From Actinomycetota bacterium (lineage in GTDB: Bacteria > Actinomycetota > Acidimicrobiia > Acidimicrobiales > JAJPHE01): 64,000 nt of DNA. The stretch covers positions 1 to 64,000 of the forward strand of contig DAHUYE010000067.1 in the NCBI GenBank assembly GCA_027315345.1. Direction: 5' to 3'. Shown piece after piece: positions 1 through 64,000 of this stretch. The stretch's first letter is position 1, and every line of letters starts with the position of its first letter. The translations under genes were made by a program, and so were the position numbers. Under the pieces are notes generated by a model. The model ran no database searches and was not told where the DNA came from. It saw only the letters and a list, made by a program, of their open reading frames with translations.

Positions 1-11
1 CACTCAAGCCG

Positions 12-749
12 GTGCCTCCACGGGCCCCCATATGCTCGTTGGCCGTGCCCGAGTACCGCCTTGAGGCCGAGGGCATTCCGGCTCGGGTCTACGAGCCCTC
101 AGGTGCTAGCGCGCTCCTGCTGTTGGGCCACAACGGCACCCTGAGCAAGGACGACGCCAGATTCGTCGAACTAGCACGTCGCTATGCCGCCGAGGCCGGC
201 CTGGCCGTGGTCTGTATCGATGCCCCGGCCCACGGCGAGAGGGCGCCCCAGAGCGCCGATGCCGCCGAGCTGCTGGCCGCCGTTCAGGCCGAGGTGACGG
301 GCCCGGTCGACAGCACAGTCCCAGACTGGCGAGCAGTGGTCACGGCCTTGTCCAGCATCGGTCCTCCTGTTGCCTACGTCGGCTTCTCTATGGGAGCCAT
401 GAAGGGACTCAGTGTCGTCGAGGCGACCCCCACCATCCGCGCTGCCGTCTTGGGGGTAGCCGGGGTTCCTGCCTTCGCCGGCGCGGATCGACGGCCAGAG
501 GGCTCCACCGTGCCTCATCTGGAGGTGGCCGCCCGGCTACGTCCGGACCTGAGCCTGCTGATGCTCAATGTCACCCGGGACGACATGTTCCGTCCCCAAG
601 ACGTCGTGGAGCTCTTCTCTGCCTTTCGGAGCACGAACAAGCGCATCATGTTCTGGGAAGCCGACCACGGGGACCTGCTCGAGGAGATGGTCGAGGTATC
701 GACGGAGTTTCTTCGGCGGCAAGCCGGCCTCAATCGACCTGCCCCATAA
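12..749 (+). CDS. Alpha/beta hydrolase (dienelactone hydrolase-like)
   Basis: Predicted cytoplasmic alpha/beta-hydrolase fold enzyme of about 245 residues. A central GFSMGA motif (near residue 125) fits the Gly-x-Ser-x-Gly nucleophile elbow, an early GHNG segment fits the oxyanion strand, and an ADHGD segment near the end can supply the catalytic His. The substrate cannot be read from the sequence. The GTG at 12 is only the first start inside the window; the frame is open to the left edge, so the true N-terminus may lie outside. No signal peptide is seen. The next intact gene is a cyclase 450 bp downstream. Family-level call is good; specific activity is unknown. Confidence 0.75.
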   Translation: MPPRAPICSLAVPEYRLEAEGIPARVYEPSGASALLLLGHNGTLSKDDARFVELARRYAAEAGLAVVCIDAPAHGERAPQSADAAELLAAVQAEVTGPVDSTVPDWRAVVTALSSIGPPVAYVGFSMGAMKGLSVVEATPTIRAAVLGVAGVPAFAGADRRPEGSTVPHLEVAARLRPDLSLLMLNVTRDDMFRPQDVVELFSAFRSTNKRIMFWEADHGDLLEEMVEVSTEFLRRQAGLNRPAP

Positions 750-838
750 CCTCGCCGGTTCGAGCCGGGCTCCCTATAACCGTCGGCCCTGTGGCGCGCG
801 AGGGGGAGCTATCGATCCTCGCAGAGAGGCCAGGGCAC

Positions 839-1168
839 TCAGGGTCCGGGAGCAGGCCGGTCGCCTTCTGGCGGTCCAAGGTGGGCCCGCAGCCAGGTTG
901 CGGACTGCTCTTCGGTCCACTCCCCGGCAGCGACGGCGAGGACGGCCCGCTCGGACTCATCGACGGAGGGGTAGTCGATCCAGCGCCAGCGGTTCATCTC
1001 GATGAACAGCCGAAGTGTCACCCAGGCGGCACGCTTGTTGCCGTCGGGCAGCGGGTGGTTCTTCACCAGGCGGACCAGCAGCACTGCGGCCTTGTCGACG
1101 AAGTCCGGGTAAAAGCCTTCCTCACCGAATCCGGCCGCCGGGGCGTGAAGGGCCGAGTCGGCGGGTCG
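839..1168 (-). pseudogene. doc: 5'-truncated Doc/Fic-family toxin
   Basis: Reading the minus strand gives the C-terminal two thirds of a Doc (death-on-curing) protein. The Fic catalytic motif is HPLPDGNKR, matching the H-x-F-x-D-G-N-K-R consensus that AMPylates or phosphorylates a target such as EF-Tu. It is preceded by a typical Doc stretch with FGEEGFYPD and an Ala/Leu-rich helix. The frame is open up to a stop at 1202-1204, but no initiator is available for the full domain, and the normal N-terminal third is absent. The first GTG (1084) would remove more of the fold. No Phd-type antitoxin gene is visible. Probably inactive. The cut coincides with the 5' end of the divergent cyclase gene. 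Confidence 0.7.
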
Positions 1169-1203
1169 AGCCTTGTCGCCCGGGTCAAGGTCTTGACGTC
1201 GTT

Positions 1204-1677
1204 ATGGCCGCCATCCTCTTCACCGACATTGTGTCCTCCACCGAGCAGGCGGCTCGCATGGGACATCGCAGGTGGAGCGCCCTTAGCGACACTCACGACG
1301 CCATGGTGCGAAAGGCTCTCCAGCGACATCGCGGTCGCGAGATCAAGACCATAGGAGACGGATTCCTTGCCACGTTCGACGCAACCAGTCCGGCGGTCCG
1401 CGCTGCGATCGAGATAGTGCAGCATGCCAAGGCCATGGGGTTTGAAGTTCGAGCTGGGGTGCACACGGGTGAGGTCGAGATGCGGCCCGCCGATGTGACG
1501 GGCTTGGCAGTCAACATCGCCAAGCGGGTTTGCGACCTGGCCGGACCAGTCGAAGTGCTCGTGTCCGAGTCGGTGCGCCCAGTGATTGCCGGCTCGGCCA
1601 TCCTCTTCGAGGATCGAGGTGAGTACGAACTGAAGGGTGTGCCCGGAGCCTGGCGCCTGTATGCCGTGCGCGACTGA
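1204..1677 (+). CDS. Short class III adenylate/guanylate cyclase
   Basis: A 157-residue stand-alone class III nucleotide cyclase catalytic domain. Metal-binding aspartates are present in FTDIV (D8) and IGDGF (D52), a purine-selecting Lys at 48, and the transition-state Asn and Arg in VNIAKR (N104, R108), so all core catalytic residues are retained. The start is placed at ATG 1204 because sequence upstream in the same frame is only the antisense of the doc remnant. In actinobacteria this domain usually forms the C-terminal part of longer proteins, so the gene may be a 5'-truncated remnant that still encodes the full catalytic domain. Cyclases of this class act as dimers. No ribosome-binding site is obvious. 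Confidence 0.7.
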   Translation: MAAILFTDIVSSTEQAARMGHRRWSALSDTHDAMVRKALQRHRGREIKTIGDGFLATFDATSPAVRAAIEIVQHAKAMGFEVRAGVHTGEVEMRPADVTGLAVNIAKRVCDLAGPVEVLVSESVRPVIAGSAILFEDRGEYELKGVPGAWRLYAVRD

Positions 1678-1729
1678 GCCGCCGTCACGCATCATGTTTG
1701 GCGCCTGCTTCGTCGACTAGCCCCGCACC

Positions 1730-2002
1730 GTGCCCATCAGATCCTGTCTCCCACGGAAGCTCCACTGCTCCTTTGCTCACCAAGTCCAAGGCGTTGCGCA
1801 CTTCATCTACCGGGACCGGAGCGATGTCGTCCTCCTCACGATTGACCCGAACCAACTGAGTGCCAAGGTCGTGGTCGAAAACCTCGAGGGCGGCGAGGAA
1901 CTGTTCCCTCACATCTACGAACCTCTGCCGCTCGCGGCCGTGCTCAGTGCCAGCCCGGTCGCCATCGGTGTGGATGGCCGGCTGGAGCTGCCTGACCTGT
2001 AG
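1730..2002 (+). pseudogene. DUF952 family remnant (N-terminus lost)
   Basis: The reading frame from about 1760 matches the C-terminal two thirds of the DUF952 family: an HCS-like start, a segment with DVVLLTIDPNQL, and the family-typical EGGEELFPHIYEPLPL. The first roughly 30 residues expected in this family (ending in a GFIHCS motif) are missing, and the upstream frame is closed by a TAG at 1718-1720. The GTG at 1730 gives a 90-residue product with a non-homologous start. It is best read as a decayed gene. The biochemical role of DUF952 proteins is not established. Nothing else convincing is seen between 1678 and 2116. Confidence 0.6.
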
Positions 2003-2116
2003 AGACTTCAGAACGTTCTGCGTCGCCCAGAATCCCCACGATGAACGTCTCCGATCCACACCCACCTCGTCAGCGAACGCCCCAGTCCGCCGGGACGCGG
2101 GCGAGGCGGCTACCGC

Positions 2117-2530
2117 TCAATCGATACTGCCGGCGGGAACCACCCACTGGCACCGCTGCCCCGTCACCTTGGCGATCAGGTCGAAGTCGGAGTCGTAGTG
2201 AAGCAAAATGAGACGGTCCTGCTCTGCCGCGGCGGCGATGAGCAGGTCGGGAACCTTGCGACCCCGCTGCCTGCGGGAGGCCAGCAGTCGCTGCACTTGC
2301 CGAGCGCGCTGAACGTGGTCCGCGGTGGTCTCGACGAGCTTGAAGACCGCTAGGTCGGCCATATCCTGGTCCCACTCCCGGGCATTGCGGCTCCCGTAGC
2401 CAACCTCAAGGTCGGTGACCCCGGCGCGGCCGAGCTGACCCGCTTCAGTCAGTGGATCAACGACAGCGCGCACGGCCGGCTCGGCCAGTCGGCTGATCAC
2501 ACTGGTATCGACCAGGTGGGTTAGCGCCAC
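2117..2530 (-). CDS. vapC: VapC-type PIN domain toxin
   Basis: A 137-residue PIN-domain ribonuclease, the toxin of a VapBC type II toxin-antitoxin pair. The acidic metal-binding set is visible: Asp in LVDTS, Glu in VTDLEVGYG, Asp in VPDLLIAA and Asp in the YDSDFD segment, as expected for Mg-dependent cleavage of RNA (often tRNA). The GTG start at 2530 overlaps the end of vapB by about 10 nt, so translation is probably coupled. Length is normal for the family. Intact and probably functional, in contrast to the toxin-gene fragments on both sides. Confidence 0.88.
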   Translation of the reverse strand: MALTHLVDTSVISRLAEPAVRAVVDPLTEAGQLGRAGVTDLEVGYGSRNAREWDQDMADLAVFKLVETTADHVQRARQVQRLLASRRQRGRKVPDLLIAAAAEQDRLILLHYDSDFDLIAKVTGQRCQWVVPAGSID

Positions 2531-2715
2531 GCATCCTCGCGAGGGGGTAGTTGCCGGCGGCTGAGCCGGTCGAGGGCCTCGCGGACCTTCGAGTCTCTGC
2601 CTGCGCCGGCCCTCCTCAGCGCTTCATTGACGGTCTCCTTCATGCTGGAGGTTCCCAACTCTGCCTGGGCCGTCGCCAAGGCCGTCTCGTCGATGTCCAC
2701 CAGGTGCTTCGGCAT
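2521..2715 (-). CDS. vapB: VapB-type antitoxin
   Basis: A 64-residue antitoxin paired with VapC. The N-terminus has the VapB-family pattern LVDIDETAL ... KETVNEALRR, a short strand followed by helices that binds the operator as a dimer; the C-terminal part, rich in Arg and Asp, would wrap the toxin. ATG 2715 is preferred over an upstream in-frame start at 2754, because homology begins with MPKHLVD and a TATACT box lies only 7 nt upstream. The longer form would begin inside the promoter. VapBC pairs normally repress their own promoter. Confidence 0.85.
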   Translation of the reverse strand: MPKHLVDIDETALATAQAELGTSSMKETVNEALRRAGAGRDSKVREALDRLSRRQLPPREDAWR

Positions 2716-2722
2716 GACTGTC

Positions 2723-2728
2723 AGTATA
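2723..2728 (-). promoter_or_regulatory. -10 box of vapBC, probably leaderless
   Basis: On the minus strand the hexamer TATACT ends 7 nt before the vapB ATG, so transcription should begin at or next to the start codon. It sits inside the self-complementary GTATATAC (2724-2731), a plausible autoregulatory site. No good -35 was found. Confidence 0.5.
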
Positions 2729-2833
2729 TACGTCTCGCAATGGGGTATATCCAACTCCAGTATTTACGGCCGGTGCCCAAAGCTTCGGGTAGCCCTCGAG
2801 GTCCGCCCCAGATGTTCAACCCTTTGCAGTGAA

Positions 2834-2941
2834 CTGGAGCGAGCCGCGCCACGAGATAGAGCCGCCGAACTCGTCAGCAGCCTTTCGAGCCCCGACTTGG
2901 ACGCCGTGGACCAGGGGCTCCGAGACGTTCTGGGTCTCTGA
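2834..2941 (+). pseudogene. 3' remnant of a MazF/PemK-type toxin gene
   Basis: About 35 codons ending at TGA 2939-2941 read like the C-terminal helix of MazF endoribonucleases: an RAAELVSSLSSPDLDAVD stretch followed by LRDVLGL, matching the usual ending of an arginine-rich turn, 'LS..DL..VD..LR..LGL'. The catalytic barrel is absent, and upstream sequence in this frame does not resemble MazF. Interpreted as a deletion remnant. This is recognition by family pattern, not alignment. Confidence 0.45.
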
Positions 2942-3131
2942 GCCACCCCGCCGCTCCGGGACGCCCGCCGGCTGGGCGCCGTCGTGCCCCAAGCGTGCCC
3001 TAAATATGGCTCGCCGTGGAGTACGTCCCCGAGTATCGGGCGGTGACCGCATAATCCCACGCCGGCCCAGTGACGCCGGTCCGGCATGACGGTGTCCGAA
3101 TGGACCCCCCTTGTGAGTGCGGAACCATGCT

Positions 3132-3159
3132 ACAATGCAGGTACACCATCCTGCATTGT
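3132..3159 (+). promoter_or_regulatory. Perfect inverted-repeat operator before the AbrB-type antitoxin
   Basis: Two 10-bp arms, ACAATGCAGG (3132-3141) and CCTGCATTGT (3150-3159), are exact reverse complements separated by 8 nt. The left arm overlaps a TACAAT -10 box (3131-3136), so a protein bound here would block the promoter. The site ends 9 nt before the antitoxin ATG. Autorepression by the antitoxin or the toxin-antitoxin complex is the likely role. Confidence 0.65.
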
Positions 3160-3168
3160 GGAGTTGAG

Positions 3169-3402
3169 ATGGCCCAGACCGGTGAAGTGAAGGTGAGCGA
3201 GAGAGGCCAGATGGCCTTTCCGGCCCAGGCCCGGCATAGATGGGGCTTGGATGATGGGGGGATTATCGGATGGATCGACCTCGGGGATGCCGTGCTACTC
3301 GTGCCTGGCGGGATCGATGAGCTGCGCCAAGACTTGCTTGCGGCTGCGGACTGGGACGGCGCCCGCAGTGGCTTCGGCGATCCCGACCTCGCCAACCAGT
3401 AG
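3169..3402 (+). CDS. AbrB/MazE-type antitoxin
   Basis: A 77-residue protein with an N-terminal SpoVT/AbrB swapped-hairpin DNA-binding domain: VKVSERGQMAFPAQARHRWGL followed by a GGIIGWIDLGDAVLLVP strand pair. The C-terminal 25 residues (acidic, Ala/Gly-rich) would be the toxin-binding tail. ATG 3169 is chosen because it follows GGAG by 5 nt and begins right at the conserved domain; in-frame starts further upstream lie in the operator/promoter. The next frame begins 16 nt downstream and has the size of a toxin, so this is probably the antitoxin of a two-gene module controlled by the perfect inverted repeat just upstream. Confidence 0.75.
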   Translation: MAQTGEVKVSERGQMAFPAQARHRWGLDDGGIIGWIDLGDAVLLVPGGIDELRQDLLAAADWDGARSGFGDPDLANQ

Positions 3403-3417
3403 AAGCGGGGCCGAGCC

Positions 3418-3828
3418 CTGACTGTCCTGGTCGATGACCAGACTCTCTCGGCACTACTGCGGGAGGACCAGCCGTGGCCCGAGGAGGAGGAGGTCTTCAC
3501 CACGGGGCACTGGTATCTGCGCCTGTGTCAGGCAGTGGTGCGGGGGGCTGGCGGCTCCCTGTCCGGGCCACTTCTCTCCCTGCCCCCACACCGCCGAGAA
3601 CGAGCGCTCCGTTCGATTCTGGAACTACCCGAAGCGGTGCAGATCCTGAGCTGGCGGGTTGTGGCGCCCACGATGGCGAGCCAGCTGGACGGGCCCGGGC
3701 GACGGCTCAACCTGCTCTCACGGGAGGCTCTGGCCGCTGCCAGCGTGCTTCACGCCAACGTAGTGATGGCGCGAGGAAACGAGAACCAACTGCTCCGAGA
3801 GGCGCTCCGCTTGATCGACCCCGGCTGA
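3418..3828 (+). CDS. Unrecognised protein, probable toxin partner of the AbrB-type antitoxin
   Basis: A 136-residue reading frame directly after the antitoxin, in the same phase but separated by its TAG stop. The product begins TVLVDDQTL, has an acidic WPEEEEVFTTGHWY segment, a WYLRLCQAV helix, a Leu/Pro-rich middle and a C-terminal helix with ALAAASVLHANVV. I do not recognise the family with certainty; the opening valine/aspartate strand recalls PIN-like toxins, but the later acidic residues of a PIN site are not obvious. No ATG, GTG or TTG is available near the N-terminus. CTG 3418 fits the expected start (AAGCGGGG lies upstream). The next standard start (GTG 3535) would discard the first third. 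The gene could also be a start-codon mutant. Confidence 0.5.
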   Translation: MTVLVDDQTLSALLREDQPWPEEEEVFTTGHWYLRLCQAVVRGAGGSLSGPLLSLPPHRRERALRSILELPEAVQILSWRVVAPTMASQLDGPGRRLNLLSREALAAASVLHANVVMARGNENQLLREALRLIDPG

Positions 3829-4067
3829 CGCGGAGCCCTGCCTAGTCCGCTGCCCTTCTGCGTGGCAGAGGGCGCCCAGAACGCCGGCCGGCGCCGTCGG
3901 CTCGAGCCTTCTCGAGGAGGGTGCTGAAGTAATCGCCAGGGATCCACCATCTGAGCGGGCGGCGCCGCCATGCTTCTCGGCATGGCCCTGGGTGCTAAGC
4001 GACAGGCGGAGTTCGCTGATCCCGCCGAGCTGCTCAATCACCGGGAGGAGGGCATCAGACGATCCCC

Positions 4068-4994
4068 TCACGGACCTATGGCAATGACCAACTTCCCTCG
4101 GACATGGCCGTCCTCCAGGAGGCGGTGAGCCTCGGCTACGCGGTCCAATGGAAACACGTCCTGCACGGCCACGGACAACCGTCCCGCGCTCATCAGCTCC
4201 GAGAGGCGGGTCAGACGCTCGGAACTGGCTTCACAGCGGATCGGAGTGACAGTGATCCCGTTGGCCGGATCGCCCGGCACGCCGGCCACCGCCGCCACCT
4301 TCGCCGCTGGAGACAGGCAACCTAGGTACGACTCGATGTTGGCGGCCCCGACGCTGTCGAGCAGGTAGGCAATGCCCCCAAGCCCTCGGCGGTGGTCCTC
4401 GTCCCGGTAGTCCAGAACCTCGGTGGCGCCGAGACCTTTCACGAAGTCCAGGTTGGCTGGCCCGGCGGTGGCGACCACCTCCAAGCCCAAAGCGACCGCG
4501 ATCTGGACAGCCAGATGACCGACCCCACCGGAGCCCGAAGTCACCAGGATCCGCTCGCCGGGTCGAGCCCCCAGAGCCTCGAGGCCTTGTAGAGCGGTCA
4601 GACCCGCCAGCGGCAGCCCGGCCGCTTCGTGCACCAGAACCCCCGGCGGCCGGGGGGCGAGGGATGAGGCAGCCACCACCAGGCGTTCGGCATGGCCGCC
4701 GGGACGGGCGCCCCAGCCGAAGAAGGCGAAGACCTCCTGGCCGGGTTCGAACCCCTCGACACCAGGGGCCACCTCCGTGACCCGCCCGGCCGCCTCCCGG
4801 CCGGCGACGTAGGGCAGATCGACCCCGCCCAGGCGTCCGCCTCCGCCTCGGATCTTGGTGTCGCTGGGATTGAGACCGGCCGCCTGGACGGCTACCAACA
4901 CCTCGCCTGGCCCGGGTGGACCCGGTTCGGGCCAGTCGTCGCGAACCTGGATCACCTCGGCTGGGCCGTGTCGGGGAACCACCGCGGCACGCAC
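4068..4994 (-). CDS. Quinone oxidoreductase-like MDR-family dehydrogenase
   Basis: A 308-residue zinc-independent medium-chain reductase. The N-terminal GroES-like domain has a segment AAGLNPSDTK typical of quinone reductases, and there is a YVAGREAAGRV strand. A Rossmann domain carries SGSGGVGHLAVQIA for NAD(P)H binding. No structural or catalytic zinc cysteines are seen, which fits NADPH:quinone reductase rather than alcohol dehydrogenase. GTG 4994 is preferred because family proteins begin at RAAVVPRHG; the longer frame to 5093 or 5141 adds non-homologous residues and would collide with the divergent methyltransferase start. The 97-bp gap then serves as a divergent promoter region. Confidence 0.8.
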   Translation of the reverse strand: MRAAVVPRHGPAEVIQVRDDWPEPGPPGPGEVLVAVQAAGLNPSDTKIRGGGGRLGGVDLPYVAGREAAGRVTEVAPGVEGFEPGQEVFAFFGWGARPGGHAERLVVAASSLAPRPPGVLVHEAAGLPLAGLTALQGLEALGARPGERILVTSGSGGVGHLAVQIAVALGLEVVATAGPANLDFVKGLGATEVLDYRDEDHRRGLGGIAYLLDSVGAANIESYLGCLSPAAKVAAVAGVPGDPANGITVTPIRCEASSERLTRLSELMSAGRLSVAVQDVFPLDRVAEAHRLLEDGHVRGKLVIAIGP

Positions 4995-5091
4995 GGCCCC
5001 AGCTTGGCGCGCCGGGCGGGACTGCGTCGCCCGGGCTTGGAGCCAGACAACACGGCTCGTGGCCTCGCGCACCGAATGATTTGATACAGCC

Positions 5092-5859
5092 ATGCCCAGC
5101 TCCTTCGAGGATCTCCTGGAGGAGGCCGTGAGGGTCCCCACGGACGGCTGGGACTTCTCATGGCTCGAGGGCCGGGCTACCGAGGAGCGACCCTCATGGG
5201 GCTACCAACGGCTCCTGGCCGGCAAGCTCGCCTCGGCCACCGCCGCCTTGGACCTGCAGACGGGAGGGGGCGAGGTCCTAGCTGGCGCCGGAGCGGAGCA
5301 CTTCCCGCCGACCCTGGTGGCCACTGAGGGCTGGGCGCCCAACGTCGCCAAGGCGACCGGTCTGCTCCACCCGCTCGGAGCGGTGGTGGTGGCCGTGGCA
5401 GAGGACGCACCCCTTCCCTTTGCCGATGGTGCATTCGACCTGGTGACCAGCCGCCACCCTGCCAGGGTCCACTGGACCGAAATCGCCCGTGTGCTTCGAC
5501 CCGGTGGGACCTACTTCGCCCAACATGTCGGCGGGGGCACCAACGTCGAGATCAGCGAGTACTTAATGGGACCGCTACAGGCAGGCGACGGCCGGGACCA
5601 TGAAGCCGAGGCCGAACGGGCCCAGGAAGCTGGCCTGGAGATCATCCAGTGTCGCAACGAGCGTCTGAAGCTCGAGTTCTTCGACGTCGGAGCAATGGTC
5701 TTCTTCCTGCGCAAGGTCATCTGGACTGTGCCCGACTTCAGCGTCGAGCGATACCGCCACCGTCTGAAGGATCTCCACGACCAGATTGAAGAGGACGGCG
5801 TCTTTCGCTCATCCATGTCCAGGACCCTTTTCGAATTGCGCAAACCGCATATCGCGTAG
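5092..5859 (+). CDS. Class I SAM-dependent methyltransferase
   Basis: A 255-residue methyltransferase. The core is recognisable from motif II/III (EDAPLPFADGAFDLVTSRH), followed by an HWTEIARVLRPGG motif that is standard for small-molecule methyltransferases. The usual glycine-rich SAM motif I is unusual here (LDLQTGGGEVLAG), and the family often annotated as 'SAM-dependent methyltransferase' in actinobacteria shows this form. The C-terminal half has an Arg/Lys-rich VERYRHRLKDLHDQ helix. Substrate unknown. It is convergent with another, broken methyltransferase gene that ends 12 nt downstream. Confidence 0.75.
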   Translation: MPSSFEDLLEEAVRVPTDGWDFSWLEGRATEERPSWGYQRLLAGKLASATAALDLQTGGGEVLAGAGAEHFPPTLVATEGWAPNVAKATGLLHPLGAVVVAVAEDAPLPFADGAFDLVTSRHPARVHWTEIARVLRPGGTYFAQHVGGGTNVEISEYLMGPLQAGDGRDHEAEAERAQEAGLEIIQCRNERLKLEFFDVGAMVFFLRKVIWTVPDFSVERYRHRLKDLHDQIEEDGVFRSSMSRTLFELRKPHIA

Positions 5860-5871
5860 TCAAAACGGCGC

Positions 5872-6494
5872 TCAGCTTCCAGGTTTCTCCGCCACGATGA
5901 GGACTCTCGCTGCAGGGCCCCGGGACCCAATACTCGGTCGATGACTGCCAGGCTTCTCCAGACCGAAAGGTCCTCGATCCGATCCAGCACCTGGCAACCC
6001 GCCTCTTCCACCATCTCCCAGAGCTGGCCGCCGGTGGAGGGGTTGGGAACCCCGGTCAGCCAACTGCCGTCACTCTCCCCGTCGTCGGTGCGCCAGCGCA
6101 TTCGGCTCCAGTCCGGCTCGAAGATGGTCAGCAATCCATCCGGGCGAAGAACCGGCGCGGCTTCGGAGACGACGACGGCCGGTTCCGCGACGTGTTGGAG
6201 GACTCGTTCGATCCGTTCCCCGGAGAAGACCTCGTCCCGGTAGGGCAGAGCCTCGCCGGATCCCCGCATCAGTCGAGCCCTCGGGTCGGGCCCGAGTCGC
6301 TGACGGGCGATGTTCACCAGCGTCTCGCTGGGGTCGATGCCCACCGCGGCCATCCCGGCACGGGTGAGCAGGTCGAGGTCGTGGCCGGCCCCGCACCCCA
6401 GGTACAGGTTGGTGGTAGCCGGTTCGTAAGTGCGCAGGATGCTTGGTACAGATCCCTTGCGTACCAAGTATCCCATACCAGCCACGCCGTTCAA
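5872..6494 (-). pseudogene. Frameshifted SAM-dependent methyltransferase
   Basis: The minus-strand frame from 6494 encodes a methyltransferase core: LYLGCGAGHDLDLL (motif I), AVGIDPSETLV (acidic motif), GSGEALPYRDEVF, and a late DLSVWRSLAVIDRVLG segment. In that frame the ORF then runs without a stop through the antisense of the neighbouring gene to 5511. In another frame the expected family ending RVLIVAEKPGS followed by a stop appears at 5872. About 30 residues that normally lie between these two segments are missing. The simplest reading is a deletion with a frameshift near 5900-5930. The N-terminus before motif I is also short. Probably non-functional. Confidence 0.65.
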
Positions 6495-6549
6495 ATCCGA
6501 TCACCGCTACCAGAGAAATCCCTGGTAGAAGGGCGTCCCTGGAATCGGC

Positions 6550-6555
6550 TAGGTT
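6550..6555 (+). promoter_or_regulatory. -10 box of the lipase gene, probably leaderless
   Basis: TAGGTT ends 7 nt before GTG 6563, consistent with transcription starting at the initiation codon. No Shine-Dalgarno sequence fits between them. Confidence 0.45.
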
Positions 6556-6562
6556 CCACGCC

Positions 6563-7696
6563 GTGAGACGCTGGGGCCGTCCGCTTCTGGCTGGTTTGGT
6601 GGTTGTGGGCGCGGTCGGCGTCGTCCCGGCGGCCGCCTCCACCCCGCTGGCGGTGTCCACTCAGAAGCTGGTCGGGTCACCGAACTGTGGGCCATCGGTC
6701 GCCAGCCCGGGGGCGCCCCAAAGCGGTGGTACGCCCGGGCCGCCGGCACCGGCCTACTTCGGACCCGGGTTCCCCAGGATCGGTGATGATCGAACCGGGG
6801 CGCCTCTGGGTGGATTCGGGGGACTGAAGTTCAGAGGTTCGCTGACCCGAACCCCGGTCATATTCGTCCACGGTAACCAGGCCGATGCGCAGAACTGGCT
6901 GGACGTAATGCTCCAGTTCCAGAATGATGCCGGTTACTCAATGCAGGACATGTACGCCCTCTCCTATGACGGGCTGGGCAACTACTACGCCGGCGCACCT
7001 ACACGAGTGCAACCCACGGCGGCCGATCAGGACTACATCGACCAGAACCACCCGGTTATGTACAACGGGGGCCACGGCAGCGCCGACGATGACGAGGTAC
7101 CTGATGTGTGCCGGTTCATTGAGGCGGTCCAGTGGTACACCGGATCGCGCCAGATCGACATCGTCGCCCATTCCCTGGGCGACACCATCGTCCGTGAAGC
7201 CATGCGCCTGTATCCGACCCTGGCTCGGGACGTCGTGGCCTTCGTCGGCATCGCCGGGGCCAACCACGGCACGACAGTGTGCCGCGGCCTCCAGTCCGAA
7301 TACTACGGCTGCGATGAGATCAGTCCAGGGTCAGCCTGGCTCGCCCGCCTGAATGGGCCTCGGGCCAGCCGGGAAACCTACGGCCCGACCCGCTGGATGA
7401 CGGTGTACGACGGGGCCGAAGGCGATCCTTTCTTTGACGGGCCGGACTCACAGTCACCGGAACTGAAGGGTGCGACGAATCTTACGTTCCCCGGCGCGTA
7501 CCACAACGACCTACGAGTCGACCCGCCCGAGGTGGACAGCTACCTGAGCTTCCTCCTGGACTACGGCCAGAGCGGACCTGGCGCCGACCGGACCGGCCCC
7601 AGCCTGGCCAGGTGGATTGCCGCCTCGCAGCCGGACGGCATCACTGGGAACCTATGCGGGGTGCCGGCTCTGACCGGCCCGAACTCGGACTGCTGA
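6563..7696 (+). CDS. Secreted lipase/esterase (Lipase_2-like alpha/beta hydrolase)
   Basis: A 377-residue exported hydrolase. The N-terminus has an Arg pair, a hydrophobic core LLAGLVVVGAVGVV and an Ala-rich cleavage region near residue 25. A Pro/Gly-rich spacer follows. The catalytic domain has PVIFVHGN (oxyanion strand), VAHSLGD (nucleophile Ser in an A-H-S-x-G elbow) and a late AYHNDL that can supply the His. The pattern fits class 2 lipases, which hydrolyse acyl esters outside the cell. Several Cys residues in the C-terminal part could form disulfides. GTG 6563 is chosen over the longer frame from 6443 because it starts the signal peptide and follows a TAGGTT box. Confidence 0.8.
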   Translation: MRRWGRPLLAGLVVVGAVGVVPAAASTPLAVSTQKLVGSPNCGPSVASPGAPQSGGTPGPPAPAYFGPGFPRIGDDRTGAPLGGFGGLKFRGSLTRTPVIFVHGNQADAQNWLDVMLQFQNDAGYSMQDMYALSYDGLGNYYAGAPTRVQPTAADQDYIDQNHPVMYNGGHGSADDDEVPDVCRFIEAVQWYTGSRQIDIVAHSLGDTIVREAMRLYPTLARDVVAFVGIAGANHGTTVCRGLQSEYYGCDEISPGSAWLARLNGPRASRETYGPTRWMTVYDGAEGDPFFDGPDSQSPELKGATNLTFPGAYHNDLRVDPPEVDSYLSFLLDYGQSGPGADRTGPSLARWIAASQPDGITGNLCGVPALTGPNSDC

Positions 7697-7769
7697 GTCG
7701 GTCCGGGCCGCACCTCGAGGCCGCGGCTGCAGCTGACTAGGGTGACCTGGTCAACGAGGGGTGAGGTAT

Positions 7770-8573
7770 ATGGACTTCAAGAACCTGTTTTCCATCCAGG
7801 GCAAGGTGGCCCTGGTGACGGGCGGATCCCGCGGGATCGGGGAGATGATCGCCGCTGGCTTCCTGGCCAACGGGGCCAAGGTCTACATCAGCTCGCGTAA
7901 GGCCGATGTCTGTGACGCCACCGCCAAGCGGCTGGCTGATGAGTACGGGGGAACGTGCGTCTCGCTGCCCGCCAACCTGGCTGAGTTGGACGGTATTGAC
8001 GGGATAGCGGCTGAGCTCAAGAACCGTGAGGACAAGCTCCACATTCTCGTCAACAACGCCGGCGTGTCATGGGGTGCTCCCCTGGACGAGTTCCCCGAGA
8101 ACGGTTGGGACAAGGTGATGGACACCAACGTCAAGGGCGTCTTCTTCCTCACCCAACGCCTGCTTCCGCTGCTCGAAGCGGCCGCTACCGCCGATGACCC
8201 GGCCCGGGTGATCAACATCGGCTCCGTCGACGGCATCAAGACGCCGGTCTTCGACAACTTCTCCTACGGGCCCTCCAAGGCGGCCGTGCACGCTCTGACC
8301 CGGCAGCTGGCCGCTCATTTGACCAAGCGGAACATCATCGTCAACGCCATCGCTCCCGGGCCCTTTCCCACCTGGATGCTCAGCACCGGCGTCGGCACGG
8401 GTGGTGACGTGGAGGGCACCGACTGGAGCCTGGTCGGCCGGGGCAACCCCCGGGGCCGGGTCGGCACGCCCGAGGACATAGCCGGACTGGCCATCTTCCT
8501 CAGCTCGCGTGCAGGCGCCTACACCGTCGGTGAGGTCATCACCTGCGACGGCGGGTCGGTGGTGGCCCGCTGA
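7770..8573 (+). CDS. SDR-family oxidoreductase (FabG/RhlG-like)
   Basis: A 267-residue classical short-chain dehydrogenase. Visible motifs are the TGGSRGIG nucleotide loop, NNAG, the catalytic Ser in NIGSVDG and the Tyr/Lys pair in YGPSK. The C-terminal VITCDGG ending is standard. It probably reduces a 3-oxo group with NADPH or oxidises a secondary alcohol; the insertion with GVGTGGDVEGTDW before the C-terminus resembles RhlG-like ketoreductases. ATG 7770 follows a GAGGGGTGAGG ribosome-binding region; an in-frame GTG nine nt earlier is less likely. It lies 35 nt before bluB on the same strand. Confidence 0.85.
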   Translation: MDFKNLFSIQGKVALVTGGSRGIGEMIAAGFLANGAKVYISSRKADVCDATAKRLADEYGGTCVSLPANLAELDGIDGIAAELKNREDKLHILVNNAGVSWGAPLDEFPENGWDKVMDTNVKGVFFLTQRLLPLLEAAATADDPARVINIGSVDGIKTPVFDNFSYGPSKAAVHALTRQLAAHLTKRNIIVNAIAPGPFPTWMLSTGVGTGGDVEGTDWSLVGRGNPRGRVGTPEDIAGLAIFLSSRAGAYTVGEVITCDGGSVVAR

Positions 8574-8593
8574 GGCGGATCCGAGGTGGCGGG

Positions 8594-8599
8594 TAGCGT
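8594..8599 (+). promoter_or_regulatory. -10-like TAGCGT before bluB
   Basis: TAGCGT ends 9 nt before the bluB GTG (8609), in the same position as TANNNT boxes at several other genes in the window. It suggests bluB has its own start despite following the SDR by only 35 nt. Confidence 0.35.
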
Positions 8600-8608
8600 T
8601 TCACTCCC

Positions 8609-9244
8609 GTGACCGAAGCCCTGTCCCCGCCCGAGTTCTATGAGTTGGTGCACCGGCGCCGAGACGTGCGGGGCCAGTTCACCGGCCGGGAGATGGGCGA
8701 GGAGAGCCTGGAGCGACTCCTGGGCGCCGCCCACGCCGCCCCCAGCGTCGGCCTGTCCCAGCCCTGGGACTTCATCGTCATCCGGGACGGCGCCACCCGG
8801 GCGGCTTTCAAGGAACACGTCGCTTCCGAGCGGGAGACTTTCATGGCCGAGCTGGCCGGGGAACGCAAGGAGCTGTTCGCCGGGATCAAGATCGAGGGGA
8901 TCGAGGAGGCCAGCCTGGGCCTGGTCGTCACCTACGACTCCAGCCGGGGGGCGCCCCACGTCCTCGGTCGCCACGCCATAGCCGAGGCCGGTCTGTACTC
9001 CGTCTGTCTGGCCATCGAGAACCTTTGGCTGGCCGCCACGGCCGAAGGGCTGGGGGTGGGATGGGTCTCGTTCTACCGGGAGGACTTTCTGCGCCAGTTG
9101 CTCGGCATTCCGGCTGAGGTCAGGCCGGTGGCGTGGCTCTGCCTGGGGCCGGTGACCCACCTGGAGCCGGTGCCCGATCTCGAGGCCCGCCGGTGGGCCG
9201 AGCGACGACCTCTGGCCGACGTGGTCCGCCGCGAGCGCTGGTAG
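8609..9244 (+). CDS. bluB: 5,6-dimethylbenzimidazole synthase
   Basis: A 211-residue flavin enzyme of the nitroreductase fold that breaks down reduced FMN to 5,6-dimethylbenzimidazole, the lower ligand of cobalamin. Diagnostic features are the N-terminal RRRDVRG motif, the APSVGLSQPWDF segment that binds flavin, and the C-terminal GVGWVSFYRE ... LGIPAEVRPVAWLCLGPV. Length matches BluB. No other B12 genes and no cobalamin riboswitch are visible in the window, so the pathway must be encoded elsewhere or completed by salvage. Confidence 0.88.
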   Translation: MTEALSPPEFYELVHRRRDVRGQFTGREMGEESLERLLGAAHAAPSVGLSQPWDFIVIRDGATRAAFKEHVASERETFMAELAGERKELFAGIKIEGIEEASLGLVVTYDSSRGAPHVLGRHAIAEAGLYSVCLAIENLWLAATAEGLGVGWVSFYREDFLRQLLGIPAEVRPVAWLCLGPVTHLEPVPDLEARRWAERRPLADVVRRERW

Positions 9245-9250
9245 GCGGGG

Positions 9251-10678
9251 ATGGGTCCGATGGAGGGTTTCGAAGCACGTATAGAGGAGTTCTGGACCTC
9301 CAGCGTCATGCCCACCCTGCTCGAGTACATCCGTATCCCGAACGTGTCACCGGCCTATGCGCCGGATTGGGCCGAGGCGGGTCACATGGCGGCGGCCGCC
9401 GCGCTGCTGCGCGACTGGTGCCAGGAGATGCTTCCAGCCGGTTCCGAGCTTGAGCTCGTGCAGCTCCCCGGCCTGACTCCCGTCCTTCTGGCGTCCGTCA
9501 AGGGGACCCCGGGCTTTGGGGACCTGGGACTCACCCTGCTCTACGGCCACATGGACAAACAGCCCGAGATGACCGGTTGGAGGGAAGGCCTGGGTCCTTG
9601 GGATCCGGTAATCGAGGGTGACCGGCTCTACGGACGAGGCGGGGCCGATGACGGGTATTCGACTTTCTCGACCGTCACCGCCCTCCGGCTCCTGGAGGAG
9701 GCCGGCGTGCCCCACCCGCCCTGCACCATCCTGATCGAGGCCTCCGAGGAGAGCGGTAGCTCCCACCTGCCCCGCTACATCGAGCACCTGGGGACACGAA
9801 TCGGCGCTCCATCGCTCGTGATAGCCCTGGATTCAGGTTGCGCCGACTATGAGCGGTTGTGGGCGACTACGTCTCTACGCGGCCTGGTTCAACTCGACCT
9901 GAAGGTGAGCATGTTGGAGGTCGGCATCCACAGTGGCGCCAGCGGGGCGGTGCCCTCGACCTTCCGCATCCTGCGGCGGCTGCTGGATCGGATCGAGGAC
10001 GCCGAGACCGGGGAGATCCGCCTGCCCGAACTTCACGCCGACATTCCTCCCGAGCGACGGGCGCAGGTCGAGGCCCTGTGCGCCGAGCTGGGTCCCGGGG
10101 CGTCGCGGTATCCGCTGCTCCCGGGGGCCAGGCCGGTGTCGGATGATCCGGTGGCGAGGATCCTCGCTTCCACCTGGCGCCCGGCCCTGTCCGTCACCGG
10201 TCTGGAGGGAGCGCCCCCTCTTGCCTCGGCCGGGAACGTCCTGCGCCCGTTCACGGCCGCCAAGCTGTCCCTCCGGCTCCCGCCCACCACCGACGCCGCC
10301 GGGGCCGCCGCCGCCCTCGTCAGGGTGCTGGAGGCCGATCCTCCCTACGGGGCCCGGGTTGAAGTACGGATCGACGGCGCCGAGGACGGGTGGAACGCCC
10401 CGGCCGAGCCGGCCTGGCTGACCGAGGCGGTGGAATCCGCGTCGCGGAAGGCATTCGGCCGGGGATCGGGCCGGGAGGGCACGGGGGGAAGCATCCCGTT
10501 CGTGGGTTCTCTGGCTCGGCGCTTCCCCGATGCCGCCTTCCTGGTGACCGGGGTGCTGGGACCGGGAGCCAACGCCCATGGGCCTAACGAATTCCTGCAC
10601 CTGCCCACCGCCCGCCGGGTGACTCATTGCGTGGCCGCCGTTCTGGCTGCTCAGGCCTCGGCGCCGCCCCCGGGCTGA
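9251..10678 (+). CDS. M20-family metallopeptidase (dipeptidase-like)
   Basis: A 475-residue cytoplasmic di-zinc peptidase. Metal-site motifs are in order: GHMDKQP (first His/Asp), GRGGADDG (bridging Asp), EASEESGS (Glu pair) and a late HGPNEF-type motif. A dimerisation domain lies in the middle. The overall pattern is closest to the ArgE/DapE/carnosinase-type dipeptidases of the M20 family. It starts 7 nt after bluB and its stop overlaps the hrpA ATG, so bluB, this gene and hrpA are probably co-transcribed. Substrate cannot be assigned. Confidence 0.85.
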   Translation: MGPMEGFEARIEEFWTSSVMPTLLEYIRIPNVSPAYAPDWAEAGHMAAAAALLRDWCQEMLPAGSELELVQLPGLTPVLLASVKGTPGFGDLGLTLLYGHMDKQPEMTGWREGLGPWDPVIEGDRLYGRGGADDGYSTFSTVTALRLLEEAGVPHPPCTILIEASEESGSSHLPRYIEHLGTRIGAPSLVIALDSGCADYERLWATTSLRGLVQLDLKVSMLEVGIHSGASGAVPSTFRILRRLLDRIEDAETGEIRLPELHADIPPERRAQVEALCAELGPGASRYPLLPGARPVSDDPVARILASTWRPALSVTGLEGAPPLASAGNVLRPFTAAKLSLRLPPTTDAAGAAAALVRVLEADPPYGARVEVRIDGAEDGWNAPAEPAWLTEAVESASRKAFGRGSGREGTGGSIPFVGSLARRFPDAAFLVTGVLGPGANAHGPNEFLHLPTARRVTHCVAAVLAAQASAPPPG

Positions 10679-13600
10679 TGACGCCCCCGCCCGGGCGCCG
10701 TCCCCGTCGGGGGACCCGGTCCCGGCCCGTCCGTCAGGTTCGCCCCATCGAGGGAATCACCTACCCGCCCGACCTGCCCGTCTCCGAACGGCGGGAGGAA
10801 ATCCGGGAGCTGGTGCGGGACCATCAGGTCGTGATCGTCTCGGGGGAGACGGGATCGGGTAAGACCACCCAGCTGCCGAAGATCTGCCTGGAGCTGGGTC
10901 GCGGCCTCGAAGGGATGATCGGCCACACCCAGCCCCGCCGCATAGCCGCCCGGGCCGTGGCCGAGCGGCTGGCGGAGGAGTTGCGGGTTCCCCTCGGCGG
11001 CCCAGTCGGCTATGCGGTTCGTTTCAGTGACCAGGTCGGACCGGACACTCTGGTCAAGGTCATGACCGACGGGATTCTGCTGGCTGAGCTCCAGCGGGAT
11101 CGGGCCTTGAGCGCCTATGACACCCTCATCGTGGACGAGGCCCACGAGCGGAGCCTCAACATCGACTTCATCCTCGGCTATCTCAAATCGCTGCTGCCCA
11201 GGCGTCCGGACCTCAAGGTGATCGTGACCTCGGCCACCATCGACACCGGGCGATTCTCGGCCCACTTCGACGGAGCCCCGGTGGTGGAGGTGACCGGTCG
11301 TACCTACCCGGTCGAAGTGCGGTATCAGCCCTTGGAGGACGAGGATTCCGAGGCCGGCCGGGACCAGGTCCAGGCCGTCTGCGACGCCGTGTTGGACCTG
11401 GGCCAGGAGGGCCCGGGGGACATCCTGGTGTTCCTCAGCGGGGAGAGGGAGATCCGGGATACGGCCGAAGCCCTCAGACGGATGGACCTGGACGGCACGG
11501 AGATCCTTCCTCTCTATGCCCGTCTGTCCACCGCCGAACAGCACCGCGTCTTCCGTTCCCACCCGGGCCGGCGGGTGGTGCTTTCCACCAATGTGGCCGA
11601 GACTTCCCTGACCGTGCCGGGTATCCGATACGTGGTCGATGCCGGGATGGCCCGGGTCTCCCGGTACAACCGCCGGACCAAGGTCCAACGGCTACCCATC
11701 GAACCGGTGTCCCAGGCCTCGGCCAATCAACGGTCCGGGCGCTGTGGCCGCTTGGGGCCCGGCATCTGTGTCCGGTTGTACTCCGAGGAGGACTTCGAGG
11801 CCCGGCCGGCATTCACCGATCCGGAGATTCTGCGCACCAACCTGGCCGCCGTCATCCTGCAGATGGCGGCCATCGGGCTGGGTGACGTGGCCGGATTTCC
11901 CTTCGTGGACCCTCCCGACGCCCGCAACATCAAAGACGGTGTCGATCTGCTGGAGGAGTTGGGGGCCCTGCAGGACAGCCAGGCCGAGTCCGGCCGGTTG
12001 CTTACTCCCATCGGGCGCCGGCTGGCCCGGTTGCCCGTGGATCCCCGGTTGGGGCGAATGGTGCTGGAGGCGGAGCGGAACGATTGCATCCGGGAGGTCG
12101 TGGTCATTGCCGCCGCCCTGTCCATCCAGGACCCCCGGGAGCGGCCGGTGGACAAGCGCCAGGCGGCCGAGGAATTCCACGCCCGCTTCCGGCATCCCGG
12201 CTCGGACTTCCTCACCTTCCTCAACCTGTGGAACTACCTCCAGGAAACCCAGGAGAGCATGTCATCGTCACAGTTCCGGCGCCTGTGCCGCCGGGAGTTC
12301 CTGAGCTACCAGCGGGTCAGGGAATGGCAGGACGTCACCAGCCAGCTCCGCCAGATCTGCCGTGAGCTGGGGTTGCGGCCCAATGCCACACCCGCGTCAC
12401 CCGATGTCATCCACCGCTCACTGTTGGCCGGTCTGCTCACCCACGTGGGCATGTGGGATCCCCAACGCCGGGACTACCTGGGGGCCCGCAACGCCCACTG
12501 GGCCGTGGCTCCCGGGTCGTCCCTCCATCGAGGTTCCACCCGCTGGGTCATGGCCGGTGAGTTGGTGGAGACGTCGCGGCTGTGGGCCCGCTCGGCGGCC
12601 GGCATCCGGCCCGAGTGGATCGAGCCCCTGGCCGGCCATCTCGTCAAGCGCAGCTATGGGGAGCCGTACTGGGATGGCAGACGTGCAGCCGGCACCGTCG
12701 AGGAGCGGGTGACCCTTTACGGGATACCCATCGTGGCCGACCGGCGGGTTTCCCTGTCCCGGGTTGACCCGGCCGGAGCCAGGGACATGTTCATCCAGCA
12801 CGCCCTGGTCGAGGGTGACTGGACCCGCCAGTACGACTTCATGGTGCGCAACGCCGGGGTGCTGGACGAGGCCCACCGGCTGGAGGAGAAGGCGCGCCGG
12901 ACGGGTGTAGTGGCCGGAGATGCTGAGCTGTTCGACTTCTTCGATGAACGATTGCCGGCCTCGGTTGCCTCCGGTGACGGCTTCGACCGCTGGTGGCGGA
13001 AGCAGGATGATCCCCAGCGGTTCGACTTCAGTCTTGCCCTGCTGGTGGGTGACACCGGCGTCGACCCGGCTGCCTACCCCGACGCGTGGCGCCAGGGCCG
13101 GCTGTCCCTGGCCCTGAGCTACAAGTTCGATCCGCGGTCCGATGATGACGGGGTGAGCGTGCATATCCCGGTGCCGGTCCTGGAGCAGGTGAGCGGGGAG
13201 GGGTTTGACTGGCATGTCCCGGCTTTCCGGGAGGAGCTGGTCACCGCCCTCATCCGTTCTCTGCCCAAGGCGCTCCGGCGCCACTTCGTACCGGCGCCCG
13301 ACCACGCCCGGGCCTTCCTGGCCCGAGCCGGTCCGGACGAGGGTCCCCTCCTGGGCGTCCTGTCGCGTTTCCTGACCGGCGCGTCGGGGGTATCGGTGCC
13401 GCCCGGCAGCTGGGACCTCGGCCAGCTGCCCGGCTACCTCCGGCTGAACTTCCGGGTTGAGGACCCGGCCGGGACCGTCCTTGGTACCGGACCGGATCTG
13501 GCTGAGCTGAAACTCACCCTGGCCCGCCGGGCCCGGACCGAGGTGGCCGCCGTGTTCTCAGCCCTGGAGGTCCGGGGGGTGACCGCCTTCGAGTGGCAGG

Positions 13601-14433
13601 AACTGCCGGGCGAAGTCGCGGCCGGCTGGAAGGGGCAGACGGTCCTGGGTTACCCGGCCCTGGTTGACCGGGGCGAGCATGTCGACCTGCGGGTCTACGC
13701 CAACCCGGAGGCGGCCGATTCGGCCATGTGGAGCGGAACGCGCCGGTTGCTGATGCTCAACACCCCGGGCGTGACCAGGGCCCTGCGCAGTCTGACCAAC
13801 CGGACCAAGCTGGCCATATCCCGGTCGAGCTACGCCTCGGTGGCCGACCTGCTGGCGGATTGCACCACGGCCGCCGCCGACGCCTTGTTGGAAGAGATGG
13901 GCGGACCGGTGCGTTCCCGTCCCGCCTTCGAGGCCCTGCTCGGCGCGGTGCGAGCCACTCTGCCGGCCAGGGTGCTGGCCACGGTGGCCGAAGTGGGCGA
14001 GGTTCTGGCCGATGCCGCCCGGGTCCGGGTCCGGCTCGACTCCGTCCAGGTCCCGGCCCTGATGCGCTCGGTGGCCGACATGGTGGCCCAGGTCGAGCGC
14101 CTCACCGGGCCCGGCTTTATCGCGGAGGCCGGCGCTAGCCGGCTGGCCGATCTCCGGCGCTACCTGCGGGCCGTGGAGGTCCGGGTCGAGAAGGCGTCCA
14201 GCAGTCCCGAGCGGGACCAGCAGTGGATGCAGAGGATCCACCAGATCGAAGACGAGTGGGCCGGGGTCCTGGAGCGGCGTCCGGTGCTGGCCCGGACCGT
14301 CCAGTCGGGGGAGATCCGCTGGATGATCGAGGATCTGCGGGTGAGCCTGTTCGCCCAGACCCTGGGGACTCCCCGGGGCGTGAGCGAAGTCAGGATCCGC
14401 CGGGCCATAGCCGAATTGTCACTGGCCGCCTAG
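10678..14433 (+). CDS. hrpA: ATP-dependent RNA helicase HrpA
   Basis: A 1251-residue DEAH-box helicase of normal HrpA length. The Walker A motif GETGSGKT is at 56-63, DEAH at about 153-156, SAT near 182, then the Q-x-x-G-R-x-G-R-type motif VI (SANQRSGRCGRLGPG). HA2 and OB-fold domains follow, then the long C-terminal HrpA-specific region (DUF3418) ending in Arg-rich helices. Family members unwind RNA in mRNA processing and in rescue of stalled ribosomes. ATG 10678 overlaps the previous stop (TGATG) and is preferred to the upstream in-frame GTG. Slight N-terminal Arg/Pro-rich extension before the helicase core. Confidence 0.93.
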   Translation: MTPPPGRRPRRGTRSRPVRQVRPIEGITYPPDLPVSERREEIRELVRDHQVVIVSGETGSGKTTQLPKICLELGRGLEGMIGHTQPRRIAARAVAERLAEELRVPLGGPVGYAVRFSDQVGPDTLVKVMTDGILLAELQRDRALSAYDTLIVDEAHERSLNIDFILGYLKSLLPRRPDLKVIVTSATIDTGRFSAHFDGAPVVEVTGRTYPVEVRYQPLEDEDSEAGRDQVQAVCDAVLDLGQEGPGDILVFLSGEREIRDTAEALRRMDLDGTEILPLYARLSTAEQHRVFRSHPGRRVVLSTNVAETSLTVPGIRYVVDAGMARVSRYNRRTKVQRLPIEPVSQASANQRSGRCGRLGPGICVRLYSEEDFEARPAFTDPEILRTNLAAVILQMAAIGLGDVAGFPFVDPPDARNIKDGVDLLEELGALQDSQAESGRLLTPIGRRLARLPVDPRLGRMVLEAERNDCIREVVVIAAALSIQDPRERPVDKRQAAEEFHARFRHPGSDFLTFLNLWNYLQETQESMSSSQFRRLCRREFLSYQRVREWQDVTSQLRQICRELGLRPNATPASPDVIHRSLLAGLLTHVGMWDPQRRDYLGARNAHWAVAPGSSLHRGSTRWVMAGELVETSRLWARSAAGIRPEWIEPLAGHLVKRSYGEPYWDGRRAAGTVEERVTLYGIPIVADRRVSLSRVDPAGARDMFIQHALVEGDWTRQYDFMVRNAGVLDEAHRLEEKARRTGVVAGDAELFDFFDERLPASVASGDGFDRWWRKQDDPQRFDFSLALLVGDTGVDPAAYPDAWRQGRLSLALSYKFDPRSDDDGVSVHIPVPVLEQVSGEGFDWHVPAFREELVTALIRSLPKALRRHFVPAPDHARAFLARAGPDEGPLLGVLSRFLTGASGVSVPPGSWDLGQLPGYLRLNFRVEDPAGTVLGTGPDLAELKLTLARRARTEVAAVFSALEVRGVTAFEWQELPGEVAAGWKGQTVLGYPALVDRGEHVDLRVYANPEAADSAMWSGTRRLLMLNTPGVTRALRSLTNRTKLAISRSSYASVADLLADCTTAAADALLEEMGGPVRSRPAFEALLGAVRATLPARVLATVAEVGEVLADAARVRVRLDSVQVPALMRSVADMVAQVERLTGPGFIAEAGASRLADLRRYLRAVEVRVEKASSSPERDQQWMQRIHQIEDEWAGVLERRPVLARTVQSGEIRWMIEDLRVSLFAQTLGTPRGVSEVRIRRAIAELSLAA

Positions 14434-14466
14434 GTTGCGGACGGGTCCGAGACCGGGGAGAGCCAA

Positions 14467-15624
14467 TTGAGATCCATCGACGCGCTGGACCCTGACTCGG
14501 GTGTGCGCCTGGCGGGGATACTCGACGCTGAGCCCACCGGGGCCGGGTTCCGCCTGCGGCGCCTGCCGGAGTGGACGCGCCATCAGCTTCTCGATCCGGC
14601 CCTGGCCTTCGTGGCCTCCATGCCCTCCGGGGCCCGGCTGGAGATGACCACCGACTCCACGGTCATCGAGGTGGATGCCCTGCTCACCATGCTGCAGATG
14701 GGGGACCAGTCCCTGCGGCCGGCGTCCTTCGATCTGGTGGTGGATGGCCAGGTGGTTGGCAGCACCGAGTTCCTGGAGGGTCGCATCCTGCGGATGGACC
14801 CGGTCACGCAGGCCGTCTCAGTGGAAAGGGGCCCGGCCGTCACCATCCGCTTCGACGGGCTGCCGGCCGGGTCCAAACACGTGGAACTGTGGCTGGCTCA
14901 AGGGGCCTCGTTCGAGTTGAGGGATTTGCGGGTGGATGAAGCCGCTCTGGTAGGGCCCCCGCCTCCAGCCACCGGCCCCCGCTGGGTCCACTACGGCAGC
15001 TCCATCAGCCATTGCGTCGAGGCCGACCGCCCCACCGGCGCCTGGCCGGCCGTGGCGGCCCGCCTATGCGGGGCGGACCTGATGAGCCTCGGGTTGGCCG
15101 GCCAGTGCCAACTCGACCAGTGGGTGGCCAGAACTATCCGGGACCTCGACATCGATCTCATCAGCCTCAAGCTCGGCATCAACGTCGTCAATGGGGACAC
15201 CATGAGGGAGCGAGCCTTCCTTTCCGCCGTGCAGGGCTTCCTGGACACCGTGCGGGACGGGCACCCCGACCTGCCGCTCCTGGTGATCACCCCCATCATC
15301 TGCCCGGTGGCCGAGGACCACCCCGGTCCCACTCTGCAGGGTCGGGATGGTCAGGTCTTCGTCCGGCCCCGGCCACCGGAACTTTCCCTGGGCGCTCTCA
15401 GCCTGACCCGCATCCGGCACCTCTTGAGCGAGGTCGTGCACCGCCGGCAGGCCGAGGGTGATCCCGAGGTGCACCTGCTCGACGGCCTGGAGTTGTTCGG
15501 GCCCGCGGACACCGCCGATCTGCCTGACGGCCTGCACCCCAACTCGGCCGGATACCGGCGGATGGGCGAGCGCTTCGCCGCCCTGGCCTTCGGCCCGGGC
15601 GGCCCGTTCCACCGGACCGCCTGA
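14467..15624 (+). CDS. SGNH/GDSL-type hydrolase
   Basis: A 385-residue two-domain protein. Residues about 1-160 form a beta-rich N-terminal domain like those preceding SGNH esterase domains. The catalytic domain begins at WVHYGSSISHC (nucleophile Ser in the GSS variant of GDS), continues with the Gly of SLGLAG, an LGIN block with Asn, and ends with DGLHPNSAGY carrying the Asp and His. This order is diagnostic of SGNH hydrolases acting on acyl or acetyl esters, often of carbohydrates. TTG 14467 follows GGGGAG by about 5 nt. No signal peptide. Convergent with the transporter fusion gene. Confidence 0.85.
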   Translation: MRSIDALDPDSGVRLAGILDAEPTGAGFRLRRLPEWTRHQLLDPALAFVASMPSGARLEMTTDSTVIEVDALLTMLQMGDQSLRPASFDLVVDGQVVGSTEFLEGRILRMDPVTQAVSVERGPAVTIRFDGLPAGSKHVELWLAQGASFELRDLRVDEAALVGPPPPATGPRWVHYGSSISHCVEADRPTGAWPAVAARLCGADLMSLGLAGQCQLDQWVARTIRDLDIDLISLKLGINVVNGDTMRERAFLSAVQGFLDTVRDGHPDLPLLVITPIICPVAEDHPGPTLQGRDGQVFVRPRPPELSLGALSLTRIRHLLSEVVHRRQAEGDPEVHLLDGLELFGPADTADLPDGLHPNSAGYRRMGERFAALAFGPGGPFHRTA

Positions 15625-15634
15625 CGGCCGGTAT

Positions 15635-18600
15635 TCAGCCCCGGTCGGTCCGGGCCGTCCCCTTCCGGGCTGGAACGGTGCGGGCGGTAGCTCCGGCATC
15701 GGCGGCCTTGGGCGCCCGCTTGACCCCACCCGAGCGTTTGGCGGCCCCGGTCCGCTGGGCCGCCGCCGTTGACCGTTTGACCGCCCCGGCCGGCTTCACC
15801 GCCGTCTTGCGGACCGGTGCCTTGGTCGCCTTGCGCGCCAGCTTCCTGACCGTCCTTCCGGCCAGGGAACCGGAGCGGGTGACGGCCGCTTCGTTGTCCC
15901 CCAGGTACGACGCCACCACCTGGGGGTGGCGGATGACTTCGCCGGGCCGGCCCTCGGTGATGACGGTACCGAGCTCGAGGGCGATCATCTTGTCCGAGAC
16001 CGCCGTGACCAGGGGCATGTCGTGCTCGATGATGAGCAGGCTGCAGCCGGTCTCCTCCTGGATGCGCACCAGGAGGGGGCCCAGAGCTTCGGTCTCCCGC
16101 TGGGCGATGCCCGAGCTGGGCTCGTCCAGGATCAGGACCGATGGGCGGTGGGCGATGGACATGGCCAGGTCGACGATGCGGCGGCTGCCGGTGGAGAGTT
16201 CCCCCACGAACTTGTTCCGGAAGGCCTCCAAGCCGAGCAGCGCCGTCAGCTCCTCGACCTTGTCCTTGATCAGGTCCTCCTCCTCGGCCACGGCGGGCAG
16301 GCAGAGGGCCGAGGCCAGCGGATCCCGGAACTCCAGGTGACGTTCCAGAGCGACGCTGATGCACTCCTCCACGGTCAGGGAGGGGAACAGCCTGGCGTCC
16401 TGGAAGCTGCGGCCCAGGCCGGCCCAGCTGCGACGGTCGGCTGACCAGGAGGTCACGTTTTTGGCCTGCAGGGCGATGGTGCCGGAATCGGGGCTCAGGA
16501 AACCAGAGATGAGATCGAAGATGGTCGTCTTACCAGCCCCGTTGGGCCCGATGAGGCCGAGGATCTCTCCCCGGTGCAGGCTGAAGCTGACCGAGTTGAC
16601 GGCGGCTATGCCGCCGAAGTGCTTGGAGACATTGGTCAGCTCCAGCAGAGTGGGGCGCTGCTCGATCTGCTCCAACGGCGTGGTCCGGGCCACGGCCACC
16701 CCGCTGCGGGCCACGGGAGCGTTGCCGCTCACCTCCCCTCCCTTGGAGCCCTCCAGGAAGACCGAGCGCAAGATGTCCTCCCGGCCCAGCAGGTCGGCGG
16801 TCGGACCGGTAAAGCGCACCTCGCCCTTCTCCATGAACACGGCCCGGTCGGCCAGGGTCAGGGCGACGTTGACGGACTGCTCGACTATCACGATGGTCGT
16901 GCCGGCGGCGTGGATGGCCCGGACGATCTCGATCAGCCGGCCCACGATGGTGGGGGCCAGGCCGAGGCTCAACTCATCGATCAGGAGCAACCGGGGCTTG
17001 GAGATGAAGGCCATGCCCAGCCCCAGCATCTGCTGCTCGCCTCCGGAGAGGTTGCCCGCCAGCTGGTCCCATCGATCCCGCAGGACCGGAAAGTACTCGA
17101 GGACCTGCTCGGTGGCGGCCTTCACATGGGCCGGGTCCCGCCGCTTGTACGACCATCCGGCCAGGCGCAGACACTCGGCCACGGTGAGGGTGGGAAAGAC
17201 ACTGCGTCCTCCGGGCATCTGAACGATCCCGGCCGCCACCGCTTTGCGCGGATCGGCATAGGTGACATCGGCGCCGTCGAAAAAGATGGCCCCGGCGCTG
17301 GCCTGGATCAGCCCGGAGATGGCCTTGAGGAGGGTCGACTTACCGGCTCCGTTGGTGCCGAGCAAGGCGACTATCTCCCCCTCCCGGACCTCGAGGTCGA
17401 CGCCGAAGAGGACCTGAACCGAGTCATAGGCGACATCGATGCCCGTGCAGAGCAGAAGGGAACGGTCACCGGCGTCCAGGCGCTGACGCCGCAGCTCGGC
17501 GCCCACGCCCAGGAGCCGGAAGGCGCTGGATACGTCGTTGGCAGTGAAGCGGGCGGAGGAATAGACGACGGCCGAAGCGATGAGCCAGAAGGGGACGAGC
17601 ACTCCGATGCCGGCCCGGATCCCGTCCCGGTCGGAGACGGAGGAAAGGCCGGTGAAGAAGAAGAGGAGGACCACCCCGATGACCAGGAACAGAGCCCCGA
17701 AGCTGAAGCCGAGGGTCCGGACCCGGGCCGGGATGACCAGGGACAGGACGGCGTAGTACGAGGGGTAGAAGGTGCCGATGGCGAAGCTGGTGATCATCCC
17801 CAACAGCACGGTGAGCCACAGGGCCGGGCTGAGGGCCACCAGCAGGAGCCCCACACCGGTGGCGGCCAGTGCGTAGGAAGCCCGCCGGACGGGTTCGCCC
17901 ATGCTCTGCGTGAACCACTTGGACGCCCAGCGACCGCCCATCAGGACTCCGACAAAGGTGGCGGCGGCGTCGGCACTGCCGATCACTCCCCGGCCGAAGG
18001 GGGCGACGTGGAAGGCCCGCTGGAGGAACAGCGGCAGGTAGGCGGCCAAAGGCACCACGCCGGCCCCGAGGAAGGCGGTCCCGATGAACTGGCGCTTGAG
18101 AGTGGGCACGTTCCAGAGGATGCGGGCCGCCTCCCGGAACGGCACCGGGTCCTCCGCCTTGATCTCGTCGGCGGCCTCGGCGTTGTCGGTCTGGCCCCTG
18201 ACCGGCTCGGGCAGCCGGGCGGCGAAGATGACCGTGATGATGATCGGGATGATCAGGACGTAAAAGGCGCCCCGCCAGCCGAAGAGGGTGGCCATGACCC
18301 CGGCCACGATGTTGCCGAAGATGGCGCCGACGTAGACGGCGTTGGCGTGGGTGGCGTAGACCGGAGCTCGGCGGTCGGGGGGGTAGTAATCCGACAGCAA
18401 AGAGTTGTGGATCGGCCCGTTGGCGATGAGACCGAGACCGTTGCCCAACCGGACCACGGTGAGGAGGGCCACAGCGCCGACCACGCCGGTCAGGAAGGAG
18501 AACAGTCCGGCCAGGATCCCGGAGATGATCACCAGGGGAACCCGGCGGATGCGGTCGGCCAGGTAGCCGACCGGGATGGCGGCCAGGATGAGCAGGGAAG

Positions 18601-18796
18601 TGTTGGCCGTTATGAGGGCTATGAACTTCTGATCGGTGAGATGGAAGCTGTGTTCGATGTTGGGGGCCAGCACGCCGAAGGCAGCCGTATCGAACTCGTC
18701 GAAGAAATAGAGCAGCGACAGAACGACCAGGGCGAAGATGGCCGTTCCGCCGGTGTCCCGGTAGAACTTGTTGCGCAACAGCGTGAGCGGGTTCAT
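15635..18796 (-). CDS. MFS transporter fused to LivF- and LivG-type ABC ATPases
   Basis: A 1053-residue fusion. Residues about 1-430 are a 12-helix major facilitator domain with the loop motif GYLADRIRRVP. Residues about 450-690 are a LivF-type ATPase: Walker A GTNGAGKS (Lys near 486), signature LSGGEQQ near 585, Walker B LLLIDELSLG. Residues about 715-965 are a LivG-type ATPase: Walker A GPNGAGKT (Lys near 756), signature in the variant form LSTGSRR, Walker B VLILDEPSSG. The last 85 residues are an Ala/Lys/Arg-rich tail. The start overlaps the LivHM stop by 4 nt (ATGA). The ATPases should power the LivHM permease encoded upstream; the job of the MFS part is unknown. Similar fusions occur in other actinobacterial annotations. 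No sign of frameshift. Confidence 0.92.
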   Translation of the reverse strand: MNPLTLLRNKFYRDTGGTAIFALVVLSLLYFFDEFDTAAFGVLAPNIEHSFHLTDQKFIALITANTSLLILAAIPVGYLADRIRRVPLVIISGILAGLFSFLTGVVGAVALLTVVRLGNGLGLIANGPIHNSLLSDYYPPDRRAPVYATHANAVYVGAIFGNIVAGVMATLFGWRGAFYVLIIPIIITVIFAARLPEPVRGQTDNAEAADEIKAEDPVPFREAARILWNVPTLKRQFIGTAFLGAGVVPLAAYLPLFLQRAFHVAPFGRGVIGSADAAATFVGVLMGGRWASKWFTQSMGEPVRRASYALAATGVGLLLVALSPALWLTVLLGMITSFAIGTFYPSYYAVLSLVIPARVRTLGFSFGALFLVIGVVLLFFFTGLSSVSDRDGIRAGIGVLVPFWLIASAVVYSSARFTANDVSSAFRLLGVGAELRRQRLDAGDRSLLLCTGIDVAYDSVQVLFGVDLEVREGEIVALLGTNGAGKSTLLKAISGLIQASAGAIFFDGADVTYADPRKAVAAGIVQMPGGRSVFPTLTVAECLRLAGWSYKRRDPAHVKAATEQVLEYFPVLRDRWDQLAGNLSGGEQQMLGLGMAFISKPRLLLIDELSLGLAPTIVGRLIEIVRAIHAAGTTIVIVEQSVNVALTLADRAVFMEKGEVRFTGPTADLLGREDILRSVFLEGSKGGEVSGNAPVARSGVAVARTTPLEQIEQRPTLLELTNVSKHFGGIAAVNSVSFSLHRGEILGLIGPNGAGKTTIFDLISGFLSPDSGTIALQAKNVTSWSADRRSWAGLGRSFQDARLFPSLTVEECISVALERHLEFRDPLASALCLPAVAEEEDLIKDKVEELTALLGLEAFRNKFVGELSTGSRRIVDLAMSIAHRPSVLILDEPSSGIAQRETEALGPLLVRIQEETGCSLLIIEHDMPLVTAVSDKMIALELGTVITEGRPGEVIRHPQVVASYLGDNEAAVTRSGSLAGRTVRKLARKATKAPVRKTAVKPAGAVKRSTAAAQRTGAAKRSGGVKRAPKAADAGATARTVPARKGTARTDRG

Positions 18797-21024
18797 ACGC
18801 CCACCACTTCTTGTTCCCCGACCACGGCCAGCCGGTCGGCTTCCCCGGATACGTTCACGGCCTTGATCAGGAACTCGTGATCCTCTTCCGGTTCGTCCGG
18901 AGCCCGTTGGTCAGCCACCAGGCTGGCCACGATGATTCCCCGTCGGGTAGCCACCTGGCGGAGGATGCCGTCCCTGATCCCATAGAAGATCTGGGCCAGT
19001 CCGCCCGGGAAGATAAGTAGCAGGATCAGGGCGCCCAGCCCGCTGGCCAGAAGCTGGAAGGCGGGGCTGAGGTCGCTGTACTGCAGGACACCGTAGAAAG
19101 CAGTGCCGAGCAGCGCCCCGGGAAGGGAGGTGACCCCGCCGATGACCACGATGATGAGCAGGGTCAGGCTGAGTTCGGGAGGGAAGGACTCGGTCGGGGT
19201 CGATCCCTGGTAGTAGGCGAACATGGCGCCGGCCACGGCGGCCCAGAACCCGGAGATGGCGAAGGCCCACAGCTTGGCCTTGGAGGGGGAGACGCCGAAG
19301 GCCTGGGCGCCTTTCTGGTTGTCGCGCAGGCCGACGAGGACCCGCCCGAACCGGCTCCGCCGAAGCCCGCGAGCGGAGATCACGGCCAGGGCCAGTACCA
19401 CCAGGCTGGCGTAGTAGAAGGTCCGGTCGCCCACCAGGCTGTAGACCCCGTAGAGGATGGGCCGGTTGATGGCCTGGGTTTCCGGGGCCAGGAGGGAGCC
19501 GAAGTAGCTGGGGGACAGGAAGTAGTCCTGCATGGTGATGGCGAAACCGAGAGTGGTGACGGCCAGGTAGAGCCCCCGTATGCGCAGGGCCGGCAGGCCG
19601 ATCACGACGGCCACCAGGGCGCCGGCCAAGCCGGAGATGACCAGGGTCAGGAAGAAGTCCATATTGTGCCGGGCGGCCAGGTTTCCGGCCAGGCCGGCCC
19701 CGACCGCGGCCAGACCCCACTGGCCGAGGGAGATCTGGCCGGCCCACCCGGTCAGGATGACCAGTGACACGGCCACGATCCCGTAGATGACCACGGCCGA
19801 TGACAGGATCTGCTGGGTGGAGGAGAGGAGGTTGTAGCCGAAGACGAGTAGAAGCAGGGTCGCCAATCCGAGCCCGAACCGGCCCCATTGGACCTCGGGC
19901 AAGTTCTTCAGTTCAGGGGGGATGGGCCGGAACTCCTGGCTGTTGGACCAGGTGGACAGGCCGGTGTCCTCCCCTCTCGACAGCTGGTTGCGCTGGAAGA
20001 GCATGAAAGCCAAAATGATCGGGAGGATCACGGCGGCCGAGACGGTTGGGTCGCGGGAGAAGTAGTAGATGGTCTGGTCCAGGATGCCGAGGGCCAGACC
20101 GGCGAAGAGGGCCACACCGAAGCTCTCCATCCGGGCGATCACGGCCGCGGCCAAGCCGTACAGGAGAATGACCGGGCCCACGAAGGTTCCGATAGGCAGC
20201 CCGATGATGGGCACCCGCAGGAAGATGGCCAGGGCGGACAGGGCTGCAGCCAGGGCCCAGACCACGGTGGAGATTCTCTTGACCGGTATTCCCAGCAGGG
20301 CGGCCCGGTCGGAGTTCTCCGCCGTCGCCCGTACGGCTATCCCTATGTCGGTGAACCGGAAGAAGGCGGCCAGGCCGACCATCACCAGCAGCACAACCAC
20401 GGCGGCCACGATGGAGTTGGCATCGAGCCGGAAATGCCCGATGGTGAACTGGAGGCTGGAGAACGGTGTCTTGGGTGGGGCCGGGCTGATCAGGAACCCG
20501 GCTCCCATCCACTTGGGCATGTAGAGCTGAACAGCCGAGAAGATGAGGGCCAGGCCGATGGTGGCCACCGACAGGACCAGGCGGGACGCTTTGGCAAAGC
20601 GCCGGATGATCAGGAAGTCGATCACCACCCCGGCCAGGATGCCGGAGCCCAGGGCGATGATCAGCGCCACCAGGTAGGGCACGTGGTCGACCTTGATGAG
20701 GAGGACTCCGAGAACTCCCGAGGTCGCCCCCATCTCGGCCTGGGCGAAGTTGATGATGCGGTTGGCCCGGTAGATGAGGATCAACCCGAAGGCCAGTAAG
20801 GCGTAGAGCAGCCCGATGATCCCGCCGTAGACGAATATCCCGACCGGCGGCTCGTTGTTGCGGAGCACCAGGCCCAGGACGAGGCAGAGGCCGCCGATCC
20901 CCACCACCACCTTGGCCACTCCGCCGCTGAACCGGCCCTTCCAGAGCCGCTGGGCCTGCTCCGCCGCCGGGGAACGGGTCAGCCGCCCGGCGGCATTACG
21001 CAGGGCGGCGGCGCTAACAGCCAT
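18793..21024 (-). CDS. LivH-LivM fused branched-chain-type ABC permease
   Basis: A 743-residue membrane protein combining the two permease subunits that are usually separate. The LivH half (about 60-350) has the typical GLLYALLAFGLILIYRANRI ... INFAQAEMG segment and the ENSDRAALLGIP coupling loop. The LivM half (about 385-690) has the segment TGWAGQISLGQ, the LPALRIRGLYLAVTTLGFA stretch and the RDNQKGAQAFGV coupling loop, then the GSLPGALLG-type ending. About 50 extra residues at each end, the C-terminal one acidic, are cytoplasmic. It overlaps the binding-protein gene by about 11 nt and the ATPase fusion by 4 nt, so the three genes form one operon. Confidence 0.93.
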   Translation of the reverse strand: MAVSAAALRNAAGRLTRSPAAEQAQRLWKGRFSGGVAKVVVGIGGLCLVLGLVLRNNEPPVGIFVYGGIIGLLYALLAFGLILIYRANRIINFAQAEMGATSGVLGVLLIKVDHVPYLVALIIALGSGILAGVVIDFLIIRRFAKASRLVLSVATIGLALIFSAVQLYMPKWMGAGFLISPAPPKTPFSSLQFTIGHFRLDANSIVAAVVVLLVMVGLAAFFRFTDIGIAVRATAENSDRAALLGIPVKRISTVVWALAAALSALAIFLRVPIIGLPIGTFVGPVILLYGLAAAVIARMESFGVALFAGLALGILDQTIYYFSRDPTVSAAVILPIILAFMLFQRNQLSRGEDTGLSTWSNSQEFRPIPPELKNLPEVQWGRFGLGLATLLLLVFGYNLLSSTQQILSSAVVIYGIVAVSLVILTGWAGQISLGQWGLAAVGAGLAGNLAARHNMDFFLTLVISGLAGALVAVVIGLPALRIRGLYLAVTTLGFAITMQDYFLSPSYFGSLLAPETQAINRPILYGVYSLVGDRTFYYASLVVLALAVISARGLRRSRFGRVLVGLRDNQKGAQAFGVSPSKAKLWAFAISGFWAAVAGAMFAYYQGSTPTESFPPELSLTLLIIVVIGGVTSLPGALLGTAFYGVLQYSDLSPAFQLLASGLGALILLLIFPGGLAQIFYGIRDGILRQVATRRGIIVASLVADQRAPDEPEEDHEFLIKAVNVSGEADRLAVVGEQEVVGV

Positions 21025-22867
21025 TGGCCGAGGTGTCGAAGAAGAGTGCGTTGCCCGGCAGCTGGCCGGGGTCGTATCGTTCGCCCCCGTTCAGCGGGCA
21101 ATACGAGCCCGCCTTACCGTCGACCTCCGATGGCCGGGTGGCGCTCCAGTTGACCAGCCGGGCGTCCCGGAAGGCCGTCCAGGGGCTGGAACCGCCGAAG
21201 CCGATCTCATAGAGGGTCTGGTTGTGGGTCTTGGCCCATCCCCCGAACAGGGGCATGTTGAGAAGGCCCTGGTGGATGGAGGCCGGCGTCGGCTCGGGCC
21301 CGGCCTCCTGGAAGGCGGTGGCCATCAGGGAGAAGAAGGGGACCACGGCGTCCTCGGTGGCGTCCGGGGACCCCGAGGCGCCGGCGGCGGCGTACCACTG
21401 GTAGGACCAGCTCTGCTGGATGGGGGACGGAAGGGCCAGGTCGGAGAGCCCGAAGGCGTGCTGCCACTCACCGGTGGCGTACAGACGTCCCAGCACGTCG
21501 TAATCGATCAGGCCCACCCCGGCAATGAGATTTTCGGGAAAGTATCCCTGCTGCTGCATGGTGTTGGTCAGGAACACCGGGGCGATGGGATCACAGAAAC
21601 ACTCCACGGTCGTGATCTTGTTCTGGATGAGCTGTTGGACGATGTTGTCCGACTGTTGCTGGGCGGTGGTGATGTCGGATTGGTAGGGCAGTTCCAGAAC
21701 GCCGCCCTTGGTATTGCACTCACCTCCAGTGACCAGGGACTTGAATATGTCGACGTACATCTTGTAGGTCGGGTCCCCGTCCGTCTCCGGGAAGAGGACG
21801 GCCAGCTTGCGTATGGGAGGCGCCGTCGGCGGGCTTCCCCAGCCCCGGGTCGTCTCCACGTCGGGGCCGGCCCACTTGACCGGCTTGTTGACCAGGTCCT
21901 TGCAGTACAGCTCGGCGTCGAAGCGGGCCTGTCTGGTCCCGTCCATCAGGATGCCGTAGAAGTAGGGGGCATTGGCCTCGTAGTACTGCTCGGGCTGCTC
22001 ACCGCCTCCCAGCTCGACGATATGCAGGGCGGACAGCTCATTGGCGAACTGGGCGGTTGCTCCGTTGCCGATGACGAAGGCCGGGTGCATGGCCGCGATG
22101 ACCTTGGCGTCGGCCACCTCACAGGCCGGATCGGGCGGGGTCAGGTTGCACTGGCTCTGGTAGTACGGGAAATTGCAGGGGCTCTGGTTGGTGGCTCCGT
22201 TGTTGGCCCCGCTGCCATCCAGGGGCACGAAGTGACGCCCGTAGAGGGAGAAGTACTTGTTGATCACGGTGTTGAAGGCCTGATCGGCCTCACAGGACTG
22301 CTCGGTGGTGGCGGCCAGGCCCTGAGTCTGCAGGATGGCGTTGACCTCGGCGTTCGACGATTCCTTGTAGACGACGTAGCGGATCTCGGTGGAGGTGACC
22401 CCGGTCATGGTCGACCCGCCGTTGTTACCGCCGTGCCAGACCGGGACGCAGGGGGGCATATACGGGTAGTTGGTCGGGCCCTTCTGGGCCCCGTTGGCGG
22501 CGCAGTCGCTCCGATCCACGCCGGCCGTGCCGGTCGACCCCCCCGTGCCGCCCACCCCCGAGGTGCCGCCCGAGGCCGAGACTCCTCCAACCGCGGATCC
22601 GGAGTTGGACGTGGACCCTGACGCCAGCGAGCCGGAAAGAGATGCACCGGAAGTGCTCGTCCCCCCGAGTCCCCCCGAACTGCCCGCCGCCGATGACCCG
22701 TTGGCCCCGGTTCCGTTGGCCGCTGCGCTCGAGCCGGTCCCGTACTGACCGGCGGTGGCGTTGACGGCCCCCCGCGAGGGCGCCAGGGCGATGACGATCA
22801 CCTGGACTGCGGCTAAGGCGATGAAGGGCAGATAGCGCCGCCCCAACGCACCTGGACTCGAGGCCAC
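21014..22867 (-). CDS. ABC transporter substrate-binding protein (LivJ-like)
   Basis: A 617-residue exported binding protein of the Leu/Ile/Val-type family. An N-terminal hydrophobic segment YLPFIALAAVQVIVIALA forms a signal or anchor; there is no lipobox Cys, so it may remain membrane-anchored. Residues about 40-120 are an unusually long Gly/Ser/Thr/Ala-rich linker. The periplasmic-binding fold follows, with many Cys residues that could form disulfides. The substrate is unknown; homologues bind amino acids, amides or aromatic acids. It is the first gene of the importer operon. A TAACTT -10-like box lies on the minus strand at 22887-22882, and GGGGG precedes the GTG start. Confidence 0.88.
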   Translation of the reverse strand: MASSPGALGRRYLPFIALAAVQVIVIALAPSRGAVNATAGQYGTGSSAAANGTGANGSSAAGSSGGLGGTSTSGASLSGSLASGSTSNSGSAVGGVSASGGTSGVGGTGGSTGTAGVDRSDCAANGAQKGPTNYPYMPPCVPVWHGGNNGGSTMTGVTSTEIRYVVYKESSNAEVNAILQTQGLAATTEQSCEADQAFNTVINKYFSLYGRHFVPLDGSGANNGATNQSPCNFPYYQSQCNLTPPDPACEVADAKVIAAMHPAFVIGNGATAQFANELSALHIVELGGGEQPEQYYEANAPYFYGILMDGTRQARFDAELYCKDLVNKPVKWAGPDVETTRGWGSPPTAPPIRKLAVLFPETDGDPTYKMYVDIFKSLVTGGECNTKGGVLELPYQSDITTAQQQSDNIVQQLIQNKITTVECFCDPIAPVFLTNTMQQQGYFPENLIAGVGLIDYDVLGRLYATGEWQHAFGLSDLALPSPIQQSWSYQWYAAAGASGSPDATEDAVVPFFSLMATAFQEAGPEPTPASIHQGLLNMPLFGGWAKTHNQTLYEIGFGGSSPWTAFRDARLVNWSATRPSEVDGKAGSYCPLNGGERYDPGQLPGNALFFDTSANGC

Positions 22868-22926
22868 TGGTACCCCCAGAAAGTTAGGAGCCCCATGCTC
22901 CCAGGCCGGTCAGGGTAGGGGAGGTT

Positions 22927-24126
22927 GTGTCATTTGTCTCATCGGGGGTCCGCCCGTCGGCCAATCTGTGGCCCGTGGGCCGCCTCCGGATGATGCTGCT
23001 GTGCGCCGGGGCGGCGGGGGCTGTAGCCGCCGGCGTCTCCGACCCGGGCCGGGCTCGGGCCGCCGCCGGCCAGGACTACCCCGCCTTCGTCCTGGTGGCC
23101 GGCCTGCTCCTGATCGGGCTGGTCGCCCAGCAAGATGGTCTGTTCGAGGCGGCCGGTCGATGGCTGTCGCTTCGGTTCCGGTCCGACGGCCTGCTGCTGG
23201 TGATGGCCATGGTCCTGATCGGTGTGGTGACCGCCACCCTGAATCTGGATACCTCGGTGGCCTTCCTGACTCCGGTGCTGGTCCAGGCCGGCCGGCAGCG
23301 GCCCGCCCTGGCGTCCCCTCTGCTCTATGGCTGTGTCCTGCTCTCCAACGCCGGCTCCCTGCTCCTGCCCGGCTCCAATCTCACCAATCTCATTGTCCTG
23401 GGCCCCCTGCACATCTCAGGTTTCGTCTTTCTCCAGCGGATGGCGCTGCCCTGGGTGATGGCGCTGGCTGTCACCGGCGTTGGCGTCTGGTGGTGGGGCA
23501 GCCGGGCGGGTCGGGCGCCCGCCGGTGATGCCCGCGATGCGGCCGGGATCGGTCCGGGTCCAGGCCAGGGACCACTCCGGGCCGCATCCGGTGTGGTGGG
23601 TATAGCCGGGGCCATCGCCATGGTCCTGGCGCTCCGGTCCCCAGCCGTCCCGGTCCTGATCCTGGGAGTGGTGCTGGTCGGGGGCCGACTGGCCCGGCGG
23701 GGGGCGGCCTCGGGGGCGGTGCTGGAGGTCCTGGACCTGCCCGTACTCATCGGCCTACTGGGAGTGGCCGTCGGGCTGGGCACGGTGGCTCGTTCCTGGC
23801 TGGGCCCTACCCGGTTGATGGGCCACCTCGATTCCTGGGCGTCGGCCGGCCTGGCGGCGGCGGCCACGGTCGTGGTCAACAACCTCCCGGCCGCCTCTTT
23901 CCTGGGGGCCGGCCAACTGCTTCATCCCTATTCCGTGCTGGTCGGGCTCGATCTCGGCCCGAACCTCATGGTGTCGGGCTCGCTGGCCTGGATCATCTGG
24001 CTGCGCACGGCCCGCCAGGCCGGGGCCCGTCCGTCGATTGCCCGGGCGGTCCGCCTCGGGGCGGCCACCGCCCCCGTGGCCATGGCGGCCGCCGTCCTCA
24101 TGCTCACGGTCATCGGGCCCTCCTGA
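22927..24126 (+). CDS. ArsB/ion-transporter-superfamily permease
   Basis: A 399-residue polytopic membrane protein with about ten hydrophobic segments. Two family-typical stretches stand out: TATLNLDTSVAFLTPVLV with SNAGSLLLPGSNLTNLIVLG in the first half, and VVNNLPAASFLGAG with GPNLMVSGSLAWIIW in the second. These are the paired Asn/Asp and GSN/NLP-type motifs of the ArsB/CitMHS ion-transporter superfamily. No arsenic-resistance genes are nearby, so arsenite export is not assumed; anion or carboxylate transport is equally possible. GTG 22927 sits close to a GGGGAGG run; ATG 22990 is an alternative start. Divergent from the ABC operon, with 59 bp between the start codons. Confidence 0.75.
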   Translation: MSFVSSGVRPSANLWPVGRLRMMLLCAGAAGAVAAGVSDPGRARAAAGQDYPAFVLVAGLLLIGLVAQQDGLFEAAGRWLSLRFRSDGLLLVMAMVLIGVVTATLNLDTSVAFLTPVLVQAGRQRPALASPLLYGCVLLSNAGSLLLPGSNLTNLIVLGPLHISGFVFLQRMALPWVMALAVTGVGVWWWGSRAGRAPAGDARDAAGIGPGPGQGPLRAASGVVGIAGAIAMVLALRSPAVPVLILGVVLVGGRLARRGAASGAVLEVLDLPVLIGLLGVAVGLGTVARSWLGPTRLMGHLDSWASAGLAAAATVVVNNLPAASFLGAGQLLHPYSVLVGLDLGPNLMVSGSLAWIIWLRTARQAGARPSIARAVRLGAATAPVAMAAAVLMLTVIGPS

Positions 24127-24163
24127 GCAGCGGGCCTGCCGTGACCCGTGGCCTACGGCCCGA

Positions 24164-25129
24164 CTACCAGGCGTAGGCCTCGGGGGCGGCGCCACCGGGC
24201 CCGGGGAAGATGGCGTCGAGGCGGGACAGGACCTCGGCGTCGAGGCTGATCTCCAGGGCCCGGAGGCTGTTGGTGTACTGGTCCAGAGTCCTGGGCCCGA
24301 GGATGGGAGCGGTCACGACGGGGTTGGACAACAACCAGGCCAAGGCGACATTGGAGGGCTCCTCACCCAGCTCGGCGCAGAGCTTCTCCCACTGCTCCAG
24401 CTGGTCCCGCTTGGACTCGATGCGGCCCTTCATGGCGTCGGCGCTGCGCCGGCCCTCGGACCCGCCCCCGGAGTTGAGAACCCCGGCCAGGAGGCCCCCG
24501 CCCAGGGGGCTCCACGGCAGCACGCCCAGGCCGTAGGCCTCACAGGCGGGCAGCACTTCCAACTCGACGGTCCGAGCCGTCAGGTTGTACAGACTCTGCT
24601 CGGACACCAGACCGAGTGAGCCGCGCCGCCGGGCCGCCTCGGTGGCGGCGGTGATGTGCCAGCCGGCGAAGTTGGAGCTGCCGACGTAGATGACCTTGCC
24701 CTGGTCCACCAGCAGATCCATGGCCTGCCAGATCTCGTCCCAGGGGGTGTCCCGGTCGACGTGGTGCATCTGGTAGAGGTCGATGTGGTCGGTCTGCAGG
24801 CGGCGAAGACTGGCCTCGCAGGCGTCCCGGATGGCGCGGGCCGATAGCCGCGAGGTGTTCGGCCACGGGTCCCGGCCGTTGTAGACCTTGGTGGCGAGGA
24901 CCACCTTCTCCCGGCGCTGGCCGCCCTGGGCCAGCCAGCGCCCGATGATCGTCTCCGTCTCACCCCCGCCGTAGACGTTGGCGGTGTCGAAGAAGTTGAC
25001 CCCGTCCTCCAGGGCCCGGTCCATGATGGCAAAGCTGTCGGCCTCGCTGGTCCGGGGCCCGAAGTTCATCGTGCCCAGGCAGAGGGGGCTTACCCGAAGG
25101 CCGGTCCGGCCCAGAAACTTGTAGTCCAT
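24164..25129 (-). CDS. Aldo/keto reductase
   Basis: A 321-residue NADPH-dependent reductase with a (beta/alpha)8 barrel. The catalytic tetrad is visible: Asp and Tyr in FFDTANVYGGG, Lys in VVLATKV and His in LYQMHHVD. The IYVGSSNFAGW and late ILGPRTLDQ segments are typical of the YajO/potassium-channel beta-subunit-like group. ATG 25129 starts exactly at MDYKFLGRTGL, the normal family start; the longer frame upstream is an artefact of GC-rich antisense sequence. It follows the unknown membrane protein gene by 23 nt in the same direction, and the two may be co-transcribed. Confidence 0.9.
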   Translation of the reverse strand: MDYKFLGRTGLRVSPLCLGTMNFGPRTSEADSFAIMDRALEDGVNFFDTANVYGGGETETIIGRWLAQGGQRREKVVLATKVYNGRDPWPNTSRLSARAIRDACEASLRRLQTDHIDLYQMHHVDRDTPWDEIWQAMDLLVDQGKVIYVGSSNFAGWHITAATEAARRRGSLGLVSEQSLYNLTARTVELEVLPACEAYGLGVLPWSPLGGGLLAGVLNSGGGSEGRRSADAMKGRIESKRDQLEQWEKLCAELGEEPSNVALAWLLSNPVVTAPILGPRTLDQYTNSLRALEISLDAEVLSRLDAIFPGPGGAAPEAYAW

Positions 25130-25152
25130 GGCCGCCAACCTACCGGGCGCAC

Positions 25153-26364
25153 TCACCCGGTAGGGCCGGCCGCCTGAGGCTGGAGCCGGAGCCGGCCGGC
25201 CAGTTCGAGCAGTGCGTGCAGGTTCGGGCCTTCCAACCGCACTGGCTGGCCGCCGATGGTCAGGTCGATGTAGCTGGCCACCAGGTCGATGGTGAGGGTT
25301 CCCGACCGGTGATCGGGGAGGGAGATACGGATGCTCCCGGGCGGACCTGGATTGACGGTGCCCTCTTCCAGGTCGATGAGATTGGGCCCATCGACGAAGT
25401 GGGCGTAGATGGTGGTGGCCGGCGCCAATGTCGACGCCGCCCCCGGCTCGGACTGATCGGTGACCTGGTCCTGGACGCCCTCGAGGTGGTAGCCCGGCGG
25501 AGCCGAGGCGAACACGGGCAGGTGGGCGATGTCGGACGGCTTGAGGCTGACGACCACCGTGCTCCCGCTGGTACCGGCCGGCACCGCCGGGCCCGAGGAC
25601 GCCACCGTGAAGGCGCCGGGTCCGATGTGCGGATCCGGATTGAACGACGTGGCCAGCCGTTGGCGCACCAGCTCCCCGTTGAGGACCCACACCTCATTGA
25701 GGACCTGGCCGCTGCTGTCGTCCAGATAGATGTCGGTGTAGTTGGACGCGGTCGGGGCCGCCACCGTGTCGCCCACCGGGCCGTTGGTCCGCACCACCGT
25801 GCAGGCCCGGCCCAGGATGCGGGCGCTGCCGATCACCCGGGCCAGGCCGTGCTGGGCGGCCAGGGCCAGGGCCGGAGCGGCCTGATCGTCACCGGTCGCC
25901 CGGAAGGTGCCGCTCTCCAGCAGACCCCAGTGGGGCTGAGGAGAACTCTCGAAGATGTAGGCCCCGCTGGGCCCCGTCACGGCCCCGGACGAGATCTGAC
26001 CCCGGGCCGAGTAGGTGATGTCGGATCCGTAGAACGGTCGCTGGATGAGCTTCTTCTCGATCTGGACCGGGGTGTTGGGCTCGGTGATCCGGTAGGTGAT
26101 GGAGTAGGCCCGGATCGGGGCCGGCACGGGTACGCCGCCGGCAGGGACGCCGCCCAGCTGGCCCTCCAGGGCGGCGGCCTGTTGCTCACCGCTGGTCTGG
26201 GCACGCGTGTCGACCCGCCAGGCCAGCAGCAGGGCCAGGGCCACGCCGACCGTGAGCACTCCTGGGGCGAGGAACAGCCACTTCCACCCGGCCGGGCGGG
26301 CCGGCCGCCTCCCACCCCGGCGCCGGCTTCCGGCGCGGCGTTGGCGGGGTGGGCTCCGTCGCAT
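25153..26364 (-). CDS. Unknown membrane-anchored extracytoplasmic protein
   Basis: A 403-residue protein with a very Arg-rich cytoplasmic start (about 25 residues), one transmembrane helix (WLFLAPGVLTVGVALALLL), and a roughly 350-residue extracytoplasmic domain. The body has alternating beta-type segments (SITYRITEP, YSARGQIS, YIYLDDSSG-like, TLTIDLVASYIDLTIGG). The order 'structured repeat of strands, a TDIYLDDSSGQVL turn, then ATSF' recalls the LolA/RseB-like fold of lipoprotein carriers and sigma-regulators, but I cannot confirm this. A TAGGGT box lies 9 nt before the ATG on the minus strand. Function not assigned. Confidence 0.7.
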   Translation of the reverse strand: MRRSPPRQRRAGSRRRGGRRPARPAGWKWLFLAPGVLTVGVALALLLAWRVDTRAQTSGEQQAAALEGQLGGVPAGGVPVPAPIRAYSITYRITEPNTPVQIEKKLIQRPFYGSDITYSARGQISSGAVTGPSGAYIFESSPQPHWGLLESGTFRATGDDQAAPALALAAQHGLARVIGSARILGRACTVVRTNGPVGDTVAAPTASNYTDIYLDDSSGQVLNEVWVLNGELVRQRLATSFNPDPHIGPGAFTVASSGPAVPAGTSGSTVVVSLKPSDIAHLPVFASAPPGYHLEGVQDQVTDQSEPGAASTLAPATTIYAHFVDGPNLIDLEEGTVNPGPPGSIRISLPDHRSGTLTIDLVASYIDLTIGGQPVRLEGPNLHALLELAGRLRLQPQAAGPTG

Positions 26365-26373
26365 GATCGGGGG

Positions 26374-26379
26374 ACCCTA
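26374..26379 (-). promoter_or_regulatory. -10 box TAGGGT of the unknown membrane protein gene
   Basis: On the minus strand TAGGGT ends 9 nt before the ATG at 26364, matching the TANNNT placement at other genes here. It indicates a promoter independent of the upstream peptidase gene. Confidence 0.4.
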
Positions 26380-26464
26380 CTGGTCGGCCCCTGCACCGAG
26401 GTCGGCACCCCGGTCATCGGCGAAGCCGATGCCGAGGTCGGCCATCAGCGCCAGGCCGGTGGCG

Positions 26465-27265
26465 TCAGTCGGCATCCGGCAGGCGGCGGGCTTCCAGTCT
26501 GGTCTCCACCGCCCGGCCGTCTTCGGCGGTGACCCGGTAGGCGTACACACCGTCGCGGTCGCAGACCGCCTCGACCATTTCGGTGCCCTCGAAGCGCAGG
26601 GCGGCGCCGTCGTCCAGGGCCCAGCCTCCCGGCAGGGTGCCTTCGGCCACCAGCCGGTGGTAGGTGGGGCGGCGCCGCTCCTCGGTGTCGTAGTGGGGGC
26701 AGTAGCTGCCCGGCAGCAGGCCCAGGCCGGCGTTGAAGGGCTGCAGTTCGAAGCCGAAGGAGTCGGTCGTGCCGCCTTCGAACCAGCACAGGGCCCCGGC
26801 GCTGGACCCGCTCAGGATCACTCCGGACTCCCAGGCCTGGCGCAGAATGGGCCCGACTCCGTGGGTCGCCCACACCGAGGCCAGATTGGCCACGCTGCCC
26901 CCGCCCACCAGGATGAGGTCCTGATCGAGCAGGAGCCCGGCCGGGTCCAGCGATGAGGGCATGGGGAACAGGGCGAGATGGCTGGTACGGGCTCCCGCCC
27001 CGTTGAGGGCGGCGTAGGCCCGCATGTAATAGGCGGGGTCGTCTCCGGTGGCGGTGTTGATGACACAGACCCGGGGCGCCGGCCGGCCGGTCAGGGCCAG
27101 GACGTAGCGGAGCAGCGGGCCGGCCCGCCAGCCCCCGGCGCCGTCAGGCCGGAAGGCGCCGCCCAGCAGCACGATCCGACGGGAGGCGGTGGGCTCGGGC
27201 GCGGTCTGGGTCTGGCTGGACATGGGACCAGTCTGCTCGGACGGGTTGGCGCCCCGCTCGGCCAT
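26465..27265 (-). CDS. Peptidase S51 family protein (peptidase E/cyanophycinase-like)
   Basis: A 266-residue class I glutamine-amidotransferase-like serine hydrolase. The LILVGGGSVANL strand and the nucleophile elbow in ILSGSSAGALCWF are typical of S51; a later SYCPHYDTEERR segment can supply the catalytic His and acidic residue. Peptidase E members cleave Asp-X dipeptides; cyanophycinases cleave beta-aspartyl-arginine, and the choice cannot be made here. The first about 30 residues are Ser/Thr/Pro-rich and non-homologous; ATG 27223 (MSSQ) is an equally possible start. It is divergent from the receiver gene beginning at 27307. Confidence 0.82.
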   Translation of the reverse strand: MAERGANPSEQTGPMSSQTQTAPEPTASRRIVLLGGAFRPDGAGGWRAGPLLRYVLALTGRPAPRVCVINTATGDDPAYYMRAYAALNGAGARTSHLALFPMPSSLDPAGLLLDQDLILVGGGSVANLASVWATHGVGPILRQAWESGVILSGSSAGALCWFEGGTTDSFGFELQPFNAGLGLLPGSYCPHYDTEERRRPTYHRLVAEGTLPGGWALDDGAALRFEGTEMVEAVCDRDGVYAYRVTAEDGRAVETRLEARRLPDAD

Positions 27266-27306
27266 TGGTGAATGCTGACCCTGCCATCCAGGGGAGGGGG
27301 CCCGCT

Positions 27307-27717
27307 TTGCGGATTCTGGTGATCGATGATGAGGCTGACTACCGCTATCTGCTGAGCGTCGGTCTGGGTCTCGAAGGCCACGAGGTCATCGAAGCTGAAG
27401 AGGTCGTGGCCGGCCTGGCCCTGGCCGGCGAAGTTGATCCGGACGTCGTCCTGATCGATCTGGTCATGGTGGGCGGTGGGGGAATGGCTCTGCTGCCCAA
27501 GCTGCGCCGAGCCTGTCCGCGCTCGGCTCTGGTTTTCCACACCGTCGAAAGGGAAAGGGCTCTACCCATGGTCGGCCATCCCTCCGGTCCCGATGGGCTG
27601 TTGGAAAAGGGAATGCCGCCGCGCCAGCTGGCCGAGGCCCTGAACGGGATCATGTCGGTGCACCGCTCCCGATCCGAAGCCAACGACGGGGACCGAGGGC
27701 CTGCCTCCCACCACTAG
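27307..27717 (+). CDS. Single-domain response regulator (receiver)
   Basis: A 136-residue CheY-like receiver without an output domain. ILVIDDEADY holds the acidic pair, and VVLIDLVMV carries the phospho-acceptor Asp. The Thr/Ser switch position falls in FHTVERE, and a Lys is present in LLEKGMP. TTG 27307 is preferred because it follows a GGGAGGGGG ribosome-binding run and begins directly at RILVIDDE; the longer form from 27265 would overlap the divergent peptidase start. The partner kinase is not adjacent in the same operon, but two kinases lie 0.3-4 kb away. Confidence 0.75.
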   Translation: MRILVIDDEADYRYLLSVGLGLEGHEVIEAEEVVAGLALAGEVDPDVVLIDLVMVGGGGMALLPKLRRACPRSALVFHTVERERALPMVGHPSGPDGLLEKGMPPRQLAEALNGIMSVHRSRSEANDGDRGPASHH

Positions 27718-27720
27718 TCC

Positions 27721-27740
27721 GACCCGACCCGACCCGACCC
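27721..27740 (+). repeat. Short tandem repeat, four copies of GACCC
   Basis: Four perfect copies of a 5-nt unit directly after the receiver stop, followed by a partial copy. Probably replication slippage in a non-coding spacer. Confidence 0.7.
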
Positions 27741-27806
27741 GACGCCGGCCACCGACCCGGGGCCGGCGGGCAGGAGATTCGCCCGTGGGAGTCGAATGGT
27801 CAGTAC

Positions 27807-27965
27807 ATGGCCCAGTCTGAGACCCGCCGCCCTCCGGACCTGGTGACAGTGGGCTGCCCGGCTTGCGGTCTCGACGTGGTGTCACCCAGTCTGAGTCAGT
27901 CGGAGATCCTGGATCGCCACTTCCGCTACTGCTCCTGGGAGCCGGAGGGCGAAGCGCCTCGGTGA
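27807..27965 (+). CDS. Small putative zinc-binding protein
   Basis: A 52-codon reading frame that conceptually encodes one CPAC pair, followed about 20 residues later by DRHFRYC, giving a Cys-x2-Cys ... His-x3-Cys arrangement like a single zinc finger. It lies between the receiver gene and the convergent hybrid kinase gene. The spacing of the zinc ligands argues that it is real, but no ribosome-binding site is evident and I know no named family. It stops 35 nt before the kinase stop. Low to moderate confidence. Confidence 0.45.
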   Translation: MAQSETRRPPDLVTVGCPACGLDVVSPSLSQSEILDRHFRYCSWEPEGEAPR

Positions 27966-27999
27966 TCTCATCGGGCCCTCCGGCCCGATGGAGCGCGGA

Positions 28000-29562
28000 T
28001 CAGTCGTTCACGGCCACGGGTAGCCGGATCCAGAAGGTGCTGCCCAATCCGAGCTGGCTCTGGACGCCGATGGTGCCCCCCATGGCCTCGACTATTCCCC
28101 TGGTCACGTGCAGGCCGAGGCCGACGCCACCGGGATGGTGGTCGGGATCCTCGGCCTGGGTGAAGGCCTCGAAGACCCGGGGCATGAACGCCGCCGGTAT
28201 ACCGGGGCCGTCATCGGCCACCGTCACCTCGACCTGATCAGCACCGACCGGGAAGGCGCTCACTGCCACCGTCCCGGCTCCGTCGGTGCCGTGACGCACG
28301 GCGTTGTCGATGAGGTTGGCGATGACCTGGACCAGCCGGGTGCCGTCGGCGCTGACGGCGGGCAGGTCCCCGGCCATATCCAGTTGCACGTCGGCCTTGG
28401 CCGGGTGGGAGTCGATGGCGGAGTGGAGCACCTCGCTCATGTCCAGGCGCTCGCTCCGTACCCGCAGGGTCCCCATCTCCAGACTGGTGGAGTCCAGCAG
28501 GTTTTCGATCAACCGGCGCAGCCGGTCGCCCTGGGCCACCATCCGGGCCAGGATGTGGTTCCGGTCCGGGGCGGCCAGATCGGGCCATCTGGCTTCCAGG
28601 ACCTCGGCGAAGCCCACCACCGCCGCCAACGGAGTCCGCAACTCATGGGAGACGCTGGCCAGAAAGGCACTCTTGAGCCGGGCCAGTTCCTCCAGGCGCT
28701 CGATCGTCTCGCGTTCGCGGGCCAGGCGCTGGGCGTTCTGCACGGCCAGGGCGGCCTGGGTGGCGATCGTCTCCAGCAGTTCCCCCCTGGGCCCGGACAG
28801 GTTGGTCAGTACCAACATCCCCACCCGCTGGCCGGCCACGTTGAGCTCGGACAGGCGGCCGGCGTGGGCGTAGAGCTGCGCCTCCGCCGTGGGCCAGTCC
28901 GCAAAGGAAGCGGGGTACTCACCGGCTCCCTCCCGGCCGGCGAGGCTCAGGTCCGCATGCCCGGGGCGGGCGAGGTAGACGGCCCCCCCGCTGGCCCCGC
29001 TGGCCTCCACCGCCGATAGGGTCACGATCCGGACGACTTCGTCCAGATGGGTGGCGCTGGAGAGGGCCTCGGCCATGGCGCTGAGGGACCTGAGGTCCCG
29101 GTTGCGCTGGGCCACGCTGTCGGCCAGGTCGAAGTTGGCCTGCCGGAGTTGTTCGAGCAGGGTGGCGTTCTCCCGGCGGAGCCGGCGCCGGGCCAGGGCG
29201 GCGCGCACCACCCGGATGAGTTGCTCGGGCGGAACCGGCTTGGTCAGGAACTCATCGACGTGGCCGACGGCGGCTATGGCCGTCTCCAAGGTGGCGTAGC
29301 CGGTGAGAAGAATGGCCTGGAGATCCTTGTCGGCCGACTTGAGGCGGCCGCACAGGTCGATGCCCAAGGTGTCGGGAAGGCGCTGGTCGACCAGGATGGC
29401 CGCCGGATTGAGCCCCGGAGCCCGGGCCATGGCGGCGGCGCCGGAGCCGGCCGACTCGGCCAGGATCCCGTTCTCCATCAGGATGGAAACCAGGGTGTCG
29501 CGCATGCCGGGATCGTCATCGACGACCAGCACGGCCTCCTCCATTTCCGTCGGAGCCGTCAT
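28000..29562 (-). CDS. Hybrid sensor: receiver-GAF-histidine kinase
   Basis: A 520-residue cytoplasmic protein. An N-terminal receiver (VLVVDDDPGMRD; phospho-Asp in ILVDQRLPD; Lys in FLTKPVPP) is followed by a coiled-coil, a GAF-like domain (about 165-290), an HisKA helix with the phospho-His in SVSHELRTPL, and an HATPase with LIDNAVRHG, DDGPGIP and GVGLGLHV. Having the receiver first means its phosphorylation may gate its own kinase. The start overlaps the upstream receiver gene by 4 nt, so kinase, receiver and hybrid kinase form one operon and probably a phosphorelay. Confidence 0.9.
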   Translation of the reverse strand: MTAPTEMEEAVLVVDDDPGMRDTLVSILMENGILAESAGSGAAAMARAPGLNPAAILVDQRLPDTLGIDLCGRLKSADKDLQAILLTGYATLETAIAAVGHVDEFLTKPVPPEQLIRVVRAALARRRLRRENATLLEQLRQANFDLADSVAQRNRDLRSLSAMAEALSSATHLDEVVRIVTLSAVEASGASGGAVYLARPGHADLSLAGREGAGEYPASFADWPTAEAQLYAHAGRLSELNVAGQRVGMLVLTNLSGPRGELLETIATQAALAVQNAQRLARERETIERLEELARLKSAFLASVSHELRTPLAAVVGFAEVLEARWPDLAAPDRNHILARMVAQGDRLRRLIENLLDSTSLEMGTLRVRSERLDMSEVLHSAIDSHPAKADVQLDMAGDLPAVSADGTRLVQVIANLIDNAVRHGTDGAGTVAVSAFPVGADQVEVTVADDGPGIPAAFMPRVFEAFTQAEDPDHHPGGVGLGLHVTRGIVEAMGGTIGVQSQLGLGSTFWIRLPVAVND

Positions 29563-29957
29563 GGCCTGGTCCCGTCCCCCGGAGCGCCCTGGAGGGCGGT
29601 CTCCACCACTCTCAGTAGGTGCGGTACCCCGAATGGCTTGTGGATAACGGCGTAGGCCTTGGAGGCGACCGCTCGGCGGAGCAGCTCGTCCACCGCATAG
29701 GCCGTGATCATGATCACCGGCGGGGGGGGTGGGCCCATCTCCTCCAGGGTCGTGACCCCGTCCTTGCCCGGCATGCGCATGTCCATGACCACCACGTCGA
29801 AGTGGTCCTCCCGTAACCGGTCCAGGGCCTCAAAGCCGTCCCCGGCCGAGGACACCTGGTAGCCGGCGTCGATGAAGATGTCGGTCAAGGTGTCGCGCAT
29901 GCCGACCTCATCGTCGACCACCAGCACGGCCGGTCCGGCCTGACCCGGACCGCTCAT
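29559..29957 (-). CDS. Single-domain response regulator (receiver)
   Basis: A 132-residue stand-alone receiver: VLVVDDEVGMRD, phospho-Asp in VVVMDMRMPG, Thr in MITAYA and Lys in IHKPFG are all present. A run of five prolines (GPPPPPV) sits before the switch strand. Translationally coupled on both sides (4-nt overlaps) to the membrane kinase upstream and the hybrid kinase downstream; the likely role is to shuttle phosphoryl groups between them, since it lacks a DNA-binding domain. Confidence 0.9.
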   Translation of the reverse strand: MSGPGQAGPAVLVVDDEVGMRDTLTDIFIDAGYQVSSAGDGFEALDRLREDHFDVVVMDMRMPGKDGVTTLEEMGPPPPPVIMITAYAVDELLRRAVASKAYAVIHKPFGVPHLLRVVETALQGAPGDGTRP

Positions 29958-31573
29958 TTCGCCGGTGGCGCGGCCACGCCGTTGTGGGTGGAGGGAAGGT
30001 GGATGAAGAAGGCCGTCCCGGCCCCGGGTTCGGTCTCGACCTCGATGCGGCCCTGGTGGGCCGTGACGATCCGATTGGTCACGGCCAGGCCCAGGCCGAC
30101 CCCGCGGGCCTTGGTGGTGAAGAAGGGCTCGAAGATCCGCGCCCGCGTTTCCTCCGCCATGCCCATACCGGAGTCTCTCACCGCCACCCGGACGTGGCCG
30201 TCGCCCTCCCGGGCGACGCGGAGGAGCAGCGAGCCCCCCTCGGGCATGGCGTCGTAGGCGTTGGACAGCAGATTGAGGAAGACCTGACGCAACTGGTCGC
30301 GGTCGGCCACGGCGGTAAGGGGTTCGGCCGGCGGCTGCCAGTCCACCGCCACGGCCTCCGGATGGGGGGACACGGACAGCGCCTCTTCCATCAGGTCGGT
30401 GAGGTCCACGTCACTCATCATGGGCTCCCGGCTGCGCGAGTACTCCAGCAGGTCGGAGACGATGAGGGTGGCGGCCGACACCTCCCGGTCGGCGGTGTCG
30501 AGATGCTGCACGAGGCGCGGATCCGTCGATGTCGAGGTGGCCCGCCGCAGCAGGTACAGGGTGTTGCTGATGACGGCCAGTGGATTGCGCAGTTCGTGGC
30601 CGACGGCGGAAGCCAACTCCCCGATGGCGGCCAGCCGCTCGCTGTCCACCAGTTGGCCCTGGGTGCGCCGCAGGGTCTCCAGGGACTGGTTCAGTTCGGC
30701 TGTGCGCTGATCGACCAGTTCCAAGGCGAAGGCCCTGCGCCTCTGGGCCAGTTCGAACAGCCCACCCATCAGCAGAGCCAGCAGCAGCCCGACACCGAGT
30801 ACGACCCACTCGGTATTGAGCTCCACCGATCCCACCAGCGAGGTGCGGGCGGCCGTGACCAGAAGGAAATCGGTCGATCCCAGCGTCACGACTTCGCTGG
30901 CGCTTTGGCCCCGGAAGGCGGCGGCGGGAGCGTTGGCGGTGGCCAGCTCGGATGGGAGCGCCCGGCGGCCGTCGTAGAGGGCCACCAGCAACTCTGAGTA
31001 GGGCCCGGTGGTGTTGGCCGAGGTCGCCTCACGCCCCCCGACCGGATTCTCCTGCATCACCAGGTAACCCCGGGGTGCTCCGGTGGCGGAAACGATGGCG
31101 GCTATTCGGTGCCCGCCGACCGTATAGACGGGGGTGATGATGAATGACGTCGGCACCCGCAGGGCCTGATCGGCGGCCGTGGCCAGGGTGGCGCCGACCG
31201 GCTGGCCCGGGGTCAGGTCGGGCCCGACGGCGGCGGCCACCCTGAAGCGCCCGGCGCCCTCGGCGTGGATGAGGGCCAGCTCTCGCACCTGGGGAGTGAG
31301 CTTGGCCACCCGGGCAAAAGACCGGGCCGGGTCCGAGCCGGACCTGGCCGCCGCCGCCAGCGGGGCCAGGCCGGCGCCGACCGTGTCGGTCAGGCCGTGG
31401 ACGTACAGGCCGAGCTCATCGGTGCGCTGGCGGAGGAGCTTCTGCTCCTGGTTACCGACCAGCTCATGGGTGCCCCAAGCCGCCGCCAGGACGGCCACGA
31501 ACAGCCCTATCAGTACGGCCGCGGTGACAGGGGTGGCAACCAGGCGGCGGGGGCGGGGCATCTCGGAGACCAA
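29954..31573 (-). CDS. Membrane sensor histidine kinase
   Basis: A 539-residue kinase. One transmembrane helix near the N-terminus (about 15-35), an extracytoplasmic sensor of about 210 residues with a Cache-like pattern, a second transmembrane helix (WVVLGVGLLLALLMGG, about 265-280), then a coiled-coil, HisKA with phospho-His in AVGHELRNPL and an HATPase with NLLSNAYDAM, DSGMGM and GVGLGLAV. The FFTTKARGVGLGL ending of the ATP lid is typical of NtrB/HPK4-type kinases. First gene of a three-gene operon. TTG 31573 or ATG 31561 may be the start. Confidence 0.9.
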   Translation of the reverse strand: MVSEMPRPRRLVATPVTAAVLIGLFVAVLAAAWGTHELVGNQEQKLLRQRTDELGLYVHGLTDTVGAGLAPLAAAARSGSDPARSFARVAKLTPQVRELALIHAEGAGRFRVAAAVGPDLTPGQPVGATLATAADQALRVPTSFIITPVYTVGGHRIAAIVSATGAPRGYLVMQENPVGGREATSANTTGPYSELLVALYDGRRALPSELATANAPAAAFRGQSASEVVTLGSTDFLLVTAARTSLVGSVELNTEWVVLGVGLLLALLMGGLFELAQRRRAFALELVDQRTAELNQSLETLRRTQGQLVDSERLAAIGELASAVGHELRNPLAVISNTLYLLRRATSTSTDPRLVQHLDTADREVSAATLIVSDLLEYSRSREPMMSDVDLTDLMEEALSVSPHPEAVAVDWQPPAEPLTAVADRDQLRQVFLNLLSNAYDAMPEGGSLLLRVAREGDGHVRVAVRDSGMGMAEETRARIFEPFFTTKARGVGLGLAVTNRIVTAHQGRIEVETEPGAGTAFFIHLPSTHNGVAAPPAK

Positions 31574-31613
31574 CTAACCCCGGCCGGCTCCATACGTCAA
31601 TGACCCTGAGTGA

Positions 31614-32321
31614 CTAGTCAGTGACTCCGAGTAGCCCAACCAACTCGCCCAGGCCGGCCACATGGGCGTGGTCGGTATAGGCGCAGAAACGGTAGGGATC
31701 GGCGTGGACCACCTCGATCCCGGCCGCCCGGGCCCCCCGGACGTCGAAGAAGTTGGTGTCCCCGATGTAGACGCAGGAGGTCCGCTCGGCTCCGATGGCG
31801 TCCAGGGCCAGCTCGAAGATGCGCGGATCGGGCTTTTCCACCCCGACCACGTCGGAGTCGATGACCACCTCCACCCGGGCGCAGCTGTCCCCGCTGACGC
31901 TGCAGACCGAGCCCTCCAGCAGCTGCTGCTCGATGGTCCCGGTGGCGTTGGAGACCACGGCCAGGCGGAAGCCGGCCCTCTGGAGGGCCAGGAGGGCCTC
32001 GGCCGCTCCGGCCATGGGCACCCAGGGCCGGGACAGGTACAGCTCCGCCACCGCTCCCACCAGCTCGTCCACCGTCTCCGGGCCGACCCCCAGGTGGGAG
32101 AGGAGGAAGCGGTCCACGGTCGGCCAGTCCAGGCGGTCCATCCGGTCCAGTTCGGCCATGCACTCGTAGTGGGCCCGCCGGGCCTGTTCGTCATCGACGT
32201 GGATCCCGGTCGGGGCCAGCACCTCCCGCAGCCCGGCCGGGTCGGGCAGGAGCAGGACGCCGCCGGCGTCGAGGAGGACGGTGTCCACCCCCTCCAGGAA
32301 GGAGGCCGGGCCCTCAGACAC
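31614..32321 (-). CDS. HAD-superfamily hydrolase
   Basis: A 235-residue haloacid dehalogenase-like protein. Motif I reads LLDAGGVLL: the nucleophile Asp is present, but the usual second Asp is Gly, a variant common in actinobacterial HAD proteins. Motif II is the Ser/Asn of VVSNATG, motif III the Lys of GVEKPDP and motif IV the GDTNFFD acidic cluster. An alpha-helical cap lies between I and II. The loss of the general acid Asp weakens a phosphatase prediction; another HAD chemistry is possible. It overlaps the PAP2-like gene by 8 nt and is probably co-transcribed with it. Confidence 0.82.
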   Translation of the reverse strand: MSEGPASFLEGVDTVLLDAGGVLLLPDPAGLREVLAPTGIHVDDEQARRAHYECMAELDRMDRLDWPTVDRFLLSHLGVGPETVDELVGAVAELYLSRPWVPMAGAAEALLALQRAGFRLAVVSNATGTIEQQLLEGSVCSVSGDSCARVEVVIDSDVVGVEKPDPRIFELALDAIGAERTSCVYIGDTNFFDVRGARAAGIEVVHADPYRFCAYTDHAHVAGLGELVGLLGVTD

Positions 32322-32937
32322 GGTGGGCCGCCACGACCAGGTGCAAGGGGCTGCGCTCCACCTTGACCGTCAGCCAGGACAGCAGGCGCAGACCGAAGGG
32401 TCGCAGGGCGACGGCCACCACCGCCCCGAGCACCAGGCCGGCGGCCACGTCCCCGGGGAAGAGGACGCCCACGTATACCCCCGCCCCGGCCAGTAGGACG
32501 GCAATGGCGCCGGCTGCGCCGCCCACAGCGGCGTCGCTGAACCAGAGGGCGGCCGCCAGCGCCCCGGCCCCGGCAGCAGCGGCGGCCGGGAAGCCCGAGC
32601 CGTGCACCCGACTCACCAGCACCTCGGCGTGAGCCACCACCTGGTACGGGTGGGCCCGGCCCACGGCGGCGGCCACGGACCGGGCCACCACCACTGCCAC
32701 CACCGCCGCCGCCAGGGCCCAGAGGACCGAGGCCACCGCCACCGGGGCATCGGAGCGGCGCCGGCCCCGGTACCAGGCCAGGGCCAGGCAGCCGGCCAGC
32801 AGGGCGAAGGCCAGCCAGCCGGCCACGGCCCGGCCCAGGCCGTGGAGGTAGGAGGTCTTCATGGCCCACCCGTTGACGTCGCGGTAGAGACGGACGTCAA
32901 GGCCTCGCACGGACCGGGAGCCTACGGCGGTGGGCAT
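32314..32937 (-). CDS. Degenerate PAP2-like membrane protein
   Basis: A 207-residue protein with about five or six transmembrane helices and the overall layout of type 2 phosphatidic acid phosphatases: an opening LDVRLYRDVNGWA, then RAHPY, GSGFPAAAA and GVYVGVLFPGDVAAG at the places where active members have K-x6-R-P, P-S-G-H and S-R-x5-H-x3-D. The catalytic His of the second motif and the Arg and His of the third are replaced. It therefore probably lacks phosphatase activity, or is a structural or transport relative. The N-terminal nine residues may be over-extended. Its ATG is only 11 nt from the divergent SDR start. Confidence 0.65.
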   Translation of the reverse strand: MPTAVGSRSVRGLDVRLYRDVNGWAMKTSYLHGLGRAVAGWLAFALLAGCLALAWYRGRRRSDAPVAVASVLWALAAAVVAVVVARSVAAAVGRAHPYQVVAHAEVLVSRVHGSGFPAAAAAGAGALAAALWFSDAAVGGAAGAIAVLLAGAGVYVGVLFPGDVAAGLVLGAVVAVALRPFGLRLLSWLTVKVERSPLHLVVAAHRV

Positions 32938-32942
32938 AGTGT
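32937..32942 (+). promoter_or_regulatory. -10 box TAGTGT of the SDR gene at 32949
   Basis: TAGTGT ends 6 nt before ATG 32949, consistent with leaderless transcription. It overlaps the start codon of the divergent PAP2-like gene. Confidence 0.4.
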
Positions 32943-32948
32943 CCGGCT

Positions 32949-33767
32949 ATGCCCTCCCGGACCGTTCTGACCACCGGGGCCAACTCCGGCATCGGCCTGG
33001 CCACCGTGCTCGAACTGGCCCGGCGGGGCTACCGCTCGGTCGGCTCCGTACGCTCCGAGGCCAAGGCGGCCGAGGTCGAGCGGGCCGCCGCCGAAGCCGG
33101 AGTGGCGGTGGAGACGGTCCGGATGGACGTGACCGACGCCGGCGCCTGCGCCGAGGCCGTGGACCGCTTCGCCCCTTGGGCCCTCATCAACAACGCCGGC
33201 TACTCCGTGACCGGGGCCATAGAGGATGTCGACGATGCCGAGGCCAGGCTGGCCCTGGAGACCATGGTGGTGGCCCCCGCCCGCCTGGCCCGCCTGGCCC
33301 TGCCCCACATGCGGGCCCAGGGGGGAGGCCGCATCATCAACGTCTCGTCCATCATGGGACTGACCACCACCCCTCTGACCGGTTGGTACCAGGCCAGCAA
33401 GCATGCCCTGGAGGGCCTCTCCGACGCCCTGCGCATGGAGGTGGCCAAGGACGGGGTACGGGTCTCGCTCATCGAGCCGGGGGGTTTCAAGACCGGCATC
33501 TGGGAGGAAGCCGAGAAGGAGGTGGCCCGCCGAGCCGGCTCCCGCTACGAGTCGGCTTACCGCCGCAGCATGGACGGCGCCCGGCTGGTCCAAGCCGTGA
33601 TGGGCGACCCGGCCCAGGTGGCCAAGGTCATCACCCGGGTCCTCGGGTCCTGGGCGCCCCGGGCCCGGTACCTGGTCGGCTACGACGCCCAGGGCATCGC
33701 CCTGGCCCAGCGCTTCACCCCCACGGTGGTCAAGGACGCCGTCACCCGCCTGGTGCTGGGGCTCTGA
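32949..33767 (+). CDS. SDR-family NAD(P)-dependent oxidoreductase
   Basis: A 272-residue classical short-chain dehydrogenase. TGANSGIG binds the cofactor, NNAG is present, the catalytic Ser is in NVSSIMG and Tyr/Lys in YQASK. The long C-terminal region with a substrate-binding helix after EPGGFKTGIW resembles SDRs acting on lipids or steroid-like alcohols. Its stop overlaps a CTG that is the probable start of the patatin gene, implying co-expression with a lipid hydrolase. Confidence 0.87.
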   Translation: MPSRTVLTTGANSGIGLATVLELARRGYRSVGSVRSEAKAAEVERAAAEAGVAVETVRMDVTDAGACAEAVDRFAPWALINNAGYSVTGAIEDVDDAEARLALETMVVAPARLARLALPHMRAQGGGRIINVSSIMGLTTTPLTGWYQASKHALEGLSDALRMEVAKDGVRVSLIEPGGFKTGIWEEAEKEVARRAGSRYESAYRRSMDGARLVQAVMGDPAQVAKVITRVLGSWAPRARYLVGYDAQGIALAQRFTPTVVKDAVTRLVLGL

Positions 33768-34771
33768 GCGCACCCCGCATCGGCGTGGTGCTGGGCGCCG
33801 GCGGGGTGGTGGGCCACGCCTTCCACGCCGCCGTTCTGTCCGTCCTGGCCGAGGAGACCGGCTTCGACTCCGGCCGGGCCGACCTGATCATCGGCACCAG
33901 CGCCGGGTCCATCGTGGCCAGCATGCTGCGATCGGGGATAACCCCGGCCGACCTGTCCGCCGCCATCCTGGGCGGTCCGCTCTCGCCCCGGGCCCAGAAC
34001 CTGTACTCCCGGGCCCGGGCCCGGGGTTGGCGGCCGGGCCGGCTTCCCGAACAGAGCGGGGGAGGCGGCTTCCGCCGCTCCATGCTGCCCGGCTTCGAGT
34101 CCCCGGGGATGCTGGTCGACGCCTTCCTGCGGCCGTGGCGGCTCCGGCCCGGGGCCGTGCTGGCCGGCCTCCTGCCCCGGGGGCGGGTCCCCACCAACAT
34201 GATCACCGACTGGCTGGCCCCGGTCTTCGGCGACGGTTGGCCCGAAGCCGTCCCGGGTCGGGAGCTGTGGGTCTGTGCCGTGGCTCTCTCCAACGGACGC
34301 CGGGTCGTCTTCGGCCACCCGGATGGCCCCCCTGCCCCCCTGTCCGAGGCGGTGGCGGCCTCCTGTGCCATCCCCGGCTTCTTCGCCCCGGTGGAGATCG
34401 AGGGGCGCAGCTATGTCGATGGCGGCGTCCACTCCGTCACCAACGCCGACCTGATGGCCGAGCGGGACCTTGACCTGGTAATCGTCAGCGCCCCGATGGC
34501 GGCGGCCAAGCCGCTGGGCTCCAGCCTGGACATGGCCGGCCGGCGCCTGGCCCGGGTGGCCCTGGGCCGGGAGGTCTCGGCCCTGCGCCGGCGGGGCATC
34601 AAGGCCCTGGTCTTCCAGCCCACCCCCGAGGACCGGGCCGTGATGGGGTTCAACGCCATGGACGCCGGCCGGCGCCAGGCGGTGGCGGGCCAGGCCCGGG
34701 AGTCGGCCCGGAGGCTGCTGGGCCGTCCGGACGTGGCCGAACGGCTCGAGGTGCTGAGGGGGGCACCTTGA
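33764..34771 (+). CDS. Patatin-like phospholipase
   Basis: A 335-residue cytoplasmic lipid acyl hydrolase. The oxyanion loop is VVLGAGGVVGH, the nucleophile Ser is in GTSAGS and the catalytic Asp in YVDGGV; together these define the Ser-Asp dyad of bacterial patatins such as RssA. No ATG, GTG or TTG precedes the conserved first strand (APRIGVVLGAGG). CTG 33764 overlaps the previous TGA as CTGA, the same geometry as the GTGA and ATGA junctions elsewhere in the window. GTG 33785 is possible but would remove part of the first strand. A palindrome overlaps its stop codon. Confidence 0.82.
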   Translation: MSAPRIGVVLGAGGVVGHAFHAAVLSVLAEETGFDSGRADLIIGTSAGSIVASMLRSGITPADLSAAILGGPLSPRAQNLYSRARARGWRPGRLPEQSGGGGFRRSMLPGFESPGMLVDAFLRPWRLRPGAVLAGLLPRGRVPTNMITDWLAPVFGDGWPEAVPGRELWVCAVALSNGRRVVFGHPDGPPAPLSEAVAASCAIPGFFAPVEIEGRSYVDGGVHSVTNADLMAERDLDLVIVSAPMAAAKPLGSSLDMAGRRLARVALGREVSALRRRGIKALVFQPTPEDRAVMGFNAMDAGRRQAVAGQARESARRLLGRPDVAERLEVLRGAP

Positions 34772-34783
34772 CCGCGCGGTCAA
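34768..34783 (+). promoter_or_regulatory. Perfect 16-bp palindrome upstream of the glycosyltransferase cluster
   Basis: TTGACCGCGCGGTCAA reads identically on both strands. It lies 22 nt before the GT4 ATG and overlaps the stop of the patatin gene. Size and symmetry fit a dimeric repressor operator (TetR-like), but no regulator gene is adjacent. No U-tract follows, so a terminator is unlikely. Confidence 0.5.
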
Positions 34784-34805
34784 TTCTCGGGAAGGCTGTC
34801 GGGTC

Positions 34806-36071
34806 ATGACTGCCGGGCGGGGAGACGCGCTCCGGGTCGCGTACCTCGCCTACCGGGGCAACCCCCACAGCGGCGGCCAGGGCGTCTACACCCGGTATCT
34901 GACGGCCGAGTTGGTGGCCATGGGCCATACCGTCGAGGTCTTCGGAGGCCAGCCCTATCCGGTCCTGGAGGACGGCGTGGGCTTCACCCCGGTGCCCAGC
35001 CTGGACCTGTACCGCCAGCCCGACCCCTTCCGGGTGCCCCACCTCCGGGAGTTCAAGGACCGGGTCGATGTCCTCGAGTTCGCCTACATGTGCTCGGCCG
35101 CCTTCCCCGAGCCGCTCACCTACAGCCTGCGCCTGCGCAAGCTCCTCCGCGGGCGCCGGGCCGACTTCGACGTCATCCACGACAACCAGTGTTTCGGGAG
35201 CGGCCTGCTCGACCTCGTCACCGAGGGCTGGCCCCTCGTGGCCACCCTGCACCATCCCATCACGGTCGACCGGGACCTCGAGTTGAGCCATGCGCCCAGC
35301 GCCTTCCGGAGGATGACCCTCCGGCGTTGGTACTCCTTCCTCCATATGCAGATGAAGGTGGCCCGCCAGGTCGAGAGCATCGTCACCGTCTCGGAGTCCT
35401 CCAAGCGGGACGTGGCCGACCAGATGGGGGTAGACCCGGCCCGCATGACGGTGGTGCCCATCGGCGTGGACCACCTGCGCTTCAAGCCCCGCCCCGACGT
35501 GGCCAAGGTGCCGGGCCGGCTCATGACCACCGCCTCGGCCGACGTGCCGCTCAAGGGCCTGGTGCCGCTGTTGGAGGCTCTGGCCAAGGTGCGCACCGAG
35601 CGCCACGTGGAGCTGGTCATCGTGGGCAAGCCCCGGCCCCAGACCCGCGTGGGTGAGACCATCGACCGCCTCGGGCTGGCCGACTGCGTCCGCTTCGTCA
35701 GCGGCGTCAGCGATGACGAGATCGTCAGGCTGTACAACCAGGCCGAGGTGGCCGTGGTCCCCTCGCTCTACGAGGGTTTCTCCCTGCCCGCCATCGAAGC
35801 CATGGCCTGCGGGACTCCGCTGGTGGCCACCACCGGCGGCGCTCTGCCCGAGGTGGTCGGGACCAGTGGCGAGACCGGGTTGCTGGTGGCCCCCGGTGAC
35901 CCCGAAGCCCTGGCCGCCGCCCTGGGGACCGCTCTGGATGATCCCGAACTCCGGGCCCGGCTGGGGGACGCCGGCCGTCGACGGGTGCTGGAACGCTTCA
36001 CCTGGCGGGCCTGCGCGGAGGGAACGGTCGAGGCCTACCACGAGCTCATCGCCCGCAAGGCAAGATGCTGA
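34806..36071 (+). CDS. Glycosyltransferase family 4
   Basis: A 421-residue GT-B fold retaining glycosyltransferase. An N-terminal GGQGVYTRYLTAEL acceptor-side loop, a central VTVSESSKRDV segment, and the C-terminal donor-binding motif with PSLYEGFSLPAIEAMACGTPLVAT (E-x7-E) are all typical of GT4. It probably transfers a sugar from a nucleotide donor to a lipid or small-molecule acceptor in the cytoplasm. It overlaps the following methyltransferase gene by 7 nt and starts a group of four genes that recur together by function: GT4, methyltransferase, alpha-toroid protein and, convergent, a second methyltransferase. Confidence 0.88.
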   Translation: MTAGRGDALRVAYLAYRGNPHSGGQGVYTRYLTAELVAMGHTVEVFGGQPYPVLEDGVGFTPVPSLDLYRQPDPFRVPHLREFKDRVDVLEFAYMCSAAFPEPLTYSLRLRKLLRGRRADFDVIHDNQCFGSGLLDLVTEGWPLVATLHHPITVDRDLELSHAPSAFRRMTLRRWYSFLHMQMKVARQVESIVTVSESSKRDVADQMGVDPARMTVVPIGVDHLRFKPRPDVAKVPGRLMTTASADVPLKGLVPLLEALAKVRTERHVELVIVGKPRPQTRVGETIDRLGLADCVRFVSGVSDDEIVRLYNQAEVAVVPSLYEGFSLPAIEAMACGTPLVATTGGALPEVVGTSGETGLLVAPGDPEALAAALGTALDDPELRARLGDAGRRRVLERFTWRACAEGTVEAYHELIARKARC

Positions 36072-36775
36072 CCGTCCGCTACGACCGTCTCGGTTTGCGC
36101 TCCGGTGACCGCCTGCTCGACCTGGGCTGCGGGGGTGGGCGCCACGCCTTCGAGGCCCTGCGCCGGGGGGCCACCGTGGTCGCCCTCGACGCCGACGGGG
36201 CCGAGCTCAAGGACGTGTCCATTCTCTTCGCCGCCATGGAAGAGGCGGGGGAGGCCGGCCCGGGCGCCTCGGGCCGGGCCGTGAACGGGGACGCCGTGCA
36301 CCTGCCGTTCCCCGACGACGCCTTCGACCGGATCATCGCCGCCGAGGTCCTGGAGCACATCCCCCCCGACGGACCCGCCCTGGCCGAGCTGGCCCGGGTC
36401 CTGCGCCCGGGCGGCACCATGGCCATCACCGTTCCCCGCTTCGGCCCCGAGCTCATCAACTGGGCCCTCTCCGATGAGTACCACAACGTCCCCGGCGGCC
36501 ACATCCGCATCTACCGGCGCAACGTCCTGGCCGACCGCATGCGGGCCGCCGGGCTGACCGTCACCGGCTGGCACCACGCCCACGCCCTCCACAGCCCCTA
36601 CTGGTGGCTCAAGTGCGCGGTGGGCACCACCAACGAGGACCACCCCCTGGTGCGGGCCTATCACCGCCTTCTGGTCTGGGACATCGAAAAGGCCCCGCCG
36701 GTCACCCGGCTGACGGAGCGGGCCCTCAACCCGGTACTGGGCAAGAGCCTGGTCGTCTACGCGGAGAAGCCGTGA
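36065..36775 (+). CDS. Class I SAM-dependent methyltransferase
   Basis: A 236-residue methyltransferase with complete motifs: LLDLGCGGGRHAF (motif I), VVALDADGAEL, DAVHLPFPDDAFDRIIAAEVLEHI, and ELARVLRPGGTMAITVPR. The C-terminal RIYRRNVLADRMRAAG and late AEKP ending are normal. Substrate unknown; coupling to GT4 (7-nt overlap) and to the next gene (GTGA overlap) suggests it modifies the product of the same pathway. Confidence 0.88.
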   Translation: MLTVRYDRLGLRSGDRLLDLGCGGGRHAFEALRRGATVVALDADGAELKDVSILFAAMEEAGEAGPGASGRAVNGDAVHLPFPDDAFDRIIAAEVLEHIPPDGPALAELARVLRPGGTMAITVPRFGPELINWALSDEYHNVPGGHIRIYRRNVLADRMRAAGLTVTGWHHAHALHSPYWWLKCAVGTTNEDHPLVRAYHRLLVWDIEKAPPVTRLTERALNPVLGKSLVVYAEKP

Positions 36776-37860
36776 CCCCGTCCAGGCCCGAGCGCCGGGA
36801 TCCGAGGCTGCTGGCCGCCGACCAGGTGGCCCAGACGGCGGCGGCCATAGCCGCCCTCCAGCTGCCCAACGGCATGATCCCCTGGTTCCCCGACGGCCAC
36901 GCCGATCCCTGGAACCACGTGGAGGCGGCCATGGCCCTGGTGGTGGCCGGCCAGCGCCGGGCGGCCGAGCGGGCCTACGAATGGTTGGCCGGCATCCAGC
37001 ATCCCGACGGGGGCTGGTACACCTACTACCTGGCCGGGGACCGGGTGGAGGAATCCCGCCGGGACACCAACGTCATCGCCTACGTGGCCACCGGTACCTG
37101 GTTCCACTACCTGGCCACCCGGGACCGGGGTTTCCTCCAGTGGGCCTGGCCGATGGTCAAGGGGGCCATCGAGTTCTCCCTCCGCCTGCAGCTGCCGGGG
37201 GGGGAGCTGATCTGGGCCGTCGACCACCAGACCGACCTGCCCCGTTACGCCCTGCTCACCGGTTCGTGCTCGGCCTACCTGAGCCTGCGCTGCGCCATAG
37301 CCGTGGCCGAGGAACTGGGCGACGACCAGCCGGAGTGGGAACTGGCCGCCGCCCGCCTCGGGCATGTGGTGGCCAACTGCCCCGACTCCTTCGAGCCCAA
37401 GGACCGCTGGGCCATGGACTGGTACTACCCGGTCCTCTCCACGGCCATGACCGGGGACAGGGCTCTGGCCCACCTGGACGACCGCTGGAACGAGTTCGTC
37501 ATGGACGGCATCGGCGTGCGTTGTGTCTCCGACCAGCCCTGGGTCACCGCCGCCGAAACGGCCGAGTGCGCCCTGGCCTACGACGCCGCCGGCCGCCCCG
37601 GCCAGGCCGCCGAGATCCTGTCCTGGCTGGAGGCAATGCGGGACGAGGACGGCCTCTACTGGACCGGACGCGTCCATCCCCAGGGCGTCAACTTCCCCGG
37701 GGGGGAGCGCTCCAGCTACACCGCCGCCGCCGTCATCCTGGCCAACAACGCCCTGGGCTCCTGCGGGCCGACCGCCGGGCTGTTCCGCTCCGAGGGCCTG
37801 CCGGCGGCCATGGCCGTCCCCCTGGCCGAGCCGGTGGGCGAACCCAACCAGGCGCCCTGA
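36772..37860 (+). CDS. Alpha/alpha-toroid protein (prenyltransferase/six-hairpin-glycosidase-like)
   Basis: A 362-residue all-helical protein with repeated Trp-rich helical hairpins: WNHVEAAMALVVAG, AYEWLAGIQHPDGGWYTYYL, AYDAAGRPGQAAEIL and WTGRVHP. Such repeats form alpha/alpha barrels found in terpene cyclases, prenyltransferases and some glycoside hydrolases. No DDxxD or DxDD motif is obvious, so cyclase activity is not supported. Proteins like this are commonly named 'prenyltransferase' beside GT4 and methyltransferase genes in actinobacteria. GTG 36772 overlaps the previous stop as GTGA. Confidence 0.72.
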   Translation: MTPSRPERRDPRLLAADQVAQTAAAIAALQLPNGMIPWFPDGHADPWNHVEAAMALVVAGQRRAAERAYEWLAGIQHPDGGWYTYYLAGDRVEESRRDTNVIAYVATGTWFHYLATRDRGFLQWAWPMVKGAIEFSLRLQLPGGELIWAVDHQTDLPRYALLTGSCSAYLSLRCAIAVAEELGDDQPEWELAAARLGHVVANCPDSFEPKDRWAMDWYYPVLSTAMTGDRALAHLDDRWNEFVMDGIGVRCVSDQPWVTAAETAECALAYDAAGRPGQAAEILSWLEAMRDEDGLYWTGRVHPQGVNFPGGERSSYTAAAVILANNALGSCGPTAGLFRSEGLPAAMAVPLAEPVGEPNQAP

Positions 37861-37861
37861 C

Positions 37862-38515
37862 CTACTCGCCTTCGGCGGTGCGGATGAGGACCCGGAGGCT
37901 GCCGCAGGCCTCCTCCTCCAAGAAGGAGCCGGACTCGAGGGCCCGGGAGTACAGCTCGAACGGCGGCCGGCCGCCGTCGGCGGGGTCGGGGAAGACGTCG
38001 TGGATGGCCAGGCGCCCGCCGATGGCCACCAGGGGGACCCAGGCGCGATAGTCGGCCCAGGCCGGTTCGCTCCCGTGGCCCCCGTCGATGAACAGCAGCG
38101 ACAGCGGGGTCGTCCAGTACTTGGCCACGGTGGCCGAATCGCCCAGCACCGCCACCACCACGTCCTCCAGGCCGGAGTCGACCATGGTCCGGCGAAAGGT
38201 GGGCAGGGTGTCCATGCGGCCGGTCTCGGGGTCGACCAGGGAGGTGTCGTGGTGCTCCCAGCCGGCCTGGTTCTCCTCCGAGCCCCGGTGGTGGTCGACG
38301 GTGAACAGAACGCTGTCCTCTTCACGGGCGGCGGCGCCGAGGTAGACGGAGGACTTGCCGCAGTAGGTGCCCACCTCCAGCAGCGGGCCCAGGCCGGTGC
38401 CGGCGGCCCGCCGCCCGGCCCGGTGCAGGGCCAGGCCCTCGTCATCGGGCATGAAGCCCTTGGTCCGCTGGGCCACTGCGAGCAGTCGTGGGTCCATGAC
38501 GATGCTTGCGTCCAT
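37862..38515 (-). CDS. Class I methyltransferase (CmcI/TylF-like)
   Basis: A 217-residue methyltransferase with motif I LLEVGTYCGKSSVYLG, an acidic VLFTVDHHRGSEE strand and the LLFIDGGHGSEPAW motif with Asp, Gly and His that marks the cephalosporin-hydroxylase/CmcI group and other O-methyltransferases that bind a metal. A late AIHDVFPDP supplies another acidic residue. ATG 38515 begins a normal N-terminus; the much longer frame continuing to 39673 is antisense to xseA. It is convergent with the toroid gene, with stop codons one nt apart. Confidence 0.8.
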   Translation of the reverse strand: MDASIVMDPRLLAVAQRTKGFMPDDEGLALHRAGRRAAGTGLGPLLEVGTYCGKSSVYLGAAAREEDSVLFTVDHHRGSEENQAGWEHHDTSLVDPETGRMDTLPTFRRTMVDSGLEDVVVAVLGDSATVAKYWTTPLSLLFIDGGHGSEPAWADYRAWVPLVAIGGRLAIHDVFPDPADGGRPPFELYSRALESGSFLEEEACGSLRVLIRTAEGE

Positions 38516-38569
38516 GGCTCTGACTATCAGATGGGGCGCCGATGGGGGCGCAGCCGGGTGCGCCTCCCG

Positions 38570-38575
38570 TAGCCT
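38570..38575 (+). promoter_or_regulatory. -10 box TAGCCT of xseAB
   Basis: TAGCCT ends 9 nt before the xseA ATG (38585). No ribosome-binding site is needed if the message is leaderless; GGAG also occurs just before the ATG. Confidence 0.4.
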
Positions 38576-38584
38576 GCCGGAGCC

Positions 38585-39877
38585 ATGACGCTCTTCGACC
38601 AGCCCGACTCGGGCCCGGCCCCGCCCCGCCCGGTCAGCCTGGTGCGCCTGTCCGCCGAGCTGGCCCGTTCGGCCGCGCTCCTCGGGCGGGTGTCGGTGGA
38701 AGGGGAGGTGGTCAACCCCAAGACCTACGGGGGTGGGCGCACCTATTTCACCCTCAAGGACCGCAACGCTCAGATGACGGTGACCGTGCCGGGCAACCGG
38801 GCCCGCTGGAGCCACGCCGTCCACGGGGAGCGGGTGCTGGTGACCGGATCGGTGGGCTACACCCCGGAACGGGGCCAGATCCTCCTTACCGCCGAAGAGG
38901 TCAGCCCGGTGGGGGCCGGGGCCATAGCCGCCCTCCTGGAAGCGGTCCGGGCCCGCCTGGCCGCCGACGGCCTGACCGAGCGCCCCCGCCGGCCCATCCC
39001 GCTCCTGCCCCGCAAGGTGGGCGTGGTCTGCGGGGCCGAGGCGGCGGTGCGGGCTGACATCGAATCGGTGGTGGCCACCCGCATGCCGGGCTACCCGATG
39101 CGCTTCATGGAGGTGTCCGTGTCCGGGGCGGGGGCGGCCGAAGCCATCATCGAGGGCCTGCGCCGCATCTGCGCCGACCCCGAGGTGGACGTGGTTGTCC
39201 TGGCCCGGGGCGGGGGCGATGCCGCCCAGCTGCTGCCCTTCAGCGACGAGTCCCTTTGCCGGGCCATCTGCGCGGCCCGGGTCCCGGTGGTGGTGGCCAT
39301 CGGCCACGAGGGCGACCGGCCCCTCTGCGATGAGGTGGCCGATCTGCGCTGCGCCACCCCTTCGCTGGCCGCCGCCTCCGTGGTCCCGTCCCGGGCCGAG
39401 ATGGACGCCCAGCTGGCCGGGCTGGTGCAGCGGGCGGGGTCCTTGTGGTCGGCCCGGCTGGCCGCCGTCGACCGCCGCCTGGCCGAGGCCGAGCCCATGG
39501 GGGCGCTGGAGGCGGGTTGGAAGGCGGCCGAGTCCCGCCTGGCCCGGGGCCGGGACCGCCTCAGCCTGGTCAACCCCTCCCGCCGGGTGGCCGAGTCCCG
39601 CCGGCTGATGGACCGCATCGACCTGACCTCGGGCCTGGCCCACCGGCTGGCCCGGGCCGCCGGCCAGCTCCACGACCGGGGCCGCACCCTGGAGGCCCTG
39701 GATCCGGACCGGGTCCTGGCCCGGGGCTACGCCGTGGTCCGCACCTCCGACGGGCGGGTGCTGCGCGACGCCGCGGCCACCCGGGCCGGAACCCGCCTCG
39801 ACGTGGTGCTGGCCTCCGGCCGCCTGGCCGTCGAGGTCAGCGAGACCCTGCCCGACGGCGCCGGGAGCGCCCGGTGA
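38585..39877 (+). CDS. xseA: Exodeoxyribonuclease VII large subunit
   Basis: A 430-residue large subunit of exonuclease VII, which degrades single-stranded DNA from both ends. An N-terminal OB-fold (VEGEVVNPKTYGGGRTYFTLKD) is followed by the catalytic domain with GVVCGAEAAVRADI, the DVVVLARGGGDAAQLLPF segment and VVVAIGHEGDRPLCDEVADLRCATPS, where the conserved Asp/His cluster lies. The C-terminal helical region binds XseB. Its stop overlaps the xseB start as GTGA. Confidence 0.94.
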   Translation: MTLFDQPDSGPAPPRPVSLVRLSAELARSAALLGRVSVEGEVVNPKTYGGGRTYFTLKDRNAQMTVTVPGNRARWSHAVHGERVLVTGSVGYTPERGQILLTAEEVSPVGAGAIAALLEAVRARLAADGLTERPRRPIPLLPRKVGVVCGAEAAVRADIESVVATRMPGYPMRFMEVSVSGAGAAEAIIEGLRRICADPEVDVVVLARGGGDAAQLLPFSDESLCRAICAARVPVVVAIGHEGDRPLCDEVADLRCATPSLAAASVVPSRAEMDAQLAGLVQRAGSLWSARLAAVDRRLAEAEPMGALEAGWKAAESRLARGRDRLSLVNPSRRVAESRRLMDRIDLTSGLAHRLARAAGQLHDRGRTLEALDPDRVLARGYAVVRTSDGRVLRDAAATRAGTRLDVVLASGRLAVEVSETLPDGAGSAR

Positions 39878-40095
39878 GCCCGGAAGCGACCGACTGGGAG
39901 CTGGGCGCGCTCAGCTTCGAGGCTCTCCTGGAGAAGCTGGAGTCCCTGGTGGGCCAGCTCTCCTCCGGCGAAGTTGGCATCGAAGACGCCGCCGACCTCT
40001 ACGAACAGGCCGGCCGTGTCTACGCCGAGGCCAAGAGCCGCCTCGATGCCGTTCAGGCCCGGATCGACGCCCTGCGGATCGAACCGGGTACCTGA
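39874..40095 (+). CDS. xseB: Exodeoxyribonuclease VII small subunit
   Basis: A 73-residue helical hairpin protein with the family core LSFEALLEKLESLVGQLSSG and a Leu/Tyr heptad pattern (ADLYEQAGRVYAEAKSRL). Several copies coat one XseA. GTG 39874 overlaps the xseA stop, showing translational coupling. Convergent with the aminopeptidase gene, whose stop is 3 nt away. Confidence 0.92.
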   Translation: MSPEATDWELGALSFEALLEKLESLVGQLSSGEVGIEDAADLYEQAGRVYAEAKSRLDAVQARIDALRIEPGT

Positions 40096-40097
40096 GC

Positions 40098-42644
40098 TCA
40101 GAACAGGTCCCTGATCACCTGGCGTTGGCGCTGGGCGAAGGCGGTGTTGACGTCCAGGCGCTCCAGGATCTGCTGCAGAGTCTTCTGGCCCGAGGGCACC
40201 GGGTGGGCGTCGAAGAAGCGGTGGGCATCGGCGGCCAGCTCGGGTGTGGCCAGCAGGGCCACGCTGCCGGCCAGGCCGATGACCATCTTCTGGGGGATCT
40301 TCCCGGTGAAGTCGTCCCAGGCCTCCTTGAGCATTTCCCAGGCCGCTGTCCCCGCCACCGGGTTGGCGATGGCCTGGCTGATCAGGAACGGGGAGTTCTG
40401 GGTCCGGACCTCGCCTGACAGCGCCATCTGCACCGTGCGCCGGACGAGGTCCTCGTGGCGGAACCCGGCCAGCGCATACAGGTAGCGCACCTCCTCCTGA
40501 GGAGTGGCCGCAGTCTGGAAGCGACCCAGTACCTGCTGGTACTGCTCTTCCCCGCCTACGGCCGCCACGATGTTGACCAGGGCGCCGGCCAGGTCGGCGT
40601 CGGCCGCCGAGCGGTCCTGGAGGACCTGGTCGTGCAGCGATACGGCCCGCCGGCGGATGTCGGGATCGGCTCCGGTGGTGCCGAGGGTCGCCAGCAGGGT
40701 GGCCCGCAGCGTGCCGCGCGTCTCCGGCTCCCCGGGCGTGGCCGACCAGCCGGCCTCGGCGAAGGCGGGGGAGAAGACCTGTCGGACGAAGGCCTCGACG
40801 GCCGTCTTGCCCTCCGCATCGGCCACCCGGTGGATGAAGTCCAGGGCCGAGGAGGCCAGAGCCCACACGGCGGGGTCCTCGTCACCGCGCAGCAGCCGCA
40901 GCAACTCGACCAGGTCGGAAAGGTCGCCCTGGCCGCCTAGAGCGGCGGCCCAGGTGTCCGAGACCAGATTGAACAGTTCCAGCGCGTCCAGCCGGCCCAG
41001 GTCGGAGCGCAGGGCGCCGGCCAGGGCGGCGTCGTAGCGCACGCGGTAGAAGCCCGACCCGCCGGCGTTGGCGATGACCCAGTCGGGCTTACCGCCCAGG
41101 TCGAGGTCGGCGTGGCGGGCGTCGAGGAGAACGCGGTGCTCACCTTCGACGCCGTTGACGGAGGCCCTCAACAGCAGAGGGACCGACCACTGCGTCGGGT
41201 CCGAGTCGGACCCCGAGAGCATGAAGCGCTGCTGGTCCAGATGGATGCGGCCCCCGCCGCCCTCTCCGACCGAGACCAGGGGGTAGCCGGCCTGGAAGAT
41301 CCAGCTGTCCATGATCGAGCGCACGGGCTGGCCGGTGGCCGTCTCGATCCCGTCCCACAGGTCGGTGGTCTCGGCGTTGCCGTAGGCGTGGGCGGCGATG
41401 TACTGCCTGATGCCGTTGCGGAACTCCTCCGCGCCCAGGTAGCGCTCGAGCATGCGCAGCACGGCGGCGCCCTTTTCGTAGGTGAGGACGTCGAACATGT
41501 CCTCGGCTTCCTCCGGACTGGCGACGGGGAACTCGATGGGGCGGGTCGAGGCCAGGGCATCGGTGGCCAAGGCCCCCCCTCGGGACAGGCCGAAGGCCAC
41601 CCACCGGTTCCACTCCGGGCGGAAGTCGTCGACACACAGCATTTCCATGAAGGTGGCGAAGGCCTCGTTCAGCCACAGGCCGTTCCACCAGCGCATGGTG
41701 ACCAGGTCCCCGAACCACATGTGGGCGATCTCGTGGGCGACCACATCGGCCACCCGCTGGCGCTCGACCTGGGTAGCCGTGGCCGGGTCCAGGAGCAGCA
41801 GCTGCTCCCGGAAGGTCACCGCCCCCAGGTTCTCCATGGCCCCGGCGGCGAAGTCGGGCAGGGCGATGAGGTCGAGCTTGTCCCCCGGATAGGCGATGTT
41901 GAACCAGGCGGCAAAGAAGCGCAGGGAGTAGGCACCGATCTCCTGGGCGAAGCCGCACAGCTCCTCCTTGCCCGGCACATGCACGACCCGTAACTCCACC
42001 CCGTCCACGTCCACCGGAGCGGTGGCGACCAGGGGGCCGACCACGAAGGCGACCAGATAGGTGGACATGACCATGGTGTCGGTGAAGCGCACCGCCACCC
42101 GGCCATCCGGCCTCCCGGTCCGCTCCGCCTCGGGGCTGTTGGAGAAGACGGCCAGGGCTGGATCGATGACCAGGGTGATCCCGAATACGGCCTTGCGATC
42201 CGGCTCGTCCCAACACGGAAAGGCCCGGCGGGCGTCGGTGGCCTCGAACTGGGTGGTGGCGATGATCCGCTCGGCCCCGTCGGCGTCTTTGAAGGTGCTG
42301 CGGTAGAAGCCCTGCAATTTGTCATTGAGGATCCCGGAGAAGTCGATCTCCAACTCCGACCTCCCGGCCGGCACGTCCTCACCCAGATCAATGGTCAGAC
42401 GCTCCTCGTCCTCGTCCAGGGCGTAGGCCGTCACCGCCACCTCGGCATCCCCGGATCGGACGCTGACGGCGGAGATCTCCAACTCGGCGGCGTTGAGCAC
42501 GATGCGCCGGGTCGCTTCCTTGACCTCGATGGCGATCCGCTCGTGTCCGCTGAATGTCGCCCGCTCCAGGTCCGGTGAGATCTCCAGGTCGTAGCGGGTC
42601 GGCTCCACATGGCGGGGCAGTCGGTAGTCGGGAGTGTCCGGCAT
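40098..42644 (-). CDS. pepN: M1-family aminopeptidase (PepN-like)
   Basis: An 848-residue zinc aminopeptidase. The N-terminal beta domain is followed by the exopeptidase motif GAMENLG and the zinc site HEIAHMWFGDLV ... NEAFATFME (H-E-x2-H-x18-E). A C-terminal helical ERAP1-like domain of about 320 residues completes the actinobacterial PepN form. It removes N-terminal residues from peptides during protein turnover. ATG 42644 begins at the conserved RLPRHVEPTRYDLEI; the frame extending to 43667 is antisense to the kinase gene. Divergent from the PfkB kinase. Confidence 0.93.
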   Translation of the reverse strand: MPDTPDYRLPRHVEPTRYDLEISPDLERATFSGHERIAIEVKEATRRIVLNAAELEISAVSVRSGDAEVAVTAYALDEDEERLTIDLGEDVPAGRSELEIDFSGILNDKLQGFYRSTFKDADGAERIIATTQFEATDARRAFPCWDEPDRKAVFGITLVIDPALAVFSNSPEAERTGRPDGRVAVRFTDTMVMSTYLVAFVVGPLVATAPVDVDGVELRVVHVPGKEELCGFAQEIGAYSLRFFAAWFNIAYPGDKLDLIALPDFAAGAMENLGAVTFREQLLLLDPATATQVERQRVADVVAHEIAHMWFGDLVTMRWWNGLWLNEAFATFMEMLCVDDFRPEWNRWVAFGLSRGGALATDALASTRPIEFPVASPEEAEDMFDVLTYEKGAAVLRMLERYLGAEEFRNGIRQYIAAHAYGNAETTDLWDGIETATGQPVRSIMDSWIFQAGYPLVSVGEGGGGRIHLDQQRFMLSGSDSDPTQWSVPLLLRASVNGVEGEHRVLLDARHADLDLGGKPDWVIANAGGSGFYRVRYDAALAGALRSDLGRLDALELFNLVSDTWAAALGGQGDLSDLVELLRLLRGDEDPAVWALASSALDFIHRVADAEGKTAVEAFVRQVFSPAFAEAGWSATPGEPETRGTLRATLLATLGTTGADPDIRRRAVSLHDQVLQDRSAADADLAGALVNIVAAVGGEEQYQQVLGRFQTAATPQEEVRYLYALAGFRHEDLVRRTVQMALSGEVRTQNSPFLISQAIANPVAGTAAWEMLKEAWDDFTGKIPQKMVIGLAGSVALLATPELAADAHRFFDAHPVPSGQKTLQQILERLDVNTAFAQRQRQVIRDLF

Positions 42645-42674
42645 GGGGGGGCACGCTAACGAACCAGAGCCGAT

Positions 42675-42680
42675 TACCTT
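42675..42680 (+). promoter_or_regulatory. -10 box TACCTT of the PfkB kinase gene
   Basis: TACCTT ends 6 nt before ATG 42687, in the leaderless arrangement. The 42-bp gap to the divergent pepN start leaves room for both promoters. Confidence 0.35.
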
Positions 42681-42686
42681 CAATGG

Positions 42687-43712
42687 ATGACCGCTCTGCG
42701 TGCCTCGGGCTTCGACGTGGTGGCCCTGGGCTCGGCCATCGTGGACCTGCTGGTGCCGGTGTCGCCACAGACAGTGGCCGACGCCGGCTTGGAGCCGGGC
42801 ACCATGACGCTCATCGATGAAGCCGAGGCGGAGCGGCTGTGGGGCCACTTCGGCGCGGGGGGTCAGGTGGTGGCGGGCGGATCGGCCGCCAACACCGCCG
42901 TGGGGGTGGCGGCTCTGGGTCGGCGGGCGGCGCTGGTCGGCCGGGTGGGCGGTGACGACCTGGGCTCGGCCTACGCCGAGGATCTGGCCCGAGCCGGGGT
43001 GAGCTTCGAAGTCGGGCCCGGACCGGCGGTGCCGCCGTCGCCTTCGGGTGGGACCGGACGTTGCTACATCATCGTTACCCCCGACGGCCAGCGGACCATG
43101 CGCACCTATCTCGGGAGCGCCCCGGACATCGCCCCGGCGGCGGTGGACGCCGCGCTGGCCGGGGGCGCCGGTTTCGTCTATCTGGAGGGCTACCTCTGGG
43201 ATGCCCCGGCCGCCGCCGGAGCTCTGCAGCGCGCCGTGTCCGCCGCCGGCGCCGCCGGCGCCCGCCGGGCCCTCACCCTTTCCGACCCGGGTTGCGTGGA
43301 GCGGAACCGGGACGGCTTCCTGGAACTCATCGGCGCCGGGGCCGTGGACGTTCTCTTCGCCAACGAGTCCGAGATCACCGGGCTGTGGGGGACCGGGGAC
43401 TTCGAGGTGGCCGTGGCCCAGACCCGGGCCCACTGTCCGCTGGCCGCCCTCACCCGGGGGGCTGAGGGTTCGGTGGTGGTCGGCCCGGAGGACACCCTGG
43501 TGGTGCCGGCCGTCCCGGCCGGCGTGGTCGACACGACCGGGGCCGGGGATCTCTACGCCGCCGGCTTCCTGACCGGGCTGGCGGCCGGGCTTGATCTCAA
43601 GGCCTGCGCCGGTCTGGCCGGCCTGGCTGCCGCCGACATCATCTCCGACTACGGGGCCCGCCCCCACGGGGACATCCGGACCACGGCCCGCTCCGAAGGA
43701 CTCCTGACATGA
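42687..43712 (+). CDS. PfkB-family carbohydrate/nucleoside kinase
   Basis: A 341-residue ribokinase-like kinase. An N-terminal GSAIVDLLVPV strand, the substrate motif VAGGSAANTAVGVAALG, and the second PfkB signature DTTGAGDLYAAGF with the catalytic Asp are clear. The early SAIVD and long second domain resemble adenosine-kinase-like members. The substrate is not assignable. It overlaps the GDPD gene by 4 nt. Confidence 0.88.
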   Translation: MTALRASGFDVVALGSAIVDLLVPVSPQTVADAGLEPGTMTLIDEAEAERLWGHFGAGGQVVAGGSAANTAVGVAALGRRAALVGRVGGDDLGSAYAEDLARAGVSFEVGPGPAVPPSPSGGTGRCYIIVTPDGQRTMRTYLGSAPDIAPAAVDAALAGGAGFVYLEGYLWDAPAAAGALQRAVSAAGAAGARRALTLSDPGCVERNRDGFLELIGAGAVDVLFANESEITGLWGTGDFEVAVAQTRAHCPLAALTRGAEGSVVVGPEDTLVVPAVPAGVVDTTGAGDLYAAGFLTGLAAGLDLKACAGLAGLAAADIISDYGARPHGDIRTTARSEGLLT

Positions 43713-44566
43713 CCGGGACCAATCCGTGGCTGGAGCGCCGTGTCCTCGCCTACGGCCATCAGGGCGGGGCCCGGGAGGCGCCCTCCAGCACCCTCTTCGC
43801 CTTCCGCACCGCCCTGGAGGCGGGGGCCACCGCCTTGGAGATGGACGTCCACGCCACCGCCGACGGGCATCTGATCGTCTGCCACGACAGCACCGTGGAC
43901 CGCACCACGGAGGGATCCGGGCGCATTGCCGACCTGACTTTGGCCCAGGTCCAGGCCCTGGACAACGCCTACTGGTTCGCCCCCGGGGAGGTGGCCGTCA
44001 CCGGCCGTCCCGAGGCGGATTATGTGCACCGGGGCCGGGCCGCCGATGACCCCGACTTCCGCATCCCCACCCTCCGGTCCGTCCTGGAGGCCTTCCCCGG
44101 CGTCTTTCTGAACCTGGACATCAAACAGACCGCCCCGGCGGTCCCGGCTTACGAGGAATCGCTGGTCCGGCTCCTGAGCGAATTCGGGCGCACCGATGAC
44201 GTGATCGTGGCCTCCTTCAACGACGCCTCCACCGCCACCGTGGCCCGGCTGGACCCCCGGCTGGCCACCTCGGCCGGCACCGCCGATTCGGCCACGTTCT
44301 GGCAGGCGTTCCGGTCCGGTTCACCCCTCCCGACCACCACCCACCGGGCCCTGCAGATCCCGACCCACTTCGCCTCCACCCAGGTGGCCTCGGCCGAGCT
44401 CATCGACGCCGCCCACGCCGCCGGCCTGGCCGTGCACTTCTGGACCATCGATGAGCCATCCGAGATGGAGGAACTCATCGGCCTGGGCGCCGACGGGATC
44501 ATGACCGACCGCCCCGCCGTCCTGGCCGGGGTCCTCGAGGCCAGGGGCGTCGCCTACCGGCCTTGA
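43709..44566 (+). CDS. Glycerophosphodiester phosphodiesterase
   Basis: A 285-residue TIM-barrel phosphodiesterase that releases glycerol-3-phosphate from deacylated phospholipids. The catalytic opening is AYGHQGGAREAPSSTLFAF (His and Glu of the usual H-R-G ... P-E-N-T), followed by LEMDVHATADGHLIVCHD with the metal-binding Glu, Asp and His. A GDPD-specific insertion (about 75-110) follows, and the ending has VHFWTID and LGADGIMTDRP. No signal peptide, so cytoplasmic. Its 3' end overlaps the convergent VOC gene by 13 nt. Confidence 0.9.
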   Translation: MTGTNPWLERRVLAYGHQGGAREAPSSTLFAFRTALEAGATALEMDVHATADGHLIVCHDSTVDRTTEGSGRIADLTLAQVQALDNAYWFAPGEVAVTGRPEADYVHRGRAADDPDFRIPTLRSVLEAFPGVFLNLDIKQTAPAVPAYEESLVRLLSEFGRTDDVIVASFNDASTATVARLDPRLATSAGTADSATFWQAFRSGSPLPTTTHRALQIPTHFASTQVASAELIDAAHAAGLAVHFWTIDEPSEMEELIGLGADGIMTDRPAVLAGVLEARGVAYRP

Positions 44567-45174
44567 CCGGCCGTCATGAAGGCGATGGGGACGGCCGAGC
44601 CGGCGGCGTGGTCGAGAGAGGCGATGCGCCGGCCGGGCTGGACCGCCTCCTTGATGTCCCTCAACCGGTCGCCCAGGGCGGCTGCGGTCCGGTCCAGATC
44701 CGAGACGGTGAAGGCCAGCCCCCAGAAACGGGCCGGCCCCTCCCCGGTGACCTCGGGGGATCCGACCAGCTCCAGGATGGCTTCGCCCAACCGGAAGAAG
44801 ACCTGGGTGGACGGCCGGCCGGGCCGCCCGGCGTCCCGGCGGCGGCGCTCGAAGATCCCGACCCGGCCCAGGGCGCCCACCGTCCGCTCGATATCGGGGG
44901 TCATCACCACCACGTGGTCGAGGCAGACCACCCCGTTGTCGTGCTCGGGCCCGGGGTGGTCCGGGCCGGGCTCCTCCGCCACCGTGGTGGCCAGTCCGTC
45001 GATCCCCTCGGTGACCTCGGCGGCGGCCAGCGCCCAGCTCGTGATGCCTTCTCCCGGGGCACCCAGGGCGAAGTCGATGCCGCCGACCCGGCAGGCGCCG
45101 GCCTCCACCCTGAAGCCGAGGCCGGCCCACAACTCAGGGGGGTCGGAGATGCTGAAGCCGGCCAGGATGGCCAT
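44554..45174 (-). CDS. VOC-family (glyoxalase-like) protein
   Basis: A 206-residue protein with two vicinal-oxygen-chelate modules. The second has the clearer pattern: CLDHVVVMTPDIERTV (metal His), QVFFRLGEAILELVG (Glu) and WGLAFTVSDLDRTAAAL. The first half has a weaker FSISDPPELWAGLGF match. Such proteins act as glyoxalases, dioxygenases or bleomycin-type binders. Specific role unknown. The stop lies inside the end of the GDPD gene on the other strand. Confidence 0.78.
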   Translation of the reverse strand: MAILAGFSISDPPELWAGLGFRVEAGACRVGGIDFALGAPGEGITSWALAAAEVTEGIDGLATTVAEEPGPDHPGPEHDNGVVCLDHVVVMTPDIERTVGALGRVGIFERRRRDAGRPGRPSTQVFFRLGEAILELVGSPEVTGEGPARFWGLAFTVSDLDRTAAALGDRLRDIKEAVQPGRRIASLDHAAGSAVPIAFMTAGQGR

Positions 45175-45209
45175 GTTGGAGAGCTCAGTCGGGCCGGGGC
45201 GAGGTCAGT

Positions 45210-45293
45210 TCAGCCTCGGCCGCAGTTCGGCTTCTTACCGTGATTCGCCTTCTTCTTGGCGCGGAGCTTCCTCTTGACGGTACGGCGTGACAT
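45210..45293 (-). CDS. Ribosomal protein bL37-like micro-protein
   Basis: A 27-residue, very basic protein starting MSRRTVKRKLRAKKK and containing KANHGKKPN. The KANHGK-x-PN core is what I recall from the tiny large-subunit protein bL37 of mycobacterial ribosomes, which is also of this size and charge. It is intact between an ATG (45293) and a stop (45210) in the gap between the VOC gene and ychF. It would bind 23S rRNA at the ribosome surface. Recognised from memory of the family, without alignment. Confidence 0.75.
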   Translation of the reverse strand: MSRRTVKRKLRAKKKANHGKKPNCGRG

Positions 45294-45355
45294 GACCGAA
45301 GGGTACCCGTCCCCGGACGGCCGCCTCCCCGGTCGGGCCCGGGGTGGCCGCCCGA

Positions 45356-45361
45356 TAGCGT
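45356..45361 (+). promoter_or_regulatory. -10 box TAGCGT of ychF
   Basis: TAGCGT ends 8 nt before ATG 45370; no Shine-Dalgarno fits. It would drive ychF and the closely spaced DUF192 and rsmI genes. Confidence 0.4.
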
Positions 45362-45369
45362 GAGCGGTC

Positions 45370-46452
45370 ATGACCACCGAGCGTCTGGGCATCGTGGGAT
45401 TGCCCAACTCGGGCAAGTCCTCCCTGTTCAACGCCCTGACCGGGGGGTCGGCCCTGGTGGCCTCCCATCCCTTCTCCACCACCGACACCACCCAGGGGGT
45501 GGCCCTGGTGCCCGACGACCGTCTGGACCAGCTGGCCGTCATGAGCAAGTCGAAGAAGGTGGTGCACACCACCGTCGAACTGGTCGACATCGCCGGCCTG
45601 GTGGCCGGGGCGGCCGGGGGTGAGGGCCTGGGCAACCGCTTCCTGGCCGGGGTCAGGGAGGTGGACGCCCTGCTGCTGGTGCTGCGGGCCTTCGAGGACG
45701 CCGAGGTGGTGGGCGGCAGCGACCCGGTCGAGGATCTGGGGATTCTCGAGCTGGAACTGGTCCTGGCCGACGCCGCCACGGTCGAGTCCCAGGTGGACAA
45801 GCGGCGCAAGGCGGCCCGGGCCGACAAGAGCCTGGCCGGGGAGGTGGCGGCGCTGGAGGCGGCCCTGGTCGAGCTCCAGGGGGGCACTCCGCTGTACCGG
45901 TCCGGCCTCTCGGCCGAGGACCGCAAGGCGCTGATCCCGTTCTTCCTGCTCACCAACAAGCCCGTCCTGGCCGTGGTCAACCTGGGCGAGGACCAGCTCG
46001 GTGAGGCCGAGACCCTGATCAAGCCGGTGGCGGAGGAACTGGGCCGGGGCGGGGAGGTCCTCGGCGTCTGCGTGCAACTCGAGGCCGAGTCCGCCCAGCT
46101 GGACGAGGCCGGCCGGGCCGAGCTCCTGGAGGGCCTGGGCCTGGGGGAAGGGGCGCTGCCCCGGGTGGCCCGCACCGCCTACCACCTGCTGGGCCGGCGG
46201 ACCTTTCTCACCACCGGGGACAAGGAGTCCCGGGCCTGGACCTTCCGGGCCGGGGCCCGGGCCCCGGAGTGCGCCGGGGTCATCCACTCCGATCTGCAGC
46301 GCGGCTTCATCCGGGCCGAGGTCATCCGCTGGGACGAGTTGCTCAAGCTGGGATCGTGGAGCGCGGCCCGGGACGCGGGCAAGCTCAGGGTCGAGGGCAA
46401 GGACTACGAGGTGGCGGACGGGGACGTTTTGGAGATCCGCTTCAACGTCTGA
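45370..46452 (+). CDS. ychF: Redox-regulated ATPase YchF (OLA1 family)
   Basis: A 360-residue Obg-family P-loop protein. G1 is GLPNSGKSS, G3 is DIAGLVAGAA, and the G4 region reads NKPV rather than NKxD, the change that gives YchF its preference for ATP over GTP. A coiled-coil insertion (about 120-200) and the C-terminal TGS domain with KLRVEGKDYEVADGDVLEIRFNV are normal. It binds ribosomes and affects stress responses. First gene of a likely ychF-DUF192-rsmI operon. Confidence 0.95.
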   Translation: MTTERLGIVGLPNSGKSSLFNALTGGSALVASHPFSTTDTTQGVALVPDDRLDQLAVMSKSKKVVHTTVELVDIAGLVAGAAGGEGLGNRFLAGVREVDALLLVLRAFEDAEVVGGSDPVEDLGILELELVLADAATVESQVDKRRKAARADKSLAGEVAALEAALVELQGGTPLYRSGLSAEDRKALIPFFLLTNKPVLAVVNLGEDQLGEAETLIKPVAEELGRGGEVLGVCVQLEAESAQLDEAGRAELLEGLGLGEGALPRVARTAYHLLGRRTFLTTGDKESRAWTFRAGARAPECAGVIHSDLQRGFIRAEVIRWDELLKLGSWSAARDAGKLRVEGKDYEVADGDVLEIRFNV

Positions 46453-46466
46453 CGGGGGGCGGTCGG

Positions 46467-46793
46467 ATGGCGTGGCTGATGAGAGAGGACCAGGTGCTGG
46501 CCTCGGTCGAGGTGGTGACCGCCCGGCTGGGGCGTCTGCGGGCCCTGTCCGGCCGGATGGACGGCGCCCTGGTGTTCCGCCCGGCCTGGGCCACCCACAC
46601 CCTGGGGGCCCCGGGCCGGGTCGACATCGTATTTTGTGACTCGGACCTGGTGGTGTTGGAGATCCTGGCCGGGGTGGCTCCCAACCGGGTGACCCGGCTG
46701 CGGCCCCGGGCCCGCAGCGTCATCGGGGCGGAGGCGGGATTCATCGGCCGGCACGGCCTGGCCGTGGCGGACCGACTCGAGATCAAGGAGTGA
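46467..46793 (+). CDS. DUF192-family protein
   Basis: A 108-residue protein with the DUF192 layout: MREDQVLASVEVV, an RPAWATHTLG segment, VDIVFCDSDLVVLEI and RARSVIGAEAGFIGRHGL. Members are small all-beta proteins of unknown function, often exported; no signal peptide is seen here. ATG 46467 follows a GGGGGGCGGTCGG run. It overlaps rsmI by 4 nt (GTGA). Confidence 0.8.
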   Translation: MAWLMREDQVLASVEVVTARLGRLRALSGRMDGALVFRPAWATHTLGAPGRVDIVFCDSDLVVLEILAGVAPNRVTRLRPRARSVIGAEAGFIGRHGLAVADRLEIKE

Positions 46794-47632
46794 AGGCCCA
46801 GCCGGGGCGGCTGGTCCTGGTGGCCACGCCCATTGGGAACCTGGGGGACCTCTCGCCCCGGGCCGTGGAAGCCCTGGGCGGGGCCGACGTGATCCTCTGC
46901 GAGGACACCCGCCGGACCCGCACCCTGCTGACCCACGCCGGCCTGTCCGGCCGGCGGCTGGTGGCCATGGACGCCAACCGGGAAGCCGCCGCCGTGACCC
47001 GGGTGCTGGGCCTCATCCGGGAGGGACGGACGGTGGCCCTGGCCACCGACGCCGGCATGCCGGCCGTCTCCGACCCGGGGGCCAGGCTGGTGGCGGCGGT
47101 GGCGGCGGCCGGGGAGGAGGTGGTGGTGGTGCCGGGCCCTTCGGCGGCCCTGGCCGCCCTGGTGGTGAGCGGACTGCCCACCGACCGCTTCGTCTTCGAG
47201 GGTTTCCTGCCCCGCAAGGGCTCCGAGCGGGCCGCCCGGCTGGAGGCTCTGGCCGGGGAGGTACGCACCAGCGTCATATTCGAGGCGCCCCTGCGCCTGG
47301 GCGCCACCCTGGCCGACCTGGCCGGCGCCTGCGGGTCAGAACGCCCGGTGGCGGTGGCCCGGGAGCTGACCAAGCTCCACGAGGAGGTGTGGCGCGGTTC
47401 CCTGGGGGAGGCGGCCGCGCTGGCCGCCTGCGCCCCACCCCGGGGCGAGCAGGTGATCGTGCTGGGGGGCCTGGCCCCCGACGCCGTCGCCCCCGATGAC
47501 CAGACCGTCGGGGCGGCCCTCCGGGAGCGCCTGGAAGCCGGGGACTCGGCCCGGGACGCGGCCCGGACGGTGGCGGCCGAGTTGGGGATACCCCGCCGGC
47601 GGGCCTACGAGCTGGCCCTCAGATCGCGCTAG
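46790..47632 (+). CDS. rsmI: 16S rRNA (cytidine(1402)-2'-O)-methyltransferase
   Basis: A 280-residue tetrapyrrole-methylase-fold enzyme that methylates C1402 in the ribosomal decoding centre. LVLVATPIGNLGDLSPRA, ILCEDTRRTRTLL, ALATDAGMPAVSDPG, VVPGPSAALAALVVSGLP and the RPVAVARELTKLHEEVWRG segment are all diagnostic. GTG 46790 overlaps the DUF192 stop. It is followed on the opposite strand by an AbrB-like gene and then metG, an order shared with Bacillus. Confidence 0.95.
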   Translation: MKAQPGRLVLVATPIGNLGDLSPRAVEALGGADVILCEDTRRTRTLLTHAGLSGRRLVAMDANREAAAVTRVLGLIREGRTVALATDAGMPAVSDPGARLVAAVAAAGEEVVVVPGPSAALAALVVSGLPTDRFVFEGFLPRKGSERAARLEALAGEVRTSVIFEAPLRLGATLADLAGACGSERPVAVARELTKLHEEVWRGSLGEAAALAACAPPRGEQVIVLGGLAPDAVAPDDQTVGAALRERLEAGDSARDAARTVAAELGIPRRRAYELALRSR

Positions 47633-47665
47633 CCGCCTGCCGCTGGCCCTGACCGGTGGCCGGCG

Positions 47666-47950
47666 TCAGCCGCTGGCCGCCAGCCGGTCGTCCTGGCCGT
47701 GGTCGGCCAGATCGGCCAGCGCCCCGGCGCAGTCCGAGCAGACCCAGTGCTCCCGGTAGGAGTGGAGCTTCTCCTCACCCGAGCAGAAGGCGCAGGCCCG
47801 GCCGGCCTTGGTCAGGGTGATGGCTCCGTCCCTCACCGCGATCTCGAGTTCGTCACCGGCCTTGATGCCGAGCATCCGGCGCAACTCGACCGGCACCACG
47901 ATTCGGCCGAGGTGGTCGATCCGCCGCGGCAGACCACCGTTATTCATCAT
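47666..47950 (-). CDS. AbrB/SpoVT-type DNA-binding protein with zinc ribbon
   Basis: A 94-residue regulator. The N-terminal AbrB domain reads RRIDHLGRIVVPVELRRMLG followed by DELEIAVRDGAITL, the classic swapped-hairpin motif. The second half carries CAFC and CSDC about 20 residues apart, a treble-clef or zinc-ribbon-like site not present in Bacillus AbrB. GGAGAGGG precedes the tandem ATG codons by about 5 nt. It is divergent from metG with 34 bp between them, so it could repress metG and itself. Not a toxin-antitoxin member: no toxin gene is adjacent. Confidence 0.82.
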   Translation of the reverse strand: MMNNGGLPRRIDHLGRIVVPVELRRMLGIKAGDELEIAVRDGAITLTKAGRACAFCSGEEKLHSYREHWVCSDCAGALADLADHGQDDRLAASG

Positions 47951-47971
47951 TAGTCCCTCTCCTTGCGTCGG

Positions 47972-47977
47972 TAGGGT
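47972..47977 (+). promoter_or_regulatory. -10 box TAGGGT of metG
   Basis: TAGGGT ends 7 nt before the metG GTG (47985). With no ribosome-binding site in the gap, the mRNA is probably leaderless, whereas the divergent AbrB-like gene has a clear GGAGAGGG. Confidence 0.45.
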
Positions 47978-47984
47978 ACGGCCG

Positions 47985-49493
47985 GTGGGACGCCTCTTTT
48001 TGACTACCCCTATCTATTACGTCAATGACGTCCCCCACATCGGGCATGCCTACACCACTGTGACAGCTGACGCCGTCGCCCGCTGGCATCGCCTGGCCGG
48101 TGAGAGTGTGTTCTTTCTCACCGGAACCGATGAGCACGGGGTGAAGGTGGCCCGGGCCGCCGAGGCCGCCGGCCGCTCCAGCCAGGACCATGCCGACGCC
48201 ACCGCCGCCCGCTTCCAGGAGGCGTGGAAGCTCCTCGACATCAGCTACGACGATTTCATCCGCACCACCGAACCCCGCCACCAGCTGACCGTCCAGGCCT
48301 TTCTCCAGAAGGCCTACGACAACGGCCACATCGAACTGGACACCTACGAGGGCCTCTACTGCGTGGCCTGCGAGGCCTACTACGTCGAGTCGGATCTGGA
48401 CGACGGGTTGCGCTGTCCCATCCACGGCACCCCGGTGGAACGCCTGGTGGAGGAGAACTACTTCTTCCGCCTGTCCCGCTTCCAGGACCGTCTACTCGAG
48501 TGGTACGAGGCCCATCCCGATTTCGTTTCGCCCCCGTCCAAGCGCAACGAGGCCCTGGGCATCATCCGCCAGGGCCTGGACGACGTGTCGCTGAGCCGCA
48601 CCTCGACCACCTGGGGGGTCACGGTCCCCTGGGACGAAAAACACGTGTTCTACGTGTGGTTCGACGCCCTTATCAACTACGCCACCGCCATCGGCTACTC
48701 CAGCGATCCCGACCGTTTCGGGGCCTGGTGGCCGACCACCCACCACATCATCGGCAAGGACATCCTGCGTTTTCACTGCGTGTACTGGCCGGCCATGTGT
48801 ATGGCCGTCGGCCTGGATCCTCCTCCGCACATTTCCGTGCACGGCTTCCTCCTGGTGGGCGGGGAGAAGATGTCCAAGACCCGGCTCAACCAGATCGCGC
48901 CGGCCGACCTGGTCAACGACTTCGGCGTGGACGGCTTCCGCTACCACTTCCTGCGCGACGTGCCCTTCGGCCCGGACGGGGACTTCTCCTACGAGGGAAT
49001 GATCAGCCGTTACAACTCCGACCTGGCCAACAACCTGGGCAACCTGCTGTCCCGGGTGGCCACGGTGGTGGCCCGCAAATGCGGGGGAGTGGGCCCCCGG
49101 GCCCGCCCGGACAGCCCCCTGGCCGCCGTGGCCGCTCAGGCCGTGGCCACCGCCGATGCCGCCTGGCGCCGGGTGGCGCCCAGCGAGGCGCTGGATGCGA
49201 CCTGGTCGATCCTGCGGGAGACCAACGCCGCCCTGGAGGCGGCCGAGCCCTGGCGGGCCGAGCCCGGCCCGGAGGTGGACGGGGTCCTGGGCGACGCCCT
49301 CGAGGTCCTGCGCCTGGTGGCCGTCCTGGCCTACCCCGCCATCCCCGGGGCCTGTGAGGAGTTGTGGCGCCGGATCGGCCTGAGCGGCTCCCCGGGAGAC
49401 GAGCGCCTACCGGCCGCGGCCGAATGGGGCGGCTATCCCGGCGGCCTGGAGGTCGTGCCGGGGGATCCGCTCTTCCCCCGTAAGACGGCCTGA
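47985..49493 (+). CDS. metG: Methionyl-tRNA synthetase
   Basis: A 502-residue class I synthetase charging tRNA-Met. The HIGH motif is at 18-21 (PHIGHAYT) and the KMSKS motif reads KMSKT near 295. The zinc-knuckle region retains CVAC and a later Cys (LRCPIHG). The anticodon-binding helical domain is present, but the optional C-terminal tRNA-binding EMAP domain found in Escherichia and Bacillus is absent, as in mycobacteria. GTG 47985 starts at the conserved GRLFLTTPIYYVN; the longer frame from 47808 is antisense to the AbrB-like gene. Confidence 0.95.
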   Translation: MGRLFLTTPIYYVNDVPHIGHAYTTVTADAVARWHRLAGESVFFLTGTDEHGVKVARAAEAAGRSSQDHADATAARFQEAWKLLDISYDDFIRTTEPRHQLTVQAFLQKAYDNGHIELDTYEGLYCVACEAYYVESDLDDGLRCPIHGTPVERLVEENYFFRLSRFQDRLLEWYEAHPDFVSPPSKRNEALGIIRQGLDDVSLSRTSTTWGVTVPWDEKHVFYVWFDALINYATAIGYSSDPDRFGAWWPTTHHIIGKDILRFHCVYWPAMCMAVGLDPPPHISVHGFLLVGGEKMSKTRLNQIAPADLVNDFGVDGFRYHFLRDVPFGPDGDFSYEGMISRYNSDLANNLGNLLSRVATVVARKCGGVGPRARPDSPLAAVAAQAVATADAAWRRVAPSEALDATWSILRETNAALEAAEPWRAEPGPEVDGVLGDALEVLRLVAVLAYPAIPGACEELWRRIGLSGSPGDERLPAAAEWGGYPGGLEVVPGDPLFPRKTA

Positions 49494-49499
49494 TCGGCC

Positions 49500-50270
49500 T
49501 TGACCTGGACCGACAGCCACTGCCACGTCCTGCGGGACGAGGACCCGGCCGCCACCGTGGCCCGGGCCCGGGCGGCCGGCGTGGACCGCTTCGTGCTGGT
49601 GGGCACCGAGGCGGAGGAGTCGAGGCGCTGCGTGGAGACGGCCCGGGCCCTGGGCGGCCCGGAGGGTGGCCTGTGGGCGGCGGTGGGCCTGCACCCCCAC
49701 GACGCCAAGACCGGCACCGGCCCGGTCCTGGCCCTCCTGGACGAGTTGGCCGGTGACCCGGTGGTGGTAGCGGTCGGGGAGTGCGGCCTTGACTACCACT
49801 ACGGCCATTCCCCGGCCGAGGACCAGAAGCGGGCCTTCGCCGAGCAGATTCAGGCCGCCCACCGCCTTGACCTGGCCCTGGTGATCCACAGCCGGTCGGC
49901 CTGGGACGATACCTTCGCCGTTCTGGAGGCCGAAGGGGTGCCGGAGCGGACCGTCTTCCACTGCTTCACCGGCGGCCCGGAGGAGGCCGAGCGGTGCCTG
50001 TCGGCCGGGGCCTACCTGAGCTTCTCCGGCATCGTCAGCTTCAAGAACGCCGGGGACGTCCGGGCCGCCGCCGCCGCCTGCCCGGCCGGGCGCTACCTGG
50101 TCGAGACGGACAGCCCTTTCCTGGCCCCGGTGCCCCACCGGGGTCAGACCAACGAGCCCGGCTTCCTGCCCCTGGTCGGGGCGGCCGTGGCCGCCGCCCG
50201 GGGCGAGTCCGTCGAGGCGGTCGAAGCCGCCTCCTCCTCGGCCGCCGCCGCCGTTTTCGGCTGGGCCTGA
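49500..50270 (+). CDS. tatD: TatD-family metal-dependent hydrolase/DNase
   Basis: A 256-residue TIM-barrel hydrolase. Metal ligands are seen in DSHCHV, VGECGLDYHY, LVIHSR, FHCFTG and VETDSPFLAP. The family members act as 3'-5' DNA or RNA exonucleases. TTG 49500 lies 6 nt after the metG stop and begins at the conserved TWTDSHCH, supporting co-transcription with metG. The metG-tatD pairing is conserved across many bacteria. Confidence 0.93.
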   Translation: MTWTDSHCHVLRDEDPAATVARARAAGVDRFVLVGTEAEESRRCVETARALGGPEGGLWAAVGLHPHDAKTGTGPVLALLDELAGDPVVVAVGECGLDYHYGHSPAEDQKRAFAEQIQAAHRLDLALVIHSRSAWDDTFAVLEAEGVPERTVFHCFTGGPEEAERCLSAGAYLSFSGIVSFKNAGDVRAAAAACPAGRYLVETDSPFLAPVPHRGQTNEPGFLPLVGAAVAAARGESVEAVEAASSSAAAAVFGWA

Positions 50271-50388
50271 CTCCCGGCCCGCCCGGCCCGGTTGCCCTCC
50301 CCGGGGGTCTCCCCTAGGGTGTCCAGGTCGCTGGCACGGTCGGCGATCCTTTGGGCGGAGCCACTGGTTCTGCCCCTCCCACGCCCTT

Positions 50389-51192
50389 ATGAGCGACGGT
50401 GAGTTGAACCCCCGCCGGCCCCAGGCCCTGCGGACCGTCGCGCCGTCGGCCATGGAAACGCCCGCCCCTGACCCCGGGGCGGGCCCCCGCCGGGCCCTCC
50501 CGGTCATCCTCTGCCTGGTCCTCCTGGTCGCCCCCCTGATGCTGGTCAAGGCCAGCTTCGGTCGGGCCGCCACCCGGCTCACCGCCGCCCACTCCTCCCC
50601 GGCCCGCTCCCGCTCGGCCGCCTCCCGGGGCTACGGCGTCCCCGACGGGATCCTCACCTCGGCCGACCTGGCCGCCGCCTCCGCCGACGGTGTCACCGCC
50701 TCGGGAGCCGCCGTGCTGCCCGCCGACGCCGCCCAGGCCGGCCCCGACGCCGCCGCCGAGGCTCCCGCTGCCGCGGTCGTGGCCCACATCGCCTCGGTCT
50801 CCCCGGCCCAGCCGGCCTCCTCCCCGCCGTCCACGGCGTCATCCCCGCCCAGCACGTACCCGCCGGTCACTTCGCCGCCGCCGACCGAGCCTCCGACCAC
50901 CTCACCGCCCACCACCCAGGCTCCGACCACCACCACCTCGGCGCCGCCCTCCCACACCGAGACCGGGCCCGCCTCCTGGTACCAGGCCCCGGCCGGGACC
51001 TGCGCCCACCCCACCCTCCCGTTCGGGACGGTGGTGACGGTGGAGAACCTGGCCAACGGGGCCACCACCACCTGCCGGGTCGAGGACCGGGGGCCGTATC
51101 AGGGAGGCCGGATCATCGACCTCTCCGAGGCCACCTTCTCCCAGATCGCCTCCACCTCCGACGGCGTCATCCAGGTCCGTATCTCCTGGTGA
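50389..51192 (+). CDS. Exported RlpA-like double-psi beta-barrel protein
   Basis: A 267-residue protein. Residues about 1-35 are cytoplasmic and Pro/Arg-rich, followed by one transmembrane or signal helix (ALPVILCLVLLVAPLMLV). Then comes an Ala-rich stretch and a long Pro/Ser/Thr-rich wall-spanning linker (about 140-185). The C-terminal 75 residues form a double-psi beta-barrel: ASWYQAPAGTCAHP, LPFGTVVTVENLANG, CRVEDRGPY and GRIIDLSEATF. RlpA relatives bind or cleave denuded peptidoglycan. In mycobacteria this locus holds rpfB and in Bacillus yabE; here the lysozyme-like Rpf domain is absent. Confidence 0.82.
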   Translation: MSDGELNPRRPQALRTVAPSAMETPAPDPGAGPRRALPVILCLVLLVAPLMLVKASFGRAATRLTAAHSSPARSRSAASRGYGVPDGILTSADLAAASADGVTASGAAVLPADAAQAGPDAAAEAPAAAVVAHIASVSPAQPASSPPSTASSPPSTYPPVTSPPPTEPPTTSPPTTQAPTTTTSAPPSHTETGPASWYQAPAGTCAHPTLPFGTVVTVENLANGATTTCRVEDRGPYQGGRIIDLSEATFSQIASTSDGVIQVRISW

Positions 51193-51211
51193 GCCGGTCG
51201 GCCGGGGCCGG

Positions 51212-52060
51212 CTGACCGAGCTGATCAACCGCCACGGGGTCCGCCCGAGCCGGGCCCTGGGCCAGAACTTCCTGGCCGACCCCAACACGGCCGATCGCAT
51301 CGCCCGCCTGGCCGGCGTCGGGCCCGGCCAGCGGGTCGTGGAGATCGGGGCCGGCCTGGGCTCGCTGACGGCGGCCCTGGCCGCCACCGGGGCGTCGGTC
51401 ACCGCCATCGAGCTTGACCACCGCCTGGCTGAGATCCTCCGGTCCGAGGCAGCCCCCCCGGGGGTGCGGGTGGTGGAGGGCGACGCCCTGCGCCTGGACT
51501 GGGAGTCGGTCCTGGGAGCGGCCCCCGGCGAAGTCGCTTCGGCTCCGTCCTGGGTGCTGGTCGCCAACCTGCCCTACAACGTGGCCACTCCGCTGGTGAT
51601 CGGGTTGTTGGAGACGGTCCCGGCCATCGCCCGCATGCTGGTCATGGTGCAGCGGGAGGTGGGGGAGCGGATGGCGGCCTCGGCCGGGGAGGACGCCTAC
51701 GGCGGGGTATCGGCCAAGATCGCCTACTGGGCCACCGCCCGGGTGGTGGGTCGGGTGCCTCCGACGGTGTTCATTCCACGGCCCAAGGTGGAGTCGGCCC
51801 TGGTCAGCCTGGAGAGGCGGCCGGCCCCGGCCGTGGGGGCCGAGGTCTCCTATGCCCGGCTGGTACAACTGATCAACGCCGGTTTCAGTAAGCGTCGAAA
51901 GATGCTCCGCGGCTCTCTGTCCGGGTGGGTGGAGGACGCCGCCTTCGTGCTGGCCGGCATCCCGCCCACGGCCCGGGCCGAGGACCTGAGTATCGAGGAC
52001 TGGGGCCGGCTGGCGGCGGCGGCGCCGGCGCCGACGCCGGGGCCGGGAGCGTCCCGGTGA
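51212..52060 (+). CDS. ksgA: 16S rRNA dimethyladenosine transferase KsgA/RsmA
   Basis: A 282-residue methyltransferase that dimethylates two adjacent adenosines near the 3' end of 16S rRNA. SRALGQNFLADP, VVEIGAGLGSLT, AIELDHRLAEIL, EGDALRLDW and VANLPYNVATPLV are all diagnostic. The conserved N-terminal GQNFL region requires a start at about 51212, where the only suitable codon is CTG (LTELINRHG). No ATG, GTG or TTG occurs in frame upstream, and the next one (GTG 51338) would delete GQNFL and part of motif I. It follows the RlpA-like gene by 19 nt. Confidence 0.9.
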   Translation: MTELINRHGVRPSRALGQNFLADPNTADRIARLAGVGPGQRVVEIGAGLGSLTAALAATGASVTAIELDHRLAEILRSEAAPPGVRVVEGDALRLDWESVLGAAPGEVASAPSWVLVANLPYNVATPLVIGLLETVPAIARMLVMVQREVGERMAASAGEDAYGGVSAKIAYWATARVVGRVPPTVFIPRPKVESALVSLERRPAPAVGAEVSYARLVQLINAGFSKRRKMLRGSLSGWVEDAAFVLAGIPPTARAEDLSIEDWGRLAAAAPAPTPGPGASR

Positions 52061-52106
52061 GCGCCGGGTTCGTGGGGCTGGAGGCCCCAACGCCGGGGGA
52101 GCCCCG

Positions 52107-52904
52107 GTGAGCGACGGGGTCGTCCGCATGAGGGCACCGGCCAAACTGACCCGCTCCCTGCGGGTGGTGGGCCGGCGGGCCGACGGCTACCACCTCCTCG
52201 AGGCGGAGATGATCAGCCTGGACTGGGGGGATGAGCTCTTCATCGGGCCCGGCTCCGGACTGGAAGTGGTCGATGAGACCCCCTGGCCCGGCCCGGCCGT
52301 CCCCGCCGGACCGGACAACCTCGTCTCCCGGGCCCTGGGCCTGGCCGGCCGGGACGCCTCGGTCCGCCTGGTCAAGCGCATCCCGGCCGGGGCCGGTCTC
52401 GGGGGCGGATCGAGCGACGCCGCCGCCGTGTTGCGCTGGGCCGGGGTGCGGCCCGATCCGGGTGGATTCGAGCGGGCGGCCCGCCTGGGCGCGGATGTGC
52501 CCTTCTGCCTCCTCGGGGGCCGGGCCCGGGTAGGTGGGGTGGGGGAGCGGGTCGAGGCCCTGGAGCCCCTGGCGCTGGAGGTCAGCCTTCTGCTCGTGCC
52601 GCTCGCCTGTTCCACCCCGGCCGTCTACGCCCAATGGGACCGGATGCACCCGGACGGGTCCCAGCCCCTCGAGAATCCGGTGGCGGTCAACGACCTGGAG
52701 GGGGCCGCTCTGGTGGTCGAGCCCGGGCTGGTTCGCTGGCGGGAGGCCTGGGGCCGAGCCACCGGCCTGACCCCGAGGCTGGCCGGCAGCGGTTCGACCT
52801 GGTTCGTGGACGAGGCCCGGCCCGATCTGGCCGGGCCCTTTCCGGACCCGGCCGGGTCCGGTCCCCCCGGCTTTGTGGTCGTTACGCGAATCGACCGCCC
52901 GTAG
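52107..52904 (+). CDS. ispE: 4-diphosphocytidyl-2-C-methyl-D-erythritol kinase
   Basis: A 265-residue GHMP kinase of the MEP isoprenoid pathway. The substrate strand is RAPAKLTRSLRVVGRRADGYH (Thr at a position usually Asn), the ATP motif is PAGAGLGGGSSDAAAV, and the third motif is near LAGSGSTWF. Slightly shorter than most IspE (about 280-300), with the C-terminal part compact. GTG 52107 is used. Its stop codon lies in the loop of a strong hairpin that ends the ksgA-ispE operon. Confidence 0.9.
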   Translation: MSDGVVRMRAPAKLTRSLRVVGRRADGYHLLEAEMISLDWGDELFIGPGSGLEVVDETPWPGPAVPAGPDNLVSRALGLAGRDASVRLVKRIPAGAGLGGGSSDAAAVLRWAGVRPDPGGFERAARLGADVPFCLLGGRARVGGVGERVEALEPLALEVSLLLVPLACSTPAVYAQWDRMHPDGSQPLENPVAVNDLEGAALVVEPGLVRWREAWGRATGLTPRLAGSGSTWFVDEARPDLAGPFPDPAGSGPPGFVVVTRIDRP

Positions 52905-52916
52905 GGGCGGTCGATT
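52889..52916. terminator. Hairpin between ispE and the minus-strand bS22 copy
   Basis: Perfect 12-bp stem: AATCGACCGCCC (52889-52900) pairs with GGGCGGTCGATT (52905-52916) around a GTAG loop that contains the ispE stop codon. It lies between convergent genes, so it can terminate both. No long U-tract follows, which is usual in high-GC actinobacteria. Confidence 0.65.
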
Positions 52917-52930
52917 GGTACTGCCTCGGG

Positions 52931-53026
52931 CTACTTGCCCGCCCGCCGTTGCCAGCGGGTGGCCTTGAGCATTTTCTTGTGCTTCTTCTTACGCATGCGC
53001 TTACGGCGCTTCTTGATACGGAACAC
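52931..53026 (-). CDS. Small ribosomal protein bS22-like (AURKAIP1/COX24 domain), copy 1
   Basis: A 31-residue basic protein. From residue 4 it reads IKKRRKRMRKKKHKKML followed by KATRWQRRAGK, the pattern of the AURKAIP1/COX24-domain proteins that were identified as bS22 in mycobacterial ribosomes. GTG 53026 gives MFRIKK. The 28-residue core is identical to copy 2 at 56596, but nine codons differ synonymously, so both appear to be under protein-level selection. It is convergent with ispE across the hairpin terminator. Confidence 0.8.
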   Translation of the reverse strand: MFRIKKRRKRMRKKKHKKMLKATRWQRRAGK

Positions 53027-53252
53027 GAAACTGTCCCATACCTGCACGCTCGCCAGAGGAACTGGACCGCATGGCGCCTCCAAGGGATATGTGGGTGACC
53101 TCCAGGATGCCCGATCGGAGTGACATTCGGTACCGGGCTGGCAAGCCTTCCTCCTCTGGACCGGAGGCGGAGTCAAGGTCGGCCGGAGGCCGCCCGGAGG
53201 GCTGGGCCTTGACGCCGCCGGGACCCGCATGCCGGCACCCACAATGGACACG

Positions 53253-53271
53253 GCCCCCTCGGAGAGGGGGC
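53253..53271. repeat. Perfect 8-bp inverted repeat with 3-nt loop
   Basis: GCCCCCTC (53253-53260) and GAGGGGGC (53264-53271) flank a GGA loop, 61 nt before the Rep-like gene. It could be a hairpin recognised by the HUH protein, a terminator or a chance GC-rich fold. Confidence 0.4.
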
Positions 53272-53319
53272 GTGGTCGCCGCCTTCCAGATTCCTGGGCG
53301 GTTCGTCACAGCCGCGCCG

Positions 53320-53325
53320 TAAATT
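53320..53325 (+). promoter_or_regulatory. -10 box TAAATT of the Rep-like gene
   Basis: TAAATT ends 6 nt before the GTG at 53332, a leaderless layout; it is A/T-rich against a GC-rich background. Confidence 0.35.
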
Positions 53326-53331
53326 ACATCC

Positions 53332-54639
53332 GTGGCATTCTTCTCCCGGCTCCACCGTCGTCCCTGGGAGGACGACCGCTTCGCGTTCGTGGTGAGCCGC
53401 GGCTACCTCAGGTTGGTCCGCTACTCCGGCCGCCCTCCCGGGCCTCCCAGTGCCAGAGCGCTCCGCCCTCAGGAATTGGCTTCGCTCGCCCAGCCGGAGG
53501 TCGGCGAGGAGCAGGGGGTTGGGCCGCCAAAGCGAGAGGAGCAGGGGGCAGAGCTGCCAAAGCGAGAGGAGCACGGCGACGTGGTCGCCGGTCGCGGAGA
53601 CCGGGGTCAGTCATCCCGGAGTCGGAACAACATGCGCCGGCTCTTCGCTTCGCTCCCCTGGGAACTCCTCGGCCCCCGGCCGGCCATGATCTCGCTGACG
53701 TATCCCCGAGACTGGGAGTCCTGGGTGCCGAACGGGCGGGTGCTCGAGGCCCACCGGCGGGCCTTCGAGCGGCGCTGGGTGCGCAAGTGGGAAGAGCCGC
53801 TCGTCGGGGTCTGGGCCAAGGAGTTCCAGGAGTCGGGCCGGCCGCACATGCACCTTTATGTAGGGCTCCCGACCGGCATGGGCAGCGAGGACTTCGAGGG
53901 ATTGCGTGAGCGCACGCTGATCCGGCACCGCTTCGAGCAGTCTCTGGGTCGTTACAAGGGCCGCGGCCTGGTGCCCCCTATCGGCTACCCCCACGGGGGG
54001 GAGTTCGCCATGTGGATCCGCACTGCGTGGTCCGAGGTCGTTGGGACGCAGGGGATCGACAAGAAGCACCACGCTCGTGGGGTCGACATCGCCGTCATGT
54101 TCTGGTCCGACGAGGTCGCAGTCACGGCGGATCGAACCAGGGTGGCCGCATACCTCGCCCGGGAGGCCTCGAAGTGGCGACAGAAGAAGCCACCTCAGGG
54201 CTTCGTCGGCGTGGGCCAGTACTTCGGCCGGTGGGGACGGAAGGTCGGCTTCAACCCGGTCGTGGAGGAGGTCACCGTCGACCGTGCCGTTGCCCGGGAG
54301 CTGGAGAGCCGCCTATCCCGGTGGGTGGGTTGGAAGCTTTATGTCGAGAGTCGGGGCCGCAGCCGCACTCTGAACCCGCAGACCCGGCTGATCCTGCGGC
54401 ACTGGGGTGACGGGATCACCGCGTTCGGCCTCGGGCCCGAGCAGGCCCGCCGGTTGCTGCAGTGGTCGGAGGCTGCTGCCGCTCGGAAGGCGGCGCGTGG
54501 CCAGCTGGCCAGCTCCTGCCAGGACAACTCGGGGACGCTCGACGCTTCGGTCGCTCCTGGATTCGAGGGCGGCTGGCCGGCGAAGCCGGACGGGCCGCCA
54601 CGCGACAGCCAAGTGGGCGGCACAGATCTCGTCGCGTAA
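53332..54639 (+). CDS. HUH-endonuclease replication initiator-like protein
   Basis: A 435-residue protein resembling rolling-circle replication initiators of actinobacterial plasmids and integrated elements. The metal-binding HUH motif is GRPHMHLYVGLP (H172 and H174). A candidate catalytic Tyr at 274 lies in AAYLAREASKW with the Lys at 281, the usual Y-x2-x3-K arrangement. An upstream SLTYPRDW segment fits Rep motif I. The N-terminus includes a 10-residue repeat (EEQGxxxPKR). The C-terminal about 60 residues are low-complexity. Such proteins nick origin DNA and stay covalently attached by Tyr. No second plasmid gene is seen, so this is probably a remnant or satellite of a mobile element. Confidence 0.75.
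   Translation: MAFFSRLHRRPWEDDRFAFVVSRGYLRLVRYSGRPPGPPSARALRPQELASLAQPEVGEEQGVGPPKREEQGAELPKREEHGDVVAGRGDRGQSSRSRNNMRRLFASLPWELLGPRPAMISLTYPRDWESWVPNGRVLEAHRRAFERRWVRKWEEPLVGVWAKEFQESGRPHMHLYVGLPTGMGSEDFEGLRERTLIRHRFEQSLGRYKGRGLVPPIGYPHGGEFAMWIRTAWSEVVGTQGIDKKHHARGVDIAVMFWSDEVAVTADRTRVAAYLAREASKWRQKKPPQGFVGVGQYFGRWGRKVGFNPVVEEVTVDRAVARELESRLSRWVGWKLYVESRGRSRTLNPQTRLILRHWGDGITAFGLGPEQARRLLQWSEAAAARKAARGQLASSCQDNSGTLDASVAPGFEGGWPAKPDGPPRDSQVGGTDLVA
53506..53576 (+). repeat. 30-nt in-frame tandem repeat in the Rep-like gene
   Basis: Two near-identical 30-nt units starting at 53506 and 53536 and a partial third at 53566, each beginning GAGGAGCA. They encode EEQG-x3-PKR repeats, so length changes stay in frame. 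Confidence 0.65.
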
Positions 54640-54743
54640 AGTTCCTTGGGTTCGGCCCTGCGCGGTGCCGGAGAGAGCAGGGCCTCGCGATTCGAACTCG
54701 TCGCGGCGTGGGGCCATCCGATCTGACAGGCTGGAGGAGGTGC

Positions 54744-55940
54744 CTACATCGCGGCCCCGCAGCCAGCTTTGCCGGGAGCAATCGATTTGACCTCGGTGAC
54801 CCGCTCACCATCGGTAAAGAACTGCACTGTGCCTGCCCCGTCCTCGATGGTTGCCTCAGAGGCAACGTTTGAATAGTTCCCGCTCGGATACGCCGACTCT
54901 AAGTCCGCGACCGAGGTCCCAAGCGTGACGCCGGCCTTCGTCCTGAGCGACGGAGTCGGAGTGCCGGACTGCGGCTCGAAGTACTGGTACTGCAGGAAGT
55001 CGCCTGCCGGATCGAACGTTATGGTGAGGTCGGACCAGGTCGCAGCCGTGTAGCCGGTGCCGTAGCAGAGGCTGTTCTGCCCCAGAGTTGGTGGTGCTCC
55101 AAAAGCATTGGTCAGGGCACTAATGACTGCCGCTTTCGATTGTCCGAATTGAACGGCTCCCAGTCCCATGCCGGACAGGTCAATGTTCGGTCTCGTCTGT
55201 GTCGTGGAGGCCTGCGATGTAGAACCGATCGCGGTCAGGCGGGCGAGGCTGGCGACAGCCGGTGAGGCGGAGTTGACGGCGCCTCCCGTCGAAGAGCAGT
55301 AGCTCGTAAAGGTGTCGCCTGCAAAGCTGACATTGACTGGGTTATCGGGATTACCAGTTGGGATAGCAGCCACAATGACTACTTCTTCCCCGAACCACGC
55401 CAAACTCTGTGCTCTTATACCCGGCAGGTCTGACCATGGCACGAGCTCCACAATTGGATCATCCTGCTTAACCACGCCGTTGGAAATGGACACGCTCCTT
55501 GAATACTGGTCAACATGCGCTGACCATCCCTCCGGTGGAGCGTCGCGTGTGTTTGCCTCTTGCCCAACGTCCCTGACGGACACGGTGATAGCGTCCTTGA
55601 GGTTCCTATCGCGCAGGCTCGGCGCCAGTTGGACGGCCCAAATGACACTGTAACCTGGAGGTGCGGACCCGGATTGATCGTTCCACCATTCGACTCGTAG
55701 ACCGTCTCGCTCACTCTGTACTGTGATCGAGGTAATACGCGGAATGGAAGGAACCAGGAGCGATGACGGTGCGGTCGCAACCGGACCGAGCGGGTCAATG
55801 GCGTCACAAGTCCCGGTCAGAGACGGCTGGCTGGCGACGGTGGATTGGGGTCGCGCACTGCAACTGCATAGCATCATTCCGATCGACCCAGCGGCGAAGA
55901 GCCTCAGTCCTACCCTGATGCCGATTGCGTAGAAACTCAT
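54744..55940 (-). CDS. Unknown exported protein, probable lipoprotein
   Basis: A 398-residue protein with no recognised family. The start has a hydrophobic segment LRLFAAGSIGMMLCSCSA; the Cys in LCSC can be read as a relaxed lipobox. The mature part is Ser/Thr/Gly/Asp-rich with few charged residues and a C-terminal region with two similar segments (MGLGAVQFGQSKAAVISAL and AGVTLGTSVADLESAYP), each resembling the short repeat of proteins that begin with a 'G-x-x-x-G-x-S/T' helix. ATG 55940 follows GGAGG and AAAGAAG. GC content is clearly lower than in neighbours (32 of 60 in 55081-55140), which suggests recent acquisition. Confidence 0.65.
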   Translation of the reverse strand: MSFYAIGIRVGLRLFAAGSIGMMLCSCSARPQSTVASQPSLTGTCDAIDPLGPVATAPSSLLVPSIPRITSITVQSERDGLRVEWWNDQSGSAPPGYSVIWAVQLAPSLRDRNLKDAITVSVRDVGQEANTRDAPPEGWSAHVDQYSRSVSISNGVVKQDDPIVELVPWSDLPGIRAQSLAWFGEEVVIVAAIPTGNPDNPVNVSFAGDTFTSYCSSTGGAVNSASPAVASLARLTAIGSTSQASTTQTRPNIDLSGMGLGAVQFGQSKAAVISALTNAFGAPPTLGQNSLCYGTGYTAATWSDLTITFDPAGDFLQYQYFEPQSGTPTPSLRTKAGVTLGTSVADLESAYPSGNYSNVASEATIEDGAGTVQFFTDGERVTEVKSIAPGKAGCGAAM

Positions 55941-56148
55941 GCTTCTTTCGCCTCCGAGTATTCCCCGACCGCAGAGGCTACCGACTCTTTGGGGTCTCAA
56001 GGAAGGTTGGACCGCTTTTGAGGTCGGTGAAGGTCCGTGGATCGAGGGGACACGGCTTGAGGAGATGGTATGATGGGTGCCGCGGAGGAATGCCATTTGG
56101 CGGCGGCTCAACGGTGTTCTGACCCATCAGCGCGAGAAGGGGGGGACT

Positions 56149-56382
56149 GTGGCGAAACCAAGAAAGCGGACGGCCCAGTTGTCGGTCTGGTCAAACGATG
56201 ATGCTGCCGTTGCGGCGTTCCTCAACGGTGTGTCACTACTGGCCGAGGCGACGTTCGGGTCCAGCAATCATGAACTCGTCTTCGCCGGCATTACAGCCAA
56301 AGCGATGAACCAGTCCGCAGAGAATGCCCCCGGTTGGATTAGTAAGCGTGTCAAAGGCCGCATGCGGATGGTCAGCCGGTAG
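56149..56382 (+). CDS. Small unknown protein
   Basis: A 77-residue frame beginning MAKPRKRTAQLSVW, with a central AFLNGVSLLAEATFG helix and a basic ending (ISKRVKGRMRMVSR). GTG 56149 follows AAGGGGGGGACT, a good ribosome-binding run; the longer form from 56077 is less likely. I recognise no family. It sits between the low-GC lipoprotein and bS22 copy 2, inside the accessory insert. Confidence 0.5.
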   Translation: MAKPRKRTAQLSVWSNDDAAVAAFLNGVSLLAEATFGSSNHELVFAGITAKAMNQSAENAPGWISKRVKGRMRMVSR

Positions 56383-56580
56383 CGCCGTTGGATGGGTTGG
56401 CGCCCCATGGCCGTAGCGGTATCGGAGACGTAATTGTGGCAGCCTGTCCGGCCACGGCCCTCTGCCGTCAGACTTCCGCTCCTGGTTGGCGACCGGGGCG
56501 CGGACCATCAGGTCGTGGAGTCTGGTCCGCGGTGTGTCGAGAGCTACCACTCGAATTTTGGGCCGCGGCGAAAAGTCGCC

Positions 56581-56586
56581 TAGGGT
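56581..56586 (+). promoter_or_regulatory. -10 box TAGGGT of bS22 copy 2
   Basis: TAGGGT ends 9 nt before GTG 56596, as at metG and other housekeeping-type genes here. Confidence 0.45.
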
Positions 56587-56595
56587 GTCCGGGCC

Positions 56596-56694
56596 GTGGG
56601 CTCCCTGATCAAAAAGCGCCGTAAGCGCATGCGGAAGAAGAAGCACAAGAAGATGCTGAAGGCCACCCGCTGGCAGCGTCGCGCCGGGAAGTAG
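56596..56694 (+). CDS. Small ribosomal protein bS22-like, copy 2
   Basis: A 32-residue basic protein. GTG 56596 gives MGSLIKKRRKRMRKKKHKKM and then KATRWQRRAGK. The MGS-x-IKKRRKRM start is the same as I recall for mycobacterial bS22, so this is probably the ancestral copy and the one at 52931 (start MFR) the derived one. It has its own TAGGGT promoter. The stop is 4 nt from the convergent integrase stop. It is expected to be a component of the small ribosomal subunit. Confidence 0.85.
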   Translation: MGSLIKKRRKRMRKKKHKKMLKATRWQRRAGK

Positions 56695-56698
56695 CCCG

Positions 56699-57730
56699 CT
56701 AGTCGAGCAGGGCAGCCGCCCGATCTAAGACCTCGGTGTCCATCGGGTCCAGATAGCACTTCATGGTGGTCACCGGGTCGGCATGGTGAAGGACCTTCTG
56801 GATGTCTAGGAGGTCGAAGCGGTGGGAGCCATCCGGAGCCTTGTCCCGGTGGAGGATGCCGGCAGCACTCCTGCGGAGGTCGTGGGGAGCGACGTGGCCC
56901 AGACCCGCTGCCTCCGCAGCCCGGATGACGACGTTCCAGATCGCCGCCCTCCCGCTGGTGCCGGAGGCGAGGCCCGTCCCGTAATCGAGCTGGTGGGCTT
57001 GGCCCGTGGCGGTTCGGCCGGGCCGGCGCCGGCAGATGAGGGGATCAACAGCGGCCGGTGACCGGCCCAACGCCGCCTCGTAGGCGCCCAGGTACCGGCG
57101 CACGGCGCCAGCCGTCTGGGGCCCCAGGCTGATATGGAGGGGCTTGTATCGCTTCCCGGTCCAGTAGAGCGAGGGCCGGTCGGTGTCCATGTCACGGAGG
57201 TCCCCCACTGTCAGTCCGACGATCTCGGTGGCCCGGACTCCGGACAGGCCGAGGCGGAGGACGATCTCGTCCCGGAGGCCCATCGGCGTGCTCGAATCCA
57301 CGGCCGACAGCAGGGTGGAGTACGCCTCCTCACGGGTAAGCCAGCGAGGCGGATAGGGCGACTGGGCCTTCCCGTAGGTGGGCCGGAACTGCCGCAGGGG
57401 GCTCTCCCGGTCGGTGAGGAGGGCTGGGTCCGGAGCCGGGATACCGGACCGGGCACACCACCGGAGCAGGGCGACCGCGACCTGGGCACGACCCCGGATC
57501 GTGTTGTTGGCCAGTGGGCGGGGACTGTCGGTGCCCGAGCACCAGCGGATGACAGCCGGGCCGGTTAGCTCCGACACGGTCAGTACGCCGAGGTCCCGGA
57601 CCAGTCGCCGCAGGATGTACTCGTTTCGCTGGACCGAGGCTGGGTTGGTCCAGCGCTCGGAGCAGAAGCGTCGGACCGTCTCAACGGCCGACTCCGTGGC
57701 GGGGCCCCCTGGGCCACCGCCCGCCACCAC
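56699..57730 (-). CDS. Tyrosine-type site-specific recombinase/integrase
   Basis: A 343-residue recombinase. Residues about 10-95 form a SAM-like N-terminal core-binding domain. The catalytic residues are complete: R166 (SGVRATEI), H283 and R286 (HDLRRS), a His pair near 315 (LHHAD) and the nucleophile Y326 (KCYLDPM). It should integrate or excise DNA by strand exchange, with tRNA-Gln only about 120 bp away. It is oriented away from the tRNA, so the element it served would extend to the left. No duplicate of the tRNA 3' end was seen on the left. Apparently intact. Confidence 0.88.
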   Translation of the reverse strand: MVAGGGPGGPATESAVETVRRFCSERWTNPASVQRNEYILRRLVRDLGVLTVSELTGPAVIRWCSGTDSPRPLANNTIRGRAQVAVALLRWCARSGIPAPDPALLTDRESPLRQFRPTYGKAQSPYPPRWLTREEAYSTLLSAVDSSTPMGLRDEIVLRLGLSGVRATEIVGLTVGDLRDMDTDRPSLYWTGKRYKPLHISLGPQTAGAVRRYLGAYEAALGRSPAAVDPLICRRRPGRTATGQAHQLDYGTGLASGTSGRAAIWNVVIRAAEAAGLGHVAPHDLRRSAAGILHRDKAPDGSHRFDLLDIQKVLHHADPVTTMKCYLDPMDTEVLDRAAALLD

Positions 57731-57847
57731 CAGGGTGAGGATGGTTTCGCTTACTTCTTGATCAGCGATCCCATGACTGGCCCCAGGGTACTGGCGGGAT
57801 GCCGCTGGCCCAAAATGCGGGCCTAACTATCCTCGGGCGACCGACCT

Positions 57848-57921
57848 TCGGGGGTCGTCCAATGGCAGGACATCGGACTTTGGATCCGAGAATGGAGGTT
57901 CGAGCCCTCCCCCCCGAGCCA
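57848..57921 (+). tRNA. tRNA-Gln (anticodon TTG)
   Basis: A complete cloverleaf can be drawn. The acceptor stem pairs TCGGGGG with CCCCCGA, the discriminator is G, and CCA is encoded. The D-arm is GTCC/GGAC, the anticodon stem TCGGA/TCCGA with loop CTTTGGA (anticodon TTG, reading CAA), and the T-arm GGAGG-TTCGAGC-CCTCC. tRNA genes are frequent integration sites, and a tyrosine recombinase lies just upstream. Confidence 0.95.
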
Positions 57922-57948
57922 CACTCCCCCCGCGCCGGCCGCTCCGGA

Positions 57949-59076
57949 TCAGGGGCTCGGTGACGCGCTCGCAGGCGAGGTTCCAGAAGAAGCCGGCGGC
58001 GTCGAAGAGGTCTGGGCCCCGGTGATGTCCCCGGCCAGGGTGGTATCCAGCCGCCCCAGGACCGCAGATGACGAGGTGATCAGGCCCAGCTCCCGGTTGT
58101 AGTCGAGACTGGCCGTCGAATAATTCTCCGACCCTATGAAAGCTCTCGATCCATCCGCGTCGATGACCTTGGCGTGTATGTACAGGGCCGAGGACGCGTC
58201 CGGATACTGGACGACATGGACCCCGGCCGCCTCCAGACTGGAGAGGGCGCTATCCCACTCCGAGTTGGAGGTCATGATCACCGTGACCTGAACCCCCCGC
58301 CTGGCGTCGGACTCAAGAGCATTCTCGATGCCGCTGGAGTCCATCTCCTCATTTTCGGTTACCAGGCTTCGGTGGGCCGAGTCGATGAGTGATACGAGTT
58401 CGGGTTCAGACCCCGGACTCCAGACCAGGTCTCCACCACCCGGCCCAGGGGAGGGAGCCGCCCCGGACCAGTCTGTGGCGAAGACCGACTCGATGCCGGT
58501 CACGTCCGAGGCCTCGGTATCCACGACGGCGAAGTCCCTCGTGGTCGAGTAGTACCGGGAGGTGAGGTTCCCGGTCATGATGGCCGACACGGTGTCGTCG
58601 ACGGTGATGGTCTTCTGGTGGAATATCTCCGAGCCGTTGGCCCAGGCGACCTGGACCCCGCCGGAAGACAGCGCCGAGTACGCCGTCTGGTTGACCGAGC
58701 CTCCGTGGTAGTCCTTGTCCAGGAGCACCCGGACCCTGACGCCCCGCTGGTGATCCGCAATGAGGATCTGCTGCGCGGTTGAGTCGGCGAGCTCGTACAT
58801 CGTCATGTCCAGGCTCCGCCGCGCTGAGGACATCAGGTTGTAGATGGGCGTCATCCCATCCTGGGGCTCCACCATCAGTGAGGGGAATGCCCCGGTGCCG
58901 GTGGCGCCCAGGATTGCCGCTGGAGCAGCCCCGGAGCCGGCCGTGGACCGGGCTGGCCTGTGGGCACTGTCCGGGCTGGAACTGACGCAACCGGCGGCCA
59001 AGCCGGTCACGGCCCCCCAGACGATCAACGAGCGGACTCTGTCTGACCTTTTCACCGGACAACCCCCGATGGTCAT
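57949..59076 (-). CDS. Phospholipase D-like lipoprotein
   Basis: A 375-residue exported protein with two PLD-type half-sites: FHQKTITVDD and YIHAKVIDAD, both giving H-x-K-x4-D, followed by GSENYS-type Ser/Asn motifs. The N-terminus has basic residues, a hydrophobic core and the lipobox LAAGC, so the mature form is lipid-anchored outside the membrane. Substrates of this family include phospholipids, cardiolipin and nucleic acids. ATG 59076 is chosen over ATG 59166 because it gives a normal signal peptide length. The C-terminal 30 residues are Ser/Thr/Pro-rich. Confidence 0.85.
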   Translation of the reverse strand: MTIGGCPVKRSDRVRSLIVWGAVTGLAAGCVSSSPDSAHRPARSTAGSGAAPAAILGATGTGAFPSLMVEPQDGMTPIYNLMSSARRSLDMTMYELADSTAQQILIADHQRGVRVRVLLDKDYHGGSVNQTAYSALSSGGVQVAWANGSEIFHQKTITVDDTVSAIMTGNLTSRYYSTTRDFAVVDTEASDVTGIESVFATDWSGAAPSPGPGGGDLVWSPGSEPELVSLIDSAHRSLVTENEEMDSSGIENALESDARRGVQVTVIMTSNSEWDSALSSLEAAGVHVVQYPDASSALYIHAKVIDADGSRAFIGSENYSTASLDYNRELGLITSSSAVLGRLDTTLAGDITGAQTSSTPPASSGTSPASASPSP

Positions 59077-59192
59077 GGTACAAACGGGGCCCTTCGGCCA
59101 CCGCCGCCGGTCCGTACAGGAGGCAAGCCGGGGGAGTGTCAAGAAGAAGCGGTCCGTCGGTAGCATCCCGCTCCCATCCCCAGGAGGCTCAC

Positions 59193-60290
59193 TTGGACAG
59201 GGTCCGGCTCGGCATCCTCGGTGCGGGCAACATCGCCGATCTCAACGTGGCCGGCTACCTGTCGCACCCGGGCTGCGACGTCATAGCTGTCTGCGACATC
59301 GACCCGGCCAAGGCCGAGGCGGCTGCCCGGCGGTGGGGCGTCGGGGAGGTGATCACCGATCCCGATGAACTCCTGAGCCTGGACATCGACGCCGTCGAAG
59401 TGCTGACACCGACCCACCGCCACCGTGAGCACGTCGTGGCTGCCCTGGAGGCAGGCAAGCACGTGTCGTGCCAGAAGCCCCTGGGCAACAGCGTGGCCGA
59501 GGCGCGCCAGATGGCCGCCGCCGCCGAGGCGGCCGGGCTGGTTCTACGGGTCAGCGAGTGCTTCTGCCACTACCCCCCGCTGGAGCGGGCCCGTGACCTG
59601 ATCCGCCGGGGAGCCATCGGGAGGCCCCTGGCCATCCAGATCCGCACCGTGGTGGGAAAGACCGACTCCGCCTTCCAGGCCGGGCTCGACGTCCAGGGCT
59701 ACGTCTGGCGTCTGGACGAACGCAGCTCCGGCGGCCACCTGTTCGATGACATGGTCCACAAGTACGCCATGGCCGAATGGCTGGTGGACGCCGAGGTGAC
59801 CAGGGTGCAGGCCGCCATGCGTCGGTCCGACCTCTTCTTCGAGCCGGTGTCGGCCATCTTCGAGTACGACCACCCGGAGCTGCTCGGCTCCATGCAGGTC
59901 ACCTACGCCAAGAACATGGATATCCCCAGCCGCTACTACGGCGCCGACGAGTTCTTTGAGATCCAGGGCGAGGAAGGTCTGCTCTGGGTCACCCGGGCCA
60001 CGGGCGAGTTGTTCGACCTGGCACCGGTTGTGCTGCACCGGGATGGTCGCAGCGAGGAGATCACCGATCTCGATTCCGATTGGGGGGCCGGGTTCCGGCG
60101 GGCGTCGGAGCACTTCGTGGACTCGATGCTGGCCGGCCGCGTCCCGGACATGACCCCGGCGCAGGCCATCCGGGTGCTCCAGCTGTGTTTTGCCGTCTAT
60201 CAATCCGCCAACGAAGGGCGTCCCGTCGACCCCCGTACCATCGAGGACCGGGTGATTCCGCGGGGCTGGCCGGGCGGGCCGCCGGCCTGA
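59193..60290 (+). CDS. Gfo/Idh/MocA-family oxidoreductase
   Basis: A 365-residue NAD(P)-dependent dehydrogenase. The Rossmann start is RLGILGAGNIADLNVAGYL, the usual EKP motif reads CQKPLG, and the C-terminal domain has GGHLFDDMVHKYAMAEWL with the catalytic His. Likely substrates are sugars or inositols. TTG 59193 is chosen because AGGAGG lies 5 nt upstream and the domain begins directly after it. Divergent from the PLD lipoprotein gene. Confidence 0.88.
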   Translation: MDRVRLGILGAGNIADLNVAGYLSHPGCDVIAVCDIDPAKAEAAARRWGVGEVITDPDELLSLDIDAVEVLTPTHRHREHVVAALEAGKHVSCQKPLGNSVAEARQMAAAAEAAGLVLRVSECFCHYPPLERARDLIRRGAIGRPLAIQIRTVVGKTDSAFQAGLDVQGYVWRLDERSSGGHLFDDMVHKYAMAEWLVDAEVTRVQAAMRRSDLFFEPVSAIFEYDHPELLGSMQVTYAKNMDIPSRYYGADEFFEIQGEEGLLWVTRATGELFDLAPVVLHRDGRSEEITDLDSDWGAGFRRASEHFVDSMLAGRVPDMTPAQAIRVLQLCFAVYQSANEGRPVDPRTIEDRVIPRGWPGGPPA

Positions 60291-60297
60291 CCCGGGA

Positions 60298-60711
60298 CTA
60301 GGAGGGGTTGGCCGCGGGCAGGGGGTTCCGGATGATCTGGCCCAGAAGAACGTCCATGACCCGGGAGAAGGAGACCTGGTCCACCTTGGACGCCGCCATC
60401 ACTCCCAGCCGGGCCGCCTCGGCCAGCGTCTCGGGTTCCAACCAGGCTGACATCAGCACCACCGGCCCGCCGAAGCCGAGTTCCCGGAGCCGGGCCACCG
60501 TCTCCAGGCCGGTGAGGCCCGGCATCTTCTGGTCGACCACGGCCACGTGGAACTGGCCGTCATAGGCGGTGAGCAGCGCCTGGCCCGCTTCGTACTCGAC
60601 CGTCTCCCAGCCGTCCCGGCGCAACTGGGCGGCCGTGAAGGCCAACCACTTGGCGTCGTCATCCACCAGCGCCACTGTCGGCCGCTGGTCGCCCTGCTGG
60701 GGCATCGTCAT
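60298..60711 (-). CDS. Single-domain response regulator (receiver)
   Basis: A 137-residue CheY-like receiver: VALVDDDAKWL, the phospho-Asp in VAVVDQKMPG and Ser in VVLMSAW are present. The usual Lys is represented in AASKVDQ. No output domain. AGGAAAGG precedes the ATG by about 3 nt. No kinase is adjacent, so it may be a partner of kinases elsewhere. Confidence 0.8.
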   Translation of the reverse strand: MTMPQQGDQRPTVALVDDDAKWLAFTAAQLRRDGWETVEYEAGQALLTAYDGQFHVAVVDQKMPGLTGLETVARLRELGFGGPVVLMSAWLEPETLAEAARLGVMAASKVDQVSFSRVMDVLLGQIIRNPLPAANPS

Positions 60712-60904
60712 CCGCCTTTCCTTCCCATCCCGTCTCGCTCGTAGCTAAGACGACCGAACCGGCCCAACCATGCGGAATTTAGTTTCATCCTGTCTCTATT
60801 GCGAGCAATGTCCAGAATGGCCGGTTCAGTTGCCGGGCCTTACGGCCGGGGGAGGCGGCTTCGCCGTCCGCCCGCTGGGGGGCCGGGTGGGGTAGAAAAG
60901 CCGC

Positions 60905-62026
60905 ATGGGTTCCCGTCGCCTCACCGCCGTAGTCCTGGCCGCGGGCGAAGGCACCCGCATGCGCTCGGCCCGGCCCAAGCCGCTGCACGAGTTGTGTGGG
61001 CGGCCCATGGTGGCCCATGTCATCGACGCCCTGGCCGAGGTGGCGGCCGAGCGGGTGGTGGTGGTGGTCGGTCACGGGGCCGAGGCGGTGTCCAAGACCC
61101 TCCAGGAGATGTCCCATCCCGACCTGCCCATCGAGTTCGTCGAGCAGCGGGTCCAGCGGGGCACGGGCGACGCCGCCGCCGTGGGCCTGACCGGCCTGCC
61201 CAACGACCTGGAGGACGATGACGACATCGACGTGATCGTCCTGCCGGGCGACACCCCGCTGCTGCGGCCCCAGACCCTGGCCGCCCTGGTCCGGGTCCAC
61301 CGGGAGACCGACGCCGCCGCCACGCTGCTCACCGCCTATCTGGAGAACCCGTACGGCTACGGCCGGGTCATCCGGTCCCGGGACGAGCGGGTGGCCCGGA
61401 TCATCGAGGAGTCCGACGCCGATGACGAGGAGCGGGCCATCCAGGAGGTCTGCACCAGCATCTACTGCTTCCGGCGCAGCGTCCTGGCCCCCGCCCTGCG
61501 CCGGCTCAGCCCCGAGAACGCCCAGGGCGAGTACTACCTGACCGACGCCATAGCCGTGCTCCACGACGCCGGTTACAACGTGGTGTCGATGGTGGCCGCC
61601 GATCCCATGGAGACCGCCGGCGTCAACGACCGGGCCCAGCTGGCCGTGGCCGAGGCCGAACTCCGGGACCGCACCAACGAACGCTGGATGCGCCGGGGGG
61701 TGACCATGATCGACCCGGAGCGGACCTACGTGGACGCCGACGTCCAGCTGGAGGCGGACGTGACTCTCTACCCCGGCACCGTCCTGGAGGGCTCGACCGT
61801 GGTGGCGGGCCACGCCGTCATCGGACCCGACACCCGGCTGTCGGACTGCTCGGTCGGGGAGGGCGCCGAGCTGGAGCAGGTGGTGGCCCGGTCGTCCAGC
61901 ATCGGGGCCGGTGCCCGGGTTGGGCCCTTCGTGGTCCTCGAGCCGGGGTCGGTGGTGGAGGCCGGGGCCAGGATCGGGCCGTTCAGTCGGGTCGGCGCCG
62001 AGGACGCCGAGGAGGGTCCGGCATGA
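60905..62026 (+). CDS. glmU: GlmU-like UDP-GlcNAc pyrophosphorylase lacking the acetyltransferase active site
   Basis: A 373-residue protein against about 450-480 for bifunctional GlmU. The N-terminal uridylyltransferase is complete: LAAGEGTRMRSARPKPLHELCG, QRGTGDAA, LPGDTPLL and the late AGVNDRAQLAVAE. The left-handed beta-helix starts normally (VDADVQLEADVTLYPGTVLEG) but ends after IGPFSRVGAEDAEEGPA. This removes the segment that in Escherichia carries the catalytic His near 363 and the acetyl-CoA site. The stop overlaps the prs ATG cleanly (ATGA), so this is not a sequencing frameshift. Glucosamine-1-phosphate acetylation would need another enzyme. Confidence 0.9.
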   Translation: MGSRRLTAVVLAAGEGTRMRSARPKPLHELCGRPMVAHVIDALAEVAAERVVVVVGHGAEAVSKTLQEMSHPDLPIEFVEQRVQRGTGDAAAVGLTGLPNDLEDDDDIDVIVLPGDTPLLRPQTLAALVRVHRETDAAATLLTAYLENPYGYGRVIRSRDERVARIIEESDADDEERAIQEVCTSIYCFRRSVLAPALRRLSPENAQGEYYLTDAIAVLHDAGYNVVSMVAADPMETAGVNDRAQLAVAEAELRDRTNERWMRRGVTMIDPERTYVDADVQLEADVTLYPGTVLEGSTVVAGHAVIGPDTRLSDCSVGEGAELEQVVARSSSIGAGARVGPFVVLEPGSVVEAGARIGPFSRVGAEDAEEGPA

Positions 62027-62994
62027 CCATGGAACTCATCACCAAGAAGCGGCTGGATCTCTACTCCGGCCGGTCCCACCCGGAGCTGGCCCAGGAGATA
62101 GCCGACCGTCTGGGCGTCCAGCTGGGTGAGCCCAACCTGCGCGAGTTCGCCAACGGTGAGATCCACTGCCGGTTCAACGAGTCGATCCGGGGCGGGGACG
62201 TCTTCATCATCCAGACTCACGGCCGAGCCGTCAACCAGTCGATCATGGAACAGGCCATCATGATCGACGCCGCCAAGCGGGCCTCGGCCAAGCGGATCAC
62301 CGCCGTCTGCCCCTACTTCGGCTACTCCCGCCAGGATCGCAAGGCCCTGCCCCGGGAGCCCATCACGGCCAAGCTGGTGACCGACATCCTCCGCACGGCC
62401 GGCGCCCAGCGCATCGTCTCGCTTGATCTGCACTCCGGCCAGCTGCAGGGCTTTTTCGACGGTCCGGTGGACCATCTGACCGCCCTGCCCGTGCTCCTGG
62501 ACTACCTGCGCACCAACGGGCCCCCGGACCTGGTGGTGGTCGCCCCTGACGCCGGCCGGGTCAAGGTGGCCGAGCGCTTCGGCCAGCACCTCGGCACCGA
62601 CATCGCCATCGTCCACAAGCGCCGGCCCCGAGGGGCGGCCAACACGGTCGAGGCTCTCGGGGTGGTCGGGCCGGTGAAGGGCCGGTGCTGCGTGCTCATC
62701 GATGACATGATCGACACCGCCGGCACGGTCACCGCCGCCGCCGAGCTCCTGGTGTCGGAGGGGGCCACCGACGTGTGGACCATGGCCACCCACGGCATCC
62801 TCTCCGACCCCGCCGTCGACCGGCTCAAGAACGCCCCGGTATCCCGGGTGGTGGTGACCAACACCCTGCCCATGCCCGACTACATGAACTTCGACAAGCT
62901 GGAGGTGCTGTCGGTGGCCAGCGTGGTGGCCGACGCCATCGACGCCGTCTTCGAGGACACCTCCGTCTCGGAGATCTTCGGGGGGGAGAACTGA
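62023..62994 (+). CDS. prs: Ribose-phosphate pyrophosphokinase
   Basis: A 323-residue PRPP synthetase making phosphoribosyl pyrophosphate from ribose-5-phosphate and ATP. FANGEIHCRF, CPYFGYSRQDRK, the segment with DLHSGQLQGFFDGPVDHL and the PRPP-binding CVLIDDMIDTAGTV are diagnostic. It overlaps glmU by 4 nt. The glmU-prs-rplY-pth order is conserved in mycobacteria and Bacillus. Confidence 0.96.
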   Translation: MTMELITKKRLDLYSGRSHPELAQEIADRLGVQLGEPNLREFANGEIHCRFNESIRGGDVFIIQTHGRAVNQSIMEQAIMIDAAKRASAKRITAVCPYFGYSRQDRKALPREPITAKLVTDILRTAGAQRIVSLDLHSGQLQGFFDGPVDHLTALPVLLDYLRTNGPPDLVVVAPDAGRVKVAERFGQHLGTDIAIVHKRRPRGAANTVEALGVVGPVKGRCCVLIDDMIDTAGTVTAAAELLVSEGATDVWTMATHGILSDPAVDRLKNAPVSRVVVTNTLPMPDYMNFDKLEVLSVASVVADAIDAVFEDTSVSEIFGGEN

Positions 62995-63070
62995 CCCGAC
63001 CGTCCTCGGCCTCTGGCCAACGGCGCCGTACCCGACATTGGCCAGCGGGACGTCGGCATCGACCGCCGGA

Positions 63071-63108
63071 ACGTCAACGTAGGTTGACGTCGGACACAGG
63101 TCTACAAT
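63071..63108 (+). promoter_or_regulatory. Inverted repeat and -10 box upstream of rplY
   Basis: ACGTCAAC (63071-63078) and GTTGACGT (63083-63090) form a perfect 8-bp inverted repeat; TTGACG within it resembles a -35. TACAAT (63103-63108) is a good -10, but the spacing is only 13 nt, so another -35 may be used. A second inverted repeat (CTGGCCAA 63013-63020 with TTGGCCAG 63038-63045) lies upstream. The layout suggests a regulated promoter. Confidence 0.5.
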
Positions 63109-63148
63109 CTGTCGGTCCCTTTCCCAGCTGTAGTTGGAGCGCGCCGTC

Positions 63149-63859
63149 ATGCCCGAGGTCAAGATCGTTGCCGAGACAGGTCGGCGTACCGGCACCCGTT
63201 CATCGGGGCGTCTGAGAGGCGACGGCCGCATCCCGGCGGTCATCTACGGGCACGGGATCGACCCCATCTCCATAGCCGTGGACGCCCGTGAGCTGCGCCA
63301 GGCCCTGTCCACCGATGCCGGCCTCAACGCCCTTCTGTCCCTGGACGTGGACGGCACCAGCCACCTGACCATGGCCCGGGTCCTCCAGCGCCATCCGGTC
63401 CGCCACACCGTCATGCACGTGGACTTCCAGATCGTGCGCCGGGACGAGGTCATGTCCGTCGAGGTCCAGATCAGCCTGGTGGGCGACGCCGACCTGGTCA
63501 GCCGGGAGAACGGCGTGGTCGACCAGCAGCTGCACTCCCTGACCGTCAAGGCCACCCCGGACCGCATCCCCCACGGCATCGAGGTCGATATCAGCGCCCT
63601 GGAGGTGGGATCCACCATCCGGGTGGCCGACATCATCCTCCCGGCCGGAGTGGAGACCGAGGTGGACCCCGAGGCCCCGGTGGTGGTCGGTCAGCCTCCG
63701 CAGGCCGCCGCCGAAGCCGAGGCCATGGACGCCGAGGTCGAAGCGGTTGCCGCCGAGCAGTCCGAGGCCGCTTCCGAGGGCGCCGAGGCCGCTGCGGCCG
63801 AGGAGGGCGGCGGTTCGGATTCCGGCGCCGCCGATTCCGGCGGCTCGGACGAGGCTTAG
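63149..63859 (+). CDS. rplY: 50S ribosomal protein L25/general stress protein Ctc
   Basis: A 236-residue member of the CTC form of L25, which binds 5S rRNA. The N-terminal L25 domain (about 1-95) has the typical [13 protein letters not shown] and [12 protein letters not shown] segments; the C-terminal TL5 domain (about 95-185) follows, then a 50-residue acidic Ala/Glu/Ser tail. ATG 63149 is preferred over GTG 63134 because homology starts at [11 protein letters not shown] and GGAG lies 9 nt before. A 154-bp leader with two inverted repeats separates it from prs. Confidence 0.92.
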
Positions 63860-63894
63860 GGCTGCTCCGGCACCGCCGCGGTACCCCGGCCGAC

Positions 63895-64000
63895 CTGCTG
63901 GCGGTCGGCCTGGGCAACCCTGGGTCCGAATACGCCCGGAGCCGGCACAACCTGGGGGCCATGGTGGTCTCCCTCCTGGCCGAGCGCCACGGGGAGCGGC
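63895..64000 (+). CDS. pth: Peptidyl-tRNA hydrolase (partial, runs off the window)
   Basis: The 35 codons present begin [21 protein letters not shown], the start of Pth with the catalytic-site His in RHN and the Asn in GNPG. It hydrolyses peptidyl-tRNA released from ribosomes. No ATG, GTG or TTG exists in frame between the rplY stop and this motif; CTG at 63895 gives a normal Pth N-terminus, CTG 63862 a 11-residue extension. The 3' end lies beyond the window. Position after rplY matches the conserved gene order. Confidence 0.88.

Follow-up and report, generated by a model that had tools for sequence, protein, structure and literature searches.

Primary (ATP-driven) and secondary (gradient-driven) transporters are usually regarded as separate kinds of machine, and in ABC importers of the LIV type the ATPases are normally docked by LivHM. 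Among secondary carriers, the Spinster members studied so far are proton-coupled (PMC9440201). In HnSpns, D41 of TM1 and R122 and E129 of TM4 form a proton network with E129 as its master switch, R42 is the putative substrate arginine, and D87, R91 and D142 constitute the charge relay of motif A (PMC9440201; PMC13192786). Fusions of MFS carriers to the regulatory domains CBS, CNBD, PAS and UspA have been described (PMC10710835 (review)). Searches of the open PMC literature came upon no MFS carrier joined to ABC ATPases, and within that literature the statement of the initial annotation that no experimental account is known holds. The window analyzed here, a stretch of 64,000 nucleotides from an Actinomycetota bacterium (contig DAHUYE010000067.1), harbours an operon that, judged by its sequence, encodes a complete LIV/HAAT-type ABC importer (binding protein, LivHM and LivF-LivG) plus a full MFS carrier placed before LivF.

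Gene layout and protein domains of the operon

The genes are read from the minus strand in the order binding protein, LivHM and MFS-LivF-LivG (Table 1). LivHM overlaps the MFS-LivF-LivG gene by 4 bases (ATGA) and the binding-protein gene by 11 bases; the latter starts with GTG, preceded by a GGGGGT stretch. Both neighbouring genes, coding for a GDSL hydrolase (14467-15624) and a CitMHS/ArsB-like carrier (22927-24126), are located on the opposite strand, so that the operon comprises three genes. With three open reading frames in place and overlapping, the genuine operon claimed in the initial annotation was confirmed.

Table 1 Features of the operon (positions in the window)
Feature	Position	Strand	Basis
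MFS-LivF-LivG chain, 1053 aa	15635..18796	-	ORF list, Pfam/NCBIfam domains, AlphaFold2 model
LivH-LivM fused permease, 743 aa, two BPD_transp_2 domains	18793..21024	-	ORF list, domain matches
Type I substrate-binding protein, 617 aa, N-terminal hydrophobic segment and long Gly/Ser linker	21014..22867	-	ORF list, predicted fold
Spinster-like MFS module, residues 1-442, 12 TM helices	17471..18796	-	HnSpns 6e8j profile match, residue tables, model
Continuous helix 401-442, TM12 and cytoplasmic connector into LivF, contains D421	17471..17596	-	Model, alignment
LivF-type ATPase domain, residues 446-680; Walker A from residue 480, LSGGE, Walker B IDE	16757..17461	-	
LivG-type ATPase domain, residues 716-967; GPNGAGKTT, LSTGS signature, LDEP, EHD	15896..16651	-	
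LivF-LivG linker, disordered	residues 681-704 of the 1053-aa chain	-	Model
Lys/Ala/Pro-rich disordered tail	residues 968-1053 of the chain, window 15635-15895	-	Sequence, model

Pfam and NCBIfam matches place MFS_1 at residues 26-295 of the third product, a LivF-like ABC_tran domain at 451-669 and a LivG-like one at 717-966, all in one reading frame, and likewise show LivH and LivM domains, both BPD_transp_2, within the permease chain. Walker A, Walker B and signature motifs of LivF- and LivG-type ATPases are present, and the UrtE model was matched above its cut-off. In an AlphaFold2 model of the whole chain (pLDDT 82.5, pTM 0.68) the 12 helices of the MFS are complete, both ATPase domains are formed and the tail is disordered; the pTM makes the placement of the MFS relative to the ATPases only moderately certain. 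The best fold match of the ATPase pair in this model was 8wdb_D, the one-chain pair of DppABCD. The domains in a single frame and the model thus agree with the claim of one chain carrying a full MFS domain and two ATPases. Separate translation of LivF, named beforehand as a finding that would speak against the fusion, was rejected because no plausible internal start codon is present at the junction: the nearest in-frame start is a GTG at residue 431, which lacks an upstream purine-rich site. A sequencing or assembly chimera was rejected as well, since about 60 proteins of many independently assembled genomes show this architecture in a single frame and the fusion is also found in a complete Embleya genome. 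Lys/Ala/Pro-rich, histone-H1-like disordered tails at the LivG end were observed in the window chain and in the MFS-less L016:2946-4940.

Attempts to name the binding protein by sequence yielded no Pfam family and no match to solved structures. Its AlphaFold2 model (pLDDT 86, pTM 0.89) has the fold of a type I periplasmic binding protein, the class to which it belongs by fold only and not by sequence family. Among the bacterial structures matched by the model are binding proteins for leucine and for aromatic acids, 4ey3 being one example (TM 0.72 by target length); such matches to a predicted structure indicate the class of the protein and do not identify its ligand.

Occurrence, arrangement and history of the fused family

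The genome containing the window encodes seven MFS-LivF-LivG fusions, the one described here and six more (L009-L014), each beside a LivHM chain, as well as three sister systems without MFS, namely L016 (LivF-LivG) and L017 and L018 (LivHM-LivF-LivG as a single chain). This genome is rich in branched-chain-type importers, with 41 LivH/LivM-type domain hits, LivH and LivM being mostly fused. In the class, 296 genomes were sampled and 98 of them had matches to the MFS module (E below 1e-30); most of the frames listed had a length of 730-870 or >950 residues, which corresponds to MFS-LivF and MFS-LivF-LivG, and shorter stand-alone or contig-end frames were also present. A sample of the phylum gave matches in 18 of 296 genomes. 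Pseudomonadota (22 of 200 genomes matched) displayed stand-alone carriers at the loci examined, as did Chloroflexota (58 of 201), with the exception of genome G841, reached via the Chloroflexota set, which holds three fused MFS systems (L259-L261) that may stem from horizontal transfer or a mis-binned genome. The fusion is carried by MAGs of Acidimicrobiales, Frankiaceae and other Actinomycetota and by Embleya sp. NBC_00888, whose genome is complete and has MFS-LivF next to LivHM-LivG, in agreement with the expectation of similar fusions in other actinobacteria. A search aimed at the fusion by ATPase motifs mostly gave ordinary LivF/LivG proteins, only L099-L103 belonging to the clade.

The architecture search and neighbour table proposed in the initial annotation revealed at least four arrangements: LivHM / MFS-F-G as in the window, LivHM / MFS-F / G (L061, L226, L247), MFS-F / LivHM-G (L080, L088, L250 and others) and MFS-F / LivHM / G (L193-L195). 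The MFS immediately precedes LivF in all of them, while LivG and LivHM vary in placement. Fusion to both ATPases therefore describes the window operon correctly but does not hold throughout; LivF is the constant partner, and LivG is often separate or fused to LivHM.

Phylogenetic analysis showed that the LivF domains of MFS-type systems form one well-supported clade, separate from other LivF domains, also those of the same genomes. A tree of the importer (LivF, LivG, LivH and LivM) was made with 106 systems: 86 with MFS, and 20 without it (14 LivF-LivG systems and 6 single-chain LivHM-LivF-LivG systems). Systems bearing the MFS occur on both sides of the root, and its presence and absence require 7 changes on this tree, at least 5 of which are forced by well-supported branches. 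The simplest reading is one early joining of the MFS followed by repeated losses (at least five) with the importer kept; regains through recombination may have occurred. As the first set of systems had been gathered via the MFS part, a second search used only LivF as query and covered 40 genomes of the order. It gave matches in 28 genomes, and of 42 systems read from the strongest matches 27 had the MFS and 15 did not.

These losses bear on the option, raised in the initial annotation, that the MFS anchors the ATPases, taken here to mean that it merely holds them at the membrane or stabilises them there. Its position as a membrane domain N-terminal to LivF would suit an anchor, but LivHM normally docks the ATPases, LivF-LivG was kept each time the MFS was lost, and the conserved gate residues of the carrier (see below) would be superfluous for anchoring. 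This role is disfavoured and appears the least probable of those considered.

In a tree of the MFS modules the fused carriers group together, with L093, on a long branch, falling outside. The stand-alone carrier L188 is the sister of the window MFS among the rows of this tree, and L203, which likewise stands alone, scores high against the family profile; both apparently are carriers that left the fusion. Split homologues had been named in advance as evidence against the fusion. Stand-alone copies indeed exist, but the closest ones, L188 and L203, thus resemble escapes from it.

No recurrent catabolic genes that would point to a substrate were found around the fused systems. Several relatives, with or without MFS, harbour directly behind LivF-LivG a secreted family whose proteins have a signal at the N-terminus and a hydrophobic segment at the C-terminus (L219:2454-3509, L220:6274-7284, L070:6639-7598, L216:6616-7746, L222:2748-3773, L221:2-925, L230:6455-7552 and L210:2322-3104); the members scanned gave no Pfam match, and the family is absent from the window operon. 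In another subclade a conserved secreted or lipoprotein-like gene adjoins LivHM (L014:8592-9656, L079:10816-11916; homologues in L075, L076, L078, L081, L082 and L238), without a Pfam match in the two scanned.

The carrier module and its junction with LivF

A profile of 14 MFS modules found HnSpns (6e8j) as best solved match (E 2.3e-52), followed by DgoT, Spns1 and Spns2, making the Spinster lipid/organic-anion carriers the nearest solved relatives. The window module has D36, T37, D81, R85, R116, L123 and D136 at the main sites. The motif A relay is present (D81, R85 and D136, corresponding to D87, R91 and D142 of HnSpns), as are the TM1 aspartate and TM4 arginine (D36 and R116, corresponding to D41 and R122). 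However, L123 stands where the proton-switch glutamate of TM4 (E129) is expected, and the module is therefore named Spinster-like rather than a canonical proton-coupled Spns carrier.

The same sites, in HnSpns numbering, were counted in four groups. The main branch (n = 63) consists of the MFS-LivF-LivG chains plus L061, L226 and L247, which have a separate LivG. Its members all keep D87, R91 and D142, and most keep R122 (56) and D41 (55); R42 is found in 25, D60 in 13 and E129 in 4. Among 24 other fused forms, most of which are MFS-LivF chains whose LivG lies elsewhere, R91 is retained in 24, D142 in 23, D87 in 17, R122 in 13, D41 and D60 in 9 each, and R42 and E129 in 2 each. Stand-alone relatives from Chloroflexota and Pseudomonadota (n = 24) all have D41, R91, R122 and D142, nearly all have R42 and E129 (23 each), and 22 have D60 and 22 D87. 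Another 13 stand-alone rows, mostly actinobacterial but including L200 from a Chloroflexota genome and L201-L202 from Neobacillus, carry Glu at the E129 site in 2 cases and Gln in 6. To judge from these residues, the cytoplasmic gate hardware is retained and the putative proton switch is gone in the fused carriers of the main branch. It was considered whether loss of the switch is specific to the fusion; this was rejected, as stand-alone actinobacterial relatives also lack the TM4 glutamate (often replaced by Gln). As the alignment indicates, the loss of this residue either predates the fusion or took place independently of it.

A secondary carrier with the usual proton coupling, for which the fusion would bring no more than co-expression and co-location, would be in line with the proton coupling of the Spinster members studied (PMC9440201) and with the D41 and R122 equivalents kept in 55/63 and 56/63 proteins. 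A master-switch glutamate in only 4/63 makes such coupling very unlikely, and co-expression needs no junction of fixed length.

At this junction, helix 401-442 of the AlphaFold2 model extends unbroken from TM12 and ends no more than four residues short of the first LivF strand. All 88 fused proteins compared have D421, and in 68 of them it lies 58 or 59 residues ahead of the Walker A motif of LivF, while the distance from the LivF to the LivG Walker A ranges from 253 to 320 residues without a preferred value. D421 has a counterpart in HnSpns and is thus not specific to the fusion. The connector between MFS and LivF is predicted to be one continuous rigid helix of fixed length, unlike the LivF-LivG linker.

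It could be speculated that the LivF-LivG cycle drives the MFS module via this helix, as an ATP-powered MFS carrier. A lost proton switch with the gates kept would fit, as would the fixed-length connector that is continuous in the model. To our knowledge there is no precedent for such a carrier; moreover, the stand-alone actinobacterial relatives also lack the switch, and the MFS part can either disappear or escape from the fusion. We consider this improbable. The wider proposal that the cycle uses the rigid TM12-LivF helix to drive or gate alternating access of the carrier lacking its proton switch is a similarly long shot. If true, a single pair of ATPases would work for two membrane transport units of different kinds, making the system a hybrid.

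Role of the carrier and comparison with known systems

Distances between MFS modules correlated with those between binding proteins in 33 complete systems (0.69 raw), and the correlation persisted after control for all the other domains (r 0.37, 0 of 500 shuffles as high), although partial Mantel tests are anti-conservative and distance correlations indirect. The second strongest value was that of MFS and LivF (0.27, 2 of 500 shuffles); LivH showed the same link with the binding protein (0.55), and LivF and LivG lacked it. In an earlier set of 23 systems the values for MFS and binding protein were 0.79 raw and 0.52 partial. This co-divergence favours a shared substrate, and with it the suggestion of the initial annotation that the MFS moves the same or a related substrate.

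The reading that we prefer, tentatively and at somewhat less than an even chance, is that a LIV/HAAT-type importer acquired a Spinster-type MFS carrier as a LivF module, which handles substrate and is mechanically tied to LivF. The carrier would still open and close on its cytoplasmic side, would not be driven through the usual proton switch, and may handle the substrate class of the binding protein, which would be organic and perhaps amphipathic. Kept next to the pump, it might act as a facilitator or exchanger or provide an exit path, its position or gating being tied to the LivF cycle. This is suggested by the constant MFS-LivF order, the fixed junction with its unbroken predicted helix, the motif A kept in 63/63, the TM4 glutamate in 4/63 and 2/24 fused carriers versus 23/24 stand-alone ones (Chloroflexota, Pseudomonadota), the co-divergence with the binding protein, the losses of the MFS with the importer kept, and the Spinster kinship. 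Against it, the glutamate was already replaced in stand-alone actinobacterial relatives, its loss thus not being caused by the fusion, and the other fused forms often lack the D41/R122 core (9/24 and 13/24), which fits a non-transporting role there. Indeed, the MFS may be a receptor-like accessory or regulatory membrane subunit that senses ligand, lipid or protons and modulates LivF via the connector helix. The incomplete core, the lost TM4 switch, the often lost periplasmic Asp (kept in 13/63), the fixed-length continuous helix and the joining of other MFS proteins to regulatory domains (PMC10710835) are consistent with this. We regard it as rather unlikely, though a serious alternative, in view of the complete motif A gate relay in 63/63, the persistence of the stand-alone copies L188 and L203 and the co-divergence with the binding protein.

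The fused proteins make up a large recurrent family, uncharacterised as far as the open PMC literature goes, that joins a primary and a secondary transporter by a conserved junction. With gates kept but the proton switch lost, how the MFS part is powered becomes a testable question. The natural carrier-less importers and the escaped carriers are ready controls for asking whether ATP hydrolysis can couple to an MFS carrier, and the family also allows one to ask why a pump needs an adjacent carrier.

Like LivJ/K-LivHMGF and UrtABCDE, the window system has LivH, LivM, LivG and LivF domains and a type I binding protein. It differs from these in the MFS at the N-terminus of LivF, in LivF and LivG following each other in one chain, in the fused LivHM and in a binding protein without Pfam match. 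With the Spinster carriers HnSpns, Spns1, Spns2 and MsSpns the MFS module shares 12 helices, the motif A relay, the TM1 Asp and the TM4 Arg, but the fused family does not keep the TM4 Glu, in most cases has lost the TM1 Arg and the TM2 Asp as well, and is joined to ATPases. DppABCD of Mycobacterium tuberculosis also has two ATPase domains in one chain, with the importer-type pairing seen in our model, but has no MFS part and a permease of a different class. As in the CBS, CNBD, PAS and UspA fusions (PMC10710835), a cytoplasmic partner is covalently added to an MFS carrier; in the window, however, this partner is the motor of another complete transporter.
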